From Hyphomicrobiales bacterium (GTDB taxonomy: Bacteria > Pseudomonadota > Alphaproteobacteria > Rhizobiales > Rhizobiaceae), in contig JAFKJU010000015.1 in the NCBI GenBank assembly GCA_017305935.1, positions 124,001 to 188,000 of the forward strand: DNA of 64,000 nucleotides. Reading direction: 5' to 3'. Each line of letters starts with the position of its first letter. The first letter of the stretch is position 1. Position numbers and translations under genes: made by a program. The notes beneath the pieces were generated by a model. It saw only the letters and a program-made list of their open reading frames with translations, searched no databases and was not told the origin of the DNA. Positions 1 through 64,000 of the stretch are shown here, in pieces.

Positions 1-451
1 CGACCTGATCGGCGACGCTGCCGCGCCTGACAGCAGCGAGAACGCCGAGCGGAATGCCGAAGGCCGCGCCGATGATCGTCCCGACCGTGGCCAGTTCCAT
101 GGTGGCGGGGAAGACACGACGGATATCGGTCATCACCGGATTGGTGGTGAGCACCGAGGTGCCGAAATCGCCGTGCAGCACGCCTTTCACATAGAGAATG
201 AACTGCTGGTAATAGGGCAGATCGAAACCCATTTCCTGCCGCACGCGCTCGACGACCCGCGCGGGCGCGCGGTCGCCGACGATCGCCAGCACCGGATCGA
301 TCGGCACGACGCGGCCGATGAAGAAGGTGACGGCGAGAAGCCCGAGATAGGTGGTGGCGACGATCACCACGAAGCCGGCGATCGATTTCAAGGCCGCAGA
401 GGCGCCCCGCCTGGCGCGCCTTGCCGGCATCCGTGGGTCAGACTGGGTCAA
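1..451 (-). CDS. Dipeptide/oligopeptide ABC transporter permease, DppB-like (partial)
   Basis: This is the N-terminal ~150 residues of an inner-membrane permease; the rest lies beyond the window edge. After a basic N-terminus there is one hydrophobic segment (about residues 22-45). It is followed by the family's usual 'PIDPVLAIVGDRAP' stretch and the periplasmic motif 'GFDLPYYQQFILYVKGVLHGDFGTS', shown here in shortened form as GFDLPYYQQF. I chose a TTG start at 451 because GGAAGGA lies 8 bases upstream; an in-frame ATG at 430 is the alternative. It lies 18 bases downstream of the binding-protein gene on the same strand, so both belong to one peptide/opine-type uptake operon. Substrate not identifiable. 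Confidence 0.85.
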   Translation of the reverse strand, partial: MTQSDPRMPARRARRGASAALKSIAGFVVIVATTYLGLLAVTFFIGRVVPIDPVLAIVGDRAPARVVERVRQEMGFDLPYYQQFILYVKGVLHGDFGTSVLTTNPVMTDIRRVFPATMELATVGTIIGAAFGIPLGVLAAVRRGSVADQV

Positions 452-469
452 GGAACCGGTCCTTCCGGC

Positions 470-2119
470 TCATTCCTTGGAAATGGGCGCGAGGAAGTTC
501 GAATCGAAGCTCGGCCCCAGCTTGTAGCCCTTGACGCTGCCGCGCATCCCGGCCACTTCGGTCTGCTGGAAGATCATGACGAAGGGGCTGGTATCCAGCG
601 CCTCCTGCTGCAGCTTCTTGTACATGTCGGCGCGCTTGTCGTTGTCGCGCTCCAGAAGGGCGGCCTTGACCTGCTCGGTCAGTTGCGGAATGTCCCAGGC
701 ATTGCGCCAGGCGAGTGTCTTTACTGCGGCGTCGTCGGCATTGTTCGGGTTGGAGGTGAAGGCTTCCGCATTCGAGTTCGGATCCCAGTAATCCATGCCC
801 CACTGGCCGATATACATATCGTGGTTGCGGGCGCGATACTTGGTCAGCGTCTGCTTGCCGTCACCGGGAATGATCTCGACCTTGACGCCGGCCTGACCGG
901 CGGTCTGCTGGAAGGATTCGGCAATGCCGGTTACCGGCTGGGTGTTGCGCACGTCGAAGGTGACGGAGAAACCGTCCTTCAGGCCGGCCTTTTCAAGCAG
1001 TTCCTTGGCCTTGGCGACGTCGAACTTGTAGGGGCTGGCATCGAGTGCGCCGAGCACGCCCTTGGCCTGGTAGGTCTGGCGGATCTCGCCGATGCCCTTG
1101 ATCAGCGTCGCGCCGATCGCATCGTAATCGACGAGATATTTCATTGCCTCGCGCACTTCCGGCTTGGCGAGCTTTTCGTTCTTCTGGTTGAGGCTGATGT
1201 AATAGACGGTGCCCTTCGGCGCGCTGGTGACGGCGAGATCGGCATTCTTGGTCACCGCTTCGAGATCGCCCGGATCGAGATTGCGGGCGACGTCGACATC
1301 ACCGGCTTCCAGCATCAGCCGCTGGGTCGCGCTTTCCTTGACATGGCGATAGATGACGCGGGCCAGCTTCGGCTTTTCCCCGTAATAATTGTCGTTGCGC
1401 TCCATCGCGAGGATTTCGTTGGCGCGCCAGTCGCGGATCTTGAACGGGCCGGAGCCGGCATAATTGGTCTTCATCCACGCATAGCCGAAGTCGGTATCGT
1501 ATTTGTAGTCGGCATTCGGCGTCTTGGCCTCGGCATGCTCCATCACCAGCTTCTTGTCGAGCACGGCGCCCACCGTCGCGGTGAGGCAGTTGAGCACGAA
1601 GCTCGGCGCATAGGCCTTGTCGACGGTCAGCACGAAGGTGCCCGCGTCCATCGCCTTGGCCTTCTCGGTGACATTGTCGCCGGTGAGCCCGAACTGGGTG
1701 AGAATGAAGGCCGGGCTCTTGTCCAGCTTGACGACGCGCTCGAACGACCAGGCGACGTCCTCGGCGGTCAGCGGATTGCCGGAGGCGAACTTGATGCCCG
1801 GCTTCAGCTTGAACGTATAGGTCAGGCCATCGTCGGATACGGTCCAGCTATCGGCGACACCGCCCTTGACCTTGGTCGTGTCGTCGATGTCGAGCCGAAC
1901 CAGCATGTCGTAGCCGTTGCCGATGAATTCGGCCGGGCTCAGTTCGAAGGATTCGGCGGGATCCAGGGTGATCGTGTCGTCGATCGCCCAGGCCTGAACG
2001 AGCGTATCGGCCGGGGTGCCGGCATAGGCCGGGGCGATGCCCGCCGCGACGGACAGCAGCGAGAAAGCAGCGCTGACGAGCAGCGGACGAATGCGCATCG
2101 TGGTCTTTTCCCTGTTCAT
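470..2119 (-). CDS. ABC transporter substrate-binding protein, family 5 (peptide/opine type)
   Basis: A periplasmic binding protein of about 549 residues, normal for solute-binding family 5 (DppA/OppA type). A Sec signal peptide is clear: basic start, hydrophobic core LLVSAAFSLLSVAAGIAP, then cleavage after AYAG. The mature protein begins with the family's 'DTLVQAWAIDDTITLDPAES' pattern. It captures a small peptide or peptide-like solute for the permease encoded just downstream. Start chosen at 2119 (MNREKTT), preceded by GGGGAA; the ATG at 2098 (MRIRPLL) is also possible. The substrate cannot be read from the sequence. Confidence 0.88.
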   Translation of the reverse strand: MNREKTTMRIRPLLVSAAFSLLSVAAGIAPAYAGTPADTLVQAWAIDDTITLDPAESFELSPAEFIGNGYDMLVRLDIDDTTKVKGGVADSWTVSDDGLTYTFKLKPGIKFASGNPLTAEDVAWSFERVVKLDKSPAFILTQFGLTGDNVTEKAKAMDAGTFVLTVDKAYAPSFVLNCLTATVGAVLDKKLVMEHAEAKTPNADYKYDTDFGYAWMKTNYAGSGPFKIRDWRANEILAMERNDNYYGEKPKLARVIYRHVKESATQRLMLEAGDVDVARNLDPGDLEAVTKNADLAVTSAPKGTVYYISLNQKNEKLAKPEVREAMKYLVDYDAIGATLIKGIGEIRQTYQAKGVLGALDASPYKFDVAKAKELLEKAGLKDGFSVTFDVRNTQPVTGIAESFQQTAGQAGVKVEIIPGDGKQTLTKYRARNHDMYIGQWGMDYWDPNSNAEAFTSNPNNADDAAVKTLAWRNAWDIPQLTEQVKAALLERDNDKRADMYKKLQQEALDTSPFVMIFQQTEVAGMRGSVKGYKLGPSFDSNFLAPISKE

Positions 2120-2298
2120 TCCAGTTCCCCGTTTCACACAATTGCCTTCGATATCCGGCATGATGATTGTTATTGTGAAAATTCAATCACACTTCCGGAC
2201 GTAAAAACAGCCCCTTTAACGTGGATTTGCGTTTCGAAGGAAACAGCTGGTTGTGGCCGTGATACGGATGCGTTTTCAGCGCGCCGGAAGGCCGGCCG

Positions 2299-3573
2299 CT
2301 ATTTCCCCTGCTTTTCCCATCCGAAGACGCTGCGGCCGCCGAGCAGGGGCGACTGGTCGAATTCGCCGGCGATGATTTCCTTCAGGTCGGGGCCGGTGAC
2401 GTAGCGTTCGACCCGGCGGGCCTGGTCGTCCAGGCGCTTCAGCGCCTGCAATTCCTCGTCGCGGCCGAGGCGGCCCTTGCGCACGGCGGATTTCATGACG
2501 CCGATGGTTTCGTCATAGACCTTGAGCGGTACAGGAAACGGATGACGATCCTTGCCGCCATGGGCCAACGAGAAGCGGGCGGGATCGGAAAAGCGATAGG
2601 GAGCGCCATGCACGACTTCGGCGACCATCGCCAGCGCCTTCACCGTCCTTGCGCCGACGCCTGGCGTCAACAACAGGTTCTCGAAATCGACGGGGCCGCG
2701 TTCGGCGGCGGCGGCGATGTTGCCGTGCAGGCGGCGCATGTCGACATCGGTCTCGCGGACATCGTGATGGGCGGGCATGACGAGATGCGGAAGCAGGGGC
2801 TGCGGGTCCGCTTCCGGCGGCGCTGCGGCTTTCTCCAGCGCGCAGACTTCGCGCACGATTCTGTCCGGTCCGAGCGTCGCCAGGAGATCCAGTTGGCCCT
2901 TGCGGGAGGCGTCGGCGCGGCAATCGGCAAGGTTGACGATCCGGCCCTGGTCGCGTCCTTCGATCGCGGCATGGGGCGAATCGAGAAAGCTGGTCAGGCC
3001 TTCCGACAGCCAGTGATATCGCCGCGCCTGGCGGCGGTCGCCGTTCATCCCCTGCTGCACCACGACCCATTTGCCGTCGTCGGTGACGATGAAGCCGTGC
3101 AGGTAGAGATCGAAGCCGTCCTGCAGCGCGGCGCTGTCGACCTTGGCGACCAGCCGGCTGGTGGTCGCAAGCGCCAGCCCGTCGATGCCGGCGCGCTCGC
3201 CGACCGCCGTCAGCTCGTCCGGCGTCTTGCGCGACTGATTGCCGCGCCCGCCGCAGACATGGATGCCAAGCTCGCCGGTGAGCGGCGCCAGCCCGCGCTT
3301 CAGCGCGCCGATGACGCTGGTGGTGATGCCGGAGGAATGCCAGTCCATGCCCATGACCGCACCGAAGGACTGGAACCAGAAGGGACTGGCCAGCCGGCGC
3401 AGGAATTCGTCACGCCCGTAATGCTGGACGATCGCCTCGGCGATCACGGCGCCAAGCCGCGTCATCCGCTGGCCGAGCCAGGGTGGAACCCGACCGCCAT
3501 GAAGCGGTAGATCAGCGCTGCCTGCCCGTCGTGCCACTCTTTTTCTCTGCGTGCCGATCGATCCGACGATCAT
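2299..3573 (-). CDS. DUF763 family protein
   Basis: About 424 residues, matching the usual length of DUF763 proteins. The family signature is visible near the N-terminus as GSADLPLHGGRVPPWLGQRM, followed by repeated basic/aromatic blocks (CGGRGNQSRKTPDE, LYLHGFIVTDDGKWVVVQQG). The family is conserved in bacteria and archaea but its biochemical role is unknown to me. The true start may be a GTG about 12 codons in (VARRAGSADL), because family members usually begin close to that motif. It is divergent from the racemase gene at 3689. Confidence 0.75.
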   Translation of the reverse strand: MIVGSIGTQRKRVARRAGSADLPLHGGRVPPWLGQRMTRLGAVIAEAIVQHYGRDEFLRRLASPFWFQSFGAVMGMDWHSSGITTSVIGALKRGLAPLTGELGIHVCGGRGNQSRKTPDELTAVGERAGIDGLALATTSRLVAKVDSAALQDGFDLYLHGFIVTDDGKWVVVQQGMNGDRRQARRYHWLSEGLTSFLDSPHAAIEGRDQGRIVNLADCRADASRKGQLDLLATLGPDRIVREVCALEKAAAPPEADPQPLLPHLVMPAHHDVRETDVDMRRLHGNIAAAAERGPVDFENLLLTPGVGARTVKALAMVAEVVHGAPYRFSDPARFSLAHGGKDRHPFPVPLKVYDETIGVMKSAVRKGRLGRDEELQALKRLDDQARRVERYVTGPDLKEIIAGEFDQSPLLGGRSVFGWEKQGK

Positions 3574-3688
3574 TTCCCATGCTAAGGCCCCATATGGCGT
3601 TTTCGCGCCTCATCGGCAAGTGCCGGCTCCGCGCGCTGTTTCCAAGTCCGCCGCGATCCGCTAGGCAAGCGTGACGCGAGGAGAAAAC

Positions 3689-4387
3689 ATGGTGCAGAAA
3701 ATCATCGGCCTGATCGGCGGCATGAGCTGGGAAAGTTCGGCGGAATACTACCGCATTATCAATGAACTGGTGCGGGACCGCCTTGGCGGCTTGCGCTCGG
3801 CGAAATGCCTGATGTGGTCGTTCGATTTCGGCGAGATCGAGGCCTTGCAACATGCCGGGCGCTGGGACGACGCCACCGCCGAGATGATCGCGGCCGCCCG
3901 GCGGCTGGAGCGCGGCGGCGCGGATTTCGTGCTGATCTGCACCAACACCATGCACCGGATGGCCGAGGAGGTCGAGGCGGCGATCGGCCTGCCGCTGCTT
4001 CACATCGCCGATCCGACCGCCGAACGCATCAAGGCGGCGGGCCTGACGCGGGTCGGCCTGCTGGGCACAGCCTTCACGATGGAGCAGGATTTCTACAAGG
4101 GACGGCTTGCCGAACGCCACGGCCTCGAGGTGCTGGTTCCCGAGGAGGAAGACCGTCGCACCGTCCACCGGGTGATCTACGACGAATTGGTGCAGGGCCG
4201 GATCGAGCCCGCGTCGCGTCAGGCCTATCGCGCGGTCATCGCAAGGCTTGCCGAACGCGGCGCGCAGGCGGTGATCCTCGGCTGCACGGAAATCATGCTG
4301 CTGGTCCGCCCGGAAGACAGCGCCGTTCCGCTTTACGATACCACCGCCATCCATGCCGAAGCCGCCGTCGAAATGGCGATTGCCTGA
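3689..4387 (+). CDS. Aspartate/glutamate racemase family protein
   Basis: A cytosolic PLP-independent racemase of 232 residues, typical for the Asp/Glu racemase (YgeA-like) family. The N-terminus KIIGLIGGMSWESSAEYYR is the family hallmark. The two catalytic cysteines are seen in CTNTMH (Cys84) and GCTEIML (Cys199). It should interconvert D- and L-forms of aspartate, glutamate or a related amino acid. Start at 3689 is supported by GAGGAG 5 bases upstream; an upstream GTG at 3671 has no such site. It stands alone, divergent from the DUF763 gene. Confidence 0.85.
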   Translation: MVQKIIGLIGGMSWESSAEYYRIINELVRDRLGGLRSAKCLMWSFDFGEIEALQHAGRWDDATAEMIAAARRLERGGADFVLICTNTMHRMAEEVEAAIGLPLLHIADPTAERIKAAGLTRVGLLGTAFTMEQDFYKGRLAERHGLEVLVPEEEDRRTVHRVIYDELVQGRIEPASRQAYRAVIARLAERGAQAVILGCTEIMLLVRPEDSAVPLYDTTAIHAEAAVEMAIA

Positions 4388-4527
4388 GAGGCCGGCGAAG
4401 GTGTCTGCTTCATCGGATAGCTGCATCCGCCTCTCGAGCGATATGCAGCAGATGGAGCATGGTCGCGTGAAGCCTTCTCCTCCAGCGCGCAAGCAAGCTC
4501 GCCGAGCCCTTGGAGGAAGGCCACGCC

Positions 4528-4779
4528 CTACCGGCCTGAACGGCGCTGGCGGCGAAAATCGACGCGGACGACGTTACCGCAATCAGGCGGCGCGTCCGCG
4601 TCAATCGTCCGCGTCTTCGGTTCGGGATTGCCAGCCTGGGCGACGGGTGTGGCGTCCCCCCGCTCGGCCTGCAAAGCCCGCAACTTCTGATAGACGTGAA
4701 CCACCAGCTTCTTGTAATAGGTCACGATCTGCTGGTGTTCGCGCCGTGGAATGTAGAGTTCGTCAAACCGCTGGGTCAT
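4528..4779 (-). CDS. Small hypothetical protein (83 aa)
   Basis: I do not recognise a family. The start at 4779 has an excellent AGGAGG 8 bases upstream, which argues for a real gene. The first half (FDELYIPRREHQQIVTYYKK and on to LQAE) is predicted helical and amphipathic. The C-terminal third is low-complexity, rich in Pro, Asp and Arg, ending in RRQRRSGR, so it may bind nucleic acid or be disordered. It is convergent with the racemase gene. Confidence 0.5.
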   Translation of the reverse strand: MTQRFDELYIPRREHQQIVTYYKKLVVHVYQKLRALQAERGDATPVAQAGNPEPKTRTIDADAPPDCGNVVRVDFRRQRRSGR

Positions 4780-4998
4780 CTCTGTCACCTCCTGCTGGCT
4801 CGACAACTCTCCCACGAATTCGCAAGTTCCGGCGTCTTAACCAGCATGGCTAACAGTTTCTGAATCGCATGACGGCATCGGCGACTTACGCCGATCAGGA
4901 ACATTTGCGTTTCCCGCGCATTCCCTCGACGGACGCGGGGCCGTGCAAAGCGGTTCGGCGCGCCGCATCCGCAACCCTGCTTCTGAAGGTGCCTGTTC

Positions 4999-5430
4999 AT
5001 GCCCTCGCTGACACTCGCCGACATCGCCCACAAGCTGAAGAAAATAGATTTCTGCATGATGTCCACGCTCGGAGGGTCGGGGATTTCGAACCGTCCGATG
5101 AGCAACAACGGCGATGTCGATTATGATGGCGACTCCTGGTTCTTCTCGTATGAAAACACCGGAAAGGTTACAGACATCGGGCGTGACCCGCAGGTCTCGC
5201 TTTCCTTTACGGAGCCGCCGGGCCTTCTCGGCAAGCCTGGCATTTTCATTTCCATCGAAGGCAAGGCCCGCCTCATCCGCGACAAGGCGCAATTCGAACG
5301 GCATTGGATGTCCGATCTGGAGCGCTGGTTCCCAGAAGGGATCGATACCCCCGGCCTCGTGCTGATCAATGTGCGTGGCAACCGGGTGCAATACTGGGAC
5401 GGTGAGGAGAACGGTGTCATCTCCGTTTGA
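4999..5430 (+). CDS. Pyridoxamine 5'-phosphate oxidase-related (general stress protein 26-like)
   Basis: A 143-residue single-domain split-barrel flavin/F420-type protein. The visible pattern is DFCMMSTLGGSGISNRPMS, then DGDSWFFSYENTGKVTDI, VSLSFTEP and WFPEGIDTPGLVLI, which is the GS26 (PNPOx-like) arrangement. Members bind FMN or FAD and are induced by stress; the reaction is not known. It is too short and differs in motif from true PdxH. Flanked by small rhizobial proteins. Confidence 0.8.
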   Translation: MPSLTLADIAHKLKKIDFCMMSTLGGSGISNRPMSNNGDVDYDGDSWFFSYENTGKVTDIGRDPQVSLSFTEPPGLLGKPGIFISIEGKARLIRDKAQFERHWMSDLERWFPEGIDTPGLVLINVRGNRVQYWDGEENGVISV

Positions 5431-5455
5431 ACGTCTTCAACCCTCGCCTGGCATT

Positions 5456-5481
5456 GGCGGCGTCACCTCGGTGACGTCGCC
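5456..5481. terminator. Bidirectional terminator-like hairpin
   Basis: GGCGGCGTCACC at 5456-5467 pairs with GGTGACGTCGCC at 5470-5481 over 12 positions with one G-U pair and a minimal loop. It lies between two convergent genes (ends at 5430 and 5492). There is no strong U-run, so it may act partly through Rho or simply as a 3' stem. Confidence 0.45.
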
Positions 5482-5491
5482 TTCAACCTTG

Positions 5492-5704
5492 TCACGATGC
5501 GAAGACCGCCCCGAGATTCACAAACGACCGATGCTGCTCTTCGGTATAATCGCCCGCCGCAAACACCCGGAATGCCTTGCCTTGCGACTTCAGTTCCTGC
5601 GCGGTCTTCAGCGCGTCGGGATAAAGCAGCTTCGGCTCGTCACGGGTATCGCGTCCCTCCGGATCGAGCGAACTGAGCGCGATGATTTGAAACGTCGTCG
5701 CCAT
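5492..5704 (-). CDS. Small hypothetical protein (70 aa)
   Basis: A 70-residue soluble protein starting MATTFQIIALSSLDPEGR. It contains a compact alternating beta/alpha pattern (AFRVFAAGDYTEEQHRSF). The start at 5704 is supported by GAGGAGAG upstream; longer upstream reading lacks a good site. I do not recognise a characterised family. It is followed upstream on the same strand by another small gene (5724-5954), 19 bases apart, so the two are probably co-transcribed. Confidence 0.6.
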   Translation of the reverse strand: MATTFQIIALSSLDPEGRDTRDEPKLLYPDALKTAQELKSQGKAFRVFAAGDYTEEQHRSFVNLGAVFAS

Positions 5705-5723
5705 GGAACTCTCCTCGGATGCC

Positions 5724-5954
5724 CTAACCCTCGTTGCCGTCCGATATGAAGTTGTCCGGCATGGCATTGCGAGCCTCGCGTAGCGCATCGTCCCGATCCA
5801 GCCAGCCAGCCTTGACGACGTCGACAATCGCTAGAGCGGTTTCCCTTGCATTATATCCCGCGTTTTCCATCTCGCGCATGATTGCCGTGATTTTCTGGTC
5901 AATGATCTCGTGCAGATCGCCGATATCGGAAGAATGATTGTTTTCCATCGCCAT
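5724..5954 (-). CDS. Small hypothetical helical protein (76 aa)
   Basis: A 76-residue acidic protein, almost all helical: DLHEIIDQKITAIMREMENA, then ARETALAIVDVVKAGW and DRDDALREARNAMPDNF. The pattern resembles small regulatory or stress proteins of rhizobia, but I cannot assign a function. It lies 19 bases upstream of the 70-residue gene on the same strand and is divergent from the XRE regulator. Confidence 0.6.
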   Translation of the reverse strand: MAMENNHSSDIGDLHEIIDQKITAIMREMENAGYNARETALAIVDVVKAGWLDRDDALREARNAMPDNFISDGNEG

Positions 5955-6162
5955 CGCCTCTATTCATCACAACGAAACGGATGTACGCAAACGTTGTTCC
6001 AGTCCAATGGCATGGAACCGCCATGTCAGGCGGCGTCGAACTTGCACGACGCCCGCGCTTAACTATATTGAGTGTTCGGCGGATTTCGCCGCCGAGTTTC
6101 CCAAACGGTGATTGAACACCCAACGCGCGACCTGTTGCGCGGTTTTTGGAAGGAGTAGCGCG

Positions 6163-6408
6163 TTGACGCTATCCATACGTGAATTCAATGGTTCGAATAT
6201 CGAGACCGCCGACGTCGGCGGCATCGGGCAGATTCTGAAGAAAGCCCGGGAGAATGTCGGCTATAGCATAGACGATCTGGCTGAAACGACTGGCTTGACG
6301 TCAGCCGAAATCGCACAGGTCGAGAACGAAACCGACGTCGACGAGGCGCGGCTTCGCAGGATTGCCGCAGCGCTGCGGTTTGACTTGAGCCATCTCGGGC
6401 CGCGATAA
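6163..6408 (+). CDS. XRE-family helix-turn-helix regulator (small)
   Basis: An ~81-residue protein with a complete Cro/CI-type HTH: IGQILKKARENVGYSIDDLA, then TGLTSAEIAQVENETD and DEARLRRIAAALRFDLSHL. It should bind DNA as a dimer; the target is unknown. I chose a TTG start at 6163 because GGAAGGAG lies just upstream; a longer ATG start at 6112 adds a Cys-rich stretch unlikely to be translated. It is followed 173 bases later by a BrnA-like antitoxin gene, but the two do not form an obvious operon. Confidence 0.7.
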   Translation: MTLSIREFNGSNIETADVGGIGQILKKARENVGYSIDDLAETTGLTSAEIAQVENETDVDEARLRRIAAALRFDLSHLGPR

Positions 6409-6580
6409 ATCGCCCCCTCCCCGCACGCCGACATCCGGAACGCCGGAAGCAATTTCCATTGGAGACCTGCTCTCGGACCCACGATCTCCCCCGGCGGGGA
6501 GACCGTGGATCATGGCCCGGCCAGCCTCGACCGTTACGACATCGTCGGACGGCATAACCAGCCGATCGCAAAGGAAATCG

Positions 6581-6817
6581 ATGATGGCGACGACACCCCG
6601 AAGACCCACAAACCCGAAAGAGGCCGCAGAAGCTCTTTTCAAGCCGGCAAAGAAAGTCGCAGCACCCGCCGTCGAACGACCTGCGATCCCGAACGCCCGG
6701 GAAGTTGTTTCGCTGAGGATCGATAGCGATGTGCTGGCATTTTTTCAGGCTGGCGGGCCGGGCTGGCAGGACCGCATCAACGATGCGCTGCGGGCTGCGA
6801 TGAAGAAAGCCGAATGA
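6581..6817 (+). CDS. BrnA-like antitoxin family protein (no BrnT partner seen)
   Basis: A 78-residue protein with a basic, flexible N-terminus (ATTPRRPTNPKEAAEAL) and a C-terminal ribbon-helix-helix-like region VVSLRIDSDVLAFFQAGGPG followed by WQDRINDALRAAM. That is the BrnA antitoxin pattern. In BrnTA modules the RNase toxin BrnT (about 90 residues) is encoded directly upstream. Here only 172 bases separate this gene from the XRE gene and no BrnT-like frame is present. It may be a solitary transcriptional regulator or remnant. Start at 6581 has AAGGAA upstream. Confidence 0.7.
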   Translation: MMATTPRRPTNPKEAAEALFKPAKKVAAPAVERPAIPNAREVVSLRIDSDVLAFFQAGGPGWQDRINDALRAAMKKAE

Positions 6818-7041
6818 CGGTTATCAGACGGCATAGACCGTCTATTGCGAACTCCTGCGCGAGCGCAAGCCTGTTGCCGGAACATGGCCGGCGAGGAATG
6901 GGTTCGCCGAACATGCTCCATCGCTTATTTTCATAGCATTGCCCGACGCCGAAGCGATCCCGCCTCAACTGGAAATGCTCCAATCGCGATGCCCCGTCCC
7001 GCGCTCGTCGCAACACGGGGCACTCTCGTTCCAATCGGCCG

Positions 7042-7350
7042 TTATTGGGCGAACTGGATGTGGGTGATCCGATCGCCCTTGGGATCGTCCGGCTTCATGG
7101 ACTTGTTGAGCGAATAGACCCCGCCCTTGCCATTGGCAAACACATGATTGGGGAAAGGCGACTGGTCGAGATTGCCGACGATCTTGCCTTCCGCATCCAC
7201 GGCCGTCACCGTGCCGGCATCGCGGCTGCTGACATAGGCGAGTTTCGACACCGGATCATAGGCGACGCTGAGCGGGCCGCCGCCGATGCTGACATCATGC
7301 AGCAGTTTTCCCGTTTTGCCATCGAGGATCATCAGGTCGTCGCTGCCCTG
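7042..7350 (-). pseudogene. C-terminal fragment of a YncE/YVTN-type beta-propeller protein
   Basis: About 100 residues of propeller repeat remain: SDDLMILDGKTGKLLHDVSI, then GPLSVAYDPVSKLAYVSSRD, TVTAVDAEGKIVG and ITHIQFAQ at a natural stop. The usual protein has about 330 residues with a signal peptide. Here the N-terminal two thirds are gone, and upstream of about 7350 the frame runs antisense to another gene remnant. It is therefore a deletion remnant, not a working gene. Confidence 0.7.
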
Positions 7351-7808
7351 CCCGACCAGGTGCCGCCGATGTTCAACCGCTATGAGATCGGCATGGCCTT
7401 CGGCGCCCATGTCGACAACGCCATTCGCAGCGTGCCGGGTACCGCGGCATGCGCATGCGCGCCGACGTCTCGACCACGATATTTCTCAACGACCCCGAGG
7501 ACTATGACGGCGGCGACCTTCTTATCGAGGACACCTTCGGTTGCCACAGCGTCAAGCTTCCGGCCGGTCACGCCGTGGTCTATCCCTCCTCCAGCCTGCA
7601 CCGGGTCGAGCCTGTGACGCGCGGCAGCCGCTGGGGATCGTTCTTCTGGGCGCAATCCATGGTCCGCGACGATGCCATGCGGGCGATGCTCTATGATCTC
7701 GACCTGTCGATCATCGAGACCCGCAACCTGCTCGGCGATGACAATCACGCCGTTCTCGGCCTGGTCAACCATTATCACAACCTGCTGCGCCGCTTTGCGG
7801 ATCTCTGA
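7345..7808 (+). pseudogene. PKHD-type 2-oxoglutarate hydroxylase (PiuC/YbiX-like), truncated and frameshifted
   Basis: The catalytic half of a Fe(II)/2OG hydroxylase is recognisable: [20 protein letters not shown] in one frame to about 7443, then [20 protein letters not shown] in another frame from 7449. It continues through [20 protein letters not shown] to [10 protein letters not shown] and a natural stop. The HxD iron ligands (HVD), the distal His (SLHRV) and the 2OG Arg region remain. About 80 N-terminal residues are missing, and the frame changes at 7441-7449, where 5 bases replace the expected codon spacing. The family normally has about 225 residues and accompanies siderophore receptors. 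Confidence 0.75.
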
Positions 7809-7809
7809 C

Positions 7810-8448
7810 ATGACGCAGGACAGGCCGGGCCTTCCCGTCGTCACCGTCGACGCGCCGGTCACGGGCTTGCGCAACAGCGAGCAGCGCGCCGGCTTCCGCC
7901 TGCCGGCGGCTGTGCGCGCCGTCAATCTCGACGGCATGGCAATGCTGGACATGGCCGGCGCGCCGGGACGCAGCCCGGTGTTTTCCGGCCTGCTCGATCA
8001 TGCACCCGGATGGGGCGATATCGAATGGCTCAGGCGCGAAACGCCGCTGCCGATCCTGTTGAAAGGCATCCTCCACCCCGACGACGCCCGGCGTGCGCTC
8101 GCCTGCGGCATCGATGGCCTCGTCGTCTCCAATCACGGCGGGCGCACGCTCGACACGCTGCCAGCGACGCTCGACGCCCTGCCCGCCATCGCCACCGCCG
8201 TTCAGGGCCGGGTTCCGCTCCTGCTCGACGGCGGCATCCGGCGCGGAACGGATATCGTCAAGGCCCTGGCGCTGGGCGCGAGCGCCGTGCTGATTGGCCG
8301 CCCGCAACTGCACGCGCTCGCCATCGCCGGCGCAAGCGGCGTCGCCCATCTGCTGACCATCCTGCGCACGGAACTGGAAGTCGCGATGGTGCTGGCCGGC
8401 TGCTCAAGGCCCGATGCCATCGACAAGAATCTTGTCTGGCGGCCCTGA
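7810..8448 (+). pseudogene. FMN-dependent alpha-hydroxy-acid oxidase, C-terminal half only
   Basis: The 212-residue frame matches only the second half of the (L-lactate/glycolate oxidase) TIM barrel. It starts at PVVTVDAPVTGLRNSEQRAG, then LPILLKGILHPDDARRA, the active-site block GLVVSNHGGRTLD and the FMN-phosphate block LLLDGGIRRGTDIVKALALG. Full-length proteins have about 380 residues, so about 170 N-terminal residues, including much of the FMN site, are missing. The ATG at 7810 falls two bases after the preceding remnant's stop and is probably fortuitous. Confidence 0.75.
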
Positions 8449-8622
8449 TCGGCTTCATGGACGCGGCCGAACGCTTTCGACAGCAAGCCTATTGGCGGCT
8501 GCGGTTCTCTTTCATACGCATGGATACCGGCACCCGCGACCGCGACGATCCGTGCGGAATGCCGGAACATCGACCGGCGCCACGGTAAACCAATAGCGCC
8601 GTTTCCTTCGTCGTCCGCGCCG

Positions 8623-8901
8623 CTACTTGTTCAAGGCATCCTTGAGCGCTTTTGCCGGCGTAAAGGTGATCTTCTTCGATGCCGCCACCTTGATCATCGC
8701 CCCTGTCGCCGGATTGCGCGCTTCGCGTTCGGGCGCGTCCTTGACCTTGAACTTTCCAAAACCGGGAAGGGAGGTTTCGGCGCCGCCAAGGGCAGCCGAG
8801 GTGATCTGCGCGAGCACCGCCTCAACGATAGCCTTACCCTGAGACTTGGACAGTCCATGCTCGGCTGCGATCTTGTCGGCGATTTCATTGGTCGTCGTCA
8901 T
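8623..8901 (-). CDS. HU-family DNA-binding protein
   Basis: A 92-residue nucleoid protein of the HU/IHF family. The order is standard: dimerisation helices (NEIADKIAAEHGLSKSQGKA), then PGFGKFKVKDAPEREARNPA, the beta-arm 'RNPATGAMIKV' and the C-terminal KKITFTPAKALKDALNK. It binds DNA as a dimer without strong sequence preference. The start at 8901 places AGGAGG 6 bases upstream; an adjacent ATG at 8904 is the alternative. It stands alone. Confidence 0.93.
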   Translation of the reverse strand: MTTTNEIADKIAAEHGLSKSQGKAIVEAVLAQITSAALGGAETSLPGFGKFKVKDAPEREARNPATGAMIKVAASKKITFTPAKALKDALNK

Positions 8902-9249
8902 CATGATCCTCCTGATTGGACCGCCAATCTTGGCGCGGGTCGGTGAGTCTGTCATCTGGCGTGCGCACCGGAAACGCGCGCACGCAACCTTGTCCACAGC
9001 ATTGAGCACCCGGAGGCCGCCGCTACCCGCCGCCTCGGTCAACGATTCGGGCTATTTTCCACGTATCGGACCTCCTCCCGTCTCTCACGACGGCGAACAC
9101 GCTGATACAGATTGTCGATTGCGGCATCGCGACGACCTGGATGCAAGGCAGACGGGTCTCAAGCCGCCGCAACTCAACCGTCGCCGTCTCTGCGGCGACT
9201 ATACGATGATCTTCTCTGTGGCCGGCATTTGCCAGCTTGAAGCGGAGAA

Positions 9250-9270
9250 GTGTCATAAATCTGTCATAAA
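9250..9270 (+). promoter_or_regulatory. Pho box (PhoB operator) upstream of the Nudix gene
   Basis: TGTCATAAATCTGTCATAAA at 9251-9270 gives two TGTCAT direct repeats spaced 11 bases apart. That is almost exactly the alphaproteobacterial Pho box (CTGTCAT-N4-CTGTCAT). It ends 51 bases before the Nudix start codon. A TTGACA-like element follows at about 9303. The rest of the 8902-9321 interval shows nothing I can support. Confidence 0.8.
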
Positions 9271-9321
9271 ATCCCGAAGCCTATTGATTTGAAATGGGAT
9301 TCTTGACAGCCTGCATCGGTC

Positions 9322-9837
9322 ATGAAGTCAAAGAGAAAGGGCGGCAAGTCCCGCCCGGTCACCCCACCTACCCTGTTTCAACAGCTTGCGAAACATCCTG
9401 ACAAGCTGTTCACCGGTGCATTTCGGAAGCAATACGGCGCTCTCTGCTTCCGGTACAGGAAGAGTGACGAGGAGATCGACATTCTGGTGATCACCTCCCG
9501 TGACACCGGGCGCTGGGTCATTCCGAAGGGCTGGCCGATGAAAAAGAAGAAGCCGCATCAAGCGGCAGCGACCGAGGCCTGGGAGGAAGCGGGTGTCCGC
9601 GGCAAGGCCAACAAGACGCCGGTCGGCAGTTATGTCTATCTCAAGGAACTGGACGACGGCGATGTCGCTCCAGTCATCGTCGAGATGTATCAGGTCGAGG
9701 TGACGGAGACCCAGGCGGATTTCAAGGAAAAAGGCCAACGCGTCATCGCCTGGGTCAGCCCGGACGAGGCGGCACGGCGCGTACGCGAGATCGAATTGAA
9801 GTCGCTGCTGGTGAACTTCAAACCGTTGCCCCGCTGA
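9322..9837 (+). CDS. Nudix hydrolase, DIPP-like
   Basis: A 171-residue single-domain Nudix protein. The Nudix box spans residues 70-92, starting GWPMKKKK and ending TEAWEEAGV. The catalytic EExG core (E85, E88, E89, G91) is kept, but the first Glu is Lys (K76) and the Arg is Thr (T84). The preceding WVIPKGWP is typical of diphosphoinositol-polyphosphate/dinucleotide pyrophosphatases. It should hydrolyse a nucleoside- or inositol-linked pyrophosphate in the cytosol. The Pho box upstream predicts induction on phosphate starvation. Its exact substrate is not determinable. Confidence 0.85.
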   Translation: MKSKRKGGKSRPVTPPTLFQQLAKHPDKLFTGAFRKQYGALCFRYRKSDEEIDILVITSRDTGRWVIPKGWPMKKKKPHQAAATEAWEEAGVRGKANKTPVGSYVYLKELDDGDVAPVIVEMYQVEVTETQADFKEKGQRVIAWVSPDEAARRVREIELKSLLVNFKPLPR

Positions 9838-9979
9838 AGGCAGGCGGCAGGGCAACCGCGCCGGCACCGCTGCCGACGGCTTGAGGAAATGGGCCTTTGC
9901 CCGACCATGATGTCGTCCTTCTCAACCGAAAGCCATTCGTCGGGAAGCGTGACGACACCGTCCGGCATCGGGCCGACCG

Positions 9980-10219
9980 TCACCCAGCCTGACGCTTCCA
10001 ATTCTTGTAAGGCGCCAGTTTCTGGCCGGGAAACCGTGTTTCGATTTCGGTTTCGACCTGCGCGATCCGGGCAAGGACATCGCTTGTGTCCTGCCCTGCC
10101 CGCGAGAGCTCCTCGCTCTTCGTCTCCAGATCACGCATCGCCTCGTACAGCTCTTCCTCGGCCATCGCCGAAAGAACGTCTGCGAAAACGGCAGGATCGC
10201 GTTGCATATTCTGCATCAT
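9980..10219 (-). CDS. Small hypothetical coiled-coil protein (79 aa)
   Basis: A 79-residue acidic protein with a long helical, coiled-coil-like centre (AEEELYEAMRDLETKSEELS, then VLARIAQVETEIETRF) and a conserved-looking tail PGQKLAPYKNWKRQ. The start at 10219 has AAGGTGA upstream. I do not recognise a named family; the tail looks like that of small rhizobial proteins. It is isolated between convergent and same-strand genes. Confidence 0.55.
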   Translation of the reverse strand: MMQNMQRDPAVFADVLSAMAEEELYEAMRDLETKSEELSRAGQDTSDVLARIAQVETEIETRFPGQKLAPYKNWKRQAG

Positions 10220-10378
10220 GATTCACCTTGAGAGCGCGGCCATGCAGCCGGATTAGTCCGCCGCCAACACGGAAAGACTTCAGACGCGATGCATCGGCGT
10301 TTACACGCGCTCGCTTCGCGCGGTGGCAGATTCCTGCAATCCCATTGTCCTGGCGGAATGTGCATCCCGCGCCGCCCG

Positions 10379-10801
10379 TCAGCTTTCCGAGCGCTTGCGG
10401 TCATAGAGATGGGTCACCTTGCGTTCGACATCGCGGTCGCCCTCGCTATCGGCGGCTTGGCGCAGCATTTCCGTCAAACGAGCAATCTCCTCCTCGTTCA
10501 GCTTTTCAATGCCGATGAAGCGGTTTTCAGCCGTGGCGGTGGTGAGGATCAGTTCATCGAGCTTGGCTTGCAGAGCCTTGCTATCACGGTTCTGGGAATT
10601 CTGCAGGATGAAAACCATGAGAAATGTGATGATCGTCGTGCCGGTATTGACGACGAGTTGCCACGTTTCGGAGAAGCCGAAAATCGGGCCTGTGATCGCC
10701 CAGACGACGATGGCGATGAAGGCCAGGACAAAGGTTGCGGGCTTGCCGCTCGTTTCCGCCACCAGATTTGAAAATTGGCAGAACGCTTCACTGATACGCA
10801 T
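10379..10801 (-). CDS. Low-affinity iron permease family protein
   Basis: A 140-residue inner-membrane protein with two membrane segments (FVLAFIAIVVWAITGPIFGF and TGTTIITFLMVFILQNSQNR). They are followed by the family's cytosolic KALQAKLDELI helix and a charged tail. This is the bacterial version of the low-affinity iron permease family (PF04120); transport itself is not proven for bacterial members. Start at 10801 (MRISEAF) is supported by GGAGAG upstream. It lies downstream of the glycine-zipper stress protein on the same strand. Confidence 0.82.
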   Translation of the reverse strand: MRISEAFCQFSNLVAETSGKPATFVLAFIAIVVWAITGPIFGFSETWQLVVNTGTTIITFLMVFILQNSQNRDSKALQAKLDELILTTATAENRFIGIEKLNEEEIARLTEMLRQAADSEGDRDVERKVTHLYDRKRSES

Positions 10802-10869
10802 GCACGTCTCTCCGCGCGGGAAATCGATGGAGGCCGGCTCAAGCGCCGGCCTCGGTTTTCTCTTTCCGA

Positions 10870-11463
10870 TCAACGGCGATAGCGAAGACGCTCCTGTTCG
10901 ATTTCGGCCGGGCCATAGGGCGGCAGAGTGTCGTCGAAGCGCGTCCAGCCCTGTTCGTTATAGGCGGCGCGGCGCTCGACCGGATCGACCCAGTTGGACT
11001 GACGCAGGATGCTTTCGGCTTCGGTATAGAGGTCGTCGGCAACGCGGGCGGTGACCAGCGTACCGCCGCGACGGACGCCTTCAGCATAGACATGGGCATT
11101 TTCTTCCGGCACGCCGGAATTGGTCAATGCGCCGATCAGGCCACCGGCAGCGCCGCCGGCAACGGCACCCGCAGCAGCCCCGGCCGCCGTCGCAGCCAGC
11201 CAGCCGGCGGCGACGACCGGCCCGACGCCGGGAATGGCCATGATGCCCAGGCCGGTCAGCAGGCCTCCGATGCCGCCGACGGCCGCGCCGATGCCGGCGC
11301 CCGTGCCAGCCCCTTCGGCAGCGTTCGACTCGCCTTCATAACGGCCGTCCGCATTGTTGGAAACGATGCTGATATCGTCGGACGGAATGCCCCGCGCCTC
11401 CAGCGCGCTGACTGCAGCGCGGGCATCGGAATAGTCGTCGAACAGTCCGGTAACGGTTTTCAT
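10870..11463 (-). CDS. General stress protein with YflT-like domain and glycine-zipper
   Basis: About 197 residues. The N-terminal 50 residues (KTVTGLFDDYSDARAAVSAL, GIPSDDISIVSN) match the general stress protein 17M-like (YflT) fold. A long Gly/Ala-rich segment (about residues 57-130, e.g. GAGIGAAVGGIGGLLTGLG) is a glycine-zipper likely to insert into a membrane. The C-terminus is soluble. Start at 11463 has GGAG upstream. Such proteins are stress-linked; no enzyme activity is evident. Confidence 0.75.
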   Translation of the reverse strand: MKTVTGLFDDYSDARAAVSALEARGIPSDDISIVSNNADGRYEGESNAAEGAGTGAGIGAAVGGIGGLLTGLGIMAIPGVGPVVAAGWLAATAAGAAAGAVAGGAAGGLIGALTNSGVPEENAHVYAEGVRRGGTLVTARVADDLYTEAESILRQSNWVDPVERRAAYNEQGWTRFDDTLPPYGPAEIEQERLRYRR

Positions 11464-11486
11464 TGGCGTGCTCCTCGTATTGGGTG

Positions 11487-11804
11487 TCAGTTGGCGACGA
11501 TATTGCCCTGATAATCCAGGGCGACGTTCATGGACTTGCCGTCCTTCATGGCCGTGCCGCGCCACACGCCTTTGTCATCGAGCTTCAGGCCAGTGACGTC
11601 GGCATAGCCGGCTTCGACGATACGATCCTTGGCCTGGGCCTCGGTAAAGCTGTTGGCGCCTTCGACCGGAGCGGTCGGATTGGAACTGTCGGGTGTCGCT
11701 ACGGCCGGCGTATCGCCGTCGGTTGCCGGAGCGGTCGAGGTCTGCGCAAAGGCAGCAAAAGTCGAAGCGCCGACGAACGCGGCGGCGAGAAGAAGCTTTT
11801 TCAT
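11487..11804 (-). CDS. Exported small protein, PepSY-like
   Basis: A 105-residue secreted protein. The signal peptide is MKKLLLAAAFVGASTFAAFA, cleaved before QTS. A low-complexity Thr/Pro/Ala linker follows (about residues 21-50). The compact C-terminal domain (FTEAQAKDRIVEAGYADVTG, then DKGVWRGTAMKDGKSMNVAL) looks like a PepSY-type fold, found in many alphaproteobacterial periplasmic proteins. Function unknown. It is 23 bases upstream of the glycine-zipper gene and may be co-transcribed with it. Confidence 0.7.
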   Translation of the reverse strand: MKKLLLAAAFVGASTFAAFAQTSTAPATDGDTPAVATPDSSNPTAPVEGANSFTEAQAKDRIVEAGYADVTGLKLDDKGVWRGTAMKDGKSMNVALDYQGNIVAN

Positions 11805-12081
11805 AATTGTTTCCTCGTGTTAGCCCTTTTACAGGTGCTGGGGTAACGCGCACTTTTCCTTTTGGTTCCACGCCGGTGGAAGAAGCCGTCAAGGTCGGTG
11901 AGATGCGTTTCGGGTTCCGCACGAGTCTCGAAAGTGAATTGGCGCGGCCGCTCGCCCTCCAGTCCGATCCAATCCATGATCATCCGATTTTGCTGCCTTC
12001 ACGATCCGGGAAAGGCAGGAACCGCATGGCCGCCGACCGAAGATCTTGTGTGACAAACAAAAGAGAACCGTCGGCGGAATG

Positions 12082-12111
12082 GGGCCTGCCCGGTTCTCGC
12101 CGGGCAGGCCC
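12082..12111 (-). terminator. Terminator-like hairpin after aztC
   Basis: GGGCCTGCCCGG (12082-12093) and CCGGGCAGGCCC (12100-12111) form a perfect 12-bp stem with a 6-base loop, 6 bases beyond the aztC stop. Reading the minus strand, a T-rich stretch follows only after about 15 bases. It probably ends the zinc operon. The remainder of 11805-12117 (313 bases) shows no gene I can support. Confidence 0.6.
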
Positions 12112-12117
12112 GGTGGA

Positions 12118-13077
12118 TCAGCTTCCGAGGATGGCGGCCTTGAGGGTCTTGACGTTGTGACGGAACATATCGATGTAGGTGGACGCAGGACCGTCCTCGC
12201 CGGAAAGCGCGTCGGAATAGAGCGTGCCGCCGACCTTGATTCCCGTTTCTGCCGAGATCTGCTCGATGAGGCGCGGATTGGTGATGTTCTCCAGGAAGAG
12301 CGCCGATGCCTTGTCTTCCTTCACCTGATCGATCAGCTTGGCGACGTCCGCGGCCGATGCCTCCGCTTCGGTGGAGATGCCTTCCGGCGCGATGAACTTG
12401 AGACCATAATCGTGTTCGAAATAGCCGAATGCGTCATGGGTCGTGATGATCGTCCGCTTGTCGGCCGGAATCTCCGCGATCGCCGCCTTTACGTCCTTTT
12501 CAAGCGCTTCGAGCTTTGCGAGATAAGCCTCGGCATTCGCCGTATAGGTGGCGCAACCTGCCTTGTCGGTCTCGCAGAAGGCGTCTGCGATGTTCTTCAC
12601 GTAAATCTCGCCATTGTGAATCGACTGCCAGGCATGCGGGTCGAATTCACCGTGATGATGGTGATGGTCTTCGTGACCGGCTTCTTTCTTTTCTCCTCCT
12701 TCATGATCATGGTGATGCTCCTCCTCGGCCTTCAGCGGTTCGATACCCTTGGTGACCTCGACGACCGGGGCCTTTGTGCCGCTCGTCTCGATCAGCCGCT
12801 TCATGAAGCCTTCGAGTTCGAGACCGTTGACCAGGACGACATTCGCCGCTTCGAGCGCCACGGCGTCGGCCGGGCGCGGTTCGTAGACATGGGCGTCGCC
12901 ATCGGGGCCGACGAGCGTCTTCACCTCGACACGCTCGCCGCCGACATTCTTGGCGAGATCCGCGATGATGGAGAAGCTCGCCACCACATTGAGCTCGGCA
13001 GCCGTCGCGGATGCGGCGAAACCGCCCGAAAGCGCAAGCAGGCTGGCATAGGTTGCGATGCGGAACGTCCTGAACAT
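12118..13077 (-). CDS. aztC: Zinc ABC transporter substrate-binding protein (AztC/ZnuA type)
   Basis: A 319-residue periplasmic metal-binding protein of cluster A-I. It has a signal peptide ending ASATAAE and the family opening LNVVASFSIIADLAKNVGGE. A His/Asp/Glu-rich loop (about residues 120-144, e.g. HHHDHEGGEKK and HEDHHHHHGEFDPHAW) is typical for zinc proteins. The conserved metal ligands include His in DAHVYEPRP, DPHAW and TTHDAFGYFEH. It delivers zinc to the AztB/AztA transporter encoded upstream on the same strand, 18 bases away. Zur-type control is predicted from the shared promoter. Confidence 0.9.
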   Translation of the reverse strand: MFRTFRIATYASLLALSGGFAASATAAELNVVASFSIIADLAKNVGGERVEVKTLVGPDGDAHVYEPRPADAVALEAANVVLVNGLELEGFMKRLIETSGTKAPVVEVTKGIEPLKAEEEHHHDHEGGEKKEAGHEDHHHHHGEFDPHAWQSIHNGEIYVKNIADAFCETDKAGCATYTANAEAYLAKLEALEKDVKAAIAEIPADKRTIITTHDAFGYFEHDYGLKFIAPEGISTEAEASAADVAKLIDQVKEDKASALFLENITNPRLIEQISAETGIKVGGTLYSDALSGEDGPASTYIDMFRHNVKTLKAAILGS

Positions 13078-13095
13078 GAAAATCTCCTTTTGCTG

Positions 13096-13962
13096 TCAGG
13101 CTGTCTTATGGCGGGAGGAGGCGAAGGCGCTGCGAAGAACGCCTCTCGATCCGCCCAGGGTGGAAAGGATGTAGAAGCCGCCGGCGGTGAAGATGATCGC
13201 TGGGCCGGACGGCATCGACGCATGGTAGGAAAGCAGGAGCCCGCCCAACGAGGACACGGCCGCGATTGCAACGGCGATGAGACACATCGGCCCCACCCGG
13301 TTCGACCAGAACCGGGATGCGGCGGCGGGAAGCATCATCAGTCCAACGGAGAGGAGCGTGCCGAGCGCCTGGAACCCTCCGACGAGATTGAGCACGACAA
13401 GCGTCAGGAACAGGAAATGCGCCGGCGCGCCGATGCGGCTGACCGACCGAAGGAAGAGCGGATCGAGGCACTCCGCCACGAGCGCGCGCCAGAAGACGGC
13501 GAGCGCCAGGAAGGTGACGGCGGCGATGCTCACGATCAGGATCAGGGCGTCGTTGTTGAGCGCCAGGACGGAGCCGAACAGCACATGCATCAGGTCGACG
13601 CTCGATCCGCGCCACGACACCATCAGGACGCCGACGGCAAGCGAGATCAGGTAGAAGGCCGCCATCGAGGCGTCTTCCTTCTGAATGGTCAGGCGAGACA
13701 CGACCCCCGATCCGAGCGCCACCAGAAGCCCGACGACAAGCCCGCCGATGGTCATCGGGATGATCTCCAGACCGAAGAGAAGGAAACCGATGGCGGCGCC
13801 GGGAAGGATCGCATGGGACATGGCGTCGCCGGTCAGGCTCATGCGGCGCAGCATCAGAAAGACGCCGACCGGCGCGCAGCTGGCCGACAGGAACAGCGAG
13901 CCGAGCAAGGCGCGCTGCATGAAGCCGTAGCGGATGAAGGGTTCGATCAGATACTCATACAT
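13096..13962 (-). CDS. aztB: Zinc ABC transporter permease (AztB/ZnuB type)
   Basis: A 288-residue inner-membrane protein with about eight hydrophobic segments. The ABC-3 family signature appears as RMSLTGDAMSHAILPGAAIG near the N-terminus, and the conserved HFLFLTLVVLNLVGGFQALG lies in the second half. The start at 13962 (MYEYLIEPF) overlaps the end of the ATPase gene by 8 bases, showing translational coupling. The order ATPase-permease-binding protein matches azt loci; the beta-propeller partner AztD is not present here. Confidence 0.88.
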   Translation of the reverse strand: MYEYLIEPFIRYGFMQRALLGSLFLSASCAPVGVFLMLRRMSLTGDAMSHAILPGAAIGFLLFGLEIIPMTIGGLVVGLLVALGSGVVSRLTIQKEDASMAAFYLISLAVGVLMVSWRGSSVDLMHVLFGSVLALNNDALILIVSIAAVTFLALAVFWRALVAECLDPLFLRSVSRIGAPAHFLFLTLVVLNLVGGFQALGTLLSVGLMMLPAAASRFWSNRVGPMCLIAVAIAAVSSLGGLLLSYHASMPSGPAIIFTAGGFYILSTLGGSRGVLRSAFASSRHKTA

Positions 13963-14731
13963 GTAAGCCAACTCTGACGTTATCCGCGCTGGCCACTGCC
14001 GGGTTTGCCACGCACAAGCCGGCCTGCTCGTCCCAGGATTCCTGGAAGTCCCGGGCAAGAGCGAGGTTTTTCGCCGTCAGAACCTGTGCCGTTGGCCCAG
14101 CGGCAACAAGGGAGCGCGCAAGCAGGAATGCCTGCGGAAAATGTTCGCGGACGAGGTCGAGGTCGTGCAGGACGCAGAGGACGGTCCGTCCTTCGACACT
14201 CCAGCGTTTGATGAGGTCGATCAGGTCGCGCACCGTCCGGCTGTCGACGGCGTTGAACGGCTCGTCCAGAAGGATGAGGTCCGCATCCTGCAGCATGGTT
14301 CGTGCAAACAGCGTCCGCTGCATCTGACCCCCGGAAAGGCTGTCGAGCGGACGCTTTTCGAAGCCGGTCAATCCGACAGCCTTCAGGGCGGCCGCCAGTT
14401 CGGCCCTGTCCTGCGCTGTGATGCGTCCGAGCAGTCCTCTCCTCTGCCAGAAGCCCATCGACACGAGGTCGATTACGCGTGCGGGAAAGCTGCGGTCGAG
14501 TTCGGATTGCTGGGGCAGATAGGCAAGACGGTTGCATGAGACCCTGCACCGCCCCTCGATCGGCTTCAGGATGGAGGCGATCCCTTTCATCAGCGTGGAT
14601 TTGCCAGAGCCGTTGGCGCCGACGATCGCCGTCAATGCACCACGCGCCACCTCACCGTGAATGTGATGTACGGCGGGATGGCCCTGATAGCCGAGGGTCA
14701 GATTTTCGAAATGCAGGCTTGTGCCGGTCAT
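13955..14731 (-). CDS. aztA: Zinc ABC transporter ATP-binding protein (AztA/ZnuC type)
   Basis: A 258-residue ABC ATPase. Walker A is GANGSGKST, the signature LSGGQMQR, Walker B LILLDEPF, and the H-loop is in CVLHDLDLV. It is the first gene of the zinc operon and powers uptake through AztB. The start at 14731 has GGAG upstream; a longer frame reaches 14806 but would run through the operator. The Zur-like inverted repeat lies 33-77 bases upstream. Confidence 0.88.
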   Translation of the reverse strand: MTGTSLHFENLTLGYQGHPAVHHIHGEVARGALTAIVGANGSGKSTLMKGIASILKPIEGRCRVSCNRLAYLPQQSELDRSFPARVIDLVSMGFWQRRGLLGRITAQDRAELAAALKAVGLTGFEKRPLDSLSGGQMQRTLFARTMLQDADLILLDEPFNAVDSRTVRDLIDLIKRWSVEGRTVLCVLHDLDLVREHFPQAFLLARSLVAAGPTAQVLTAKNLALARDFQESWDEQAGLCVANPAVASADNVRVGLHV

Positions 14732-14763
14732 GGCCACTCCGGGGTTGACAACGACTGGATAGG

Positions 14764-14808
14764 TAATGTTATTACGTTCGTCAAATGGAAAGTTATGTAA
14801 TAACATTA
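14764..14808. promoter_or_regulatory. Zur-type operator region between aztABC and zur
   Basis: TAATGTTATTAC (14764-14775) and GTAATAACATTA (14797-14808) are a perfect 12-bp inverted repeat separated by 21 bases. Each arm itself resembles a Zur half-palindrome (ATGT-N4-AC-type core, as in known Zur boxes ATGTTATA..ACAT). The region is AT-rich in otherwise GC-rich DNA and sits in the divergent promoter, so it probably binds two Zur dimers controlling both directions. Confidence 0.72.
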
Positions 14809-14964
14809 TTGAAAGATGACATGCGCGCCGAGTTTGAGCCGTATGCCCTTCGCGATCGTTGCCGTCGGCGGTTCGGGCGCAACGTCCTGAAGGCGAAACT
14901 CCAGGATCGGGGGGTTGAGGCCGCGGCCTTGGATCGCATTCTCGCCACGCGATGGAGAAGCTGG

Positions 14965-15378
14965 ATGACGCAGGCGGCCCAGGCTCACGATCTCAAGCTG
15001 ACGAAAAACCAGCACCTCGTGCTCTCGGTGCTGGAATCGTCCCGGCAGCCGCTGAGCGCCTACAGCATACTGGACCGTCTTCGTGGACACGGGTTGAAAG
15101 CGCCGCTTCAGGTCTATCGCGCCCTGGAGAAACTTCTTGAGGCGGGCCGGGTTCATCGCCTTGAAAGCATGAACGCCTTCGTCGTCTGCTGTCATTCCCG
15201 GCATGGGCAAATCCACCCCAGGATCACCGCCTTCGAGATTTGCGAGAGCTGCGGGAAGGTCAACGAGTTCCACGACGAGAAAGTCGAGAGCGCGCTGATA
15301 CAGCACGCACGCAGCAGCGGCTTCAAGATCAGGGCGAGCGCGATCGAGGTCCACGGCCTGTGCGCTGACTGCCATTAA
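14965..15378 (+). CDS. zur: Zinc uptake regulator, Fur family (Zur)
   Basis: A 137-residue Fur-family repressor. The winged-helix part includes LTKNQHLVLSVLESSRQPLS, AYSILDRLRGHGLKAPLQVY and RALEKLLEAGRVHRLESMNA. The last carries the VYRAL-type DNA-contact motif, and the KAPLQVYRALE form is typical of Zur rather than ferric Fur. C-terminal zinc ligands are ICESCG and LCADCH. I chose the ATG at 14965 (GGAGAAG upstream), which gives normal family length. The frame stays open back to 14785, but that would start inside the operator. Confidence 0.88.
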   Translation: MTQAAQAHDLKLTKNQHLVLSVLESSRQPLSAYSILDRLRGHGLKAPLQVYRALEKLLEAGRVHRLESMNAFVVCCHSRHGQIHPRITAFEICESCGKVNEFHDEKVESALIQHARSSGFKIRASAIEVHGLCADCH

Positions 15379-15416
15379 CTGCTATCCCGCCGAAGCAAGG
15401 CTCTCTCTACATGGAT

Positions 15417-15438
15417 TTTGTTACGTTATATCATTAAG
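15417..15438 (+). promoter_or_regulatory. Possible Zur box upstream of zigA
   Basis: TTACGTTATATCATTA (15421-15436) lies 12 bases before the zigA ribosome-binding region. Read as ACGT-TATA-TCAT it resembles the ATGTTATA..CAT core of Zur sites and the two arms at 14764-14808. It falls in the 71-base gap between zur and zigA, so zigA may have its own zinc-repressed promoter. Confidence 0.5.
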
Positions 15439-15449
15439 AAAGGTATCGA

Positions 15450-16655
15450 ATGGCCAAGAAACTTCCCGTCACGGTCCTCTCCGGCTTTCTCGGAGTCGGC
15501 AAGACCACGCTGCTCAACCATATCCTTGCCAATCGCGAGGGCATGCGGGTCGCGCTCATCGTCAACGACATGAGCGAGGTCAACGTCGATGCCGCGCTCG
15601 TCCGCGACGGCGGCGCCAACCTCTCTCGAACGCAGGAGCAACTCGTCGAAATGACGAACGGCTGCATCTGTTGCACATTGCGCGACGACCTGCTGACGGA
15701 GGTGCGCGCGCTCGCCGAGCAGGACCGCTTCGACTATCTGCTGATCGAATCGACCGGCATCGCCGAGCCGCTTCCCGTCGCCGCGACCTTCGATTTCCGG
15801 GATGAGAACGGCCGCAGCCTCTCCGACGTCGCCAAGCTCGACACCATGGTCACCGTGGTCGACGCCGCCAATCTTCTCAGGGACTACAGCTCGACGGACT
15901 TCCTTGCCGATCGCGGCGAGACGGCGGGAGACGGCGACGAACGGACCCTCGTCGATCTTCTGGTCGAGCAGATCGAGTTCGCCGATGTCGTGGTGCTGAA
16001 CAAGATCGGCGTGGCGACGCCTGAGCAGCGGGACGCCGCGCGCAAGATCATCGCCTCCCTCAATCCCGATGCCAGGCTCATCGAGGTCGATTTCGGGAAA
16101 GTCGATCTAAAGGATGTGCTCGGCACCGGCCGCTTCGATTTCGACAAGGCCGAACAGCATCCCCTCTGGTTCAAGGAGCTGCATGGCTTCAAGGACCATG
16201 TGCCCGAAACCGAGGAATACGGCATCCGGTCCTTTGTCTATCGTGCGAAGCGCCCCTTCGACCCGGTGCGTTTCCAGACATTCATCGACCGGTCCTGGCC
16301 GGGCGTGGTGCGCGCAAAGGGCTTCTTCTGGCTGGCGACACGGCCGCACCATGTCGGGGAGATCAGCCAGGCCGGTGCTTTCGTGCGCACCGGCAAGATG
16401 GGCCTGTGGTGGTCCTCCGTGCCGAAGGAGCAATGGCCCCGCGATCCCGCCTTCCTGAACATGATGAAACCCCATCTCGATCCGGTCTGGGGTGACCGGC
16501 GGCAGGAGATCGTCTTCATCGGCGCCGATCCGATGGCCGAGAGGGAAATCCGGGCCGAACTGGACGCCTGCCTGCTGGACGCCCAGACGTTCAGACCGGA
16601 TCTCTGGCGCAATCTGCCCGACCCGTTCGCAAGCTGGGACAGAAAGGCAGCCTGA
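15450..16655 (+). CDS. zigA: Zinc metallochaperone GTPase, COG0523 family (ZigA-like)
   Basis: A 401-residue G3E-family GTPase. The P-loop is [10 protein letters not shown] (residues 12-21), the metal-binding CxCC motif is GCICCTLR (Cys72, 74, 75), with the [10 protein letters not shown] switch and NKIG base motif. The C-terminal CobW_C domain follows. Such proteins are made during zinc shortage and hand zinc to client enzymes. The linkage to aztABC-zur and the nearby Zur-like box support the zinc role over a cobalt (CobW) one. AAAGG upstream sets the start. Confidence 0.88.
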
Positions 16656-16725
16656 ATGCCGGTACAATCGGACTGATCGGCGGTGGAGCAGGGTGCGGGA
16701 TCGTCGCTGAACGCACGGCTCGTGC

Positions 16726-16754
16726 TTGACAGCCTGTCGGATCGGCTCCTATCT
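16726..16754 (+). promoter_or_regulatory. Sigma70-type promoter of the riboswitch operon
   Basis: TTGACA at 16726-16731, a 17-base spacer, and CTATCT at 16749-16754 make a strong housekeeping promoter. Transcription from it would begin just before the cobalamin riboswitch. The preceding 16656-16725 holds no gene. Confidence 0.75.
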
Positions 16755-16945
16755 GGGGCGGACGGTTCCCGAGGCAAAGCCGGAGGGATTAATAGGGAAC
16801 ACGGTGAGGATGACCCGAACGGGGCCGAAACCGTGGCTGCCCCCGCAACTGTAAGCGGTGAGGGCTTGTCATCCATGCCACTGGTCCACGGACCGGGAAG
16901 GCCGGCAAGCCCTTCGACCCGTGAGCCAGGAGACCTGCCGTCATT
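16755..16945 (+). promoter_or_regulatory. Cobalamin (B12) riboswitch
   Basis: The conserved blocks occur in order: GGTTCC (about 16764), AAAGCCGGAGGGATTAATAG then GGAACACGGTG, the CCGTGGCTGCCCCCGCAACT box then GTAAGCGG (about 16830-16858), GCCACTGG, GGGAAGGCCGGC and GAGCCAGGAGACCTGCC (about 16923-16939). This is a full B12 aptamer. It should shut down translation or transcription of the following four genes when adenosylcobalamin is plentiful. Confidence 0.95.
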
Positions 16946-17052
16946 CGCCACAGCAACCGGACGGGGTGTACCGGGAAGCGTTGTGACGCCTTCGCGCCTC
17001 TTTGCGCGACGGCCGATCATCCTTCACCAGTGCCCGCTCGCCGAAGGATGAC

Positions 17053-17409
17053 ATGACCGAAACGCCCGCCTATGCCATTGTCGTCTGCAGCCGCTGCCAC
17101 GCGGGCGCCGCTGCGCCCGACCTTGTCGCCCGTCTTGCGCACCATACGGCCGCCGGCGGTTTTCGCGTCGACGCCGTGGCCTGCCTTGCGGGTTGCGGGC
17201 GGCCGCTCGCCGTCGCCTTCACGGCCCCCGCCAAGGCGTCGTTCCTCTTCGGCGACATCGATCCGGCCCGCGACGTGGAGGCCCTGCTCGCCTTCGGCCG
17301 CCAGTACCGCGAGCTTGCAGACGGCTGGTGCAACGAGGGTCAACGGCCGGCCGGCCTGCGCGGCAAGACGCTTGCCCGCATCCCGCATATCGGGGGACTC
17401 GCCGGATGA
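17053..17409 (+). CDS. DUF1636 family (Cys-rich metal-binding-like) protein
   Basis: A 118-residue protein with paired cysteines, CSRCHAG near the N-terminus and CLAGCGRP in the middle, resembling thioredoxin-like ferredoxin (2Fe-2S or metal-binding) folds. This DUF1636 family is often found beside cobalamin or metal genes, and its role is unknown. It is the first gene after the B12 riboswitch, with AAGGATG upstream of the ATG. Its stop overlaps the next start (ATGA), so it belongs to the corrinoid uptake operon. Confidence 0.75.
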   Translation: MTETPAYAIVVCSRCHAGAAAPDLVARLAHHTAAGGFRVDAVACLAGCGRPLAVAFTAPAKASFLFGDIDPARDVEALLAFGRQYRELADGWCNEGQRPAGLRGKTLARIPHIGGLAG

Positions 17410-18203
17410 GCCGCAGCATCCTTTCCGGCCAGGGGCTCGTCTATGAGACCCGCTCCGGCGACCGGCTTCTCGATCATGTCTCGCTCGACGCCGAACCGGG
17501 CGACCGCCTTGCCATCATCGGGCCGAACGGCGCCGGAAAGACCACGCTGCTGCGCCTGCTGGCCGGCACGCTGCAACCGACCGCCGGCACGGTGCATCTC
17601 TTCGGCGCGTCGCTGGCGGCGATGCGGCCCGTCGAGCGCGCACGCCTCGTCGCCATGGTCGGCCAGACGGACCAGCCGGACCGGCGCATCTGCGTGCGTG
17701 ACTACGTGGCGCTCGGCCGCATTCCCCACATGGCGCGCCGGCCGGGCGCGGCGGACGCCGCGATCATCCTGAACGCGCTCGAGCGGACGGAACTGCAATC
17801 CCTCACCGGGCGGGAGATGGGTTCGCTTTCGGGCGGCGAGCGTCAGCGGGCGCAGATCGCCCGGGCGCTTGCCCAGGAACCCCGCATCCTCTTCCTCGAC
17901 GAACCGACCAACCATCTCGATCCCCGCGCCCGCGGCGCGCTTCTCGCGCTGGTGGCCGATCTCGGCCTCACCATCGTCGCGGTCCTGCACGACCTTCATC
18001 TCGTCCCCGGCTTCGCCACGCGGATCGCCGTGCTGAGGCAGGGCGCGCTCGTCGCCTGCGGGCCGGCGGAGGAAACGCTCGACCGGCATGTCGTGCGCGA
18101 CGTCTTCGGCATCGACCTCCTGCGCGTGCCCCATCCGCACGAGGACCGCCAGCTTACCGTCTTCGATATCCCCTTCACCCGCAGCACCGGAGCCTCTCCA
18201 TGA
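17406..18203 (+). CDS. Corrinoid/siderophore-type ABC transporter ATP-binding protein (BtuD/FecE-like)
   Basis: A 265-residue ABC ATPase of the FecE/BtuD/FhuC branch. Walker A is GPNGAGKTT, the signature LSGGERQR, Walker B ILFLDEPTNHLD, and the H-loop is VLHDLH. It overlaps the DUF1636 gene by 4 bases and the binding-protein gene by 4 bases, indicating tight coupling. The upstream B12 riboswitch makes cobalamin or a precursor the likely cargo. Confidence 0.88.
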   Translation: MSRSILSGQGLVYETRSGDRLLDHVSLDAEPGDRLAIIGPNGAGKTTLLRLLAGTLQPTAGTVHLFGASLAAMRPVERARLVAMVGQTDQPDRRICVRDYVALGRIPHMARRPGAADAAIILNALERTELQSLTGREMGSLSGGERQRAQIARALAQEPRILFLDEPTNHLDPRARGALLALVADLGLTIVAVLHDLHLVPGFATRIAVLRQGALVACGPAEETLDRHVVRDVFGIDLLRVPHPHEDRQLTVFDIPFTRSTGASP

Positions 18204-19147
18204 AACGCCTGATCCTCGCTTCCCTTCTGTCGCTGGCGGCCTCCGCCGCCTTGGCCTTTCCCGTCACGGTCGACAGTTGCGGCACGCCGCTGACCTTCGA
18301 CGCCGCGCCGAAGCGGGCGGTGATCCACGATATCAACATGGCCAAGATGGCCTTCGCCCTCGGCCTCCAGCCCTCGATCGTCGGCGTCACCGGCATCACC
18401 GGCTGGTACAAGACCGACGACGCCTTCAAGAAGGAGCAGGGCTCGATCCCCGAGCTTGCACCCAAATATCCGACGATGGAAAACCTCGTCGCCGCCGATC
18501 CCGACTTCTTCTTCGCGGGCTGGTATTACGGCATGAAGCCCGGCGGCGAGGTGACGCCCGACACGCTCGCCCCGCACGGCATCAAGACGCTGGTCCTCAC
18601 CGAAAGCTGCGTCCACCTGCAAAAGGACCGTCCGGCGGCCTCGATGGACCTGCTCTACGGCGACACGGAAAAGCTCGGCAAGATCTTCGGCAAGGAGGCC
18701 GAGGCGAAGGCGCTTGTCGAAGGCTGGAAGGCACAGCTCGCCGATATCGAGAAGAAGGTGGGCGACAGGAGCGGTACCCGCGTCTTCCTCTACGATTCCG
18801 GGGACGACAAGCCGTTCACCGCAGGCAAATACGCCATCACCACGGCGATGATCACGGCGGCCGGCGGCAAGAACATCATGGACGACATGGAGACGAGCTG
18901 GGGCAATACGGACTGGGAGACCGTCGCCGCCCGCAATCCCCAGTTCCTCGTCCTGCTCGACTATCAGGACGGCGGCGGCTATGCAAAGCTTCTCGATTTC
19001 CTGAAGGCGCACCCCGCCATGAAGGAGACGGACGCCGTGAAGAACGAGCGCTTCGTGGCGCTGCGCTATGAAGAGCTGACGCCCGGCCCCGACAATATCA
19101 CGGCGATCGACAAGATCGCTAGGGCGCTCCACCCGGAAGCCTTCTGA
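18200..19147 (+). CDS. ABC transporter substrate-binding protein (BtuF-like)
   Basis: A 315-residue periplasmic protein of the TroA/BtuF fold. The signal peptide MKRLILASLLSLAASAALAF ends in an ALA-type site. The mature part shows the family's N-terminal VTVDSCGTPLTFDAAPKRAV and central lobes joined by one long helix. It starts within the ATPase stop (ATGA overlap). By context it binds a corrinoid such as cobalamin, cobinamide or a related factor. Confidence 0.85.
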   Translation: MKRLILASLLSLAASAALAFPVTVDSCGTPLTFDAAPKRAVIHDINMAKMAFALGLQPSIVGVTGITGWYKTDDAFKKEQGSIPELAPKYPTMENLVAADPDFFFAGWYYGMKPGGEVTPDTLAPHGIKTLVLTESCVHLQKDRPAASMDLLYGDTEKLGKIFGKEAEAKALVEGWKAQLADIEKKVGDRSGTRVFLYDSGDDKPFTAGKYAITTAMITAAGGKNIMDDMETSWGNTDWETVAARNPQFLVLLDYQDGGGYAKLLDFLKAHPAMKETDAVKNERFVALRYEELTPGPDNITAIDKIARALHPEAF

Positions 19148-19149
19148 TC

Positions 19150-20157
19150 GTGCCTGGTCGTTTCGGCATCGGCGTCGCGGTGGCTCTTCTCGCCGTCGCG
19201 GCGCTGGCTTCGGCCTCCGTCGTCTATGGGTCGACCGTCATCCCGTTTGCCGATGTCATCGCATCGCTCGCCCGGGCGCTGGGGCTCGCGCCCGGCTCTG
19301 CCGGGCCGATCGACCGGATCGTCGTCGACCTGCGCCTGCCGCGGGCGATCCTCGCCATCGCGGTCGGCGCCGGGCTCGGCGTCATCGGTCTCCTGCTCCA
19401 GACCGTCACCCGCAACGATCTCGCCGACCCCTTCCTCTTCGGTCTCTCGGCCGGGGCGGCGGCGGGCGCGGTCGCGGTCATCACGCGGGTCGGCGACCGC
19501 ATCGGCATCTTCACCCTGCCGCTCGCCGCCTTCGTCGGCGGCATGTGCGCGACCGCCGTCGTGCTGATCCTCATCCGCCGCACCCAGGGCTACGGGCCGG
19601 AGCGGCTGATCCTCGCGGGCCTTGCCGTCTCCTTTCTCTTCACGGCGCTCACCAATTACCTCGTTTTTTCCGGCGATCAGCGCGCCGCCCATTCCGTTCT
19701 GTTCTGGACGATGGGCGGGCTGGGGCTGGCAAGCTGGCGCAATATCGGCATCGGCATCGCGGGCGCGGCCCTGGTGCTCTGCTACGCGCTCGTCCGCCAC
19801 CGCCAGCTCGACGCGCTGCTCGGCGGCGAGGAAACGGCGGAAAGCCTCGGCGTCCCGGTCGTGCGCCTGCGCACCGCGACCTTCCTCGTCGCCAGCTTTT
19901 CGACGGCGCTCCTCGTTTCCATCGCCGGCGTCATCGGTTTCATCGGCCTCATGATCCCGCATGTCGCCCGGCCCCTCGCCGGCCCGCTGCACGGCCGTCT
20001 CGCGCTCACCTGCGCACTCTTCGGCGCAGCGCTTCTGCTCGGCAGCGACCTGATCGCGCGGACCCTGCTGCCGCCCCAGGAACTGCCGGTCGGCGTGGTG
20101 ACCAGTTCGATCGGCGCCCTGTTCGTGGTGACCACGTTGCTGAGGCAGAAATCATAG
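19150..20157 (+). CDS. FecCD-family ABC transporter permease (BtuC-like)
   Basis: A 335-residue inner-membrane permease with about ten membrane helices. FecCD hallmarks are visible: DLRLPRAILAIAVGAGLGVI, NDLADPFLFGLSAGAAAGAV, and the ATPase-contact loop GFIGLMIPHVARPLAGPLHG. It starts with GTG two bases after the binding-protein stop and completes the riboswitch operon DUF1636-ATPase-binding protein-permease. Confidence 0.88.
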   Translation: MPGRFGIGVAVALLAVAALASASVVYGSTVIPFADVIASLARALGLAPGSAGPIDRIVVDLRLPRAILAIAVGAGLGVIGLLLQTVTRNDLADPFLFGLSAGAAAGAVAVITRVGDRIGIFTLPLAAFVGGMCATAVVLILIRRTQGYGPERLILAGLAVSFLFTALTNYLVFSGDQRAAHSVLFWTMGGLGLASWRNIGIGIAGAALVLCYALVRHRQLDALLGGEETAESLGVPVVRLRTATFLVASFSTALLVSIAGVIGFIGLMIPHVARPLAGPLHGRLALTCALFGAALLLGSDLIARTLLPPQELPVGVVTSSIGALFVVTTLLRQKS

Positions 20158-20693
20158 CTGCGGGCCATCGCGGCAAAGATCGGCCTCGGCTCGTATGCTC
20201 ACGCTCAAGAGCACCAAAGTTCGAACACGATCCTGCCATTCAAGCAGGCCGATCTGTTGTGGCGGCGTGTTTCTGTATCTGCTGAACGACATGTCTCACG
20301 GCCGGGAGCTTTCGCGCAATCGAAAAACCGCCGCAATTTGTCTTCGGTCCTGTGGCTGATGCGGCAGCGGGTTTCCGCCATCATAAGCTCACGGTGAGCT
20401 CGATTGCCATGTGTCCTGCCGGAAGTTTCCACGCACGCGTCTGCCATGGCCGATCCTTTTCCTGCCCTTGACAGTCGATAGCCGGCGGCTCTCGCATTGT
20501 CGTGCAAGCGAAAAGCGGCCGCGTCCAATGGGTGCATGCGGCAAACTGGAATATGACCGCCGGTCAGTCAACGACCGAACCGCTTCTTCGGCAATGGAGT
20601 TCTTCCGGGAATTGTCCCGCCGCCGCCTGAGCTTCACTTTTCCGGCTTCTTTTCCGACCGCGCCATGCGGTGCACCCTCGTCGTCCGACCGGA
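20158..20693. other. Gene-free interval (536 bp)
   Basis: No reading frame here looks like a protein on either strand. The only structure I see is the short inverted repeat AGCTCAC-G-GTGAGCT at 20386-20400, with no T-run beside it. It separates the corrinoid operon from the convergent ABC operon. Confidence 0.5.
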
Positions 20694-22373
20694 TTATTCC
20701 CTGATCAGGCTACTCCGGCGCAAGAGGCTCAGAAACAGCAGCGGCAGGAGTGTCGTCAGGAAGATGGTGACGAAGGCCATGGCCATGCCGAGACCCACCG
20801 AACCCTGTTCGAACTGACGCCAGATGAAGGTGGCGATGGTCTGCATGCCGACCGGCGCGACCACGACGGACGCGACGAGCTCGCGCGAGGCGAGCGCGAA
20901 GACGAGCAGCATTGCCGAGGCAAGGCTCGGGAAGACCAGCGGGATCAGGATGCGCCGGAAGGCGACGGCGCCGGTGGCGCCGAAGACGCGGGCGGCCGCC
21001 TCGAGATTGTCGCCGATCTGCACGAAGGCGGCCGTGGCATAGCGCGCGGTGTGAGGCACGAGAATGCAGCAATAGGCGAGCAGCAGGATGAAACCCGTAT
21101 TATAGGGCGTGAAGGGCAGGCCCGGCATGTTCCAGGCAAGGATCAGTCCGACGGCGACGACGATGCCGGGCAGCGCATTGGGCAGCACCGTCATGATGTC
21201 GATGAGCGCCCGGCCGCGCATGCGCGTCTTGACCACGACATAGGCCGACACGATCCCGATCAGGCCCGTCAGCAGCGCGGTCGCGACGCCGAGCGTCAGG
21301 CTGTTGGCGAGTGCGCCCAGCGCACCGGCGGAATTGCCGAAGACGGCGGCGAAATTGTCGAGCGTCAGATTACCGGGGGAAAGCCCGCCGGAAATCGTTC
21401 GCGACAAAGCGGTGGCGAGAATCGCCAGCATGGGAACGCCCGTCGACAGGAAAGCGATCGCGCCAAAGAGGGCTAGCACCGGCAACTTGAGATAGCCGAG
21501 CGGGCGCTTGTCGGCATTCTGCGGCTTGCCGTTCACGGTCTGGTAGGAACGGCGCGCCAGGATCCAGCGCTGCAGGAGGAAGGCCGCCAGCGACAGGGCG
21601 ACCAGCAGCAGCGACAGCGTGGCCGCTCCCGGCAGATCGATCGGCCAGTCGCCGACGCGCGTATCGATGCCAGTGACGAGGACGTCGAAGCCGGCGCGGC
21701 GGCCGAGCGCCGCGGGCGTGCCGTATTCCTCGATCGCGGCGGCGAAGACGAGCAGCAGGCTCGCGGCCAGCCCCGGCGCAGACAGCGGCAGCGTGATGCG
21801 CCGGAAGGCCCGGGCCGGCGTTGCGCCGAAGACCCGGCCGACATCCGCATAGCGCGCGCCGACCGCCTCCACGGTCCGCGACACGGCAAAATAGACGACC
21901 GGGAAGGTGTTGAAGGTCATGACCAGCGTCATGCCGAGCAGCGAGAAGAGAACGGACGCCAGGTTGAAGCCGAAAAGCTGCTCGAGATAGCCACGCGGCT
22001 GCAGGGTCATGATCCAGCCGAGCGTGGCGATATAGGGCGGGATCATGAAAGGCACGAGCAGCAGCACGTCCCAGACCGGCGCGAGGGGAACGCGGTAGAG
22101 CGCCCGGGCGACGCCGAGCGGGATCGCCAGAAGCGAAGAGGCGATCACCACGCAGGTTCCCAAAAGCACGGTGTTGCCGGTCATGCGCAGGAGTCGCGCA
22201 TCTGCGAGCGTCGTCCCCATAAGCGAGAAGGGCTTCGCGAAGGAGCCCGTTCCGATCTCGGGAAAAATCGCCTGACAGAGGATCGCGACGAAGGGCACGG
22301 CGACGACGACGACGAGACCACCCAAGGCGAACCAGGCCGCTGGCGCGACGCCGCCGATATCCTTCGCATTCAT
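20694..22373 (-). CDS. Double-length ABC transporter permease (FbpB/AfuB/phosphonate type)
   Basis: A 559-residue fused permease with two BPD_transp_1 halves, each about six membrane helices. EAA-type loops appear as ADVGRVFGATPARAFRRITL in the first half and LEAAARVFGATGAVAFRRIL in the second. Such fused permeases serve ferric iron (FbpB), hexose phosphate (AfuB) and 2-aminoethylphosphonate systems. It is the last gene of an operon ATPase-binding protein-permease whose promoter has a Pho box, favouring a phosphorus compound. Start at 22373 lies 10 bases after the binding-protein stop. Confidence 0.85.
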   Translation of the reverse strand: MNAKDIGGVAPAAWFALGGLVVVVAVPFVAILCQAIFPEIGTGSFAKPFSLMGTTLADARLLRMTGNTVLLGTCVVIASSLLAIPLGVARALYRVPLAPVWDVLLLVPFMIPPYIATLGWIMTLQPRGYLEQLFGFNLASVLFSLLGMTLVMTFNTFPVVYFAVSRTVEAVGARYADVGRVFGATPARAFRRITLPLSAPGLAASLLLVFAAAIEEYGTPAALGRRAGFDVLVTGIDTRVGDWPIDLPGAATLSLLLVALSLAAFLLQRWILARRSYQTVNGKPQNADKRPLGYLKLPVLALFGAIAFLSTGVPMLAILATALSRTISGGLSPGNLTLDNFAAVFGNSAGALGALANSLTLGVATALLTGLIGIVSAYVVVKTRMRGRALIDIMTVLPNALPGIVVAVGLILAWNMPGLPFTPYNTGFILLLAYCCILVPHTARYATAAFVQIGDNLEAAARVFGATGAVAFRRILIPLVFPSLASAMLLVFALASRELVASVVVAPVGMQTIATFIWRQFEQGSVGLGMAMAFVTIFLTTLLPLLFLSLLRRSSLIRE

Positions 22374-22383
22374 ACGATCACAC

Positions 22384-23343
22384 TCAGTTGGCGCCGAAGA
22401 TGTCGAAAACCTGCTGCAAGATCTCCTTGCGCTTGCCCTGAACGGCGGCCGCATCGTAGTTCAGCAGCTTCAGGTCGGCGATGAGCGGACGGTCGGCCGG
22501 AACATCGCTGCGGGCCGGCATCAGGAAGGTCTTGGCGACGAGTGCCTGGCCGGCGTCGGACAAAATGTAGTCGACGAACTTCTTCGCCTCGTCCTGGTTT
22601 TTCGACCAGTTGAGGATCATGACCGGACGCGGCGCGATGACCGTGCCCGATTGCGGGAAGATCACGTCGATGCTTTCGCCCTTGGCCTTGTTGCCGAAGG
22701 TGATGTAGTCGACGGCGCCGAAGACGGCGGCCTTGGCGCCCTGCAGCACCGGGTTCAGCGCTTCGGCATTGGCGCCGGCGATGACCGCGCCGTTTGCCTT
22801 CAGGTCCTTGAAGAGCCTGTAATCGTCCTGGCCGGCCAGCGCTGCGGTCAGTTCGAAGGACGAGCCGGACTGCGCCGGATCGGGAATGTTGACGAGGTCC
22901 TTGAATTCCGGCTTGGTGAGGTCGCTCCACTCGGCCGGCTTCGGCGTGCCGCTTTTGGTGTTCCAGGCGATGCCGAGCGCGGAGACGCCCTGCGCGACGG
23001 CGGTGTCGTTCTTCAGGAAGGCCGGGACTTTCTCGGCATTCGGGCTGGCATAGGGCACCAGCCAGCCGCGCTTTGCAAAATCGGTCGCCGTATCCCAGGA
23101 GGCGGAGATGAGGACATCGACCACCGGATTGGCGGCTTCCGCCTCGATGCGGGCCATGACCTTGCCGGTCGTGGCCTGGAAGACGTTCACCTTGACGCCG
23201 GTCTCGGCGGTGAAGCCCTCGGCGAGCTTGTCGATGAGGCTCTGCGGGCCGGCGGTGTAGACGGTGATGTCGGCATGGGCGACGCCAGCCAGAAGCAGCG
23301 TCGATACGGCGCCGGCGACCAGCCCCTTGATCGATTTCAACAT
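22384..23343 (-). CDS. ABC transporter substrate-binding protein (FbpA/AfuA/phosphonate superfamily)
   Basis: A 319-residue periplasmic protein. Signal peptide about residues 1-24, ending VAHAD. The mature N-terminus ITVYTAGPQSLIDKLAEGF and the block FQATTGKVMARIEAEAANPV match the iron/organophosphate-binding superfamily. I do not see the paired-tyrosine iron motif typical of FbpA near its C-terminus (YNYD only). Together with the Pho box this makes a phosphonate or organophosphate cargo more likely than iron. It overlaps the ATPase stop by 7 bases. Confidence 0.82.
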   Translation of the reverse strand: MLKSIKGLVAGAVSTLLLAGVAHADITVYTAGPQSLIDKLAEGFTAETGVKVNVFQATTGKVMARIEAEAANPVVDVLISASWDTATDFAKRGWLVPYASPNAEKVPAFLKNDTAVAQGVSALGIAWNTKSGTPKPAEWSDLTKPEFKDLVNIPDPAQSGSSFELTAALAGQDDYRLFKDLKANGAVIAGANAEALNPVLQGAKAAVFGAVDYITFGNKAKGESIDVIFPQSGTVIAPRPVMILNWSKNQDEAKKFVDYILSDAGQALVAKTFLMPARSDVPADRPLIADLKLLNYDAAAVQGKRKEILQQVFDIFGAN

Positions 23344-24455
23344 GTCACAACCTTCTTTTCTTGCGCATTATGGCTTTCCTCCCCGAACCAGCGGATCCGG
23401 CCGGGGTCTATGGAAAGCCCGATCTGTTCACCGGGGCGCAGCCGCACGGCGCTGAGAAGCTGCAGCTCGACATCCGGCGAGCCGGCGAGCACCACCGTCG
23501 CCAGATGGCCGTCGCCGCGGAACTGGGAGCGCACGACCCTGGCCGGAAGCGTCTTGTGGGACGGTGCGCCGAGCGAGACGGCGGCAAGCGGCAGCAGGAC
23601 CTGCGCCTCGGGGCCGCGCGATGGCGCGACCTCCTGCGCCACCGCCTGGTCGCTGCCGGCGAGAAACCAGGTGCCGCCGCGCCAGGAAAGCCGCGCCGTT
23701 CCGCCGAGCCGCAGGAAATCGGCCACCTCGGCGCTCGCCGGGCGTGCGACCAGATCGTCCGGCGCTGCGAGCTGGGCAATTTCGCCGGCGCGCATGACGG
23801 CGACCTCGTCGGCAAGGGTCAACGCCTCCGCATGGTCGTGGGTGACGTAGATGGCGGTGAGCCGGAGCTCGGAAATCAGGCCGGCAAGCTCGCCCACCAT
23901 GTTTTCGCGCAGCTCGCGATCGAGATTGGACAGCGGCTCGTCGAAGAGGATGAGCTGCGGCTCGGCGACAATGGCCCGGGCAATGGCGACGCGCTGCTGC
24001 TGGCCGCCGGAGAGGTCGCTCGGGCGCCGGCCGGCATAGGCTTCGAGGCCGACGCGCGTGAGGGCGCGCATCGTGCGCGCCTCGCGCTCCGCCCGGGCGA
24101 TACCCCGCATTTCGAGCGGAAAGGCGACATTGCCACCCACCGTAAGATGCGGCCAGAGCGCGTAATCCTGGAAGACCATGCCGAGATTGCGCCGTTCCGG
24201 CGGTGCGAAGAAGCCGGTCTTCGCATCAGCGACCGGCTGGCCGGCGATCCTCACCGTGCCGCGGTTTGGCTGGAGAAGTCCGGCGACGAGCCTGAGAAGC
24301 GTGGTCTTGCCGCAACCCGAGGGGCCGAGCAGCGCAAGCGTCCTGCCCCTCGACAGCGAAAGGTCGATGCCCTTGAGGACGATCGTGTCGCCGTAATGCA
24401 GCGCCAGGTCATGGGCGGATACCGCATCGGCATCCTGATCGGTTTTCTTGGACAT
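23337..24455 (-). CDS. ABC transporter ATP-binding protein (FbpC/PotA-like, TOBE domain)
   Basis: A 372-residue ATPase with C-terminal TOBE-like extension. Walker A is GPSGCGKTT, the Q-loop is in [11 protein letters not shown], the signature LSGGQQQR, Walker [13 protein letters not shown] and the H-loop YVTHDH. It is the first gene of the three-gene operon. Start MSKKTDQD at 24455 is preferred; MPMSKK at 24461 is possible. The Pho box ends 47 bases upstream. Confidence 0.88.
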
Positions 24456-24501
24456 CGGCAAAGGCTTCTTGCAACAGTTGCCGGTGCAATATTCGCCTTG
24501 G

Positions 24502-24519
24502 ATGACAGTTGGATGACGG
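24502..24519 (-). promoter_or_regulatory. Pho box upstream of the ABC operon
   Basis: Read on the minus strand the site is CCGTCAT-CCAA-CTGTCAT, i.e. two (C)NGTCAT repeats with the exact 11-base period of a PhoB site; only one base departs from the CTGTCAT repeats. It lies 47 bases upstream of the ATPase start, a normal place for PhoB-activated promoters. Confidence 0.72.
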
Positions 24520-24593
24520 TTTCAGGCCCGGGAAGTCGGTGCGGTTCTCCGGAGCCTGGCGGAACGGACGATGCCGTCGACCGTCGCGCTCTC

Positions 24594-24899
24594 TCAGGCC
24601 TTTGCCCGTTTGCGCTTCTTGACCAGCGCTTTATCGGCACTTGGCTCACCGACAGCTTCGAGATCGTTCTCGGTCACCGGATCGAGGCGGTGCCTGATGG
24701 CCAACGCATAGACCACCTGCAGGATCTGGGCATCCTTCACATCGGGATCACTCAAGGCAAGCAGCGAAGCCTTCACGATCTTCTTGCTGCTGGCCTTCGG
24801 ACATTCCGCAAGAACATGGCGGTAAAGCGCCTCGTCCACCAACCCCCGCTCCGCACCCGTGATGAGAGCCTCGTAGATCCTGTCAATTTTTCCCGTCAT
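24594..24899 (-). CDS. Hypothetical protein (101 aa)
   Basis: A 101-residue protein, mostly helical, starting MTGKIDRIYEALITGAERGL and containing DEALYRHVLAECPKASSKKI. The C-terminus is strongly basic (KALVKKRKRAKA). I do not recognise a named family. The start at 24899 is supported by GGAG upstream; longer reading back to 24998 lacks a site. It lies between two divergent phosphonate/iron-type ABC operons but 138 bases from the nearest, so it is probably independent. Confidence 0.6.
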   Translation of the reverse strand: MTGKIDRIYEALITGAERGLVDEALYRHVLAECPKASSKKIVKASLLALSDPDVKDAQILQVVYALAIRHRLDPVTENDLEAVGEPSADKALVKKRKRAKA

Positions 24900-25151
24900 T
24901 CCGGAACACTCCAAAATCAAAGCCGACTTGAAACAGGTCGCCAATTCCGGTGTCACAATCAAGAATGCGACACTGCGCAACGGCTGAAATCTGATCAATA
25001 AAGCGACAGGAAGCGGGCGCGGCCTCGTCGACGAACCGTCTGTGCGAAAAAATTCATCGCGTCTGTTTGCTTCCGTTCCGGCACATCAAGGCGCCAAGCC
25101 AGCGTCAATCGCGCCGGGCCAAGCGCGTAACCATGACCGCAACATACGGGG

Positions 25152-25173
25152 CAACGTCATAAAACTGAATCAT
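25152..25173 (+). promoter_or_regulatory. Weak Pho-box-like sequence
   Basis: ACGTCATAAAACTGAATCAT resembles one Pho-box repeat and spacer (GTCATAAAACTG) but the second repeat is disrupted. It lies about 75 bases upstream of the second ABC operon. I list it because the divergent operon carries a better site. The rest of 24900-25248 holds nothing I can support. Confidence 0.25.
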
Positions 25174-25248
25174 GCTGCCGATATTGCGCATCCCAAGACA
25201 ACGGAACGCCGTCCGGGCGCTCCGCAGACGAGGACGAGGGCCGCTTCG

Positions 25249-26325
25249 ATGGCTTCGATTTCCCTTGAGCGCGTCTCCAAGGCCTATGACCGCAAGCAGG
25301 TATTGGACGACGTATCGCTGGATGTGGCGGAGGGTGAATTCGTCGCGATCCTCGGTCCCTCGGGTTGCGGCAAGACCACCATGCTGCGGTTGATCGCGGG
25401 CTTCGAGCAGATCGACGCCGGGGCCATCCGCTTCGGACGCGATGTCATTGCCGCGCCCGGCAGGAGCGTTCCGCCCGAAAAGCGCAATGTCGGCATCGTT
25501 TTCCAGAATTATGCCCTCTGGCCGCATATGAGCGTGGCCGAGAATGTCGGCTATGCGCTCAAGGTCGCCGGCGTATCGTCCGAGATGCGGCGTCGGCGCA
25601 GCGTCGAGGCGCTTGCCACCGTCGACATGGACAGGCTGGCTGATCGTTCGCCGGCCGACCTGTCCGGCGGCCAGCGCCAGCGCGTGGCGCTGGCCCGCTG
25701 CCTGGCCGCCGCGCCCTCCGTGATGCTTCTCGACGAGCCGCTCGCCAATCTCGACGTGCACCTGCGCGCCTCGATGGAGCGGGAATTCTCCGAATTCCAC
25801 CGGCGCACCGGCGCGACCATGATCTACATCACGCACGACCAGTCCGAAGCCATGGCGCTCGCCGACCGCATTGCCGTCATGGATGCGGGCCGGATCGTCC
25901 AGTTCGCCACGCCGCGCGATCTCTACCGCGAGCCCGAGAGCGAGATGGTCGCGCGCTTCATCGGCAACGGGCTGGTCCTGCCGGTCAGCGATCTGCGGGA
26001 GGATACCCGTTCGGGCCGTGTCGAGGTCGATGTCTTCGGCCGGCGCCACACGGTGCGGGCACGATACGGCCAGCCCGCCGCAGCGGCCGCGCGTCTCAGC
26101 GTCCATCCGGACGATCTGCTGCTCGCCGGCGACGAGACTTCCGGCTTCGATGCCGAGGTCGAGTGCATCATCTATCGCGGCAGCCATGTCGAAGTGCATT
26201 TCCACCCGCGCCGCGCACCGGATCTTTCTCTGAGCCTGCACGCACCGCATGACCGGGTGTTCGAGCCCGGTGCGCTCATTTCCGTCCGCGTCGGCGACGG
26301 CTGGGTTCTTCCCGGCGCTGCCTGA
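25249..26325 (+). CDS. ABC transporter ATP-binding protein (FbpC/PotA-like)
   Basis: A 358-residue ATPase with C-terminal TOBE domain. Walker A is GPSGCGKTT, the Q-loop is in IVFQNYALWPH, the signature LSGGQRQR, Walker B VMLLDEPLANLD and the H-loop YITHDQ. It is a paralogue of the ATPase at 23337-24455. Start at 25249 (MASISLERV) gives normal length; the frame is open further upstream without a good start. First gene of an operon continuing through a binding protein, fused permease, MBL protein and phosphatase. Confidence 0.88.
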   Translation: MASISLERVSKAYDRKQVLDDVSLDVAEGEFVAILGPSGCGKTTMLRLIAGFEQIDAGAIRFGRDVIAAPGRSVPPEKRNVGIVFQNYALWPHMSVAENVGYALKVAGVSSEMRRRRSVEALATVDMDRLADRSPADLSGGQRQRVALARCLAAAPSVMLLDEPLANLDVHLRASMEREFSEFHRRTGATMIYITHDQSEAMALADRIAVMDAGRIVQFATPRDLYREPESEMVARFIGNGLVLPVSDLREDTRSGRVEVDVFGRRHTVRARYGQPAAAAARLSVHPDDLLLAGDETSGFDAEVECIIYRGSHVEVHFHPRRAPDLSLSLHAPHDRVFEPGALISVRVGDGWVLPGAA

Positions 26326-26362
26326 GCTTTCCCTTCCTCCCCCGCAAGCAAGAGGTTCTTCC

Positions 26363-27325
26363 ATGCGCTTTCTCACCCTCCTTTCAGCCGTGCTTCTGGC
26401 CGGCGCCGCCCATGCCGAAACGCTCACCCTCTACACGTCGCAATCTCCCGAGATCGCCCAGCAGACGGTGGACGCCTTCCAGGCCAGGCACCCCGAGATC
26501 AAGGTCGAGTGGTCCCGCAACGGCACCAGCCAGTTGCTCAACATCTTGCGCGCGGAAATCGCCGCCGGCGAGGTCAAGCCGGATGTGCTCCTGGTGGCCG
26601 ACACCATCAATCTCGGCCAGCTCAAGGCCGAAGGCCGGCTGATGGCCTATCCGGAAGCCAAGGTGGAAGCCTATGATCCGGCCACCTACGACAAGGACCG
26701 GATGTTCTTCGGCACCAAGATCATCTCCACCGGCATCGCCTACAACACCAAGACGGCAAAGCCCGTCGAGAGCTGGTCGGACCTGCTCGTCGAAGACAAC
26801 CGGGGGCAGATCGCCGTGCCGAGCCCGCTCTATTCCGGCGCGGCCCTGAACCATCTGCACAGCGTCATCGACGTTCAGGGCATCGGCTGGGACTTCTATC
26901 GCAAGCTTGCGGAACTCGGCATCGCGCCCGAAGGCGGCAACGGCCCGGCGCTGAAGGCCGTCGCCAGCGGCCTTGCGAAATACGGCATCATCGCGGATGC
27001 GGATGTGATCCGCGCCAAGGCGAGCGGTTCGCCGGTCGATCTGATCTTCCCCAAGGAGGGCGTTTCCTTCATCACCGAGCCGGTGGCGATCATGTCCACG
27101 GCGAAGGAGCCCAAGGCGGCCAAGGCCTTCGTCGACTTCCTGCTGTCCCCCGAAGGCCAGCAACTCGTGGTGACCCAGGGCAACATGCCGATCGATCCGA
27201 AGGTCGCGCCGCCCAAGGGCTTCCCGGCGCTTTCCGAGATCAAGCTGCTGCCGATGGACGCCGACAAGGCGGTGGAGACCGACGCGCAGGTGCGCGCACG
27301 CTTCGCTGAAATCTTCGGTGGCTGA
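26363..27325 (+). CDS. ABC transporter substrate-binding protein (FbpA/AfuA/phosphonate superfamily)
   Basis: A 320-residue periplasmic protein. The signal peptide MRFLTLLSAVLLAGAAHAE is short and clear. The mature part begins TLTLYTSQSPEIAQQTVDAF and has PDVLLVADTINLGQLKAEGR and KEGVSFITEPVAIMSTAKEP, the family pattern. It lies 37 bases after the ATPase gene, with AGAGG upstream. It is not closely similar to the binding protein at 22384, so the two systems probably carry different ligands. Cargo likely a small anion; a phosphorus compound is inferred only from neighbours. Confidence 0.85.
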   Translation: MRFLTLLSAVLLAGAAHAETLTLYTSQSPEIAQQTVDAFQARHPEIKVEWSRNGTSQLLNILRAEIAAGEVKPDVLLVADTINLGQLKAEGRLMAYPEAKVEAYDPATYDKDRMFFGTKIISTGIAYNTKTAKPVESWSDLLVEDNRGQIAVPSPLYSGAALNHLHSVIDVQGIGWDFYRKLAELGIAPEGGNGPALKAVASGLAKYGIIADADVIRAKASGSPVDLIFPKEGVSFITEPVAIMSTAKEPKAAKAFVDFLLSPEGQQLVVTQGNMPIDPKVAPPKGFPALSEIKLLPMDADKAVETDAQVRARFAEIFGG

Positions 27326-27328
27326 GCG

Positions 27329-29062
27329 ATGACCGACCTTGCGTCCGCCATGCCCGGGGAGCGCCGGCAGTTGCCGGCGTTCCGCATCGAAGCCGAGACG
27401 CTGGCGCTGGTCCTTCTCGTGGCGTTCGTCACCGCAATGTCCATCGCGCCGCTCGCCAGACTGGTTCTCGCCGCGCTGGCGCCGCAGGGCGCGCTGGACC
27501 TTTCCCATGCGTGGGACGTCCTTGCCCGGCCCAAGGTCTTTGTCGCCGCGCTCAATTCGCTGAACGTCGCGCTGCTTTCGACGCTGTTCGCCGTCGTGGT
27601 CGGCGCCTTTGCCGCGATCCTGACCGTGCATTGCAATATGCGCTTCAAGGCTGCCTGGGTGTTCGGCTTCGTGCTGCCCTTGATGATCCCGCCGCAGGTG
27701 ACGGCGCTCGCCTGGGTGCAGGCCTTTTCCCCGACCAGCCCCGTGCTCGGCCTGCTCGGGATGGCGCTCACGCCCGGCAGCCGGCATCCACTGTTTTCCG
27801 CCTGGGGCATCATCCTCCTGCTCGGCGTTTACAATGCGCCGCTCGTCTTCCTCACCGTCCGCGCCGCCCTGCACCGCGTTCCGGCCAATCTTTCGGAAGC
27901 CGCGCGCGCGGCCGGCGCGGGAAGGTCGCGCGTGATCTGGACGATCCTCCTGCCGCTCGCCCGTTCGGGCATTCTCGCCGGCGCGGCGATCGCCTTCGTC
28001 TCGGCGATCGGCAATTTCGGCATCCAGGCCATGCTCGGCATCCCGGCGCGCTTTCCCACCCTCATCACGCTCATCTATCAGACGCTCAACGGCTATGGAC
28101 CGGCCGCATTGTCCGACATGGCCTTGCTGTCGCTCCTGCTGGCGCTGATCACCGTCAGCGGCATCGCGCTCGCCAGCTGGCTCGGTCGGCGCGGCGACCT
28201 GCGGGTGGAAAGCCTCGGGCGTCCGGCCGAGATCGACCTGCGCGGTGCGAAGCGCTGGATCGAAGCCGGCGCATGGCTCTACCTGATCACCACGCTGCTG
28301 CTGCCGCTTTCCGCGCTCTTCGCCACCTCGCTCGTGAAGGGCTTCGGGCAGGAGCTGACATGGACGACCGTGACGCTCGCGAATTATGCAAGCGCCCTTC
28401 TCCGCCAAGCCTCGATTCGCGACGCCTTCGCCACGAGTTTCGTGCTGACCGTCACGACCGTTCTGATCCTCAGCGTGATCTCGCTCTTCCTCGCCTATTT
28501 CCTGAGCTGGCGGCGCGGGCCGGTGGTGCGCGTTCTGCAGATGGCTGCGGAGTTGTCCTATGTCCTGCCCGGTATTGTCCTCGGCGTGGCGATGATCCTT
28601 TTCTTTCTGAAGCCGCTGCCGCTCGTCGGCGTTTCCATCTACGGCACGGTCTGGATCATCCTCGTGGCCTATCTCTCCAACTTCCTTGCCCTGGCGCTAC
28701 GACCGCTGCTCGGCGGTTTCACGCAGATCGACCGCTCTCTGGAAGACGCCGCCCGTATCGCCGGCGCCGGCTTCCTCCAGCGCATGCGCGACATCGTGAT
28801 GCCGCTGCTCGCGCCGGCCATGGTCGCGGGCGCCATCATCGTCTTCATGTCGGCGCTCAACGAAATCCAGGTCTCGATCCTGCTGGTATCGTCCAGCGCG
28901 CGCACCATCGGGCCGATGATCGTGTTCCTCGAGGAAGGTGGCTCCTCGACGCTTGCCGCGGCCGTGGGCTGCCTCATGGTGTTCATCGTTCTGGTGCTGA
29001 TGTCGGTCGCCTCGCTCTTCTCCTCGCGGCTTCCCAAGGGAGCGTTGCCTTGGCTCGATTGA
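27329..29062 (+). CDS. Double-length ABC transporter permease (FbpB/AfuB/phosphonate type)
   Basis: A 577-residue fused permease with two sets of about six helices. EAA-type loops are NLSEAARAAGAGRSRVIWTI in the first half and LEDAARIAGAGFLQRMRDIV in the second. It follows the binding-protein stop by 3 bases. It ends LPKGALPWLD, overlapping the start of the MBL-fold gene by 13 bases, so transport and the two downstream hydrolases are translationally coupled. Confidence 0.87.
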   Translation: MTDLASAMPGERRQLPAFRIEAETLALVLLVAFVTAMSIAPLARLVLAALAPQGALDLSHAWDVLARPKVFVAALNSLNVALLSTLFAVVVGAFAAILTVHCNMRFKAAWVFGFVLPLMIPPQVTALAWVQAFSPTSPVLGLLGMALTPGSRHPLFSAWGIILLLGVYNAPLVFLTVRAALHRVPANLSEAARAAGAGRSRVIWTILLPLARSGILAGAAIAFVSAIGNFGIQAMLGIPARFPTLITLIYQTLNGYGPAALSDMALLSLLLALITVSGIALASWLGRRGDLRVESLGRPAEIDLRGAKRWIEAGAWLYLITTLLLPLSALFATSLVKGFGQELTWTTVTLANYASALLRQASIRDAFATSFVLTVTTVLILSVISLFLAYFLSWRRGPVVRVLQMAAELSYVLPGIVLGVAMILFFLKPLPLVGVSIYGTVWIILVAYLSNFLALALRPLLGGFTQIDRSLEDAARIAGAGFLQRMRDIVMPLLAPAMVAGAIIVFMSALNEIQVSILLVSSSARTIGPMIVFLEEGGSSTLAAAVGCLMVFIVLVLMSVASLFSSRLPKGALPWLD

Positions 29063-30159
29063 CCGCGATCAGTGGTGTCGGCGGTAAGCTGCCGGCCGCC
29101 TTCCTGCTCGAAATCGAAGGAAAGCGGCTGATGCTGGATCTCGGCGAGGGACCGGAGCCCGGCGTGTTCCCCGCCGTGGAGGGTATCGGCGCGGTCGACG
29201 CCATCTGCCTCACGCACGCGCATATGGATCACGCCGGCGCGCTGCACCTGGCGGAGGATCTCGGCAATCCGCCGATCTACGCGACGCAGGCAACCTTCGA
29301 CAATCTCGGGGCACTCGCGCCAGCGGCCACCCGCCGCCGCATCCTGCCGGTGAACGGCCCTGCCGAGATTGCCGGCGTCACGGTCTCGCTTGGCCGCTGC
29401 GGACATGCGCCGGGCGGGGTCTGGTTTCATTTCGCCCATGCGGGCGGCATCCTCTATACGGGGGACTGGAGCGTCGAATCCGCGCTCCTGCCGTTCGATC
29501 CGCCGCCGCCCGCGCATCTTCTCGTCACGGACGCATCCTATGGCGATCGGGATACGAGCCTCACCGACCAGATAGACGCCATTGCCCGAATGGCTGCGGC
29601 GGGCGCGGTCCTGCCGGTTCCAGGCGGTGGGCGCGGACCGGAAATGATCGTGGCGCTTGCCGCCCGGGGCTTGCAGCCACGTGCCTGCCCGCAGATCGGG
29701 CGCGAAATGCAGGCCCTCGCCGAAGACAGCCGCTCGGTGGATGCGGGTGGACGGCAGGCTATGCGGAATTTTCTCGCCAATCCGGTCGATGGCGACTGGC
29801 GCCCGACGGACGTTATCGTCGCGACCGAGGCCAATGCGCAGGCCGGGCTTTCCGCCACGCTTCTACGCCGGCTGGAGGAGGGTTTCCGCTTCATCTTCAC
29901 CAGCCATGTGCCGCGCAACACGCCGGCCCACAGGCTGCTAGCATCCGGCAGGGCCGACTGGCTGCCCTGGAACGTGCATCCCCGCCGGCAAGACGTGCTC
30001 GACCTCGCGGACCGGACCGGCGCAAGCCGGATCATGGCCGCATTCGTGGACCCCGACGCCATGCCGCAACTCGGCGAAAGCCTCGGCAAGCGGCTCATCA
30101 CCGACCGGACGATCACGCTTTCGCCAGTTGCCGGGCATAGCAACGGACAGGACTCATGA
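29050..30159 (+). CDS. MBL-fold metallo-hydrolase (beta-CASP-like arrangement)
   Basis: A 369-residue metallo-beta-lactamase-fold protein. The metal motif is LTHAHMDHAG (HAHMDH, residues 56-61), with further ligands in GHAPGG, LYTGDWS and TDASYGDR. The GDWS/TDASYGD pair and the WNVHPRRQDVLDLA segment recall RNase J/CPSF-type beta-CASP proteins, but no clear RNA-binding KH-like region is seen. It may hydrolyse a phosphodiester. The TTG start at 29050 is preferred because AAGGGAG lies 8 bases upstream; it overlaps the permease stop and its own stop overlaps the phosphatase start (ATGA). Confidence 0.8.
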   Translation: MARLTAISGVGGKLPAAFLLEIEGKRLMLDLGEGPEPGVFPAVEGIGAVDAICLTHAHMDHAGALHLAEDLGNPPIYATQATFDNLGALAPAATRRRILPVNGPAEIAGVTVSLGRCGHAPGGVWFHFAHAGGILYTGDWSVESALLPFDPPPPAHLLVTDASYGDRDTSLTDQIDAIARMAAAGAVLPVPGGGRGPEMIVALAARGLQPRACPQIGREMQALAEDSRSVDAGGRQAMRNFLANPVDGDWRPTDVIVATEANAQAGLSATLLRRLEEGFRFIFTSHVPRNTPAHRLLASGRADWLPWNVHPRRQDVLDLADRTGASRIMAAFVDPDAMPQLGESLGKRLITDRTITLSPVAGHSNGQDS

Positions 30160-30761
30160 TCGCCACCAATACCAAGCCTCTCCTCACAGACGCGCAGGAG
30201 GACGCCACCCCCGTTCTGTTGCCCGTCGTCGACGGCATCAATGCGGAAGGCGCGATCCTCCATATCGGAAACCGCATTGCCGCCGATGATGCGCAACTGC
30301 TTCTCCGCCACGGCATTACCTCGACCATGAACCTGGCCGTGAACATCGAGATGCCCTCGCTCATGCTGCCGGACGGGACGCATGTCCGCCGCACCCATAT
30401 CGGCCTGATCGACGGTCCGGGCAATGTCGCGCAGCATCTTCTGGGCGCGGTGCTTGCGCTTCACGGCATAGCCGAACAGGCAAGCCCCGGAAAAAGCCAT
30501 TACCCGGCGCATCGGAGCGGCAATATCCTGGTCCATTGCCGTGGCGGGCGCAGCCGCTCCGTCACCGTCGTCGCCCTCTATCTCCACCTTTTCCATGCCG
30601 AACGATTTCCGGCTTTCGAGGCAGCGCTCGACCATCTGAGGACGGTGCGCGGCCTGGACGACACTCAGCCTCAGCCCGCCATGCTCGACCTGGCAAGACA
30701 AGCGCTCGACCTTGCCCGGGCGCCTCTTTGCCGGAACCGGCCGACAGCGGAGGCGACCTAA
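30156..30761 (+). CDS. Protein-tyrosine/dual-specificity phosphatase family protein
   Basis: A 201-residue phosphatase of the cysteine-based (DSP-like) superfamily. The P-loop is VHCRGGRSRS, giving Cys128 and Arg134 in CX5R, with Asp86 in HIGLIDGPGN as probable general acid. Members remove phosphate from proteins, inositol phosphates or small phosphoesters. No signal peptide is seen, so it acts in the cytosol on an imported or processed compound, or on a regulator. It is the last gene of the ABC-MBL-phosphatase operon. Confidence 0.8.
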   Translation: MIATNTKPLLTDAQEDATPVLLPVVDGINAEGAILHIGNRIAADDAQLLLRHGITSTMNLAVNIEMPSLMLPDGTHVRRTHIGLIDGPGNVAQHLLGAVLALHGIAEQASPGKSHYPAHRSGNILVHCRGGRSRSVTVVALYLHLFHAERFPAFEAALDHLRTVRGLDDTQPQPAMLDLARQALDLARAPLCRNRPTAEAT

Positions 30762-30789
30762 ATCTCGGCCGGGCAGGCTCGGCTTCGCA

Positions 30790-31264
30790 TCAAGAAACCT
30801 GCGAGATCGGCTGAAAACCGCTGGCTTCGAGAATGCCCTGACCATACGGCGCCAGCAGAAAGTCCCGCAGCCTGCGGGCCGCATCAGGCGCGCCGTTCCG
30901 CAGGGCCATCCCATATTGGATGCATGGCGAAAGCGCCGGCGGAAGCCCGATGACACTGAACCGCGGATCTGTTTCGTGAAGACGTGCATTGGACGCGTAG
31001 CCGAGGAAGAGATCGAAGCGGTCTCCCGCCTCGATCCGCTCGCGCAGCAGCCCGGCCGGCCCGAACGTCAGGGATAGGGGAATACCCGTATCCCTTTCGA
31101 ATGCGGTGGCGATTTAGGATGACGGCGCGGTTCACCTGATCGGGAACATGCACTTCGCGGCCGATCTGGTCGGTGAGGACCCGATCCGCCCAGGCGGGTG
31201 CGGCAAGCAGCAGATCCACAAGGGTCAGGGCGATGGTCGAGGCTGAGGCAAGGCGTGCAAACAT
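30790..31264 (-). pseudogene. Chimeric remnant: FecB/TroA-type binding-protein N-terminus joined to a ModA-like C-terminus
   Basis: The gene starts well (GGGAGG upstream of the ATG at 31264) with signal peptide MFARLASASTIALTLVDLLL and then DRVLTDQIGREVHVPDQVNR, the start of a FecB/TroA-type binding protein. After about residue 50 this stops making sense. From about 31085 a different frame shows LSLTFGPAGLLRERIEAGDR, FDLFLGYASNARLHE and GLPPALSPCIQYGMALRNGA, a ModA-type half ending at 30790. A deletion seems to have fused two neighbouring Mo-related binding-protein genes out of frame. Confidence 0.65.
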
Positions 31265-31317
31265 GATGGTCCTCCCGTTACGGCTAAGGGAGAGCAGGGA
31301 TCCGCCGATGGCGGCAA

Positions 31318-31341
31318 CGTTATATTCCATCGAATATTTCG
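31318..31341. promoter_or_regulatory. ModE-like operator (copy 1)
   Basis: Half-sites CGTTATATT (31318-31326) and AATATTTCG (31333-31341) are separated by 6 bases. This is the 9-6-9 layout of ModE boxes (CGnTATAT-type arms). It sits between the divergent chimeric binding-protein remnant and the molbindin gene and matches copy 2 at 33953-33976. The same molybdate-responsive repressor should bind both. Confidence 0.65.
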
Positions 31342-31477
31342 CTATGTGCCGCGATGCCATCGCACGTTCTCGGATATCGTCGCCGATCTGCAACAGTTCT
31401 CCCGGTTCGGACGGTGGTGCCGAGGCGGGCTGGCATGCTATGGCATTGCCTCTACAGACGCCACACAGGAGAGTTCC

Positions 31478-31687
31478 ATGAAGATCAGCGCTCGCAACCG
31501 CCTCAAGGGCAAGATCGTCGAAGTGACCAAGAGCGCGACCACCGCGCATGTGCGTATCGAAGTCGCCGGCGGCGCCGTCGTCACCGCATCGATCACCAAC
31601 GAATCCGTGGACGAACTGGGCCTTGCCGTCGGCGGCGAAGCCTATGCGGTCGTCAAGGCGTCCGACGTGATGGTCGCGGTCGACTAA
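31478..31687 (+). CDS. mop: Molbindin (Mop), molybdate-binding TOBE protein
   Basis: A 69-residue single-TOBE-domain protein: MKISARNRLKGKIVEVTKSA, then HVRIEVAGGAVVTASITNES and DELGLAVGGEAYAVVKASDV. This is the Mop fold, which assembles into hexamers and stores or buffers molybdate or tungstate. AGGAGAG lies upstream of the ATG. The ModE-like site about 140 bases upstream suggests control by molybdate. Neighbours are molybdenum-related on both sides. Confidence 0.9.
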   Translation: MKISARNRLKGKIVEVTKSATTAHVRIEVAGGAVVTASITNESVDELGLAVGGEAYAVVKASDVMVAVD

Positions 31688-31893
31688 GGTCGCTCGGGAG
31701 AATCGCTTGCCACGACATGGAGCGCGGCAAGCGCTTCCTAATCCGGCATCGGTGCCTGGATGACCTCCGAATGCGAGATGAGCGGCGGATTTCAGGAAAT
31801 CGAAGCCGGCGCGGAGGCATCGATCCGCAGGCAGATAACGTTTGGCTGGCGCGTTGGCGTTACGGGATCGGAGCGCCTTCGGCCCCAGGTGCA

Positions 31894-32909
31894 TCACCAG
31901 CCGCGTCTTCCGGCGATCAGCAGCCACAGGAAGAACGGCGCGCCGACCGTTGCCGTCAGGATGCCGAGCGGCACCTCGATATCGGCGATGGAGCGCGCCA
32001 GCATGTCGACGACGAGCAGATAGGCCGCGCCGATAAGCATGGCGACGGGTAGAAGCCGACGGAAATCCGGGCCGACGAGCATGCGGGCGATGTGGGGAAT
32101 AACGAGGCCGATCCAGCCGATGATGCCGGTGACGGAGACAGTCGCTGCCGTCACCAGCGTCGCGCCGCCAATCAGCACGAAACGGGTTCTCGTCGTATCG
32201 ATGTCCAGCGTCCGCGCCTCCTCCTCGCCAAGCGTCAGGAGATTCATGCGCCAGCGCAGCAGCACCAGCGGAGCGAGACCGATGACGACGGCGGGCAGGA
32301 TGGAGAGCACGTCGAAACGGGTAATCGCCGTCATGCTGCCAAGCAGCCAATAGGTGATGGCCGGAAGCTGATCATAGGGATCAGCCAGCACCTTGATCAG
32401 CGATATGCCGGCGCCGACGAGTGCCTGGAGGCGATGCCGGCAAGCACAAGCGTCAGCATGGGATCACGCTCGCGCACCAGCGCGCCCACCGACATCACCA
32501 GGGCCACCACAACGAGGCCGCCGGCAAAGGCGACCAGCTGGATCGCAACCACCGGCAGCGAGAGAAAGATACCCAGCACCGCCCCGAGGCTCGCGCCGAC
32601 CGACACGCCCAGCAGGTCCGGCGAAACCAGCGGATTGCGAAACAACCCCTGATAGGTCGCGCCCGCCGCAGCAAGCCCCGCCCCGACAACGATGGCGGCG
32701 AAAACACGCGGCAGGCGCACGTTCCACAGCACGGTCGCCAGCAGCGGGTCCGACGTCTCGCCCGTCACCAGTTGGCGCAGCGCCGCCAGCAGCGGCTGCG
32801 GACCGCCGCCATATTTGCCGACCATCATGGAGACGAGTGCGAGCGTGCCCAGACCCAGAATGCCGACAACCGCCACCAACAGGCCAGTACGGGTGGCACG
32901 CGCCGGCAT
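31894..32909 (-). pseudogene. FecCD-family permease of the Mo/W transporter, frameshifted
   Basis: Both halves of a FecCD permease are present. The N-terminal part reads VRLPRVFAAIVVGAGLAAAG and NPLVSPDLLGVSVGASLGAV to PMLTLVLAGIAS. The frame then breaks at about 32422-32430, and the C-terminal part resumes in another frame with ADPYDQLPAITYWLLGSM and IGWIGLVIPHIARMLVGPDF. A single missing base explains it, since the shifted frame reads ALVGAGIS where expected. The upstream start at 32909 directly follows the binding-protein stop. No ATPase follows; only a short ATG frame at 31894 of no recognisable content. Confidence 0.8.
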
Positions 32910-33941
32910 CTACTTCGCCGCGCCCTTGCCGAGCAGGGTTGCAAGCTGCGCATCGCCGAGTTCGACCTGGTAGAACAGCTTGAAGAACGTCCGCACCTTT
33001 TCATCGAGTGCTGCCGGGAAAGCCTCCGGATAGAGCAGGTGTTCCAGCCAGGAAACGCCGATGAGGCGATTGATGCCGGGCGGAGAATCGATCCAGCCGA
33101 ACGGCAGACTCGGCGCCGTATGGATACGCCCGGCTTTCACCGCATCCAGTCCCGCCCAAAGCGGATCGGTCTTCACGGCCTTCGCAAATTTCGGCGACGA
33201 CGCGAGAATGACATCCGGTTTCCACGACAGAACCTGTTCGAGCGAGACTTGGGTGAGACCGCCTTTGCCGGCAGCCGCCGCGACATTGCGCGCACCGACG
33301 GCCTCGAGGATTTCCATGTTGATCGAGCCGGAGAGTCCGGTCTCGAGGCCTTCCGCGCCGCGACCGTAATAGACCGAAGGGCGCTTTTCGCCAGGGATGC
33401 CGGCGAGACCCTTTTCCAGCGCCGCGAGCGTCTGGTCGGCATAGGCGGCGAGCGTTTCGGCCCTTACCTCGACGCCGAGAATGGCACCGGTTTCGCGCAG
33501 CGTCGCACCGCTCTTTGCAAAGGCGCCATCGATCAGCACATAGGGAATGCCGGTCTGCGCCTGCACCTTGTCGGCCAGCGAGGCATAGGTCGGGTTCATC
33601 GTGCCGACATCGATGATGATGTCGGGCTTGGCCGCCAGCACCGCCTCGATATTGGCCGTGCCGCCCTTGCCGGTGAGTTGACCGAAACTGGGAAGATCGC
33701 GCACGGCCGGCAGAAGGAATTCCTTTTCCTCCGCCTTCGGCTCCCGCACCCAGCCGGCAAGCTTGTCCGGCGCCAGCACATAGACGAGCACCGAGGCTGG
33801 CGGGCCTGCGGCAAGCACCCGCTCGACCCTGTCGGGGATCTCGACCACGCGCCCGGCGGCATCGGTGATGCTGCGGGCGGCAGCCGGCAGGAACGATAAA
33901 AGCAGGGCGACCAGGACGACGACGCTACGCAGGGCCGGCAT
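32910..33941 (-). CDS. ABC transporter substrate-binding protein, FecB/TroA-like, predicted molybdate/tungstate
   Basis: A 343-residue periplasmic protein. The signal peptide VVVLVALLLSFLPAAARS is clear. Then come SITDAAGRVVEIPDRVERVL, the ASVLVYVLAPDKLAGWV segment, and DIIIDVGTMNPTYASLADKV, characteristic of FecB/TroA-fold proteins that bind oxyanions or siderophores. The 24-bp ModE-like palindrome right at its start, together with moeA and molbindin, makes Mo/W the best guess (MolA type). Start at 33941 has GGAGAG upstream. Its partner permease is frameshifted. Confidence 0.8.
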   Translation of the reverse strand: MPALRSVVVLVALLLSFLPAAARSITDAAGRVVEIPDRVERVLAAGPPASVLVYVLAPDKLAGWVREPKAEEKEFLLPAVRDLPSFGQLTGKGGTANIEAVLAAKPDIIIDVGTMNPTYASLADKVQAQTGIPYVLIDGAFAKSGATLRETGAILGVEVRAETLAAYADQTLAALEKGLAGIPGEKRPSVYYGRGAEGLETGLSGSINMEILEAVGARNVAAAAGKGGLTQVSLEQVLSWKPDVILASSPKFAKAVKTDPLWAGLDAVKAGRIHTAPSLPFGWIDSPPGINRLIGVSWLEHLLYPEAFPAALDEKVRTFFKLFYQVELGDAQLATLLGKGAAK

Positions 33942-33952
33942 GAGACTCTCCA

Positions 33953-33976
33953 ACGATATATTTCCAGAAATATATC
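33953..33976. promoter_or_regulatory. ModE-like operator (copy 2), perfect 11-bp inverted repeat
   Basis: CGATATATTTC (33953-33963) and GAAATATATCG (33966-33976) are perfect inverted repeats with a 2-base centre (CA). In the 9-6-9 view the arms are CGATATATT and AATATATCG, near-identical to copy 1. It starts 12 bases upstream of the binding-protein ATG, where a bound repressor would block transcription or initiation. Confidence 0.72.
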
Positions 33977-34022
33977 GCTGCTTCGCGTCCGCATGGCAAC
34001 TGCCGCGCCGCGACTGCTGTTC

Positions 34023-35270
34023 CTATTGCCCGAGAAAACCTTGCCAGACCGGCAGCACCTCGACGGCGTCGCCTGCGCCGATCTCGGCCTGTCCGGGATG
34101 CAAGACGATCATGACATCGGCCAGCGCCAGATATCGAAGGCTCGCGGAACCCTGGTCGGGCAAAGGCTCGACAACCGTCATGCCAGTGGCGGGATCCTTG
34201 CCGAGGCGGCCCAGGAGAACCTGCGTCCGGCCCGCCGGCCTGGAAAGCGCGCGGGAGACGGGCAGGCAACGAACCTGCGCAGCGTCCACCGTCCTGCCCT
34301 CAAGCCTGGCGACGATCGAACGCCCGAGCAGGGCGAAACCGGCGGCCGCGGCCAGCGGATTGCCGGGCAGGAGCAGGATCGGGCAACCGTCGACATCGCC
34401 GAAGCCGATCGGCTTGCCCGGCCGCATGTCGAGCCGCCAGAATTCGAGATAGCCGCGACGGGCGATGACCTGCGTCAGGTGATCCGCGAACCCGGCGGAT
34501 GCGCCACCGGACGATATGAGAAGATCATGGCTTCCCGCCGCCTCGACCAGCCTGGCAAGGATCGTTTCGGGATCGTCCCTCGCAATACCGAGGTCGGTCA
34601 CTTCGGCGCCGGTTGCCTTCAGCATTTGTGCGAGCATCGGCCTGTTGGTGTCGTAGATCTGGCCTGGTTCGAGGAATCCGGGACTGTCGATCAATTCGTC
34701 GCCGGTGGAGAGAAGCGCCACCTTCGGGCGCGGCATGACCAGAACGGAGCGGAGGCCGAGCGCCGTCAGCAGTGCCGCCTGGCCCGGGCCGATGCGCGTA
34801 CCGGTCTCCAGCACCACGGTTCCGCGCGCGACGTCATCGCCGGTCCTGCGGATATGCGGCTTGGCGGTGGGCGTGGCTGTCAGGCAGACCTCGTTGCCGC
34901 ATAGCTGCGCCGCCTCCTGCACGATCACGCGGTCCGCACCGGGCGGGAGGCGCGCGCCCGTCATGATCCGCGCCGCCTCTCCGGGCTGCAGTTCACGGAT
35001 GGAAGCTTCGCCAGCGGCGATTGTCTGCGCGAGACGCAAGCGGGTCGTCCCATCCGGGCTGAGGTCCGCTTCCCGGATGGCAAAACCATCCATCGCGGCA
35101 TTGTCAAACCGCGGCAAGGAGACCGGCGCGCGGATATCTTCGGCCAGCACATGGCCATGGGACATCGAAAGCGCCACCCGCACAGGTAGCGCTGCGGTCT
35201 CGATATAGCTTCCGATGAACGCCAGTGCGTCTCGGACCGATTTGGGCGATTGCTCGTTCATCGGGTTCAT
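34023..35270 (-). CDS. moeA: Molybdopterin molybdotransferase MoeA
   Basis: A 415-residue MoeA, normal length. It inserts molybdate into adenylated molybdopterin to give the molybdenum cofactor. Visible landmarks are LPRFDNAAMDGFAIREADLS, IMTGARLPPGADRVI, PKVALLSTGDEL, YDTNRP, DLLISSGGASAGFADHL and the GCPILLLPGNPLAAAAGF segment. It starts at 35270 (GGGA upstream; 35261 also possible) and lies directly upstream of the predicted Mo/W transport genes on the same strand, separated by the ModE-like box. Confidence 0.93.
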   Translation of the reverse strand: MNPMNEQSPKSVRDALAFIGSYIETAALPVRVALSMSHGHVLAEDIRAPVSLPRFDNAAMDGFAIREADLSPDGTTRLRLAQTIAAGEASIRELQPGEAARIMTGARLPPGADRVIVQEAAQLCGNEVCLTATPTAKPHIRRTGDDVARGTVVLETGTRIGPGQAALLTALGLRSVLVMPRPKVALLSTGDELIDSPGFLEPGQIYDTNRPMLAQMLKATGAEVTDLGIARDDPETILARLVEAAGSHDLLISSGGASAGFADHLTQVIARRGYLEFWRLDMRPGKPIGFGDVDGCPILLLPGNPLAAAAGFALLGRSIVARLEGRTVDAAQVRCLPVSRALSRPAGRTQVLLGRLGKDPATGMTVVEPLPDQGSASLRYLALADVMIVLHPGQAEIGAGDAVEVLPVWQGFLGQ

Positions 35271-35547
35271 TTCTAGTCCCGGAACAGCAAGCACATCAAG
35301 CGGGGCTCGGCCCCGTCGAAATATCGCGATCGAAACCTGACCTTCACACCGGAACGAGCGAGACCGGAACGTGGATTGCCAGCCTGTGAATGACAACCGA
35401 TTCATTTCCAGCCATGTCCACGGCAACGGCGTTCCACAACCGCCCATCCGCAAAACGCCATGGCCGGTGTTTCGGGTAACCGCTTCCTGGCCGACGCGAT
35501 CCGGCACCAGAACAGCTCGACACCGTCGAAAGCGGCGGCCTCAAATG

Positions 35548-35574
35548 GGCCGTTGCCTTGTGCAGGCAACGGCC
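35548..35574 (-). terminator. Terminator-like hairpin after the hydrolase operon
   Basis: GGCCGTTGCC (35548-35557) and GGCAACGGCC (35565-35574) form a perfect 10-bp stem with a 7-base loop; on the minus strand it is followed by ATTTGA. It lies 34 bases beyond the alpha/beta-hydrolase stop. The remaining part of 35271-35608 shows no supportable gene. Confidence 0.6.
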
Positions 35575-35608
35575 AGCGGGTCGGTTAATCATCTATCGTG
35601 CAGCGAGT

Positions 35609-36385
35609 TCAAGCGTGCTTGCGCAGAAAAGCCTTTACCGGCGGGCCGACACGATCCGAAGCTTCGATCAGGATGGCGTGTTTCAGGCCATCGAGGATGA
35701 CCAGCTCGGAATTCGGCAGAGCCTCGGCGATCTGCCTGTTGAGGCGCGGATTGCAGCCGCCGTCGAGTTCGCCGGTCAGGACCAGCGACGGCGCCGTGAC
35801 CTCGTGCAGCCACGGGCCCATCTCGGTCTCGGCATAGATGTCGAAGACGTTGAGGAACACGTCGCCATCGGTGTCGACCACCTGCTTCTTGCGCCATTCG
35901 ATGACATCGGGACGCGCCGCGGCGAAATCGTCGGTGAACCAGCGCGCCGTCAGCGTGTCGAGTACCTGGGGAATGCCCTTTTCACGCATGGCGGCGACGA
36001 CGGCCTTCACCTTGGCGCTGTCGTCCTCGGTGCGGAAAGCGGCCGTCGACAACAGGCCGAGCGATAGCACACGTTCGGGATAACGATGGGCATAGGCCGG
36101 GCCGATCATGCCGCCCAGGGAATGGCCGGCGACATGCGCCGTCTCGATGCCGAGCCTGGCGCGCAGCGCCTCCAGGTCGGCGACGAGGTCTTCGAGGCCG
36201 AAGCGCCCCTCGGGCATGGGCGATTCGCCATGGCCGCGCAGGTCATAGGAGATGCAGGTGAAATCGTCCTTGAGTTGCTCGACGAGCTTCGTCCAGCCGG
36301 TCTTGCGCGCGCCGATGCCATGGATGAGGAACAGCGCCGGCCCCTGCCCTTCGACGGTATAGGCACAGTCGATTGCCTTGGTCAT
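35609..36385 (-). CDS. Alpha/beta hydrolase (enol-lactonase/esterase-like)
   Basis: A 258-residue alpha/beta hydrolase. The oxyanion hole is LFLIHGIGARKTGW, the nucleophile elbow GHSLGG (Ser89), and late in the protein Asp (LTGELDGG) and His (LDGLKHAILIEASD) complete a plausible triad. The length and 'YDLRGHGESPMPEG' region resemble PcaD-type enol-lactonases and ester hydrolases. It follows the tautomerase gene with a 12-base gap and should act late in the catabolic pathway encoded upstream. Confidence 0.82.
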   Translation of the reverse strand: MTKAIDCAYTVEGQGPALFLIHGIGARKTGWTKLVEQLKDDFTCISYDLRGHGESPMPEGRFGLEDLVADLEALRARLGIETAHVAGHSLGGMIGPAYAHRYPERVLSLGLLSTAAFRTEDDSAKVKAVVAAMREKGIPQVLDTLTARWFTDDFAAARPDVIEWRKKQVVDTDGDVFLNVFDIYAETEMGPWLHEVTAPSLVLTGELDGGCNPRLNRQIAEALPNSELVILDGLKHAILIEASDRVGPPVKAFLRKHA

Positions 36386-36396
36386 GCCGGCCGCCC

Positions 36397-36609
36397 TCAC
36401 GTCTTGTCCGATTGCGCGGCGGCGGCCCGGTCGGAGCAGAGCTGGCCGGCGACGGCCCAGTCGTCCTGCGCAATCTCGCTGAACAGGATATGCACCGATT
36501 GCGGCGTGGCGTTCGCGGCGGCGACGAAGCTGTCGGTCACCGCCTTGGCGATGGCGCGCTTCTGCTCCAGCGTGCGGCCGGGAAACATTTCGATCTTGAT
36601 GACGGGCAT
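36397..36609 (-). CDS. 4-oxalocrotonate tautomerase family protein
   Basis: A 70-residue tautomerase subunit. It begins MPVIKIEMFPGRTLEQKRAI, so Pro1 (after Met removal) is the catalytic base. Helix AIAKAVTDSFVAAANATPQS and the beta-hairpin VHILFSEIAQDDWAVAGQ follow the family order; an unusual Cys/Ala-rich tail replaces the usual end. GGAGGAAAG lies upstream. It sits between an LLM monooxygenase and an alpha/beta hydrolase, which suggests conversion of a keto-enol intermediate. Confidence 0.85.
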   Translation of the reverse strand: MPVIKIEMFPGRTLEQKRAIAKAVTDSFVAAANATPQSVHILFSEIAQDDWAVAGQLCSDRAAAAQSDKT

Positions 36610-36643
36610 GGTCTTTCCTCCGTTGGTGGGGTTGGCTGTCGCC

Positions 36644-37678
36644 TCAGGCGACGGATTTGCGGCGGATGCCGGAGAGATGCGGCATGACCTCGGCCGAGAG
36701 CCGGGCCATCATGTCGAGGGTTTCCGATTGCTCCTGGCCGAAATTCGAGGTGACGATCACCTCGTCGATGCCGGCCTCGGCATAGGCGGCGAGGCGGTCG
36801 ATCATCTCGGCGCGCTCGCAGATGATCAGGCTGCGGCCGAGTTCCTCGATCGTCTGCTTGCGCGGCAGCGGGCGGATGCAGCCGTTGTCGACGATGCCGG
36901 GGCCGGTATAGACGTTGTCGAAACGCTGGTAATAGGTGGAGGCAAGCTCCAGCTTGGCGCGCGCATCGGCCGCATCGCAGGCGAGATAGATGCCGCGCTG
37001 CAGCGCCAGGCGGTTGCCCTTGGCTGCCGTGCCGGCCTCGGCCTTGCCGCGATGGAAGGCGTTGACCTGGTCGAGCAGCACGGCATGCGATGCTTGCAGC
37101 GGCGTCGTCTGCACGTGATAGCCTTTCCGTGCCGTGTGATAGATGCCCTCCGGCACCATGACCGCCAGCATCAGCGGGATCGTGCGCTCCGGGCGCGGCA
37201 TGACAGTGATCGGGTCGAAGCGGTAATAATCGCCGTCCCAGGAGACCTCTTCCCGCGTCAGCAGCGCTTCCAGCACCGCCAGCGATTCCTCGAATTTTTT
37301 CTTGGTCTCCGCCATCGGCAGGCCGAGACGCTCGATCTCATAGGCGAAGGCGCCACGGCCGACCCCGAGCGTCAGGCGACCGTCGCAGAGAATGTCCGCC
37401 TGCACCACCTCGCCGGCGAAAACCCGCATGTCGCGGATCGGCAGCACCGCGACCGAGGTGACCAGATCGATGCGCGAGGTCACCGAGGCAATCTTCACGG
37501 CAAGCTGCAGCGGCGACGGCACCAGCAGGATGTTGATCAGGTGATGCTCGGGAATCGAAACGCCGCGATAGCCGCATTTTTCGGCCTGCACCGCCTGTTC
37601 GACCATGTCGCGATAGAGCCGGCGGCCGCCATAACCAGGGTCGGGCATGTAGCTGGACAGGAAGTGATTGAAATCCAT
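36644..37678 (-). CDS. LLM-class flavin-dependent monooxygenase (copy 1)
   Basis: A 344-residue luciferase-like (TIM-barrel) enzyme. Landmarks are SIPEHHLINILLVPSPLQLA, LPIRDMRVFAGEVVQADILC, GRLTLGVGRGAFAYEIERLG and TPLQASHAVLLDQVNAFHRG. It needs reduced FMN from a partner reductase, very likely the one encoded just upstream (37741-38769). It is strongly similar to copy 2 at 39624-40658. The substrate is unknown; the downstream tautomerase and hydrolase suggest that the oxygenated product is further opened or hydrolysed. Confidence 0.85.
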   Translation of the reverse strand: MDFNHFLSSYMPDPGYGGRRLYRDMVEQAVQAEKCGYRGVSIPEHHLINILLVPSPLQLAVKIASVTSRIDLVTSVAVLPIRDMRVFAGEVVQADILCDGRLTLGVGRGAFAYEIERLGLPMAETKKKFEESLAVLEALLTREEVSWDGDYYRFDPITVMPRPERTIPLMLAVMVPEGIYHTARKGYHVQTTPLQASHAVLLDQVNAFHRGKAEAGTAAKGNRLALQRGIYLACDAADARAKLELASTYYQRFDNVYTGPGIVDNGCIRPLPRKQTIEELGRSLIICERAEMIDRLAAYAEAGIDEVIVTSNFGQEQSETLDMMARLSAEVMPHLSGIRRKSVA

Positions 37679-37740
37679 GGGTGAAATCCTTGTTTCTTGC
37701 GCTTTTCCTCGAAGCGCGAAGACGCTGTGTCTTATCGGTC

Positions 37741-38769
37741 TCAGGCGATCCGGGTGGCGGTCGGCTTCACGGGGAAGTCAGGGTGCCAATCGGCCCAGGG
37801 GCGCGGCTTGCCGTCGAGCGCGGCCACCCGGCCGCCTTCGGCAGTGTCGTAATAGATGCCGAAGCAGCCGGCTTCGCGCTCGCGGAAGAAGCGCTGCACC
37901 ATGCCGCGCTTCATCTCGCCCTCGATCATCTCCCATGGACGGGCCTCGACGCCGAAACTTTCGACCCGCGTGCCGTCGGCCAGCGTTTTCGGTGCGATCT
38001 CTGCGTCGGCCTCGACGGAAAAGATCATCGTGGTGCGCCGTTCGCCGTCTTCCTGAAACAGCGAATAGAGAAGCGAGGCTTCGGCGGCGATGCCGAGCCG
38101 GGCGAAAAGATCGCGCAACACGACGCCGTGCCGTTCGCCGCTGGCCAGCGGCCGGCTCGGCAATTCCCAATCGCTCGCGCCTGGCCGGCGGCAAAGCACC
38201 ACCTTGCCGTCGCGCTCCAGCAGGCCGCCAACGACCAGCGGCGCGCCGAGCTGTTCGAGTTCGCCTACGGCAAGGCCGAAGCCGACATAGGCGCCGCGGA
38301 AATAGCCGAGCGGCTGGCCGCCGGCCGCCTGGAACTGCCGTACGGCCCCGAGCAGGATGACATGGTCGCCGGCATCGATCACCCGCTCGCGGTCGCACAG
38401 CATGGTTGCGAGGCAATTTTCCACATAGGGCACCGGCCCATCGGCAAGGCGCGCCAGCGCCGCCGCCTTGACTGCCGGATCGCGCGCCGCAAAGCCGTTC
38501 GACACATCGCGCTGGCCGGCGCCGAGCACGCTGACGGAAAAGCCTTCCGCCTGCGTGAAGACATCGAGGCTGCCGGAGGATTTCGCAAGGCAGACCAGCA
38601 CGAGCGGCGGATCGAGCGAGACGGAGGTGAAGGAATTCGCCGTGAAGGCGCGCACCGACCCGTCCGCCGCGCGCGTCGCCACGACGGTGACGCCGGTCAT
38701 GAACGAACCGAGCATATCCCTGAAGAGCCGGCGGTCGCACTTGCTCGACTCCACCCAGTCCTGCGTCAT
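37741..38769 (-). CDS. Flavin reductase with C-terminal Nudix-like domain
   Basis: A 342-residue two-domain protein. Residues about 10-165 are a flavin-reductase split barrel: LFRDMLGSFMTGVTVVATRA, FTANSFTSVSLDPPLVLVCL and GDHVILLGAVRQFQAAGG. Residues about 180-300 look like a Nudix fold (VVGGLLERDGKVVLCRRPGA, WELPSRPLASGERHGVVLRD) but lack a canonical Nudix box, so it may be a ligand sensor or regulatory domain. It should supply FMNH2 to the LLM enzymes. Start at 38769 (MTQDWVE) has AGGAGG upstream. Confidence 0.8.
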   Translation of the reverse strand: MTQDWVESSKCDRRLFRDMLGSFMTGVTVVATRAADGSVRAFTANSFTSVSLDPPLVLVCLAKSSGSLDVFTQAEGFSVSVLGAGQRDVSNGFAARDPAVKAAALARLADGPVPYVENCLATMLCDRERVIDAGDHVILLGAVRQFQAAGGQPLGYFRGAYVGFGLAVGELEQLGAPLVVGGLLERDGKVVLCRRPGASDWELPSRPLASGERHGVVLRDLFARLGIAAEASLLYSLFQEDGERRTTMIFSVEADAEIAPKTLADGTRVESFGVEARPWEMIEGEMKRGMVQRFFREREAGCFGIYYDTAEGGRVAALDGKPRPWADWHPDFPVKPTATRIA

Positions 38770-38808
38770 CGCTGTTCCTCCTTTATTCGCGGCGTATCGT
38801 CGAGTGTA

Positions 38809-38848
38809 TTTGTACATTCGTACGATATGCAAATTTGTACATCTGTAC
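38809..38848. promoter_or_regulatory. Paired TetR-type operators
   Basis: Two near-identical 15-mers, TTTGTACATTCGTAC (38809-38823) and TTTGTACATCTGTAC (38834-38848), repeat at 25 bases. Each contains a palindrome, the second being exactly GTACA-TC-TGTAC. They sit between the flavin-reductase start and the divergent TetR gene, so they are the likely binding sites of that regulator. AT-rich DNA around them fits a promoter. Confidence 0.65.
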
Positions 38849-38975
38849 TAATTTCGCTGTCAAGCGGGATTCTCGATACTGGCACAGACGCGCAGGATCG
38901 AAACGGCAATGCCAAAGGTTGTGCCGCCGACCGGGCGGCCTGTAGATAGGGGCGGACAGACGAAGGGAATTCGGC

Positions 38976-39596
38976 GTGACGGAAAACACCAGGAAACCCC
39001 GCACCTTCCGTTCCTCGCAGGACCGGCGCGCGGAGATCATCGAGGCGGCGCTCCGCTGCCTGCAGGAGGTCGGCTATGCCAGGCTCACCGCCCGCAAGAT
39101 CGCCGAACATTCCCATATTTCGCTTGGCCATATCACCTACCACTTCAAGGACATGAACGAGGTCCTGGTCGAGACCTACCGCTATGCCTCGCGCATCCTC
39201 CTCGACGCGACCTTCCAGGATCTGAGCCGTTCGTCGAAAACGCCGATCGAACAGCTGAAAGCCTTTCTCGGCACCGGCTTCAGCCCGGCCTTCCTCAAGC
39301 GCGACTATCTTCGGGTGCGCATCGACCTGTGGTCGGCGGCCCTGTCGCATGAGGAGATCGCGCTCACCGAGCGCGAACTCTACGAGCGTTACCGGGCAAG
39401 CCTGATCGAGATCCTCGAAAAGGTGCGCGAGGAGCGCCGGGGCCGCGCGGCGGACGTCACGCTGCTCGCCGACACGATCATGGCGACGCTCGACGGCCTC
39501 TGGCTCGACTGGGAGCGCCGCCACGACGACGGCGCGATGCGCAACGGCCTCGACGGATGCGTCCGTCTGGTCAACGCCGTCATGCCGGCGGAGTGA
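38976..39596 (+). CDS. TetR-family transcriptional regulator
   Basis: A 206-residue TetR protein. The N-terminal HTH is SSQDRRAEIIEAALRCLQEV, ARLTARKIAEHSHISLGHIT and YHFKDMNEVLVETY. The C-terminal ligand-binding part is helical. It is divergent from the flavin-reductase operon, with two palindromic operator candidates between. It probably represses the operon until a substrate or metabolite binds. It is similar in layout to BetI-like regulators. Start at 38976 (MTENTRK) is weakly supported. Confidence 0.85.
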   Translation: MTENTRKPRTFRSSQDRRAEIIEAALRCLQEVGYARLTARKIAEHSHISLGHITYHFKDMNEVLVETYRYASRILLDATFQDLSRSSKTPIEQLKAFLGTGFSPAFLKRDYLRVRIDLWSAALSHEEIALTERELYERYRASLIEILEKVREERRGRAADVTLLADTIMATLDGLWLDWERRHDDGAMRNGLDGCVRLVNAVMPAE

Positions 39597-39623
39597 CGAC
39601 CTCGCCATCGCCGACCCTCACGC

Positions 39624-40658
39624 TCAGGCGACGGCGGTCAGCCCGCTGCGGGCGAAATGCGGAGCGACGTCCGAGGCGAAGCGATGCATCATCTCCAGCA
39701 TCTCCGCCTGACTCTGGCCGAAACCGCCGCTCAGGATGACCTCGTCGATGCCGGCCTCCTCATAGGCGCCGAGCCGGTCGACCAACTCGCCCGGCGGGCA
39801 GACGAGGACGTTGCGGGTCAGTTCCTCGATCGTCTGCTTGCGCGGCAGGGCCTCGATCAGGCCGTTGCGCACGCTGCCGGGGCCGGAGAAGACATTGTCG
39901 AAGCGCTTGTAATAGTCATGGATCAGAGCGATGCAGCGCTTCGCATCCGCCTCGTCGCGCGCCGCATAGGCGACGCGTTGCAGCGACAGCCGGCTGCCCC
40001 TGCCCTTTTCGCCGGCCGCCGCCTTGCCGCGTTTGAAGGCATCGACCTGTTCCAGCAGCACGGAATGGGATTCCTGCAACGGCGTGGTCTGTACGCTGAG
40101 GCCGCGGCTGGCGGCGCTGTAGATCGCCTCCGGCGCCATGGCGGCGACCATCATCGGGATCGGTCGCACCGGGCGCGGCATGACGGTGATCGGGTCGAAG
40201 CGGTAATATTTGCCGTCCCAGGAAACCTCTTCCCGCGACAGCAGCGCGCAGAGCACGTCGAAGGATTCGTCGAATTTCTGTCGCGTCTCTGCAATCGGCG
40301 TGCCGAGGCGGTCCACCTCATAGGCAAAGGCGCCGCGCCCGACACCAAGCGTCAACCGTCCCTTGCACAGGATATCCGCCTGGACCACCTCGCCGGCAAA
40401 AACCCGCATGTCCCGGATCGGCAGGACGACGATGGCCGTCGCGATCTCCACCCGGCTGGTCAGCGCCGCGATCTTCACCGCCAGTTGCAGCGGCGAGGGC
40501 ACCAGCAGGACGTTGACCAGATGATGCTCGGGGATCGAGACGGACCGGAAGCCGAGACGGTCGGCCAGCACCGCCTGCTCGACCATGTCGCTATAAAGCC
40601 GCTCACCCCCGTATTCCTTCGTGGGCAGGTAACTTGTCAGGAAATAATTGAAATCCAC
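39624..40658 (-). CDS. LLM-class flavin-dependent monooxygenase (copy 2)
   Basis: A 344-residue paralogue of copy 1 over its full length; both share YGGxRLYxDMVEQAV, SIPEHHL, LPIRDMRVFAGEVVQADILC and GRLTLGVGRGAFAYE. The GTG start at 40658 (VDFNYFLTSY) corresponds to the start of copy 1 and has GAGGA 9 bases upstream. It is the last gene of an operon that begins with a ProU-type ABC transporter, so copy 2 is expressed with transport and copy 1 with the reductase. Which substrate each takes is unknown. Confidence 0.85.
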   Translation of the reverse strand: MDFNYFLTSYLPTKEYGGERLYSDMVEQAVLADRLGFRSVSIPEHHLVNVLLVPSPLQLAVKIAALTSRVEIATAIVVLPIRDMRVFAGEVVQADILCKGRLTLGVGRGAFAYEVDRLGTPIAETRQKFDESFDVLCALLSREEVSWDGKYYRFDPITVMPRPVRPIPMMVAAMAPEAIYSAASRGLSVQTTPLQESHSVLLEQVDAFKRGKAAAGEKGRGSRLSLQRVAYAARDEADAKRCIALIHDYYKRFDNVFSGPGSVRNGLIEALPRKQTIEELTRNVLVCPPGELVDRLGAYEEAGIDEVILSGGFGQSQAEMLEMMHRFASDVAPHFARSGLTAVA

Positions 40659-40738
40659 GGGAGCAATTCCTCGTCGCATGTCTTGAGGGCAGCATTGCCC
40701 GGCCGGCAGCCGGACAATGTCAATGTCATGATTTTACG

Positions 40739-41758
40739 TTATTTTTCCGTCCAGGCCTTGACGCGCTCGGCATGGGCCGCCACCCATTCCTTGGCCACCG
40801 CCGCCGGTTCCTTCTTCTCGATGGTCATGGCGTAGATCCAGGCGCCGACATCCTCCGGTTCGATGGCCACCCGTTTCAGGAAGGCGGCGATATCGGGCGC
40901 CCGCTGCTCCAGCGATGCGGAATAGGCGATGTAGATCGGCTGCGGCGGGGTGGCGCAGGTGATGCGGCTTTTCGTCAGCCAGTCAGGCGATTCCTTCGGG
41001 TCGACATAATTGTAGCAGCCGTCGGCCTTGTATTCCGGCGTGCCCTTCTTGCTGTCCATCGCAAAACCGTCGAAGGGAGGCTCCTGGAGTTGTACCAGGT
41101 CGTAGGCCTGGTGCAGGGCTTCGGGCTTCCAGTAATAGAACAGCAACCCACCCTCCTTCTTCGCCTCAACGCTGGCAAGCTGGGTTTTCAGCAAGGCGTC
41201 GGAGGCGACGATGGGATCGTAGAGCGCTTCCAGCCCGTAGCTGACGCCCTTGATGCGATAGATATTGGTGACGCCCCAGCCCGGCGCACCGGGCCAGTAG
41301 TCGCCGCGACCGTCGCCGTTGATGTCGAACAGGGCGGCGATCTCCGGCTTCTTCAGATCCTCGATCGATTTGATGTTATGCTTCTCGGCGAAGAAGCGAG
41401 GGATGTAGAAGCCATCGGTCGCGTTGTAGGGCTTTGCATTCAGCCGAACCTTGCCCTCGCCGGTCACGAAACGGTCGATATTGCTTTGCTGTGCGCCGGA
41501 CCAGACTGCCGGATGCACGTCGACGGAGCCGTCGCCCTTGGCCATCGCCGCGAAGACGGCCGTCTGGTCGGCGGCGATCAGGCCGACATCGGCGCCGTAG
41601 GTGGTGGTCAGGATTTCGGAGAGAACCGCATTCACCGCCCGCGGCTCGTCCCAAGTCAGGTCGGCCAGCACGATCTTCTCACCGGCGCTGGCAGCCGATT
41701 GCAACAGTGTCAGCCCGGCGGTCATCGCCAGCGCGCGGATCCATGTTTTCATCTGCAT
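40739..41758 (-). CDS. Glycine-betaine/proline-type ABC transporter substrate-binding protein
   Basis: A 339-residue OpuAC-like periplasmic protein with signal peptide IRALAMTAGLTLLQSAASAG. The core shows EKIVLADLTWDEPRAVNAVL, the VDVHPAVWSGAQQSN loop and DYWPGAPGWGVTN. Aromatic residues that make the cation box in betaine-binding proteins are present (Trp and Tyr scattered), though I cannot map them exactly. Downstream of the permease and ATPase genes, 80 bases before LLM copy 2. Likely ligand: a quaternary or other amine. Confidence 0.82.
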   Translation of the reverse strand: MQMKTWIRALAMTAGLTLLQSAASAGEKIVLADLTWDEPRAVNAVLSEILTTTYGADVGLIAADQTAVFAAMAKGDGSVDVHPAVWSGAQQSNIDRFVTGEGKVRLNAKPYNATDGFYIPRFFAEKHNIKSIEDLKKPEIAALFDINGDGRGDYWPGAPGWGVTNIYRIKGVSYGLEALYDPIVASDALLKTQLASVEAKKEGGLLFYYWKPEALHQAYDLVQLQEPPFDGFAMDSKKGTPEYKADGCYNYVDPKESPDWLTKSRITCATPPQPIYIAYSASLEQRAPDIAAFLKRVAIEPEDVGAWIYAMTIEKKEPAAVAKEWVAAHAERVKAWTEK

Positions 41759-41791
41759 TGCAAAGTTCCCCTTGTTCTATGGAAGTGATTG

Positions 41792-43027
41792 TCAAGCGCC
41801 GCCCTTGCGGCCGCTGCCCGCGAGGCGATCGAACAGCACTGCGCAGAAAACGATGCCGAGGCCGGCGAGAATGCCCTCGCCATACTGGACGTTCTGAAGC
41901 GCGAAGAGCACGTTGTAGCCAAGCCCGCCGCCGCCGATCAGCGCCGCGACCACCACCATCGATAGGCACATCATGATCGTCTGGTTGATCCCGGTGCGGA
42001 TGGAAGGCAGCGCCAGCGGCAGCTCCGCCTTGAGCAGGGTCTGCAGCGGCGTCGCCCCATGGGCCTGCATCGCCTCGCGAACATGCAGCGGCACCTGCTC
42101 GATACCGAGACATGTCAGGCGGACGAGCGGCGGCAGCGCGAAGATCACCGTGGCGATCAGCGCCGGCGGCTTGCCGATGGAGAAGAAGGCCACGGCCGGC
42201 AGCAGGTAGACGAAGCTCGGCATCGTCTGCATCAGGTCGAGGACCGGCGAGGCGATGGCGCGGCTCACCGGACTTTTCGCCAGCAGGATGCCGACGGGAA
42301 TGCCGATGACGAGGCAGACGCATAGGGACGCCAGCACCAGCGCGGAGGTCTGCAGGGCTTCCGCCCAATATCCGAACAGGCCGAGATAACCGAGCGCCGC
42401 CCAGACCACCGCGAGCAGCATCGGGCCGCCGCGTTTCCAGGCGGCGAAGCCGATCACGGCAAACAGCACCGGCCAGGGCGTCAGCGTCAGGAGCGCCTCC
42501 AGGCCCTTGAGCAGCGACAGGAGCCCGCGCGTCACAACGCGGAAGAAACCGTCGCCCTGCACGGTGAGATAACCGACCGCCGCGTCGATGGCGGTCGCGG
42601 CGCTCACCCGCAGGGCCTGCGAGGCCGGAAAGCCGGAGAGCGAGGCCGCAAACGACCCCGTGCCGTTGGCCGCCGCGACGACGGCAAGCGTGAAGAGATA
42701 GAGCAGCGCCTCTAGCCACGGCCGGCGCACGGCCCCGAGACCGCGCCGCGCGGAGCGCCGCCCGACGGCAAGCCAGCCGAAGGCGATGGCAAGAAGGCGC
42801 GACAGGCCGAGAAGCACAAACGCCTGGGCAACCAGCCCTGTTGTCGCCAGCCAGACGGCGATGCCGTCGCTCAGCAGATAGAAGGCAAGGCCGCGCCGCG
42901 CCGCCTGCGAAAACGACAGAGGGCCGACCAGCAGGTCGAAGGACTGGAGCGGCTGGTTTCGCCGGGCGGTTTCCGACGCCGGTGTTTTCGCAGCGATGGT
43001 CGCCGCCCCGGCTGGCTGAAAGGTCAT
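41792..43027 (-). CDS. ProW-type ABC transporter permease
   Basis: A 411-residue inner-membrane permease; the long N-terminal part (about 200 residues with several helices) precedes the core permease domain. The core contains SALVLASLCVCLVIGIPVGI, LDLMQTMPSFVYLLPAVAFF and the EAA-type loop VPLHVREAMQAHGATPLQTL. This matches ProW/OpuAB of betaine transporters. It overlaps the ATPase gene by 4 bases and precedes the binding-protein gene. Confidence 0.85.
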   Translation of the reverse strand: MTFQPAGAATIAAKTPASETARRNQPLQSFDLLVGPLSFSQAARRGLAFYLLSDGIAVWLATTGLVAQAFVLLGLSRLLAIAFGWLAVGRRSARRGLGAVRRPWLEALLYLFTLAVVAAANGTGSFAASLSGFPASQALRVSAATAIDAAVGYLTVQGDGFFRVVTRGLLSLLKGLEALLTLTPWPVLFAVIGFAAWKRGGPMLLAVVWAALGYLGLFGYWAEALQTSALVLASLCVCLVIGIPVGILLAKSPVSRAIASPVLDLMQTMPSFVYLLPAVAFFSIGKPPALIATVIFALPPLVRLTCLGIEQVPLHVREAMQAHGATPLQTLLKAELPLALPSIRTGINQTIMMCLSMVVVAALIGGGGLGYNVLFALQNVQYGEGILAGLGIVFCAVLFDRLAGSGRKGGA

Positions 43028-44136
43028 GCGCAGGTCTCCTTCTGTCGCTCGCCGCGCCCGCGCATGGCGAGGAGGATTTCCCGCGCCCCGATCGCGCCGA
43101 CGACGGTTGCGCCCTCGACGATGGCGATCGGGCCGCCGCTTTCGGTTTGCAATTCGATGAGCCGGTCGAGCCGGGTGTCGCGCCCGGCGACTGGCAAGCC
43201 CGTGGCGGTGTCGATGGCGTAGCGGGCGGGCGGCACCATGATGCGCTGGGCATCGACGAAATGGACCGGCGAGATGCCCTCGACGAACTGGGCGACATAG
43301 TCGTTCACCGGCGCCAGCACGATCTCGGCCGGCGTGCCGGTCTGGACGATCCGGCCGTCGCGCATGATGGCGATGCGGTCGCCGATGCGGATGGCCTCGT
43401 CGAGATCGTGGGTGATGAACAGCGCGGTCTTGCCGAGCGTCTTCACCAGCCGCCGGAATTCATCCTGCAACTGCTTGCGGATCAGCGGATCGAGGGCGCT
43501 GAAGGGTTCGTCCATCAGCAGAATGTCGGCATCGGCGGCAAGCGCCCGCGCCAGACCGACACGCTGCTGCATGCCGCCCGACAACTCGCGCGGAAAACGA
43601 TCCTCCCAGCCCGAAAGGCCGACGATGGCAAGCGCCCGCTGCACGGCGGCATCGGTCGCCGCCTCGGTTTCACCGCGCAGTTCCAGCGGCAGGCGGGTGT
43701 TTTCCTCCACCGTGCGATGCGGCAGCAGCGCGACGTTCTGGAACACCATTCCGATCCGGCGGGCGCGAAGATCGCGAAGCGCCCGGGCATCAAGGGCGTT
43801 GATCGAGCGCTCGTCGATCAGGATATCGCCCGATGTCGCCTCGATCAGGCGATTGACATGGCGGATCAGCGTCGATTTCCCGGAGCCCGACAGGCCCATG
43901 ATGCAGAAGACTTCACTTGGATAGACGTCGAAGCTCGCCCCGTTCACCGCGACGACGCAGCCATGGTCCTTGCGGGCGCGCTCACCGTCGATCCGGCCGG
44001 CCCGGAGGTCGTCCAGGATGCGCTCGACGGTCGGACGATGCCCGAACACCTTCCAGACATCGCGGCAGGAAACGACGGGTTTCGACAGCCCGGCGGCAGG
44101 AGACGTCTCGAATAGCATCTTGGGTACCGCGTTCAT
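43024..44136 (-). CDS. ProV-type ABC transporter ATP-binding protein
   Basis: A 370-residue ATPase of the glycine-betaine (ProV/OpuAA) branch. It has the family's N-terminal extension with WKVFGHRPTVERILDDLRAG, then Walker A GLSGSGKST, the signature LSGGMQQR, Walker B ILLMDEPFSALDP and H-loop FITHDLDEA. The C-terminal tail is a partial CBS-like domain ending GERQKETCA. It heads the operon to LLM copy 2 and is divergent from the LysR gene. Confidence 0.88.
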   Translation of the reverse strand: MNAVPKMLFETSPAAGLSKPVVSCRDVWKVFGHRPTVERILDDLRAGRIDGERARKDHGCVVAVNGASFDVYPSEVFCIMGLSGSGKSTLIRHVNRLIEATSGDILIDERSINALDARALRDLRARRIGMVFQNVALLPHRTVEENTRLPLELRGETEAATDAAVQRALAIVGLSGWEDRFPRELSGGMQQRVGLARALAADADILLMDEPFSALDPLIRKQLQDEFRRLVKTLGKTALFITHDLDEAIRIGDRIAIMRDGRIVQTGTPAEIVLAPVNDYVAQFVEGISPVHFVDAQRIMVPPARYAIDTATGLPVAGRDTRLDRLIELQTESGGPIAIVEGATVVGAIGAREILLAMRGRGERQKETCA

Positions 44137-44330
44137 TCAACCTCACCGATGACTGGAAGCAGGGCGCCGGCGCGCTCCGCGCATGTCGCCTCGATCCCGC
44201 CTCCGGCATCGGCCGGCGGGTCGGATACGACGATCGTCTTCAAGCTTTCGCGCCGTCCCGAGATGCGGGGCGATCTCCCCGCCACGACGACAGGAAAAAA
44301 TTGACAGAATGCAACAATCCTGTAAATCAA

Positions 44331-44347
44331 ATTATTATGGCAATAAT
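44331..44347 (+). promoter_or_regulatory. Possible LysR-type operator
   Basis: ATTATT-ATGGC-AATAAT is an inverted repeat with a 5-base centre in the divergent gap between the ABC operon and the LysR gene. A TTGACA-like element is at 44301. The position fits LysR control of both directions, but the sequence alone is weak evidence. Confidence 0.35.
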
Positions 44348-44391
44348 ATTCGGATTTTTCGAATTTAGCCATGACGGGGAGATAGGAGCCG

Positions 44392-45258
44392 ATGAACCTT
44401 TCGCATGTGCAGACATTTCTCGTCGTGGTGGAAACCGGCAACCTCAACAAGGCCGCCGCCAAGCTCCATGTGACGCAATCGACGGTGACGGCGCGCATCA
44501 ACGCCCTGGAGGACATGCTCGGCCAGAAACTGCTGCGGCGCATCAAGTCGGGCGCCGAACTGACGGCGACCGGCTCCAAATTCGTCAAGCACGCGCAAAT
44601 CCTCGTCCAGGTCTGGAATCAGGCGCGCCACGACACCTCGCTACCGCGCGGCTTCGACGACGTCTGCAACTTCGGCTGCACCGATCCCTTGTGGAGCGGC
44701 GCGGGCGAGTTCTGGCTCAACATGATCCGCTCCGACTGCCCCTCGGTCGCGGTCAATGTCGAAAGCGGCAGCGAGGCGGACATGCGCCCCTGGATTGCCA
44801 ATTCGATGGTCGATGTCGCCATCGCCTACGAGCCCCTGCCGGCGACGGGTTTTTCGATCAGCCCGCTGTTCGAGGACGTCTTCATCGAGGTGGCGACCGT
44901 CGAGCGCGACCTGATGCGCTGGGATCCGATGTATGTCTATGTCGATTACGGCGAGGAATTCCGCCGCTGGCACGCAGAGGCCTTTCCCGTCGACGACACC
45001 GCCGTGGTGACCTTTACCAACGGCGTCTTTGCCCTGAACCATATCCTGAGATGGGGCGGCTCGGCCTACCTGCCCTATCGGATCGCCCGGGAGCCGATGG
45101 AGGCCGGGCGGCTGTTCGAGGTGAAGGCGGCGCCGCGTTTCCGGCGCACCGCTTACCTGGTTCGCAATACGATCCGCACGGCCGGCTGGCCATGGTTCGA
45201 CGGCGTGCATGCGCGCTTCCAGCAGGCAATAGCCGACCTCGCGCCGGAGTCGCGCTGA
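44392..45258 (+). CDS. LysR-family transcriptional regulator
   Basis: A 288-residue LysR protein. The N-terminal winged helix is MNLSHVQTFLVVVETGNLNK, AAAKLHVTQSTVTARINALE and GQKLLRRIKSGAELTATG. The C-terminal ligand-binding half is less typical, with CTDPLWSGAGEFWLNMIRSD. It is divergent from the ProU-type ABC operon, so it probably activates it in response to the transported compound or a product. Start at 44392 has GGAG-like upstream sequence. Confidence 0.88.
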   Translation: MNLSHVQTFLVVVETGNLNKAAAKLHVTQSTVTARINALEDMLGQKLLRRIKSGAELTATGSKFVKHAQILVQVWNQARHDTSLPRGFDDVCNFGCTDPLWSGAGEFWLNMIRSDCPSVAVNVESGSEADMRPWIANSMVDVAIAYEPLPATGFSISPLFEDVFIEVATVERDLMRWDPMYVYVDYGEEFRRWHAEAFPVDDTAVVTFTNGVFALNHILRWGGSAYLPYRIAREPMEAGRLFEVKAAPRFRRTAYLVRNTIRTAGWPWFDGVHARFQQAIADLAPESR

Positions 45259-45655
45259 GCGCCGGCAAGGCGCCTATAGCCGCCTGGAACTGACCACCGC
45301 TAAGGCGGCGCAACCGGCACAAACCCGCAAACAACAACAGCCGCATGCGCCGCCGCGCTTTACGGGGCCGATGGTCATTGCCAGAAAAAAGGAACGCCTC
45401 ATGGACTTCGAGCTTCAATTCTCCATTTTTCCTCTACGAAGAGCACGCTCGCCTTCGGATTTTCCGGCCAGAAGCGCCACCGATGATCGCGATTTGCATC
45501 GACCTGCTCGGAAAATCGAATTGTGCAAAACGATCCGCAAGCATTCATCCCCCATATAACTTGACAACCATATACATGTTTTGCGATTGCCATCTCTGTA
45601 TCCGACATGTGGACCGATAACGGCGAACAGGGGGCTAAAGGGGTCGGTGGGCGCA
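45259..45655. other. Gene-free interval before the sigma factor (397 bp)
   Basis: No supportable reading frame on either strand. A TTGACA element at 45561-45566 followed by an AT-rich stretch (to about 45590) could be the promoter of the ECF sigma gene. I see no clear Fur, Irr or RirA site. Confidence 0.4.
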
Positions 45656-46183
45656 ATGAACGCTGCGGCGGACGGCATCAGAGACGATCTCATGGCGCTT
45701 TATCTGCGCCAATGGCGTGTGTTGCGTGCACAATTGCGCAAGCGCACCGGTTCGGACGAGCTTGCCGACGATGCGCTGCAGGAAACCTGGATCCGGGTCG
45801 CCAATCTCGGCGAGCCGCCGGCGATCCGGGATCGCCATGCCTTTCTGATGCGCATCGCCGCCAATATCGCCATCGATCTCATCCGCCGCGAGCGGCGCCA
45901 TCAGAACCGCTGTGTCGATGACGAGGGTATTCTGGCCTCCATCGAGGATCTGGCGCCATCGCCGGAAACCGTCCTCATCGACCGGCAGCGGCTCGGTGCG
46001 CTGGTCAGGGCGCTGATGCAGCTTGACGAAAAGCCGCGCGCCGCGCTGCTGATGAGCCGCTGCGACGGGCTTTCCCACCGCGAGATCGCCGGGCGGCTCG
46101 CCGTTTCTGAAAGCATGGTCGCAAAGTATCTGGCGCAATCGCTGCGCCATTGCCGCGATGTCTTTCGGGCGCTTTCGGAATGA
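45656..46183 (+). CDS. ECF sigma factor, FecI-like
   Basis: A 175-residue sigma-70-family factor with regions 2 and 4 only. Region 2 is QWRVLRAQLRKRTGSDELAD, DDALQETWIRVAN and HAFLMRIAANIAIDLIRRER. Region 4 is LMQLDEKPRAALLMSRCDGL, SHREIAGRLAVSESMVAKYL. It directs RNA polymerase to the siderophore receptor gene when released by the FecR regulator encoded next (83 bases later). The start at 45656 is an estimate; the Shine-Dalgarno is weak. Confidence 0.85.
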   Translation: MNAAADGIRDDLMALYLRQWRVLRAQLRKRTGSDELADDALQETWIRVANLGEPPAIRDRHAFLMRIAANIAIDLIRRERRHQNRCVDDEGILASIEDLAPSPETVLIDRQRLGALVRALMQLDEKPRAALLMSRCDGLSHREIAGRLAVSESMVAKYLAQSLRHCRDVFRALSE

Positions 46184-46266
46184 TATCGACGGCCGGGCTG
46201 CAAGTTCCGCCTTCCCGTTTCGTCCTGTAAGATGACGAACTGCAACGCCCCGCCTGGAACGCCCGC

Positions 46267-47217
46267 ATGACTTCTTCCGAACGGATCGACGAAGCCTTGA
46301 GCGACAAGGCGATTGAATGGGTGGTGCTGCTGCATTCCGGCCACGAGACGCCAGCCGACCATGAGGCTTTCGCCCGCTGGCGCGCGATCGACCGCCGGCA
46401 TGAGATGGCCGCGCGCGAGGCCGAGGCGATCTGGCAGGGCATCGGCGCCGCCGGCCGCACGATCCGCGGCGACGCCCGCGGCAAGAGCCGGGCGAGAATG
46501 ACCCGCCGCGCCATGCTCGGCCTGGGGGCGGTCGGCCTGGTCGGCGGCGGCCTCCTGCAGTCCGGCCTGGTGCGGCTGACCTTCCTTTCGGATTATGCGA
46601 CCGGCATCGGCGAATGGAAGACCATCGCCCTTTCCGACGGATCGACCGTACAGCTCAATGCCCGCTCCGCCCTTTCGGTCGGCTTCGATCGGACGCGGCG
46701 GCTGGTGTCGCTGACCGAGGGACAGGCCACTTTTTCGGTCGCCGACGATCCGGCAAGACCGTTTCTGGTCTCGGCCGCCGGCGGGCAGACCATGGCCGCC
46801 GGCAGCCAGTTCGACGTCGATATCCGCCCCGATGACGTGGCCGTCACCATCCTGCATGGCGATGTCTCGGTCAGCGCCGAGGCTGCCGGGCGCGCCGTCA
46901 CCGCGACGACCAACCAACGCATCCTCTACGATGGAAGGGGCGGGCTGACCAAGGTGGCGGATGTCGATGCCGACACCGAAACGGCCTGGCGGCGCGGCAA
47001 GCTGGTCTTCAACGATCGCCGCCTGACCGATGTCGTCGCCGAGGTCGAGCGCTACCGCTACGGCAGGATCGTTCTCGTCGGCGCCGCGCTGCAGCGCCTT
47101 TCCGTGTCAGGCGTCTTCGATCTCACCGATCCGCAATCGGTGCTGACCACCATTCGCCAAACATTGCCGGTGCGCGTGACCGAATTGCCGTTGGTCACGA
47201 TCATCCGCAGCGCCTGA
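46267..47217 (+). CDS. FecR-type anti-sigma / transmembrane sensor
   Basis: A 316-residue sensor. An N-terminal cytosolic part (residues 1-75) contains AIEWVVLLHSGHETPADHEA and FARWRAIDRRHEMAAREAEA, the usual sigma-contacting region. One membrane segment is AMLGLGAVGLVGGGLLQSGL, and the periplasmic FecR domain follows, with IALSDGSTVQLNARSALSVG and LVTIIRSA at the end. It relays the state of the TonB-dependent receptor to the sigma factor encoded upstream. Confidence 0.88.
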   Translation: MTSSERIDEALSDKAIEWVVLLHSGHETPADHEAFARWRAIDRRHEMAAREAEAIWQGIGAAGRTIRGDARGKSRARMTRRAMLGLGAVGLVGGGLLQSGLVRLTFLSDYATGIGEWKTIALSDGSTVQLNARSALSVGFDRTRRLVSLTEGQATFSVADDPARPFLVSAAGGQTMAAGSQFDVDIRPDDVAVTILHGDVSVSAEAAGRAVTATTNQRILYDGRGGLTKVADVDADTETAWRRGKLVFNDRRLTDVVAEVERYRYGRIVLVGAALQRLSVSGVFDLTDPQSVLTTIRQTLPVRVTELPLVTIIRSA

Positions 47218-47364
47218 TAGGCAAGTGATATCAATCCACTACAAAAATCTTGAAAATTCTCTTCATCTTTCGCTGCAAGATCGCCGGCCTGGCTTCGTCT
47301 AACCGATAGAAGCTGCCGGACCCGACCCGTCCGGCCAGGACAGTCACGGTCGAAGAGGCGTTGC

Positions 47365-49800
47365 ATGAAGAAAGTTGAAACGGGGCGCGGGGCAAGGCCC
47401 GCAACGGTGCTGATGGCCTCGGTCGCGATGACGGCGTTGCTGGTCATGGCACAGGCGCCGGCGATGGCGCAGGATGCGGCAGGCCGATCATCCCGGGTGA
47501 CGGCCTACAGCATTCCGGCGCAGCCGCTCGGTTCGGCGCTCACCAGTTTTGCCGATCGCGCCGGCCTCAAGCTGCTGTTTCCAGCCCAACTGGTGACCGG
47601 ACGCCAGAGCGGCGGGCTTTCCGGCCGGCTGAGCCCCGAGCAGGCATTGCAGAGACTGCTGGCTGGAACCGGCCTGACCTACCGCTTCACCAGCGCATCG
47701 ACGGTGACGATCGCCGGCCAGCCGGCAAGCGGATCGGCGGATATCGGCAATGCCACCACACTTACGCCGATCATCGTGCAGGGCGGACAGGAAAATGCGC
47801 TCGGGCCGGTCGACGGCATCGTCGCCACACAGAGCGCGACCGGCACCAAGACGGCGACGCCGCTCATCGAAACGCCGCAATCCGTTTCTGTCGTCTCGGC
47901 GCAGCAGGTGCGCGACCAGGCGGCGAAAGGCGTCGGCGAAGCGCTGCGCTACTCGCCGGGCGTGGTCGCCGAGGAATATGGCGGCACCGACTCGCGCATC
48001 GACCGCTTCATGGTGCGCGGTTTTGCCGACAGCAATCCCTATCTCGACGGCCTGACCACCAACACCTATTACACGCTGCTGTCGGCGAAACTCGAAACCT
48101 ATGGCCTGGAGCGCATCGAGGTGCTGAGCGGCCCGGCGTCCTCGCTGTATGGCGCCAACACGCCGGGCGGCCTCGTCAGCGCGGTCAGCAAGCGGCCGAC
48201 CGAGACGCCGCTGCATGAATTCCAGCTTCAGGTGGAATCGCCGAAGGGCGTTTCCGGCGCCTTCGATCTGGGCGGACCGCTGACCGATGACGGCACCCTG
48301 CTTTATCGCCTGACGGGTGTCGCGCGCGCCGCCGATACCCAGGTCGATTCGGTCGATACCCGCAACTACTATCTTGCTCCCGCCTTCACCTGGAAGCCGG
48401 ACGAGGACACCACCCTGACAGTCCTGCCGAAATTCCAGCGTTCGGACGACGGCGTGCTGGTCCAGAACCTGCCGGCGCTCGGAACCCTCTACGACGCTTC
48501 CTTCGGCAAGATCCCCACCGATCTGTTCATCGGCGAGCCCGATTTCAACACGATCGCCCGCTCCAGCCAGTCGATCGGCTATGCCTTCGAACATCGCTTC
48601 GACGACGTCTGGACCGTCCGCCAGAACCTGCGGTATTCGAACACCGGCACCCATATCGAGCAGATCGGCACTGCCGGCTATCTTCCGGATACGACCGAAC
48701 TCGACCGCTGGACGCTTGGCGCCGATGCCAGCCTGCATGACTTTGCCGTCGATACGCAGGTGGAGGCGAAATTCGACACCGGCCCCGTGGATCACACTCT
48801 TCTCGCCGGCATCGATCATATGCGCTCGCACAGCCGCTGGTACGAGCGCGACGGCACGGCCTCGCCGCTCGACGTCTTGAACCCCGTCTATGGCCAGCCT
48901 TTCACGGTTCCTGACGTCGACTTCGCCACCGAGGACCACCTGCGCCAGACCGGCGTCTATGTGCAGGATCAGATGCGTTTCGACAATTGGCGGATTTCCG
49001 GGGCGCTGCGCTACGACTGGGCCTCGACGCGCGACGCCGACCTGCTGGCCGAGGACGGCACCGGCGTGGAAAACAGCGACCGCCACCTGACGGGCCGCGT
49101 CGGCGTGCTGTACCTGTTCGACAACGGCTTTGCCCCCTATGCCAGCTACGCGACCTCCTTCAAGCCGACGCCCGGCCTCAACGCGACCACCGGCGAAGCT
49201 CTGAAGCCGACGACCGGCGAGCAATATGAAATCGGTCTGAAATACCAGCCGCCCGGCTCCGACAGCTATTTCACCGCGTCGCTCTATACGATCGACCAGG
49301 AGAACGTGACCTCCACCAATCCCGGCCCGCCGGCCACCCAGACGCAGACCGGCGGCGTGCGTATGCGCGGCATGGAGCTTTCCGGCGTCGCCGATCTCGA
49401 CAACGGCCTGAAGCTGATTGCCAACTATTCGCTGAATGCCGGCGAGATCACCAGGGACGAGGACGAGACCATTCGCGGCAATCGTCCCAAGGACGTTCCC
49501 CGCCACATGGCCAATCTCTGGCTCGACAAGACCATCGAGACGGGGGCTGCGGAAGGTCTCGGTTTCGGCGCCGGCCTGCGCTATGTCGGCGACCGCTACG
49601 GCGACAACACCAATACGCTGAAAATTCCGGGCTACGTGCTCATCGATGCCGCCGTGCATTACGACTACAAGGACTGGCGTTTCGCGCTCAACGCCACCAA
49701 TCTTTTCGACAAGAAATATGTCGGAACCTGCGACGGCGACACTTTCTGCTATTATGGCGAGCGTCGCGCCGTCGTCGGGACGATTTCGGTGAAGTGGTGA
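47365..49800 (+). CDS. TonB-dependent siderophore receptor with STN signalling domain
   Basis: An 811-residue outer-membrane receptor. A signal peptide is followed by an STN domain (about residues 50-115: AYSIPAQPLGSALTSFADRA, LSGRLSPEQALQRLLAG), the plug with PLIETPQSVSVVSAQQVRDQ and VRGFADSNPYLDGL, and a 22-strand barrel ending YGERRAVVGTISVKW. The STN domain contacts FecR, so this receptor is regulated by the sigma-FecR pair just upstream. A GAAAAT element at 47252-47257 could be part of its ECF promoter. Ligand: probably a hydroxamate or catecholate ferric siderophore, judging from the Fhu-like genes downstream. Confidence 0.9.
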   Translation: MKKVETGRGARPATVLMASVAMTALLVMAQAPAMAQDAAGRSSRVTAYSIPAQPLGSALTSFADRAGLKLLFPAQLVTGRQSGGLSGRLSPEQALQRLLAGTGLTYRFTSASTVTIAGQPASGSADIGNATTLTPIIVQGGQENALGPVDGIVATQSATGTKTATPLIETPQSVSVVSAQQVRDQAAKGVGEALRYSPGVVAEEYGGTDSRIDRFMVRGFADSNPYLDGLTTNTYYTLLSAKLETYGLERIEVLSGPASSLYGANTPGGLVSAVSKRPTETPLHEFQLQVESPKGVSGAFDLGGPLTDDGTLLYRLTGVARAADTQVDSVDTRNYYLAPAFTWKPDEDTTLTVLPKFQRSDDGVLVQNLPALGTLYDASFGKIPTDLFIGEPDFNTIARSSQSIGYAFEHRFDDVWTVRQNLRYSNTGTHIEQIGTAGYLPDTTELDRWTLGADASLHDFAVDTQVEAKFDTGPVDHTLLAGIDHMRSHSRWYERDGTASPLDVLNPVYGQPFTVPDVDFATEDHLRQTGVYVQDQMRFDNWRISGALRYDWASTRDADLLAEDGTGVENSDRHLTGRVGVLYLFDNGFAPYASYATSFKPTPGLNATTGEALKPTTGEQYEIGLKYQPPGSDSYFTASLYTIDQENVTSTNPGPPATQTQTGGVRMRGMELSGVADLDNGLKLIANYSLNAGEITRDEDETIRGNRPKDVPRHMANLWLDKTIETGAAEGLGFGAGLRYVGDRYGDNTNTLKIPGYVLIDAAVHYDYKDWRFALNATNLFDKKYVGTCDGDTFCYYGERRAVVGTISVKW

Positions 49801-50687
49801 GCCAGGCGGCCCCTGCAGGCCTTCGCAACATCGCGCGCCGGCAGTTTCTGTCCGGCGCCGCGGCGGCCATGGCCCTGCGGCCCCACCCGGCGAAGGCCGC
49901 CGGTCCGCGGCTGGTATCCTTAAGCTGGGCCGTCAGCGAGACTCTGTATGCCATGGGCGTCGCACCGGTCGCGGCGGCGGAAACCGCTCTCTATGATTCC
50001 GTCGTCCGGCAGCCCGAAACGCCGGCCTCGACCGTCGACATCGGCCTGCAGGGCGCGCCGAACCTCGAATATCTGGCGCAATTGTCGCCCGATATCGTCA
50101 TCATCCAGTCCTGGCAGGACAATCTGCGGCCGGCGCTGGAGCGATGCGCCGATGTCGAGACGGTCGATATCTATACCGGCGCGGGCGATGCCTTCGCCCA
50201 TGCCCGCGACGCAGCACGGAAACTGGGAACGATCGCAGCCATGCCGGCAAGGGCGGACGGGCTGGTGCTGCAATGCGACGCCCGGCTGGAGATGCTGCGC
50301 CGTCGGCTTCGGCCCGGGGCGAATACCGCCTGCCTCCTCGTCCAGATGATCGATGAAACCAACCTCACCGTCTTCACCGCGGGCAGCTTGTTCGACGGCG
50401 CGCTGACCCGGCTGGGCCTGCAAAACGCATGGCCGGGGCCGCCGAGCCTTCTCTGGGGCGGGGCGGTCGTCGGCCTGGAGCAACTGGCGGAGCATCCGGA
50501 TGCCACGCTGATCCTGATCGATTCTCCCGGCCTTGCGCCCGATGAAACCCTGACCGGCAGCCCGCTCTGGCAGGCATTGCCTCCCGTGCGGGCGGGCAGA
50601 AGCCATCGTCTTGCCTCGCTCTGGGGCTTCGGCGGACTACCGACGGCGCTGCGCTTTGCCGAAGCCTTGACCAATGCCATCGCCTGA
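49797..50687 (+). CDS. fhuD: Siderophore ABC transporter substrate-binding protein (FhuD-like)
   Basis: A 296-residue periplasmic protein with a twin-arginine-like signal (ARRQFLSGAAAAMAL), which is common for FhuD. It then shows RLVSLSWAVSETLYAMGVAP and the FhuD-style lobes (LAQLSPDIVIIQSWQD, AGSLFDGALTRLGLQNAW). The GTG start at 49797 overlaps the receptor stop (GTGA), an alternative GTG being three bases earlier. It hands ferric siderophore to the permease encoded next. Confidence 0.82.
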   Translation: MSQAAPAGLRNIARRQFLSGAAAAMALRPHPAKAAGPRLVSLSWAVSETLYAMGVAPVAAAETALYDSVVRQPETPASTVDIGLQGAPNLEYLAQLSPDIVIIQSWQDNLRPALERCADVETVDIYTGAGDAFAHARDAARKLGTIAAMPARADGLVLQCDARLEMLRRRLRPGANTACLLVQMIDETNLTVFTAGSLFDGALTRLGLQNAWPGPPSLLWGGAVVGLEQLAEHPDATLILIDSPGLAPDETLTGSPLWQALPPVRAGRSHRLASLWGFGGLPTALRFAEALTNAIA

Positions 50688-52680
50688 CAATCTGGCACCC
50701 CTTGAAACCGGCGGAAGCCGCCAGCTTCCAATCGCCCTGTCCGCGACCGCCGCTGCGATGGTTGTCGCGCTGCTGCTGACCGCGTTCAATCTGGATGCGG
50801 CCTTTCCCGGCCTTGCCTGGCGCGCGCTCGTGCGACATGCCGGGATGGGCGAACTGCCAGCGGTGATCGCCCTTTACAGCGCTCTGCCGAGGATCGCCGT
50901 CGCCCTGCTCTGCGGCACGGGGCTGGCGCTGTCGGGAACGCTGTTCCAGCAGATCCTGCGCAATCCCCTTGCCGAACCCTCGACGCTTAGCGTTTCCTCC
51001 GGCGCCTATCTGGCGGTGGTGGCATCCGCGATTTTCTGGCCCGGCCTGCTGCTCGCCGGCAAGTTCGCGATTGCGATTGCCGGAGCCGGCACAGCGATGG
51101 CGCTGGTTCTCGCCGCCTCCTGGCGGCAGGCGCTTTCGCCGGTCGCGGTGTCGCTTGCCGGCATGACGCTCAATCTGGTCTTCGGTTCGCTCGCCTCGAT
51201 TCTCGTGACCTTCCATCGCGACGGCTTCGTTTCGCTGTCCTTCTGGGGATCCGGCAGCCTGCGCCAGAACGACTGGAGCGTCACCGGCTGGCTCGCGCTC
51301 GGCATGCTGCCTGCGCTTCTGGCCCTCGCCCCCTCCGCCCGCGCCCTCACGCTGTTCAACCTGAAGGACGAGGCGGCCTCCAGCCTGGGGGCCGATATCC
51401 GCCGCCTGGGGCTGATCGGCCTGGGGCTCGCCACCTGGCTGGCGGCCGTCATCGTGGCCGGCATCGGTATGATCGGCTTCGTCGGCCTTGCCGCCCCGTG
51501 GCTGGCGCGCCGGCTCGGCGCGGCCGGCCTGGCAAACCGGTTATGGCTGTCGGCACTCTTCGGCGCCGCTCTTTTGCTCCTCGCCGACCAGACGCTGATC
51601 GCGCTCGGGCCGTTCGCCCGCGCCCTGCCCGCCGGCGCCTTCACGGCATGTCTCGGCGCGCCGCTGCTGTTCTGGCTGCTGCGCAAGCCGCTCCCGATGG
51701 CGATGCCGCCGGCCGGCACGCCGGCAAGCATGGCGACCGGAGGACATCGGGCTCGAACCACCCTGCTCATGATCGGCATCGGGCTCATCATCGCCCTCTC
51801 CGCGACCGTCACCGCCGATGCCGGCGGCTGGCGCCTGCCCGATATGCGGGAGTTCGCCACCGCGTTTCCCTGGCGCTGGCCACGCATCGTCGGCGCCGGC
51901 GCCGGCGGCGCGGCACTTGCCCTTGCCGGCGCCATCCTGCAGCGCATGACAGGAAATGCCATGGCGAGCCCGGAAGCGCTCGGCATTTCCAGCGGCACGC
52001 TTATCGGGGCGGCACTCGCCCTGTTCGCCCTGCCGGCTGGCTTCGCCGCCGGCCCCATGCTCGGCGGGATCGCCGGGGCAGCGGCGGCATTCGGCCTGAT
52101 CGTGTCGATCGGCCGCCGTTGCGGCCTGTCGTCGAACCGGATGCTGCTGGTCGGCATCGGCTTCGGCTCCATCCTCAGTGCCGTCTCCGGCCTGCTGGCG
52201 CTGCTGCCCGATCCACGGCTGCAAAGCCTGCAGACCTGGATGCTCGGCTCGACCAGCCTCGTCTCACCCGACGCGGCGCTTCTGACGCTTGCCGGCACCT
52301 GCGCCGGCCTTGTCGCCGCCCTCCTGACCGCCCGCTGGCTGGATATCCTGCCACTCGGCGGCGCGGCAAGCCTCTCTCTCGGCATCGCCATGTCGGCCCG
52401 CCTTTGCCTGCTGCTCCTGACCTGCGCGCTCTCGGCCATCGCCAGCCTGACCATCGGCCCCTTGAGCTTCGTCGGCCTGATGGCGCCGCACATGGCCCGC
52501 GCCATGGGCATGCGCCATGCGCGCGCCCATCTCAAACTCTCGGCCCTGCTCGGCTGCGGCATCATGATCCTTGCCGACGCCGCCGGCCGCCTGCTGGTCT
52601 TTCCCTACGAAATCCCCGCCGGCCTCCTCGCCTCCCTGGCCGGCGGCCCCTATCTGATATGGGCATTCCGGCATCGCTGA
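50674..52680 (+). CDS. fhuB: Fused ferric-siderophore ABC transporter permease (FhuB-like)
   Basis: A 668-residue inner-membrane protein made of two FecCD halves (about residues 1-330 and 345-668), as in FhuB. Each half has its own conserved loops: NPLAEPSTLSVSSGAYLAVV and FVGLAAPWLARRLG in the first; GNAMASPEALGISSGTLIGA and FVGLMAPHMARAMGMRHARA in the second. It starts 14 bases before the FhuD stop. The usual ATPase gene (FhuC) is absent here; it may be supplied from elsewhere. Confidence 0.88.
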   Translation: MPSPDNLAPLETGGSRQLPIALSATAAAMVVALLLTAFNLDAAFPGLAWRALVRHAGMGELPAVIALYSALPRIAVALLCGTGLALSGTLFQQILRNPLAEPSTLSVSSGAYLAVVASAIFWPGLLLAGKFAIAIAGAGTAMALVLAASWRQALSPVAVSLAGMTLNLVFGSLASILVTFHRDGFVSLSFWGSGSLRQNDWSVTGWLALGMLPALLALAPSARALTLFNLKDEAASSLGADIRRLGLIGLGLATWLAAVIVAGIGMIGFVGLAAPWLARRLGAAGLANRLWLSALFGAALLLLADQTLIALGPFARALPAGAFTACLGAPLLFWLLRKPLPMAMPPAGTPASMATGGHRARTTLLMIGIGLIIALSATVTADAGGWRLPDMREFATAFPWRWPRIVGAGAGGAALALAGAILQRMTGNAMASPEALGISSGTLIGAALALFALPAGFAAGPMLGGIAGAAAAFGLIVSIGRRCGLSSNRMLLVGIGFGSILSAVSGLLALLPDPRLQSLQTWMLGSTSLVSPDAALLTLAGTCAGLVAALLTARWLDILPLGGAASLSLGIAMSARLCLLLLTCALSAIASLTIGPLSFVGLMAPHMARAMGMRHARAHLKLSALLGCGIMILADAAGRLLVFPYEIPAGLLASLAGGPYLIWAFRHR

Positions 52681-52704
52681 AAACTTGCAGCAGGCTGCGA
52701 GAAC

Positions 52705-52962
52705 TCAGCGCGCTCTCCTGACCGGGAACATGTCTTCTCCGTAGTGATGAAGTCTCGTGTGGTGCCGGCGGCACAGCCACCGCACTTTCAAAGGGTCGTC
52801 ATATTGATCGTGATGGGCATCCACCGCTTCGAGACCGCAGACCTCGCATGGCTGCTTTTCCAACTCGCCGGCCTTCACGGCTCGCTGCACGGCAAGGTGG
52901 GCATCATATTTGACCGGATTGGCGCGACGCCAGTTGGCCTGGCGGGTATCGGTTTTCAGCAT
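52705..52962 (-). CDS. HNH-like small zinc protein (85 aa)
   Basis: An 85-residue protein with the HNH-type pattern CEVCG followed by VDAHHDQYDDPLKVRWLCRR and HHTRLHHYGEDM. The paired Cys and several His/Asp match the small HNH/zinc-finger nuclease fold. The N-terminus is basic (ANWRRANPVKYDAHL). Similar proteins occur in rhizobia without known function. Start at 52962 (MLKTDTRQ) is preferred over longer options. It is convergent with fhuB. Confidence 0.65.
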   Translation of the reverse strand: MLKTDTRQANWRRANPVKYDAHLAVQRAVKAGELEKQPCEVCGLEAVDAHHDQYDDPLKVRWLCRRHHTRLHHYGEDMFPVRRAR

Positions 52963-53212
52963 GGCGGGCATCCTGGCCTGTAAACGCAAAGCTCTGTTCC
53001 GGGATATACACCCTCGCCAAAGAACATCAATGGGCCCGCGCGAAGGAACGCGGCCGCCATCCTGTTGCACCGTCGAGGTAAGCATAAGCGAGACTTGGTG
53101 TCGCTTTTTCTCGACATGGGATTGAGATCAGGCACCCCGAAGCCGGCGCTGGAACGCTTTTGTCTGAAGCATAATCTTGTCGATCCTCGTTTCACTCCGG
53201 TCGGATTATGCT

Positions 53213-54187
53213 CTAGAACCAACCCTTGAGTTTGAACCAGACCAAGGGAATGACGGTGCTCAGGATGATGACAGCCCAGGCATAGGGGTAGCCCCAGGCC
53301 CAGTCATATTCAGGCATGAACTTGAAGTTCATGCCATAGATCCCGGCGACCAGCGTGGGCGGAATACCGGCGATGGAGACGATCGTCAGGACCTTGATCA
53401 CATCATTCTGGACGATGCCGATCAGCCCGACGAGAGCGTCGAGAACGAACTGGACCTTGTTTGCGAGTTGCTCTTCATACTCGGTCAGCGAATGAATGTC
53501 CTGATGCAGGCTGGCAATGGCGGATTTCGGCGCTTCCGTGAACCAGACACCGCAGTTTTGCTCGACATAGGCGACGACCCGCGCCAGACCCTGTATGCCG
53601 TCTCGAACCTCCGACAGTCTGTCGCCGAGCCGGCCAACCTGGCGAAGCTGCACCCGCAAAAGCCTGTTGGAACGAGCCGCATGCCGGCCGCGCGTATCTT
53701 CGGCTTGAAATGTGTCGACGGCCAGGACATTCAGTTCCCCGGCCAGGTGTTCGAGGATGTCTGCGACCCGGTCCACGATCTCTTCGCAGAGAAGAACAAA
53801 GACATCGAGGCTCGATTTCGGCGCTTCCCGCCCCGACGCAAACTTGTCGGCAACGGCGTCGAAGGTGGCCAGTGCCATGAATCGAACCGTGATCAGCTGA
53901 TCGCGCGACAGAACAAACCCCAACGGCGGCGTCACCTGGCTTTGTTCAGGATGCATCGCGGCGGATGGCGTACTCATATACAGGACGCCATGTTCGTTCC
54001 TGAGGCGACGCGAAGCCTGGATTTCGCTGAGCGCTCCCACGGATGGGAGCACCGCGCCGGTCATTTTCTCGATGTGCGCGACCTCATCGGCGCTGGGATC
54101 GAAAACGTCTATCCATAGCGGCGGCTTGGTTCCCCCTGCTCCCTTCCCGCCCGTCCGGTCACTGTCGGCTGGATAGAAACGCAGCAT
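53213..54187 (-). CDS. corA: CorA-family magnesium/divalent cation transporter
   Basis: A 324-residue transporter with a large cytosolic N-terminal domain and two C-terminal membrane helices. The hallmark YGMNF sits between them (AGIYGMNFKFMPEYDWAWGY), after the long helix ending in IKVLTIVSIAGIPPTLVAGI. It should form a pentameric Mg2+ (or Co2+/Ni2+) channel. Start MLRFYPAD at 54187 is preferred. Stands alone. Confidence 0.92.
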   Translation of the reverse strand: MLRFYPADSDRTGGKGAGGTKPPLWIDVFDPSADEVAHIEKMTGAVLPSVGALSEIQASRRLRNEHGVLYMSTPSAAMHPEQSQVTPPLGFVLSRDQLITVRFMALATFDAVADKFASGREAPKSSLDVFVLLCEEIVDRVADILEHLAGELNVLAVDTFQAEDTRGRHAARSNRLLRVQLRQVGRLGDRLSEVRDGIQGLARVVAYVEQNCGVWFTEAPKSAIASLHQDIHSLTEYEEQLANKVQFVLDALVGLIGIVQNDVIKVLTIVSIAGIPPTLVAGIYGMNFKFMPEYDWAWGYPYAWAVIILSTVIPLVWFKLKGWF

Positions 54188-54355
54188 TGTCAATCACTCC
54201 CAAACTTATCCCGTCATTTTCCATATCGGCCGCCAGGACCGGCCGGCATCTTCGCGGCCGCCTTGGCCGGCTGTCTGGGGAGGACGAATACATGACTATG
54301 TTGGCGCGGAGCTGTAGCCTGTGCGACCGGGCATCCATCGTTAACGCGCTACCCT

Positions 54356-55645
54356 CTAGCGCAGCTTTTCACGCTGCTGGAAATACCACATGCCGATGGC
54401 GAGCGCCTGGTTGCCCAGGAAACGGCCGATGGGCAGACGCCAGTGGCGAACGTCGGCGAAGACGTCGAAATCGCCGGTGTCGCCGGTCATCGCCCGCGCC
54501 ATGATCTCCCCGACGACATGCGACGTGGCGACGCCGTGGCCGGAATAGCCCTGCGCGTAAAGGACATTGGGGGCGACGCGGCCGAGCTGCGGGATGCGGT
54601 TGATGGAAATCCCGTCCTGCCCCTGCCAGGCGAAGGCGATGCGCATGTCCGCAAGCTGCGGAAAGGTCTTGACGATCGCCGGGCGCAGCACCTCGGCGAT
54701 ATCGGCGGTTTCGCGCCCGGAATAATTGGTGCCGCTGCCGAACAGCAGGCGGCGATCCGCCGTCAGCCGGTAATAATCGAGCACGAAGCGCGTGTCGTAG
54801 ATGGCCAGATCCTGCGGATTGATCGCGCGTGCGACATCCGCCGACAAAGGCTCGGTCGTCACGATGCCGAGCGAGGCGGGAAACAGCATGCCGGCGAGCC
54901 TCATCGGCGCCAGCCGGTGCAGGGCATTGCCGGCAATGAGGATCTTGTCGGCCCGCACACGCCCGGCCGCCGTCACCAGTTCCGGCCGCCGGCCATGGCG
55001 GATCCCCTCGACCTTCGTATCCTCGAAGATCTGCGCGCCGAGGCCGCGGGCCGCCTCCGCCTCTCCGAGACACAGATTGAGCGAATGGACATGCATGTTG
55101 CGCCGGTTGACGAGGCCGGCATGGTAGATATCCGTGCCGACGAGATCGCGAACCGCCGGCCCGCGCAGGAATTCGACCTCGCTCTCCATGCCGTGCGCGC
55201 AGGCGGCGCGATACATGTCTTCCAGCTCGGCGACATGCGAGGGCTGATAGGCGGCTTGCATGTGGCCGAATTTCAGGTCGCAGCGGATCGCATATTTTTC
55301 CACCCGCCGGCGGATGATCTCGTGCCCGCGCCAACGCAGGTTCCAGACGAAATCCGCCGCATCGCGTCCGAGCTTGCGGGCGAACTGCCTTTCCATCGCC
55401 CGGTCGCCGGAGAGCGAGCCGGTGATCTGCCCGCCATTGCGGCTCGATGCGCCCCAGGCGATGCGATTGGCCTCCAGCACCGCCACCCGCACGCCGCGCT
55501 CGGCCAGCTCCACCGCCGTCGAGATGCCGGTGAAACCGCCGCCGACGATGGCGACATCGACATCGATGCTCTCCTGAAGCTTGGGAAACGGCGGGACGGG
55601 ATTGGCGGTGGCGGCGTAATAGGATTTGCAGTAGCTCTCGGCCAT
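54356..55645 (-). CDS. FAD-dependent oxidoreductase (gamma-glutamylputrescine oxidase-like, PuuB)
   Basis: A 429-residue DAO-family flavoenzyme. The dinucleotide motif is VDVAIVGGGFTGISTAVELA and the ATG-like WGASSRNGGQITGSL block follows. Near the C-terminus GYSGHGVATSHVVGEIMARA is the second FAD-contact motif seen in PuuB and related amine oxidases. It should oxidise a glutamylated amine or similar N-substituted compound. It follows the glutamine-synthetase-like gene on the same strand, as in puu clusters. Confidence 0.85.
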   Translation of the reverse strand: MAESYCKSYYAATANPVPPFPKLQESIDVDVAIVGGGFTGISTAVELAERGVRVAVLEANRIAWGASSRNGGQITGSLSGDRAMERQFARKLGRDAADFVWNLRWRGHEIIRRRVEKYAIRCDLKFGHMQAAYQPSHVAELEDMYRAACAHGMESEVEFLRGPAVRDLVGTDIYHAGLVNRRNMHVHSLNLCLGEAEAARGLGAQIFEDTKVEGIRHGRRPELVTAAGRVRADKILIAGNALHRLAPMRLAGMLFPASLGIVTTEPLSADVARAINPQDLAIYDTRFVLDYYRLTADRRLLFGSGTNYSGRETADIAEVLRPAIVKTFPQLADMRIAFAWQGQDGISINRIPQLGRVAPNVLYAQGYSGHGVATSHVVGEIMARAMTGDTGDFDVFADVRHWRLPIGRFLGNQALAIGMWYFQQREKLR

Positions 55646-55680
55646 GATCGGGCACTCGGTCCTGAATCGATTGGAATGGC

Positions 55681-57042
55681 TTATACCGAAAGGCGATAGG
55701 TTTCGATTTCGAAATCGGTCACGCGCGCGGCAAAAACATCCTGCTCCTGCTGCTTGCAGGCGGCGAAGGCGGTGACGAATTCCGGCTGCAGCAGCCGCGC
55801 CGCCCGCTCCGAGGACCTGAACCAGTCCAGCGCCTGCCGCCAGTCGCGCGCCAGCACCGGCGCTGCGACCTCATGCGAATTGCTGCCGACCGGCTGGCCG
55901 GGCGCGATCCGATTCTCGATGCCGTCGAGGACAGCGCCGAGGATGGCCGCCAGCACCAGATAGGGGTTGGCGTCCGTGCCGGCGACGCGGTGCTCAATGC
56001 GGCGGGCGGCATGCGGGCCGGCGGGAATGCGCAGCGCCGCCGTGCGGTTCTCGTAGCCCCAGGCGACGGTGGTCGGCGCAAGGCCGCCGGGCGCAAGCCG
56101 GCGATAGGAGTTCAGGTGCGGCGCGAAGACCAGCGTCATCTCGGCCATGGCGGCGAGAAGGCCGCCGACGCCATGCAGCATGGCGTCCGAGCCGCGCGCG
56201 CTGCCGTCGTCGAAAATGTTGCGGCCGTCGCGGTCGAGGATCGAGAAATGGACGTGCAACCCGTTGCCGGCATGGTCGGGATAGGGTTTCGCCATGAAGC
56301 TCGCCAGATGGCCGTGCCGGCGGGCGGCGCTGCGGATGATCTGCTTGAAGAACAGCGTGTCGTCGGCGATGCGCAGCGCATCCGCCTTGTGCTGCAGGTT
56401 GAACTCGAACTGCCGCGGCGCGCCTTCGGCAATCGCCGCATCGACAGCGATGCCGTTTGCCGCCGCCATGGCATAGACTTCGTCGAGGAAGGGCGCGAAA
56501 TCGTCGAGCTCGGCCAGCGAATAGATATTGTCGACATGCCGCGAAGGGCTGGATGCGCTGCCGCGTGCCGGCGCGGGGTGGGCCTCGGTGGGATCGATCA
56601 GGTAGAATTCGACTTCAGTCGCCACGACGGGCGTCAGGCCCAACCGGTCGAAACGGGCGAGCACATCGACGAGCAGCCGGCGCCCATCGGCGAAATAGGG
56701 CGCGCCGTCTTCCTTCTTCATCCACATCGGCAGGAGAAGGCCGCCCGCGCCGGAAAAACCGAGATCGAGCGCCGCCCGGCCGGTCGCCTCGCAGACGCCG
56801 TCGAGATCGCCGCGCTCCAGCGTCAGCCGCGTGCCGGCGACGTCCGTGCCCCAGATATCGACGCCGACGGAGGAGAGCGGCATGCGGATGCCCTCGCTCC
56901 CGAGTTTGGCCAGCTTTGCCCCCGGCACGCGCTTTCCACGAAAAATGCCGTTCATGTCGCAGATGGCGGCAAGCGCGTAGGGATCGCCCGCCTTGTCCGT
57001 CGCCGGGGCATCGTGGCGCCCGGCGAGATCGATGTTGAGCAT
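55681..57042 (-). CDS. Glutamine synthetase family protein (gamma-glutamylpolyamine synthetase-like, PuuA)
   Basis: A 453-residue type I-like glutamine synthetase fold. Visible landmarks are TPVVATEVEFYLIDPTEAHP, YPDHAGNGLHVHFSILDRDG (ATP/metal-binding NGxHxHxS), the NSYRRL-like LNSYRRLAPGGLAPTTVAWG, and AARRIEHRVAGTDANPYLVL. In PuuA-type enzymes the same fold joins glutamate to putrescine or other amines. Next to a PuuB-like oxidase and a Pot-type transporter, polyamine or amine glutamylation is the likely reaction. AAGGAG is upstream. Confidence 0.86.
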   Translation of the reverse strand: MLNIDLAGRHDAPATDKAGDPYALAAICDMNGIFRGKRVPGAKLAKLGSEGIRMPLSSVGVDIWGTDVAGTRLTLERGDLDGVCEATGRAALDLGFSGAGGLLLPMWMKKEDGAPYFADGRRLLVDVLARFDRLGLTPVVATEVEFYLIDPTEAHPAPARGSASSPSRHVDNIYSLAELDDFAPFLDEVYAMAAANGIAVDAAIAEGAPRQFEFNLQHKADALRIADDTLFFKQIIRSAARRHGHLASFMAKPYPDHAGNGLHVHFSILDRDGRNIFDDGSARGSDAMLHGVGGLLAAMAEMTLVFAPHLNSYRRLAPGGLAPTTVAWGYENRTAALRIPAGPHAARRIEHRVAGTDANPYLVLAAILGAVLDGIENRIAPGQPVGSNSHEVAAPVLARDWRQALDWFRSSERAARLLQPEFVTAFAACKQQEQDVFAARVTDFEIETYRLSV

Positions 57043-57201
57043 AATATACTCCTTGGGGAAAGATTCGCGGGCGTCGGTCGAAGCGCCTTTCCTCCATCCC
57101 TAGCCGCCCCGGCTGGGGTGGAGAATAACCCGGCGGAGGTAGTGACCCCCGCCACCGCCTTTGCCAGAGTGCCCCCATCGACAGCGCAAAGGGAGACCGA
57201 C

Positions 57202-57630
57202 ATGTCGGAAAAGGACGTAACAGGGGTACGCGCCGCCATCGACGCATGGCTCGACGGCTGGACCTTCAGCCCCAGCAATCCGTGGAGCATCGAGAAATTC
57301 GCCCGCATCCTCGACAAGGACGCCATGGTGATCGACGATTATGGCGGGCAGCTTTCGCTGCTCTACGGCCATAAGGACTATGTCGGCATCTGGGGCGAGA
57401 TGGTCAAGCAATACATGGTCGAATGGGCGATCAAGGCCGAGGAGGAATCGGTGCAGATCTGGGTCGACGGCAATATCGCCTGCGCCTCGTTCATCCTGCG
57501 CGGCGGCGGCATGCTGGCCAGCGGCCCGGCGAAACTGCGCCAATGGTGTACCTTTCCGATGGAAAAGCGCGACGGCAAGTGGGTCATCCTCAAGGAACAC
57601 ATCACCACCGACCCGGACTATTCCACCTGA
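57202..57630 (+). CDS. NTF2-like (SnoaL-type) protein
   Basis: A 142-residue small cone-shaped-fold protein: SEKDVTGVRAAIDAWLDGWT, IEKFARILDKDAMVIDDYGG and WCTFPMEKRDGKWVILKEHI, the typical SnoaL/NTF2 order. Family members are enzymes or ligand-binding domains with varied roles. GGGAGA lies upstream of the ATG. It is the first of three plus-strand genes divergent from the PuuA-like gene, 43 bases before the deacetylase-like gene. Confidence 0.75.
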   Translation: MSEKDVTGVRAAIDAWLDGWTFSPSNPWSIEKFARILDKDAMVIDDYGGQLSLLYGHKDYVGIWGEMVKQYMVEWAIKAEEESVQIWVDGNIACASFILRGGGMLASGPAKLRQWCTFPMEKRDGKWVILKEHITTDPDYST

Positions 57631-57673
57631 GGCGGGGCAATCCCGAACGCAAGCGACGAAAGGAAGAACGACG

Positions 57674-58561
57674 ATGCCGACACGCTGTGCCCTGACCTTC
57701 GATTTCGACGCCATGTCCGTGTGGCTCGGCTCCTACAAGACGCGCAATCCCTCAATGGTATCGCGCGGCGAGTTCGGCGCCATCGCCGTGCCGCGCATCC
57801 TCGATCTTCTGGGCAAACATCGCCTGCCGGGAACCTTCTGCATTCCCGGCCATACCGCGCTTGCCTATCCCGATATCGTCAAGCGCATCCGCGACGAGGG
57901 CCACGAGATCGTCCATCACGGCTGGGTGCATGAAAACCCGGCGGAGTTCGACGAGGCCGGCGAGCGCGAGAATATCGAAAAGGGGCTGGAGGCGCTGCAC
58001 AAGGCGGCGAACGTGCGCCCGAAGGGCTATCGCTCCCCCTCCTGGGATTTTTCCGAGCGCACCATCAAGATCCTGCTCGACTACGGTTTCAGCTATGATT
58101 CAAGCCTGATGGGGTCGGATTTCATTCCCTATTATGCCCGCATCGACGACCGTTTCGACGACAAGACGCCCTACCATTTCGGGCCGAACGTCGATCTGGT
58201 CGAGCTGCCGGTCGCCTGGGTGATGGACGATTTCCCGCATTTCGAATTCGTCGACAAGGACACCTACGGTCTCTCGGCCCCCTCCAAGGTCGAAGAGATC
58301 TGGCGGGACGAATTCGATTATGTTCACAACAACATTCCGGATGCGCTGTTCTCCATCACCATGCATCCACAGGTGATCGGCCGAGGCCACCGGCTGATGA
58401 TGCTGGAGCGGCTGATCGAAGATTTTTCCCGCCGCGACGGCGTCACCTTCTCCACCATGGGCGCCTATGCCGAACGCTGGCGCGCGGAAAACCCACTTGC
58501 CGAATGGCTGACATCCGGTGCGCCGCAGGCGCAATCGGCCTGCGGCCGCGACGCGCTTTAA
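57674..58561 (+). CDS. Polysaccharide deacetylase family protein
   Basis: A 295-residue NodB-fold carbohydrate-esterase-4-like protein. Motif 1 is CALTFDFDAMSVWLGSY, the metal-binding HHGWVHENP follows, then GYRSPSWDFSERTIKILLDY and MHPQVIGRG. Related enzymes include PuuE/allantoinase-like amidohydrolases, so it might cleave a C-N bond of a small amide rather than a polysaccharide, but I cannot tell. GGAAGAACG lies upstream. It is between the NTF2-like and C45-like genes. Confidence 0.8.
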   Translation: MPTRCALTFDFDAMSVWLGSYKTRNPSMVSRGEFGAIAVPRILDLLGKHRLPGTFCIPGHTALAYPDIVKRIRDEGHEIVHHGWVHENPAEFDEAGERENIEKGLEALHKAANVRPKGYRSPSWDFSERTIKILLDYGFSYDSSLMGSDFIPYYARIDDRFDDKTPYHFGPNVDLVELPVAWVMDDFPHFEFVDKDTYGLSAPSKVEEIWRDEFDYVHNNIPDALFSITMHPQVIGRGHRLMMLERLIEDFSRRDGVTFSTMGAYAERWRAENPLAEWLTSGAPQAQSACGRDAL

Positions 58562-58585
58562 TCCTTCAAATCAAGGCAGATATTC

Positions 58586-59629
58586 ATGGTGACGATCTAT
58601 CGCTCCACCGAGATGGAGCCGCGCGCCCGCGGCCGGGAATTCGGCAACCGGTTCGCGGCCAAGGTGAAGGCCAATGTGGAAACCTATGGCGCGCTGTTTA
58701 CGCGCTTTTCCGGGGGCGGCATCGATATCCCGGCCGCCGGCAAGACAGCGCTCGCCGCGACCGCCGGTTTCGCACCGGCGCTGCACGAGGAAATGCTCGG
58801 CATCGCCGAAGGCGCCGGTGTCGATCCTGTGCTGATCGGCGCGCTCAACGCCCGCACCGAAATCCTGGCCATGGCAAAGGCTGCGACACGCGGCGAATGC
58901 TCCGCCGTCATCCACCTGACGCCGGAACTGACGGCCCCGGTGGCCGTGCAGACCTGGGACTGGTATTACAGTTTTGACGATGCCTGGCTGGTCTGGGAAA
59001 TCCCGCTGGCCGACGGCAGCGTCACCAAGACGATGACCGAATACGGCATCGTCGGCAAGGCCGGCCTCAACACGCGCGGCCTCGGCCTGCTGTTCACCAT
59101 CCTGCATCACACGGCCGATGGCGCGGAGATCGGCGTGCCCGTGCATGTGGCGGCGCGCGCCGTGCTCGATGGCGCGGCCAATCTTTTTCGCGCGGCGCAG
59201 ATGCTGGGGACGGCGAAGGTGTCGGCATCGAGCTCCCTCAACCTCGCCGGCTTCGAGGGCGGCGTCGGCAAGGCGATGACGGTGGAAATGCATCCGGGCG
59301 GACCCAGCTTCGTGCTGCCGGATGCCGAGGGCTTGATCGTCCATACCAACCATTTCCTCGCCCCCGGCCCGGCCGCGCACGACACCGAGCCGCGCGCCTT
59401 CCCCGACACGTTGCTGCGCCGCGATCTGCTGCGCCGCGAACTCGGCGGCATCGGCCGGCCGGGCGTCGAGGATGTGCTTGCGGCGATGCGCCGTCATGAG
59501 GGTTTCGAAGGCGCGGTCTGCTGCCGTCCCGAGCCCGGCGAAGACCCGGCCACGGCCTATCAGACGCTGGCGACCGTTATCCTCGATCTTGCCGACGGCG
59601 AACTGACCGTCCTCAAAGGACAGCCCTGA
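58586..59629 (+). CDS. C45-family peptidase / acyltransferase (IAT-like)
   Basis: A 347-residue Ntn-hydrolase. The nucleophile is Cys105 in TRGECSAVIH, at a site where self-cleavage would expose it. LIGALNARTEIL precedes it and TWDWYYSFDDAW follows, as in acyl-CoA:6-aminopenicillanate acyltransferase-type (C45) proteins. The family cleaves or forms amide bonds. It ends the three-gene plus-strand operon and faces the LuxR gene across a bidirectional terminator. Confidence 0.8.
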   Translation: MVTIYRSTEMEPRARGREFGNRFAAKVKANVETYGALFTRFSGGGIDIPAAGKTALAATAGFAPALHEEMLGIAEGAGVDPVLIGALNARTEILAMAKAATRGECSAVIHLTPELTAPVAVQTWDWYYSFDDAWLVWEIPLADGSVTKTMTEYGIVGKAGLNTRGLGLLFTILHHTADGAEIGVPVHVAARAVLDGAANLFRAAQMLGTAKVSASSSLNLAGFEGGVGKAMTVEMHPGGPSFVLPDAEGLIVHTNHFLAPGPAAHDTEPRAFPDTLLRRDLLRRELGGIGRPGVEDVLAAMRRHEGFEGAVCCRPEPGEDPATAYQTLATVILDLADGELTVLKGQP

Positions 59630-59647
59630 GAGGAATTTCCTGTTCCG

Positions 59648-59682
59648 AAAGCGGTGCGGACGGTCTCGTCTGCACCGCTTTT
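59648..59682. terminator. Bidirectional terminator
   Basis: AAAGCGGTGC (59648-59657) and GCACCGCTTT (59672-59681) form the outer 10-bp stem, with partly paired inner bases (GGAC/GTCT). It has flanking A and T runs on both sides. It separates the convergent C45 gene (ends 59629) from the LuxR gene (ends 59690). Confidence 0.8.
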
Positions 59683-59689
59683 CGCATGG

Positions 59690-60580
59690 TCAATGCACCG
59701 CCTGCATCGCCGGCTCGCCTGCATCGAGGATGTGGTTGATGAACAGCAGGAAAAGCTCGGCCTGCGAGGAGATGCGCACCTTGCCGTAGAGATTGCGCCG
59801 GTGGACCTTCACCGTCTCGATGCTGATGTTCAGCGTCAGGCCGATGGAGGTGTTGGAATGGCCGCGCAGCACCATGGCGGCGATCTCGGCCTCGCGGCTG
59901 GTGACATTGTAGGCGGCAAGCCATCGAACGGTGATCGGCAATGCGGCCGGCTGGCTGGCCTCCCCCGCCGCCCATTGCTCCAGCCGGCTCCGGACATGGC
60001 GCTTCAGGAGAGATTCGAGCAGCGGCGCGATGTGGCGGATGCGCCCGGCATCGGCCGGCGTGTAGTGCTCGGATTTCGCCCGCCGCCCGAGGGAGAGGTG
60101 AATGACCCGCTTGCCATCGACCGGAAACAGCAGCCCGATCTCGTCGATCATCTGCACCTTGCGGTAGTAGGTCTGGTAGAAATCGCTTTCGTTGAAACTG
60201 TCGGGGGCGATCTCGTCGAGCAGGAAGGCACCGCCGCCATGTTGTTCGAGGCACAGCCGGTAGAAGGGATCGAGCACATAGGCGCCCTGGCAGTAGAGCA
60301 TCTGGAAATAGTTCGGCTCCTGCGGCGACCACTGGTGCAGGATGAGCGGCGGCTTGTCGACGGCGAAGACGAGCGCCACGCAATTGTCGATCGCCACCGA
60401 GGCATTGATGAAATCCCGGAGCGCGGCGAAGAAATACTCCGTCTCGATGGAATCGACCAGCCGCGCCAGCAGCACCGGCTCGGAAAGGCCGGGGGCGCCG
60501 GAGGCTGGCTCCGGCGCCTGCGTTTGACGGGCGGGATTGTCGGGCCAGGTGTCCGCGACGGTGCAATTGCTTCGTGTCAT
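59690..60580 (-). CDS. LuxR-family HTH transcriptional regulator
   Basis: A 296-residue regulator with a C-terminal LuxR HTH: LAAYNVTSREAEIAAMVLRG, HSNTSIGLTLNISIETVKVH and RRNLYGKVRISSQAELFLLF. The N-terminal 200 residues are not a typical autoinducer or response-receiver domain; they include FFAALRDFINASVAIDNCVA and YRLCLEQHGGGAFLLDEIAP. It is the last gene after the Pot-type ABC genes on the same strand and probably regulates the polyamine/amide cluster. Confidence 0.82.
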   Translation of the reverse strand: MTRSNCTVADTWPDNPARQTQAPEPASGAPGLSEPVLLARLVDSIETEYFFAALRDFINASVAIDNCVALVFAVDKPPLILHQWSPQEPNYFQMLYCQGAYVLDPFYRLCLEQHGGGAFLLDEIAPDSFNESDFYQTYYRKVQMIDEIGLLFPVDGKRVIHLSLGRRAKSEHYTPADAGRIRHIAPLLESLLKRHVRSRLEQWAAGEASQPAALPITVRWLAAYNVTSREAEIAAMVLRGHSNTSIGLTLNISIETVKVHRRNLYGKVRISSQAELFLLFINHILDAGEPAMQAVH

Positions 60581-60605
60581 GCCGGGCTCCCTCCCGTTTC
60601 GGCGT

Positions 60606-61385
60606 TTATCCCCGGTAGCGTGTCAGGCGCAGCGCAAGCGCCGAACTGCCGATGGTCAAAAGCAGGATCAGCGTGCCCAGCGCATTGATCGACGGATCGA
60701 GCCCGGTGCGCAACATGCCCCAGACCAGCGTCGGCAGGGTATTACCGCCGCCGATCAGGAAGAAGGTGATGACGAAATCGTCGAGCGACAGCGCCATGGC
60801 GATCAACGCCGCGCCGAACAGCGTCGGCCGGATCAGCGGGAAGGTGACGGTGAGGAAGGTCTTCAGCGGCGATGCGCCGAGGTCGCGGGCGCTGTCGATC
60901 ACCGCATAGTCGAAATCCCGAAGACGCGCCGTGACGATGAGGATGACGAAGGGCATGGTGAAGGTCAGATGCGCCAGCACCACCGTCACCAGACTGAGCT
61001 TCACGCCGAGCACCGAAAACAGCGACAGCAACGCCAGCGCCAGCACGAGCGGCGGCATCATCATCGGCAGGCCGAAGAGGAAGAAGGCGGCGGCAGACTG
61101 GCGCGGGCGCAGGCGCACGATCACCATGGCGGCGGCGGTGCCGATGACGGTCGCCGCCACACCGACCGCGCCGGTGACGGTGGCGCTGTTGGCAAGCGCG
61201 CTCCAGAAATCGTCCCGCGCCATCAGCGCGCCGTACCAGCCGAAGGTAAAGCCCCGGATCGGGAAGGTCATCAGGCTGGAAGAGCCGAAGGAGAACAGGA
61301 CGACCAGCACCAGCGGCGCGACCATGAAGATCATGCACAGGATACCGATCGTGGTATTGGCAAGGCGGCCATAGGCGATGTTCAT
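60606..61385 (-). CDS. Spermidine/putrescine-type ABC transporter permease (PotC-like)
   Basis: A 259-residue permease with about six helices and the EAA-type loop VIDSARDLGASPLKTFLTVT. The family opening IGILCMIFMVAPLVLVVLFS is present. It overlaps the PotB-like gene by 4 bases. With the PotA- and PotB-like genes and a binding protein it forms a polyamine-type uptake system. Confidence 0.88.
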   Translation of the reverse strand: MNIAYGRLANTTIGILCMIFMVAPLVLVVLFSFGSSSLMTFPIRGFTFGWYGALMARDDFWSALANSATVTGAVGVAATVIGTAAAMVIVRLRPRQSAAAFFLFGLPMMMPPLVLALALLSLFSVLGVKLSLVTVVLAHLTFTMPFVILIVTARLRDFDYAVIDSARDLGASPLKTFLTVTFPLIRPTLFGAALIAMALSLDDFVITFFLIGGGNTLPTLVWGMLRTGLDPSINALGTLILLLTIGSSALALRLTRYRG

Positions 61386-62239
61386 TTGGGCCTCAACACG
61401 GTTTTGAGCGCGAGCCAGACGAAAGCGATCACGGCGATGGAGGCCGTAATGGTGAGATAGGTCATCGCCGCGCCGAGCGGCACGTTCATGCGCAGGCCGA
61501 ACTGGCTTTCGATGAAATTGCCCATCATCATCGTGCGGGTGCCGCCGACCATGCGCGGCGTCACGTAATCCCCCGCCGTGACCAGGAAACAGAGCGCGAA
61601 GGCGGTGACCAGCGCCGGCACGCAGCGCGGCAGCACCGCATCGCGCACCGCAGCCCAGGGCGAGGCCCCGAGATCGCGCGCCGCCTCGATGGTCTTCTCC
61701 TCGATGGAGCGCAAGGCGCCGTAGAGCGGCAGGATGGCGAAGGGAAGCAGGTAGCTGACCAGCACCAGCACCACGGCGACCGGGCTATAGAGCAGCGCCT
61801 CGATCGGCTCGCGCACGATACCGAGGCCGACCAGCGTGTTGTTGACGATGCCGTCCCGCCCGAGAAGGGTGCGCCAGGCATAGATCTTGACGAGATAGCC
61901 GCCGAACAGCGTCAGCAGCGTCGCCGCCAGCAGGATGCCGCTGAAGCGGCGACCGCGCGTCCAGATCAGATGCGCGACGATAAAGGCGAGCACGGTGGTG
62001 ACGCTGGCGATCAGGAAGCCGATGCCCATGGTGAACAGGATGGGCGGGCCGTAGGAGCCGACCACCTTGGCGTAATTGCCGAGATCGAAACCCGGCACGA
62101 TCTTGAACAGCGAGACCTTGAAGAAGGACACGACGAGGAAATACAGCATCGGGCCGATGAACAGCCCGGCGAGCACGGCGGCGGCCGGCAGCAGCAGCGC
62201 CCCGTCGCGTTTCAGGGAAAGCGGTGCGCCGTCGCTCAT
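61382..62239 (-). CDS. Spermidine/putrescine-type ABC transporter permease (PotB-like)
   Basis: A 285-residue permease with about six helices. The EAA-type loop is EKTIEAARDLGASPWAAVRD, and the N-terminal stretch AAAVLAGLFIGPMLYFLVVS is typical. Start at 62239 (MSDGAPLS) overlaps the ATPase stop by 4 bases; an earlier ATG at 62254 is possible. Second permease of the operon. Confidence 0.88.
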   Translation of the reverse strand: MSDGAPLSLKRDGALLLPAAAVLAGLFIGPMLYFLVVSFFKVSLFKIVPGFDLGNYAKVVGSYGPPILFTMGIGFLIASVTTVLAFIVAHLIWTRGRRFSGILLAATLLTLFGGYLVKIYAWRTLLGRDGIVNNTLVGLGIVREPIEALLYSPVAVVLVLVSYLLPFAILPLYGALRSIEEKTIEAARDLGASPWAAVRDAVLPRCVPALVTAFALCFLVTAGDYVTPRMVGGTRTMMMGNFIESQFGLRMNVPLGAAMTYLTITASIAVIAFVWLALKTVLRPK

Positions 62240-63333
62240 GGCGTCACCACCCATTGGTCGGCGGACATCCAGCCGACATCGATGCTGTCGCCCGGCAGAA
62301 GATCGCCCTCCTGCAGACAGGCGATGAAGGTCTCGCCGTTTTGCAGGCGCACGGTGTATTGCACCTGCGCGCCGAGGAAGATGCGCTGCGTCACCGTTCC
62401 CGAAAAGCGATGATCGCAGCGGGCAGCGGCAGCACCGAGGCGCACCTTTTCCGGCCTGACGCCGACCAGTACGTCGCCGTCCGGCCCCGCATCGTCGAAG
62501 GCGAAGGCGCCCTCGATGCTGACGCGGGCGAGCCTGCGACAGGCCTTCAGGAAATTGGCCTCGCCGACGAAGGTGGAGACGAAATGCGTCTTCGGCCGCA
62601 GATAGATTTCCTCCGGCGTGCCGACCTGCTCGACCTTGCCGCGCGACATCACCACCACCTTGGTGGCGAGCAGCATGGCTTCGGCCTGGTCGTGGGTGAC
62701 GAAGACGAAGGTGCCGCCGATCTCGGCATGCAGCCGGCGCAGTTCCTCCTGCATCGCCTGGCGCAGCTTGAGGTCGAGGGCGGCGAAGGGCTCATCGAGC
62801 AACAGCACTTTCGGCCGCATGATCAGGGCGCGGGCCAGTGCGATGCGCTGCTGCTGGCCGCCGGAAAGCTGCGGCGGCAGCTTGTCGGCGAAGGCCTCCA
62901 TCTGCACCAGCGCCAGCATGTCGCGCACGCGGGCATCGACCTCGGCGCGCGGCGTGCCGGCGATGCGCAGGCCATAGCCGACATTCTGGCGGATGGTCAT
63001 GTGCGGAAACAGGCCGTAGCCCTGAAACACCATGTTGGTGGGCCGCTTTTCCGGCGGCAGCCGCGTCACATCGCGGCCGCCGATGAGGATCGCCCCTTCC
63101 GAGGGCTCGACGAAGCCGCCGAGCATTTTCAGCAGGGTGGTCTTGCCGCAACCCGAAGGGCCAAGGATCGCCAGAAAGTCCCCCTCGTGGAAATCGAGGT
63201 CGAGCGGATGGACGGCCCGGTAGATCCCGTAACTCTTGGCAAGCCCCTGAAGGCGGACAAGCGGCTCAGCGTTCACACGACCCACTCCATTCCCGAGGGC
63301 GGCGATTGTTGGGGGTAAAACGTTCACGGTCAT
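62236..63333 (-). CDS. Spermidine/putrescine-type ABC transporter ATP-binding protein (PotA-like)
   Basis: A 365-residue ATPase with C-terminal TOBE domain. Walker A is GPSGCGKTT, the Q-loop is in MVFQGYGLFPHM, the signature LSGGQQQR, Walker B VLLLDEPFAALDL and the H-loop FVTHDQ. The 63333 ATG has a poor ribosome site; a GTG at 63276 with GGAG 8 bases upstream may be the real start. It powers the PotB/C-like permeases. Confidence 0.87.
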   Translation of the reverse strand: MTVNVLPPTIAALGNGVGRVNAEPLVRLQGLAKSYGIYRAVHPLDLDFHEGDFLAILGPSGCGKTTLLKMLGGFVEPSEGAILIGGRDVTRLPPEKRPTNMVFQGYGLFPHMTIRQNVGYGLRIAGTPRAEVDARVRDMLALVQMEAFADKLPPQLSGGQQQRIALARALIMRPKVLLLDEPFAALDLKLRQAMQEELRRLHAEIGGTFVFVTHDQAEAMLLATKVVVMSRGKVEQVGTPEEIYLRPKTHFVSTFVGEANFLKACRRLARVSIEGAFAFDDAGPDGDVLVGVRPEKVRLGAAAARCDHRFSGTVTQRIFLGAQVQYTVRLQNGETFIACLQEGDLLPGDSIDVGWMSADQWVVTP

Positions 63334-63336
63334 ACC

Positions 63337-64000
63337 TCAGGCTCTCTGATAGCTCTCGAAGGCGCCCAGCACGTCGTCCCAGGTGACGAACTCGCCCTCC
63401 TGTTCGAGCGGGAACATGCCCGGCAGGAACTTGTCGGCGAAATAGGCGTCGAGATCGTCGAAGTGGTAGATGCCGGCCACCGTCTTGTCCGTCACCGCCT
63501 TCATCGCATCCTGGTTGACGATACCGAGAATATTGCCTTCGGCAAACGTCTTCTGGTTTTCCGCCGAAAGGCCCCAGTTGATCAGGGCATGATCCAGTTC
63601 GCGGTTCGGCGCATCCTTGGCGATGTTGACCGTGTCGAAATAGGCGAACGTGCCTTCCTTCGGCGAGGCGATCTTGAGATTGACGCCCTTGTCGCCGGCC
63701 CATTTGATCATCGGCTCCCAGCCCATGCCCATGACGATCTCCTTGCGGCTGAACATGTCGGAGATTTCGCCGAGGCTGGAGGGGATGGTGCGCGAATTCT
63801 GCTTAACCTTGATCATCAGCTCGACCGTCTTGTCGAGCTGTTCCCTGGTCATGCGGCTCGGATCTTCCAGCCCGTTCGCCACCTTCGACCAGGTGACGAT
63901 CATGCTCATGACATCGGGATAACCGACGACCTTGCCCTTGTATTCCGGCTTCAGCAGATCGAGCCAGCTTTTCGGCTCCTCGACGAGATCGGGATTGTAG
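63337..64000 (-). CDS. Spermidine/putrescine-type ABC substrate-binding protein (C-terminal part)
   Basis: About 220 residues of a PotD-like protein; the start lies beyond the window. It begins YNPDLVEEPKSWLDLLKPEY, continues KGKVVGYPDVMSMIVTWSKV, and carries NLKIASPKEGTFAYFDTVNI and NREL-type segments to the natural stop after FESYQRA. As in the operon order binding protein-ATPase-PotB-PotC, it comes first. Ligand probably a polyamine or related amine. Confidence 0.85.
   Translation of the reverse strand, partial: YNPDLVEEPKSWLDLLKPEYKGKVVGYPDVMSMIVTWSKVANGLEDPSRMTREQLDKTVELMIKVKQNSRTIPSSLGEISDMFSRKEIVMGMGWEPMIKWAGDKGVNLKIASPKEGTFAYFDTVNIAKDAPNRELDHALINWGLSAENQKTFAEGNILGIVNQDAMKAVTDKTVAGIYHFDDLDAYFADKFLPGMFPLEQEGEFVTWDDVLGAFESYQRA

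Follow-up and report, generated by a model that had tools for sequence, protein, structure and literature searches.

The described system closest in logic to the locus analysed here is the Acc operon of Agrobacterium tumefaciens, in which an ABC importer, the phosphodiesterase AccF and the putative phosphatase AccG serve the import and catabolism of agrocinopine, and whose DeoR family repressor has the phosphomonoester, not the diester, as its effector (PMC4526662). Two binding proteins for other phosphorylated compounds have been described: AfuA, which was at first predicted to belong to an iron transporter, proved to be a sugar-phosphate carrier and binds glucose-6-phosphate (PMC4546632), and P5PA binds pyridoxal phosphate (PMC8427247). 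For both proteins, the ligand was identified from a crystal structure in which it had co-purified. The genes aepXVW typically occur together with phnWX or phnWAY, and in P. putida AepX depends on PhoBR (PMC8316502). PhoB-dependent transporters have also been listed by proteomics of Phaeobacter sp. MED193, but none of those could be matched to the module described below (PMC10132767). A search of the open-access literature returned no description of a module consisting of importer, MBL-fold hydrolase and phosphatase.

The window, i.e. the whole stretch of 64,000 nucleotides that was analysed, comes from a Hyphomicrobiales bacterium, a soil-type host, and contains two divergent importer operons. 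Our reading of its open reading frames agrees with the genes, strands and junctions of an earlier note on this DNA. Operon A (minus strand) encodes an ATPase with a TOBE domain (23337..24461; PF00005, PF08402), the binding protein SBP1, which PDB matches and an alignment identify as a relative of AfuA and P5PA (22384..23343), and a fused permease with two BPD domains (20694..22454; PF00528 in two stretches), the start of which is by reading likely 22373. ATPase (24461-23337) and SBP1 (23343-22384) overlap by 7 bases. Operon B (plus strand, 25249-30761) encodes an ATPase with a TOBE domain (25249..26325; PF00005, PF08402), the binding protein SBP2 (26363..27325; SBP_bac families), a fused permease (27329..29062; PF00528 in two stretches), an MBL-fold hydrolase of compact β-CASP type with a TTG start (29050..30159), and a Cys-dependent, DSP-type phosphatase (30156..30761; PF22784). 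The 13-base overlap between permease and MBL and the ATGA overlap between MBL and phosphatase are both real. By reading, SBP2 carries a signal peptide, and none was seen in the MBL. Between the two operons lies an ORF of 134 aa (24594-24998, minus strand) without a match in Pfam or NCBIfam.

An 11-base direct repeat at 24502..24519 on the minus strand, CCGTCATCCAACTGTCAT, differs by 1 mismatch from the PhoB box consensus CTGTCAT-N4-CTGTCAT. Its exact period had been recognised before, whereas its distance to the TTG start codon of the ATPase gene in operon A is 40 bases and not 47. The whole genome contains 7 such sites with at most one mismatch and 37 with at most two, compared with 5 for the reversed control pattern. 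Upstream of the operon B ATPase gene there is no PhoB box: the best score, 9/14, was equalled in 148 of 200 mononucleotide shuffles. A Pho box governing the MBL operon in this genome, as had been suggested, is therefore not supported. Among relatives of operon A, 13 of 20 loci score at least 11/14 at spacing 4; each of ten other spacings gives 0-2 of 20, and 200 mononucleotide shuffles give a mean of 0.12 (maximum 2). Judged from this conservation, the box at 24502-24519 is one that serves the operon A importer.

No match to the MBL or the phosphatase of the window (E 1e-12) turned up in the flanking stretch of any of these 20 loci, and the view of the two importers as one unit is not supported. 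By its sequence, operon A encodes an importer in its own right, conserved, preceded by a PhoB box and belonging to the AfuA/P5PA branch. It was sought in 199 genomes and is present in 12, six of which (G000, G018, G078, G081, G542 and G545) also harbor the MBL module, for which the background rate is 51/394 genomes of the family; in the draft assemblies of the five non-window genomes both lie on different contigs, and this is thus co-occurrence at most. A metallophosphoesterase is annotated beside operon A at two of six annotated loci (L145 and L299, not L298, L300, L301 or L303), and reading the downstream ORFs of 12 loci revealed no common hydrolase. At L330, a metallophosphoesterase-like ORF (by reading) lies 959 bases downstream. 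A convergent SDR oxidoreductase gene was seen near operon A at both L304 and L305 and is also annotated at L298, where another annotated MBL-fold gene, without a match to the MBL of the window, is found nearby on the opposite strand.

Our survey of the MBL family of operon B comprised 76 loci (67 genomes and 9 plasmid regions), and genes for binding protein, fused permease and ATPase are all present at 71 of them, counting genes within 6 kb of the MBL on the same strand. The conserved association of importer, MBL and phosphatase in other genomes, which the earlier note had named among the tests of its proposal, does exist. The phosphatase itself varies: a Cys-phosphatase is found at 21 loci, SurE at 26, a histidine phosphatase at 10, a histidine phosphatase plus a HAD protein at 9 and a HAD protein alone at 2. 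No phosphatase was found at 8/76 loci, three of them at contig ends; the other five (L037, L147, L220, L235 and L240) are not cut by a contig end, and three of these also lack the ATPase. That phosphatases of unrelated fold occupy the same position points to a common reaction, the hydrolysis of a phosphomonoester. At L030, the MBL and SurE genes stand, by reading, beside a different, peptide-type ABC operon, and the two enzymes therefore look like a pair. Within the DSP group, the junction between permease and MBL was settled for 15 of the 21 relatives: the 13-base overlap was called at 12/21 in the alignment survey and is present in the published annotation of L139 and L140, and L036 has a gap. 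A scan of named genomes with an MBL profile yielded at least 69 further loci; these share at most 38% identity with a part of the query and appear to encode generic MBL proteins.

Phosphatase type and regulator type go together across the module loci. A LacI regulator accompanies 13 of the 21 DSP loci, a SorC regulator 18 of the 26 SurE loci and a DeoR regulator all 11 HAD-containing loci, and the loci with only a histidine phosphatase (n=10) have no regulator above 100 bits. The best family matches are RbsR for the LacI type, DeoR of Bacillus for the SorC type and GlpR for the DeoR family regulator, all below equivalog cut-offs; the last would rather suit a glycerophosphodiester. Next to the module in the window there is no LacI or other regulator gene, and the genome has just one LacI match at E 1e-30, with 38% identity.

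PhoB-box repeats at spacing 4 precede the module on the coding strand at 24 of the 76 loci, compared with 1-6/76 at ten other spacings, 1/76 on the other strand, and a mean of 1.08 (maximum 4) in dinucleotide shuffles. At least one box is present in 17 of 46 genus-by-type groups of module loci, and other nearby ORFs of at least 200 aa have one in 4/346 cases (Fisher p 5e-16). On the reverse strand, the repeat occurs at 20/346 neighbouring ORFs, a figure that includes genes divergent to the module and is for this reason partly expected. Modules without a strong box number 52/76. Boxes are also found at 6 of 19 sister importers without MBL, near which no such enzymes were found, so that the importer family itself looks phosphorus-linked. 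Chance adjacency of importer and MBL is rejected on the basis of the 71/76 importer loci and the Pho-box enrichment.

Ferric importers of the FbpA kind hold iron at a Tyr-Tyr site of their binding protein. This pair is missing in SBP1 (VDY compared with NYYW of FbpA) and, aligned via SBP1, in SBP2 and three relatives, which have YG[IV]-containing segments. Among the best PDB matches of SBP1 are AfuA (4r72, E 4.7e-23) and P5PA (6wce, 2.7e-20). AfuA contacts phosphate through S37, G38, T60, S148, G149 and T150 and the sugar through H205, D206 and E229 (PMC4546632); in a phmmer alignment, SBP1 has all six phosphate positions kept or Ser/Thr-exchanged and the Asp of the sugar site, but neither H205 nor E229. 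SBP2, which matches 7f6u best (E 4.6e-13) and also AfuA 4r72 (9e-13), keeps about half of the phosphate-facing positions, namely S37 (as Thr), S148 and G149, and not G38, T60 and T150; an Asp, differing between two alignments, but no His or Glu aligns at the sugar site. The function given by the database names, ferric iron import with the enzymes as unrelated passengers, is very improbable for the module: 7f6u is named iron-binding, “iron ABC transporter permease” is annotated in most plasmid records opened and Fec-type importers are encoded nearby in the window, but the absent Tyr pair, the Pho boxes and the conserved phosphatases argue against it, and for AfuA an iron prediction has been overturned before (PMC4546632). 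An importer for phosphonate (2-aminoethylphosphonate) of the PhnSTUV/AepXVW kind also seems quite unlikely. PhnS2 and PhnU2 are the best NCBIfam matches of SBP2 and the permease, but at 117.6 and 146.8 bits they stay far under the cut-offs of 392.75 and 593.25, and no phosphonate-cleaving gene was recognised, from first residues, in neighbour clusters found in at least three loci.

Compared with the PDB, the family profile of the MBL is closest to CPSF73 (CPSF-type β-CASP, E 1.5e-31), archaeal CPSF, TTHA0252 and Integrator 11; CPSF-type nucleases (1.5e-31 to 6e-14) rank before lactamases (7e-11) and glyoxalase II (7e-8), and RNase J, also β-CASP, ranks after the lactamases (2e-8). A predicted model gave a TM of 0.74 (by query) to CPSF3; it was built on β-CASP relatives, with ten generic named-genome loci only as distant rows, and could be biased towards this fold, which does not apply to the profile search. 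The metal ligands expected of a β-CASP enzyme (HxHxDH, H, D and a late His) are present: HxHxDH, H119 and D139 occur in 77/77 rows and H310 in 74/77, incomplete rows included. UlaG is a ring-opening MBL enzyme and PhnP a cyclic-phosphate hydrolase. By analogy, the module could import a sugar phosphate, or a cyclic form or lactone of one, whose ring the MBL would open instead of cutting a diester, with the phosphatase then freeing phosphate. SBP2 is distantly related to the sugar-phosphate-binding AfuA, the module regulators are of sugar-sensing families and the MBL of L143 matches PhnP weakly and partially (E 4.3e-5 over 57 residues). We nevertheless regard this as unlikely, since the profile puts CPSF-type nucleases first and the best 60 of 149 PDB matches include no chain that bears the name UlaG or PhnP.

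The phosphatase of the window matches PF22784 with 31.6 bits (cut-off 27) and DSPc (PF00782) under its cut-off. Its HCRGGRSRS fits the HCX5R[ST] signature of Cys-dependent phosphatases; C128 to S135 are conserved in 22/22 rows, with the preceding His below the 95% line. One HAD protein resembles the polynucleotide-kinase phosphatase domain PF25109, and the histidine phosphatases are alpha-ribazole-phosphatase-like, below equivalog cut-offs. With a nuclease-like MBL and a PNKP-phosphatase-like HAD, the enzymes might be taken for an RNA-repair or defence pair co-transcribed with the importer by chance. This is hardly credible given the importer genes at 71/76 loci, the Pho boxes and the absence of any PADLOC match among five proteins tested. 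A nutritional role for nucleic acids is conceivable, if tentative: the module could be dedicated to importing small nucleic-acid fragments or cyclic nucleotides and degrading them to obtain phosphorus. Here, an RNA-processing β-CASP nuclease would have been recruited to nutrition, with a nucleotide phosphatase at hand, be it the 5′/3′-nucleotidase SurE, the PNKP-like HAD, the alpha-ribazole-phosphatase-like histidine phosphatase or the DSP, and with repressors resembling DeoR of Bacillus (SorC type) and RbsR (LacI type) in control. A nucleotide-like diester is the boldest substrate candidate.

Based on its genes, operon B is rather probably one form of a module for phosphorus scavenging that is widespread among bacteria and would import a small phosphodiester and degrade it by MBL and phosphatase. 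The organophosphate taken up by binding protein, fused permease and ATPase would be small and is most likely a phosphodiester; the cytoplasmic β-CASP-type MBL would cleave it to an alcohol and a phosphomonoester, and the co-encoded phosphatase would free inorganic phosphate from the latter. In relatives, the LacI, SorC or DeoR repressor probably senses the monoester or its sugar, and PhoB would switch many of the module operons on under phosphate shortage. The import and dephosphorylation of an organophosphorus compound, as first proposed, gains from the conserved module, the boxes of relatives and the missing Tyr pair, and loses from the boxless operon in the window. The replacement of the phosphatase by unrelated ones suggests an undescribed route of phosphorus scavenging from imported organic molecules.

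Such a route would add an intracellular variant, import first and hydrolyse later, to bacterial use of organic phosphorus. In annotation, members of this importer superfamily commonly pass for iron transporters; for the branch that the conserved operon connects with a nuclease-like hydrolase, phosphatases of several unrelated folds and PhoB boxes, the module provides a concrete, testable case for re-naming. With CPSF73, TTHA0252 and RNase J, its MBL shares fold and metal site, but at about 370 residues it is shorter than the CPSF73 core and encoded in a transport operon. We know of no other transporter-linked β-CASP enzyme, and if this one is a catabolic phosphodiesterase, β-CASP enzymes would gain a role outside nucleic-acid processing. 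PhnSTUV/AepXVW belong to the same transporter superfamily, the module lying far under their family cut-offs. AfuABC and P5PAB have binding proteins of the same superfamily as SBP1 and SBP2, with the phosphate-facing positions kept in SBP1, but, unlike the module, no MBL or phosphatase is known with them; the word “phosphatase” appears in neither main text (PMC4546632; PMC8427247). The proposed route would follow the logic of the Acc operon, with importer, phosphodiesterase and phosphatase, but with other parts. The Acc binding protein, AccA, is larger and of the peptide type, and AccF belongs to another enzyme family. Acc-type gene classes including a repressor occur in relatives of the module, whereas the copy in the window has no adjoining regulator gene. 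Unlike Acc, the module combines a β-CASP-type MBL and a binding protein of the FbpA/AfuA kind with several unrelated phosphatase folds and, at many loci, PhoB boxes.

The window holds two importer operons back to back, separated by a 134-aa ORF (24594-24998, minus strand) with no match in Pfam, NCBIfam or PADLOC. Operon A, on the minus strand and behind a PhoB box (24502-24519), encodes an ATPase, a binding protein (SBP1) and a fused permease. Operon B (25249-30761, plus strand) encodes an ATPase, a binding protein (SBP2), a fused permease, a β-CASP-type hydrolase (MBL) and a phosphatase, and the gene junctions read from the sequence in the earlier note are borne out by the gene calls. The host genome comprises 6.55 Mb in 108 contigs, and parts of the region match Shinella (Rhizobiaceae) plasmids at 92% and 89% DNA identity, which makes Shinella the probable genus. 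Also in the window, a Fec-type permease (31894-32909, minus strand) appears by reading to be split between the ORFs 32397-32909 and 31894-32391, probably representing a broken gene; a binding-protein ORF (32910-33953) adjoins it.

The importer-MBL-phosphatase module is real and widespread. A search with a 16-member profile at E 1e-40 detected the MBL family in 51 of 394 genomes sampled from the window's own taxonomic family, in 8 of 385 from its class and in 17 of 398 from its phylum. The three samples share some genomes, and the window's genome is in all of them. Surroundings were examined for all 67 other MBL-bearing genomes (for G774, one of two pieces) and for nine of 59 plasmid records matching the MBL, resulting in 76 loci. 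Two plasmid stretches without annotation (L306, L307) were left out of the counts, and closely related loci are counted separately unless stated otherwise. At loci outside the named carriers, genes were called as simple ORFs and family labels were assigned by BLAST to a small reference set. In 71 of the 76 loci, the genes for binding protein, fused permease and ATPase share a strand and a 6-kb stretch; the exceptions are L038 (contig end), L037, L147 and L235 (where no ATPase was found) and L030, where by reading a peptide-type ABC operon replaces the usual importer. At L030 (about 9421-11500), an MBL-SurE unit and a divergent SorC gene are attached to that operon. Named carriers come from Rhizobiales, Rhodobacterales, Azospirillum and Enterobacter.

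The phosphatase of the module changes fold among loci: 21 encode a Cys-dependent phosphatase (DSP), 26 SurE, 10 a histidine phosphatase (HisPhos), nine HisPhos plus HAD and two HAD alone. None was found in the remaining eight (L037, L038, L147, L220, L233, L234, L235, L240); contig ends truncate L038, L233 and L234. Pfam searches of representative proteins confirmed SurE, His_Phos_1 and HAD_PNKP, and catalytic residues are kept throughout: C128 to S135 in 22/22 DSP, the paired Asp in 26/26 SurE, Arg-His and the late His in 19/19 histidine and D32 and D34 in 11/11 HAD phosphatases. In a quick tree covering 95 binding proteins, including those of sister importers without MBL (19 of 20 loci had a usable ORF), the DSP loci (23 rows including the window and L240), the SurE loci (28 rows including L220, L233 and L234) and the HisPhos loci with another gene order (10 rows including L147) each form one starred group. 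HisPhos+HAD, HAD-alone and the Enterobacter HisPhos locus L143 cluster with three non-MBL importers (support 93, unstarred). Presence or absence of the MBL changes state twice on this tree, whose root is unsure because the outgroup branch is very long.

LacI genes adjoin 13 of 21 DSP loci, SorC genes 18 of 26 SurE loci plus the cut locus L233, and DeoR genes all 11 HAD-containing loci; the ten HisPhos-only loci show no adjoining regulator gene above 100 bits. The DeoR-family regulator is GlpR-like. The SorC regulators match Bacillus DeoR best and the LacI regulators RbsR, in both cases below the family cut-off.

As a PhoB box we counted any CTGTCAT-N4-CTGTCAT direct repeat that matched at 11 or more of 14 positions on the coding strand, from 300 bases upstream of the module to 30 bases into it. 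Such boxes occur in 24 of 76 loci. Ten other spacings gave 1-6 loci and the opposite strand one, and 100 dinucleotide shuffles gave a mean of 1.08 and a maximum of 4 boxed loci. Among other ORFs of at least 200 aa around the module, the repeat precedes 4/346 on the coding and 20/346 on the opposite strand. Boxes are spread over DSP (7/21), SurE (10/26), HisPhos (4/10), HisPhos+HAD (2/9) and loci with no phosphatase found (1/8), with 0/2 for HAD alone; when loci are grouped by genus and type, with each plasmid kept separate, a box occurs in at least one member of 17 of the 46 groups and in most members of 13. In L227 and L241, the box lies 17 bases inside the first ORF, whose called start is probably too early. 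Sister importers are boxed in 6 of 19 cases and operon A in 13 of 20 loci, versus 0-2 at other spacings; at operon A, the distance from the site to the downstream ATPase start is 38-58 bases in ten of the 13 boxed loci and 97-121 bases in L300, L322 and L329. The upstream search gave no such box for operon B of the window. A second strong Pho box in the window (9250-9267, plus strand; GTGTCATAAATCTGTCAT, 1 mismatch) sits 54 bases before an ORF (9322-9837, plus strand) labelled by reading as NUDIX-hydrolase-like. A histidine-phosphatase module with a Pho-box-like repeat is carried by a conjugative Enterobacter hormaechei plasmid (L143, 3204-8607). Beside operon A, metallophosphoesterase genes are found in Shinella sp. 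WSC3-e (L145, 8824-9585) and Paracoccus aminophilus (L299, 7637-8404), and in G108 (L295) its orthologue adjoins an importer that is sister to that of operon B but lacks the MBL.

The profile built from the MBL family matches CPSF73 best (E 1.5e-31), together with YSH1, TTHA0252, archaeal CPSF, Integrator 11 and Cas14, followed by a lactamase (7e-11), the MBL protein Apyc1 (1.3e-10; a cyclic-nucleotide hydrolase), RNase J (2e-8) and glyoxalase II (7e-8). An AlphaFold2 model of the MBL (pTM 0.73, mean pLDDT 68) aligns with CPSF3/CPSF73 chains at TM 0.71-0.75 by query length and an rmsd of 5-7 Å. By eye, neither MBL nor phosphatase carries a signal peptide, and both should therefore act after import. 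The FbpA tyrosine pair is absent from SBP1 and, judged through alignment with SBP1, from SBP2; of six phosphate-holding AfuA positions, SBP1 keeps all (with some Ser/Thr exchanges) and SBP2 three.

Judged from these sequence features, the module most likely serves phosphodiester import, MBL cleavage and dephosphorylation: the importer would bring in a small phosphodiester, the MBL would cleave it and the phosphatase would dephosphorylate the product, with PhoB and a monoester-sensing repressor presumably controlling the module in many relatives. A nucleotide diester is the boldest candidate substrate, because several parts (SurE, PNKP-like HAD, CPSF-like MBL, SorC and LacI regulators) have relatives in nucleotide metabolism; the GlpR-like regulator instead suggests a phosphodiester of glycerol or of a sugar. 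The agrocinopine (Acc) operon (PMC4526662) combines an importer with binding protein AccA, the phosphodiesterase AccF and the putative phosphatase AccG under AccR, a DeoR-family repressor whose effector is the monoester, not the diester. We do not claim that the module is Acc, but the logic proposed for it would be the same.
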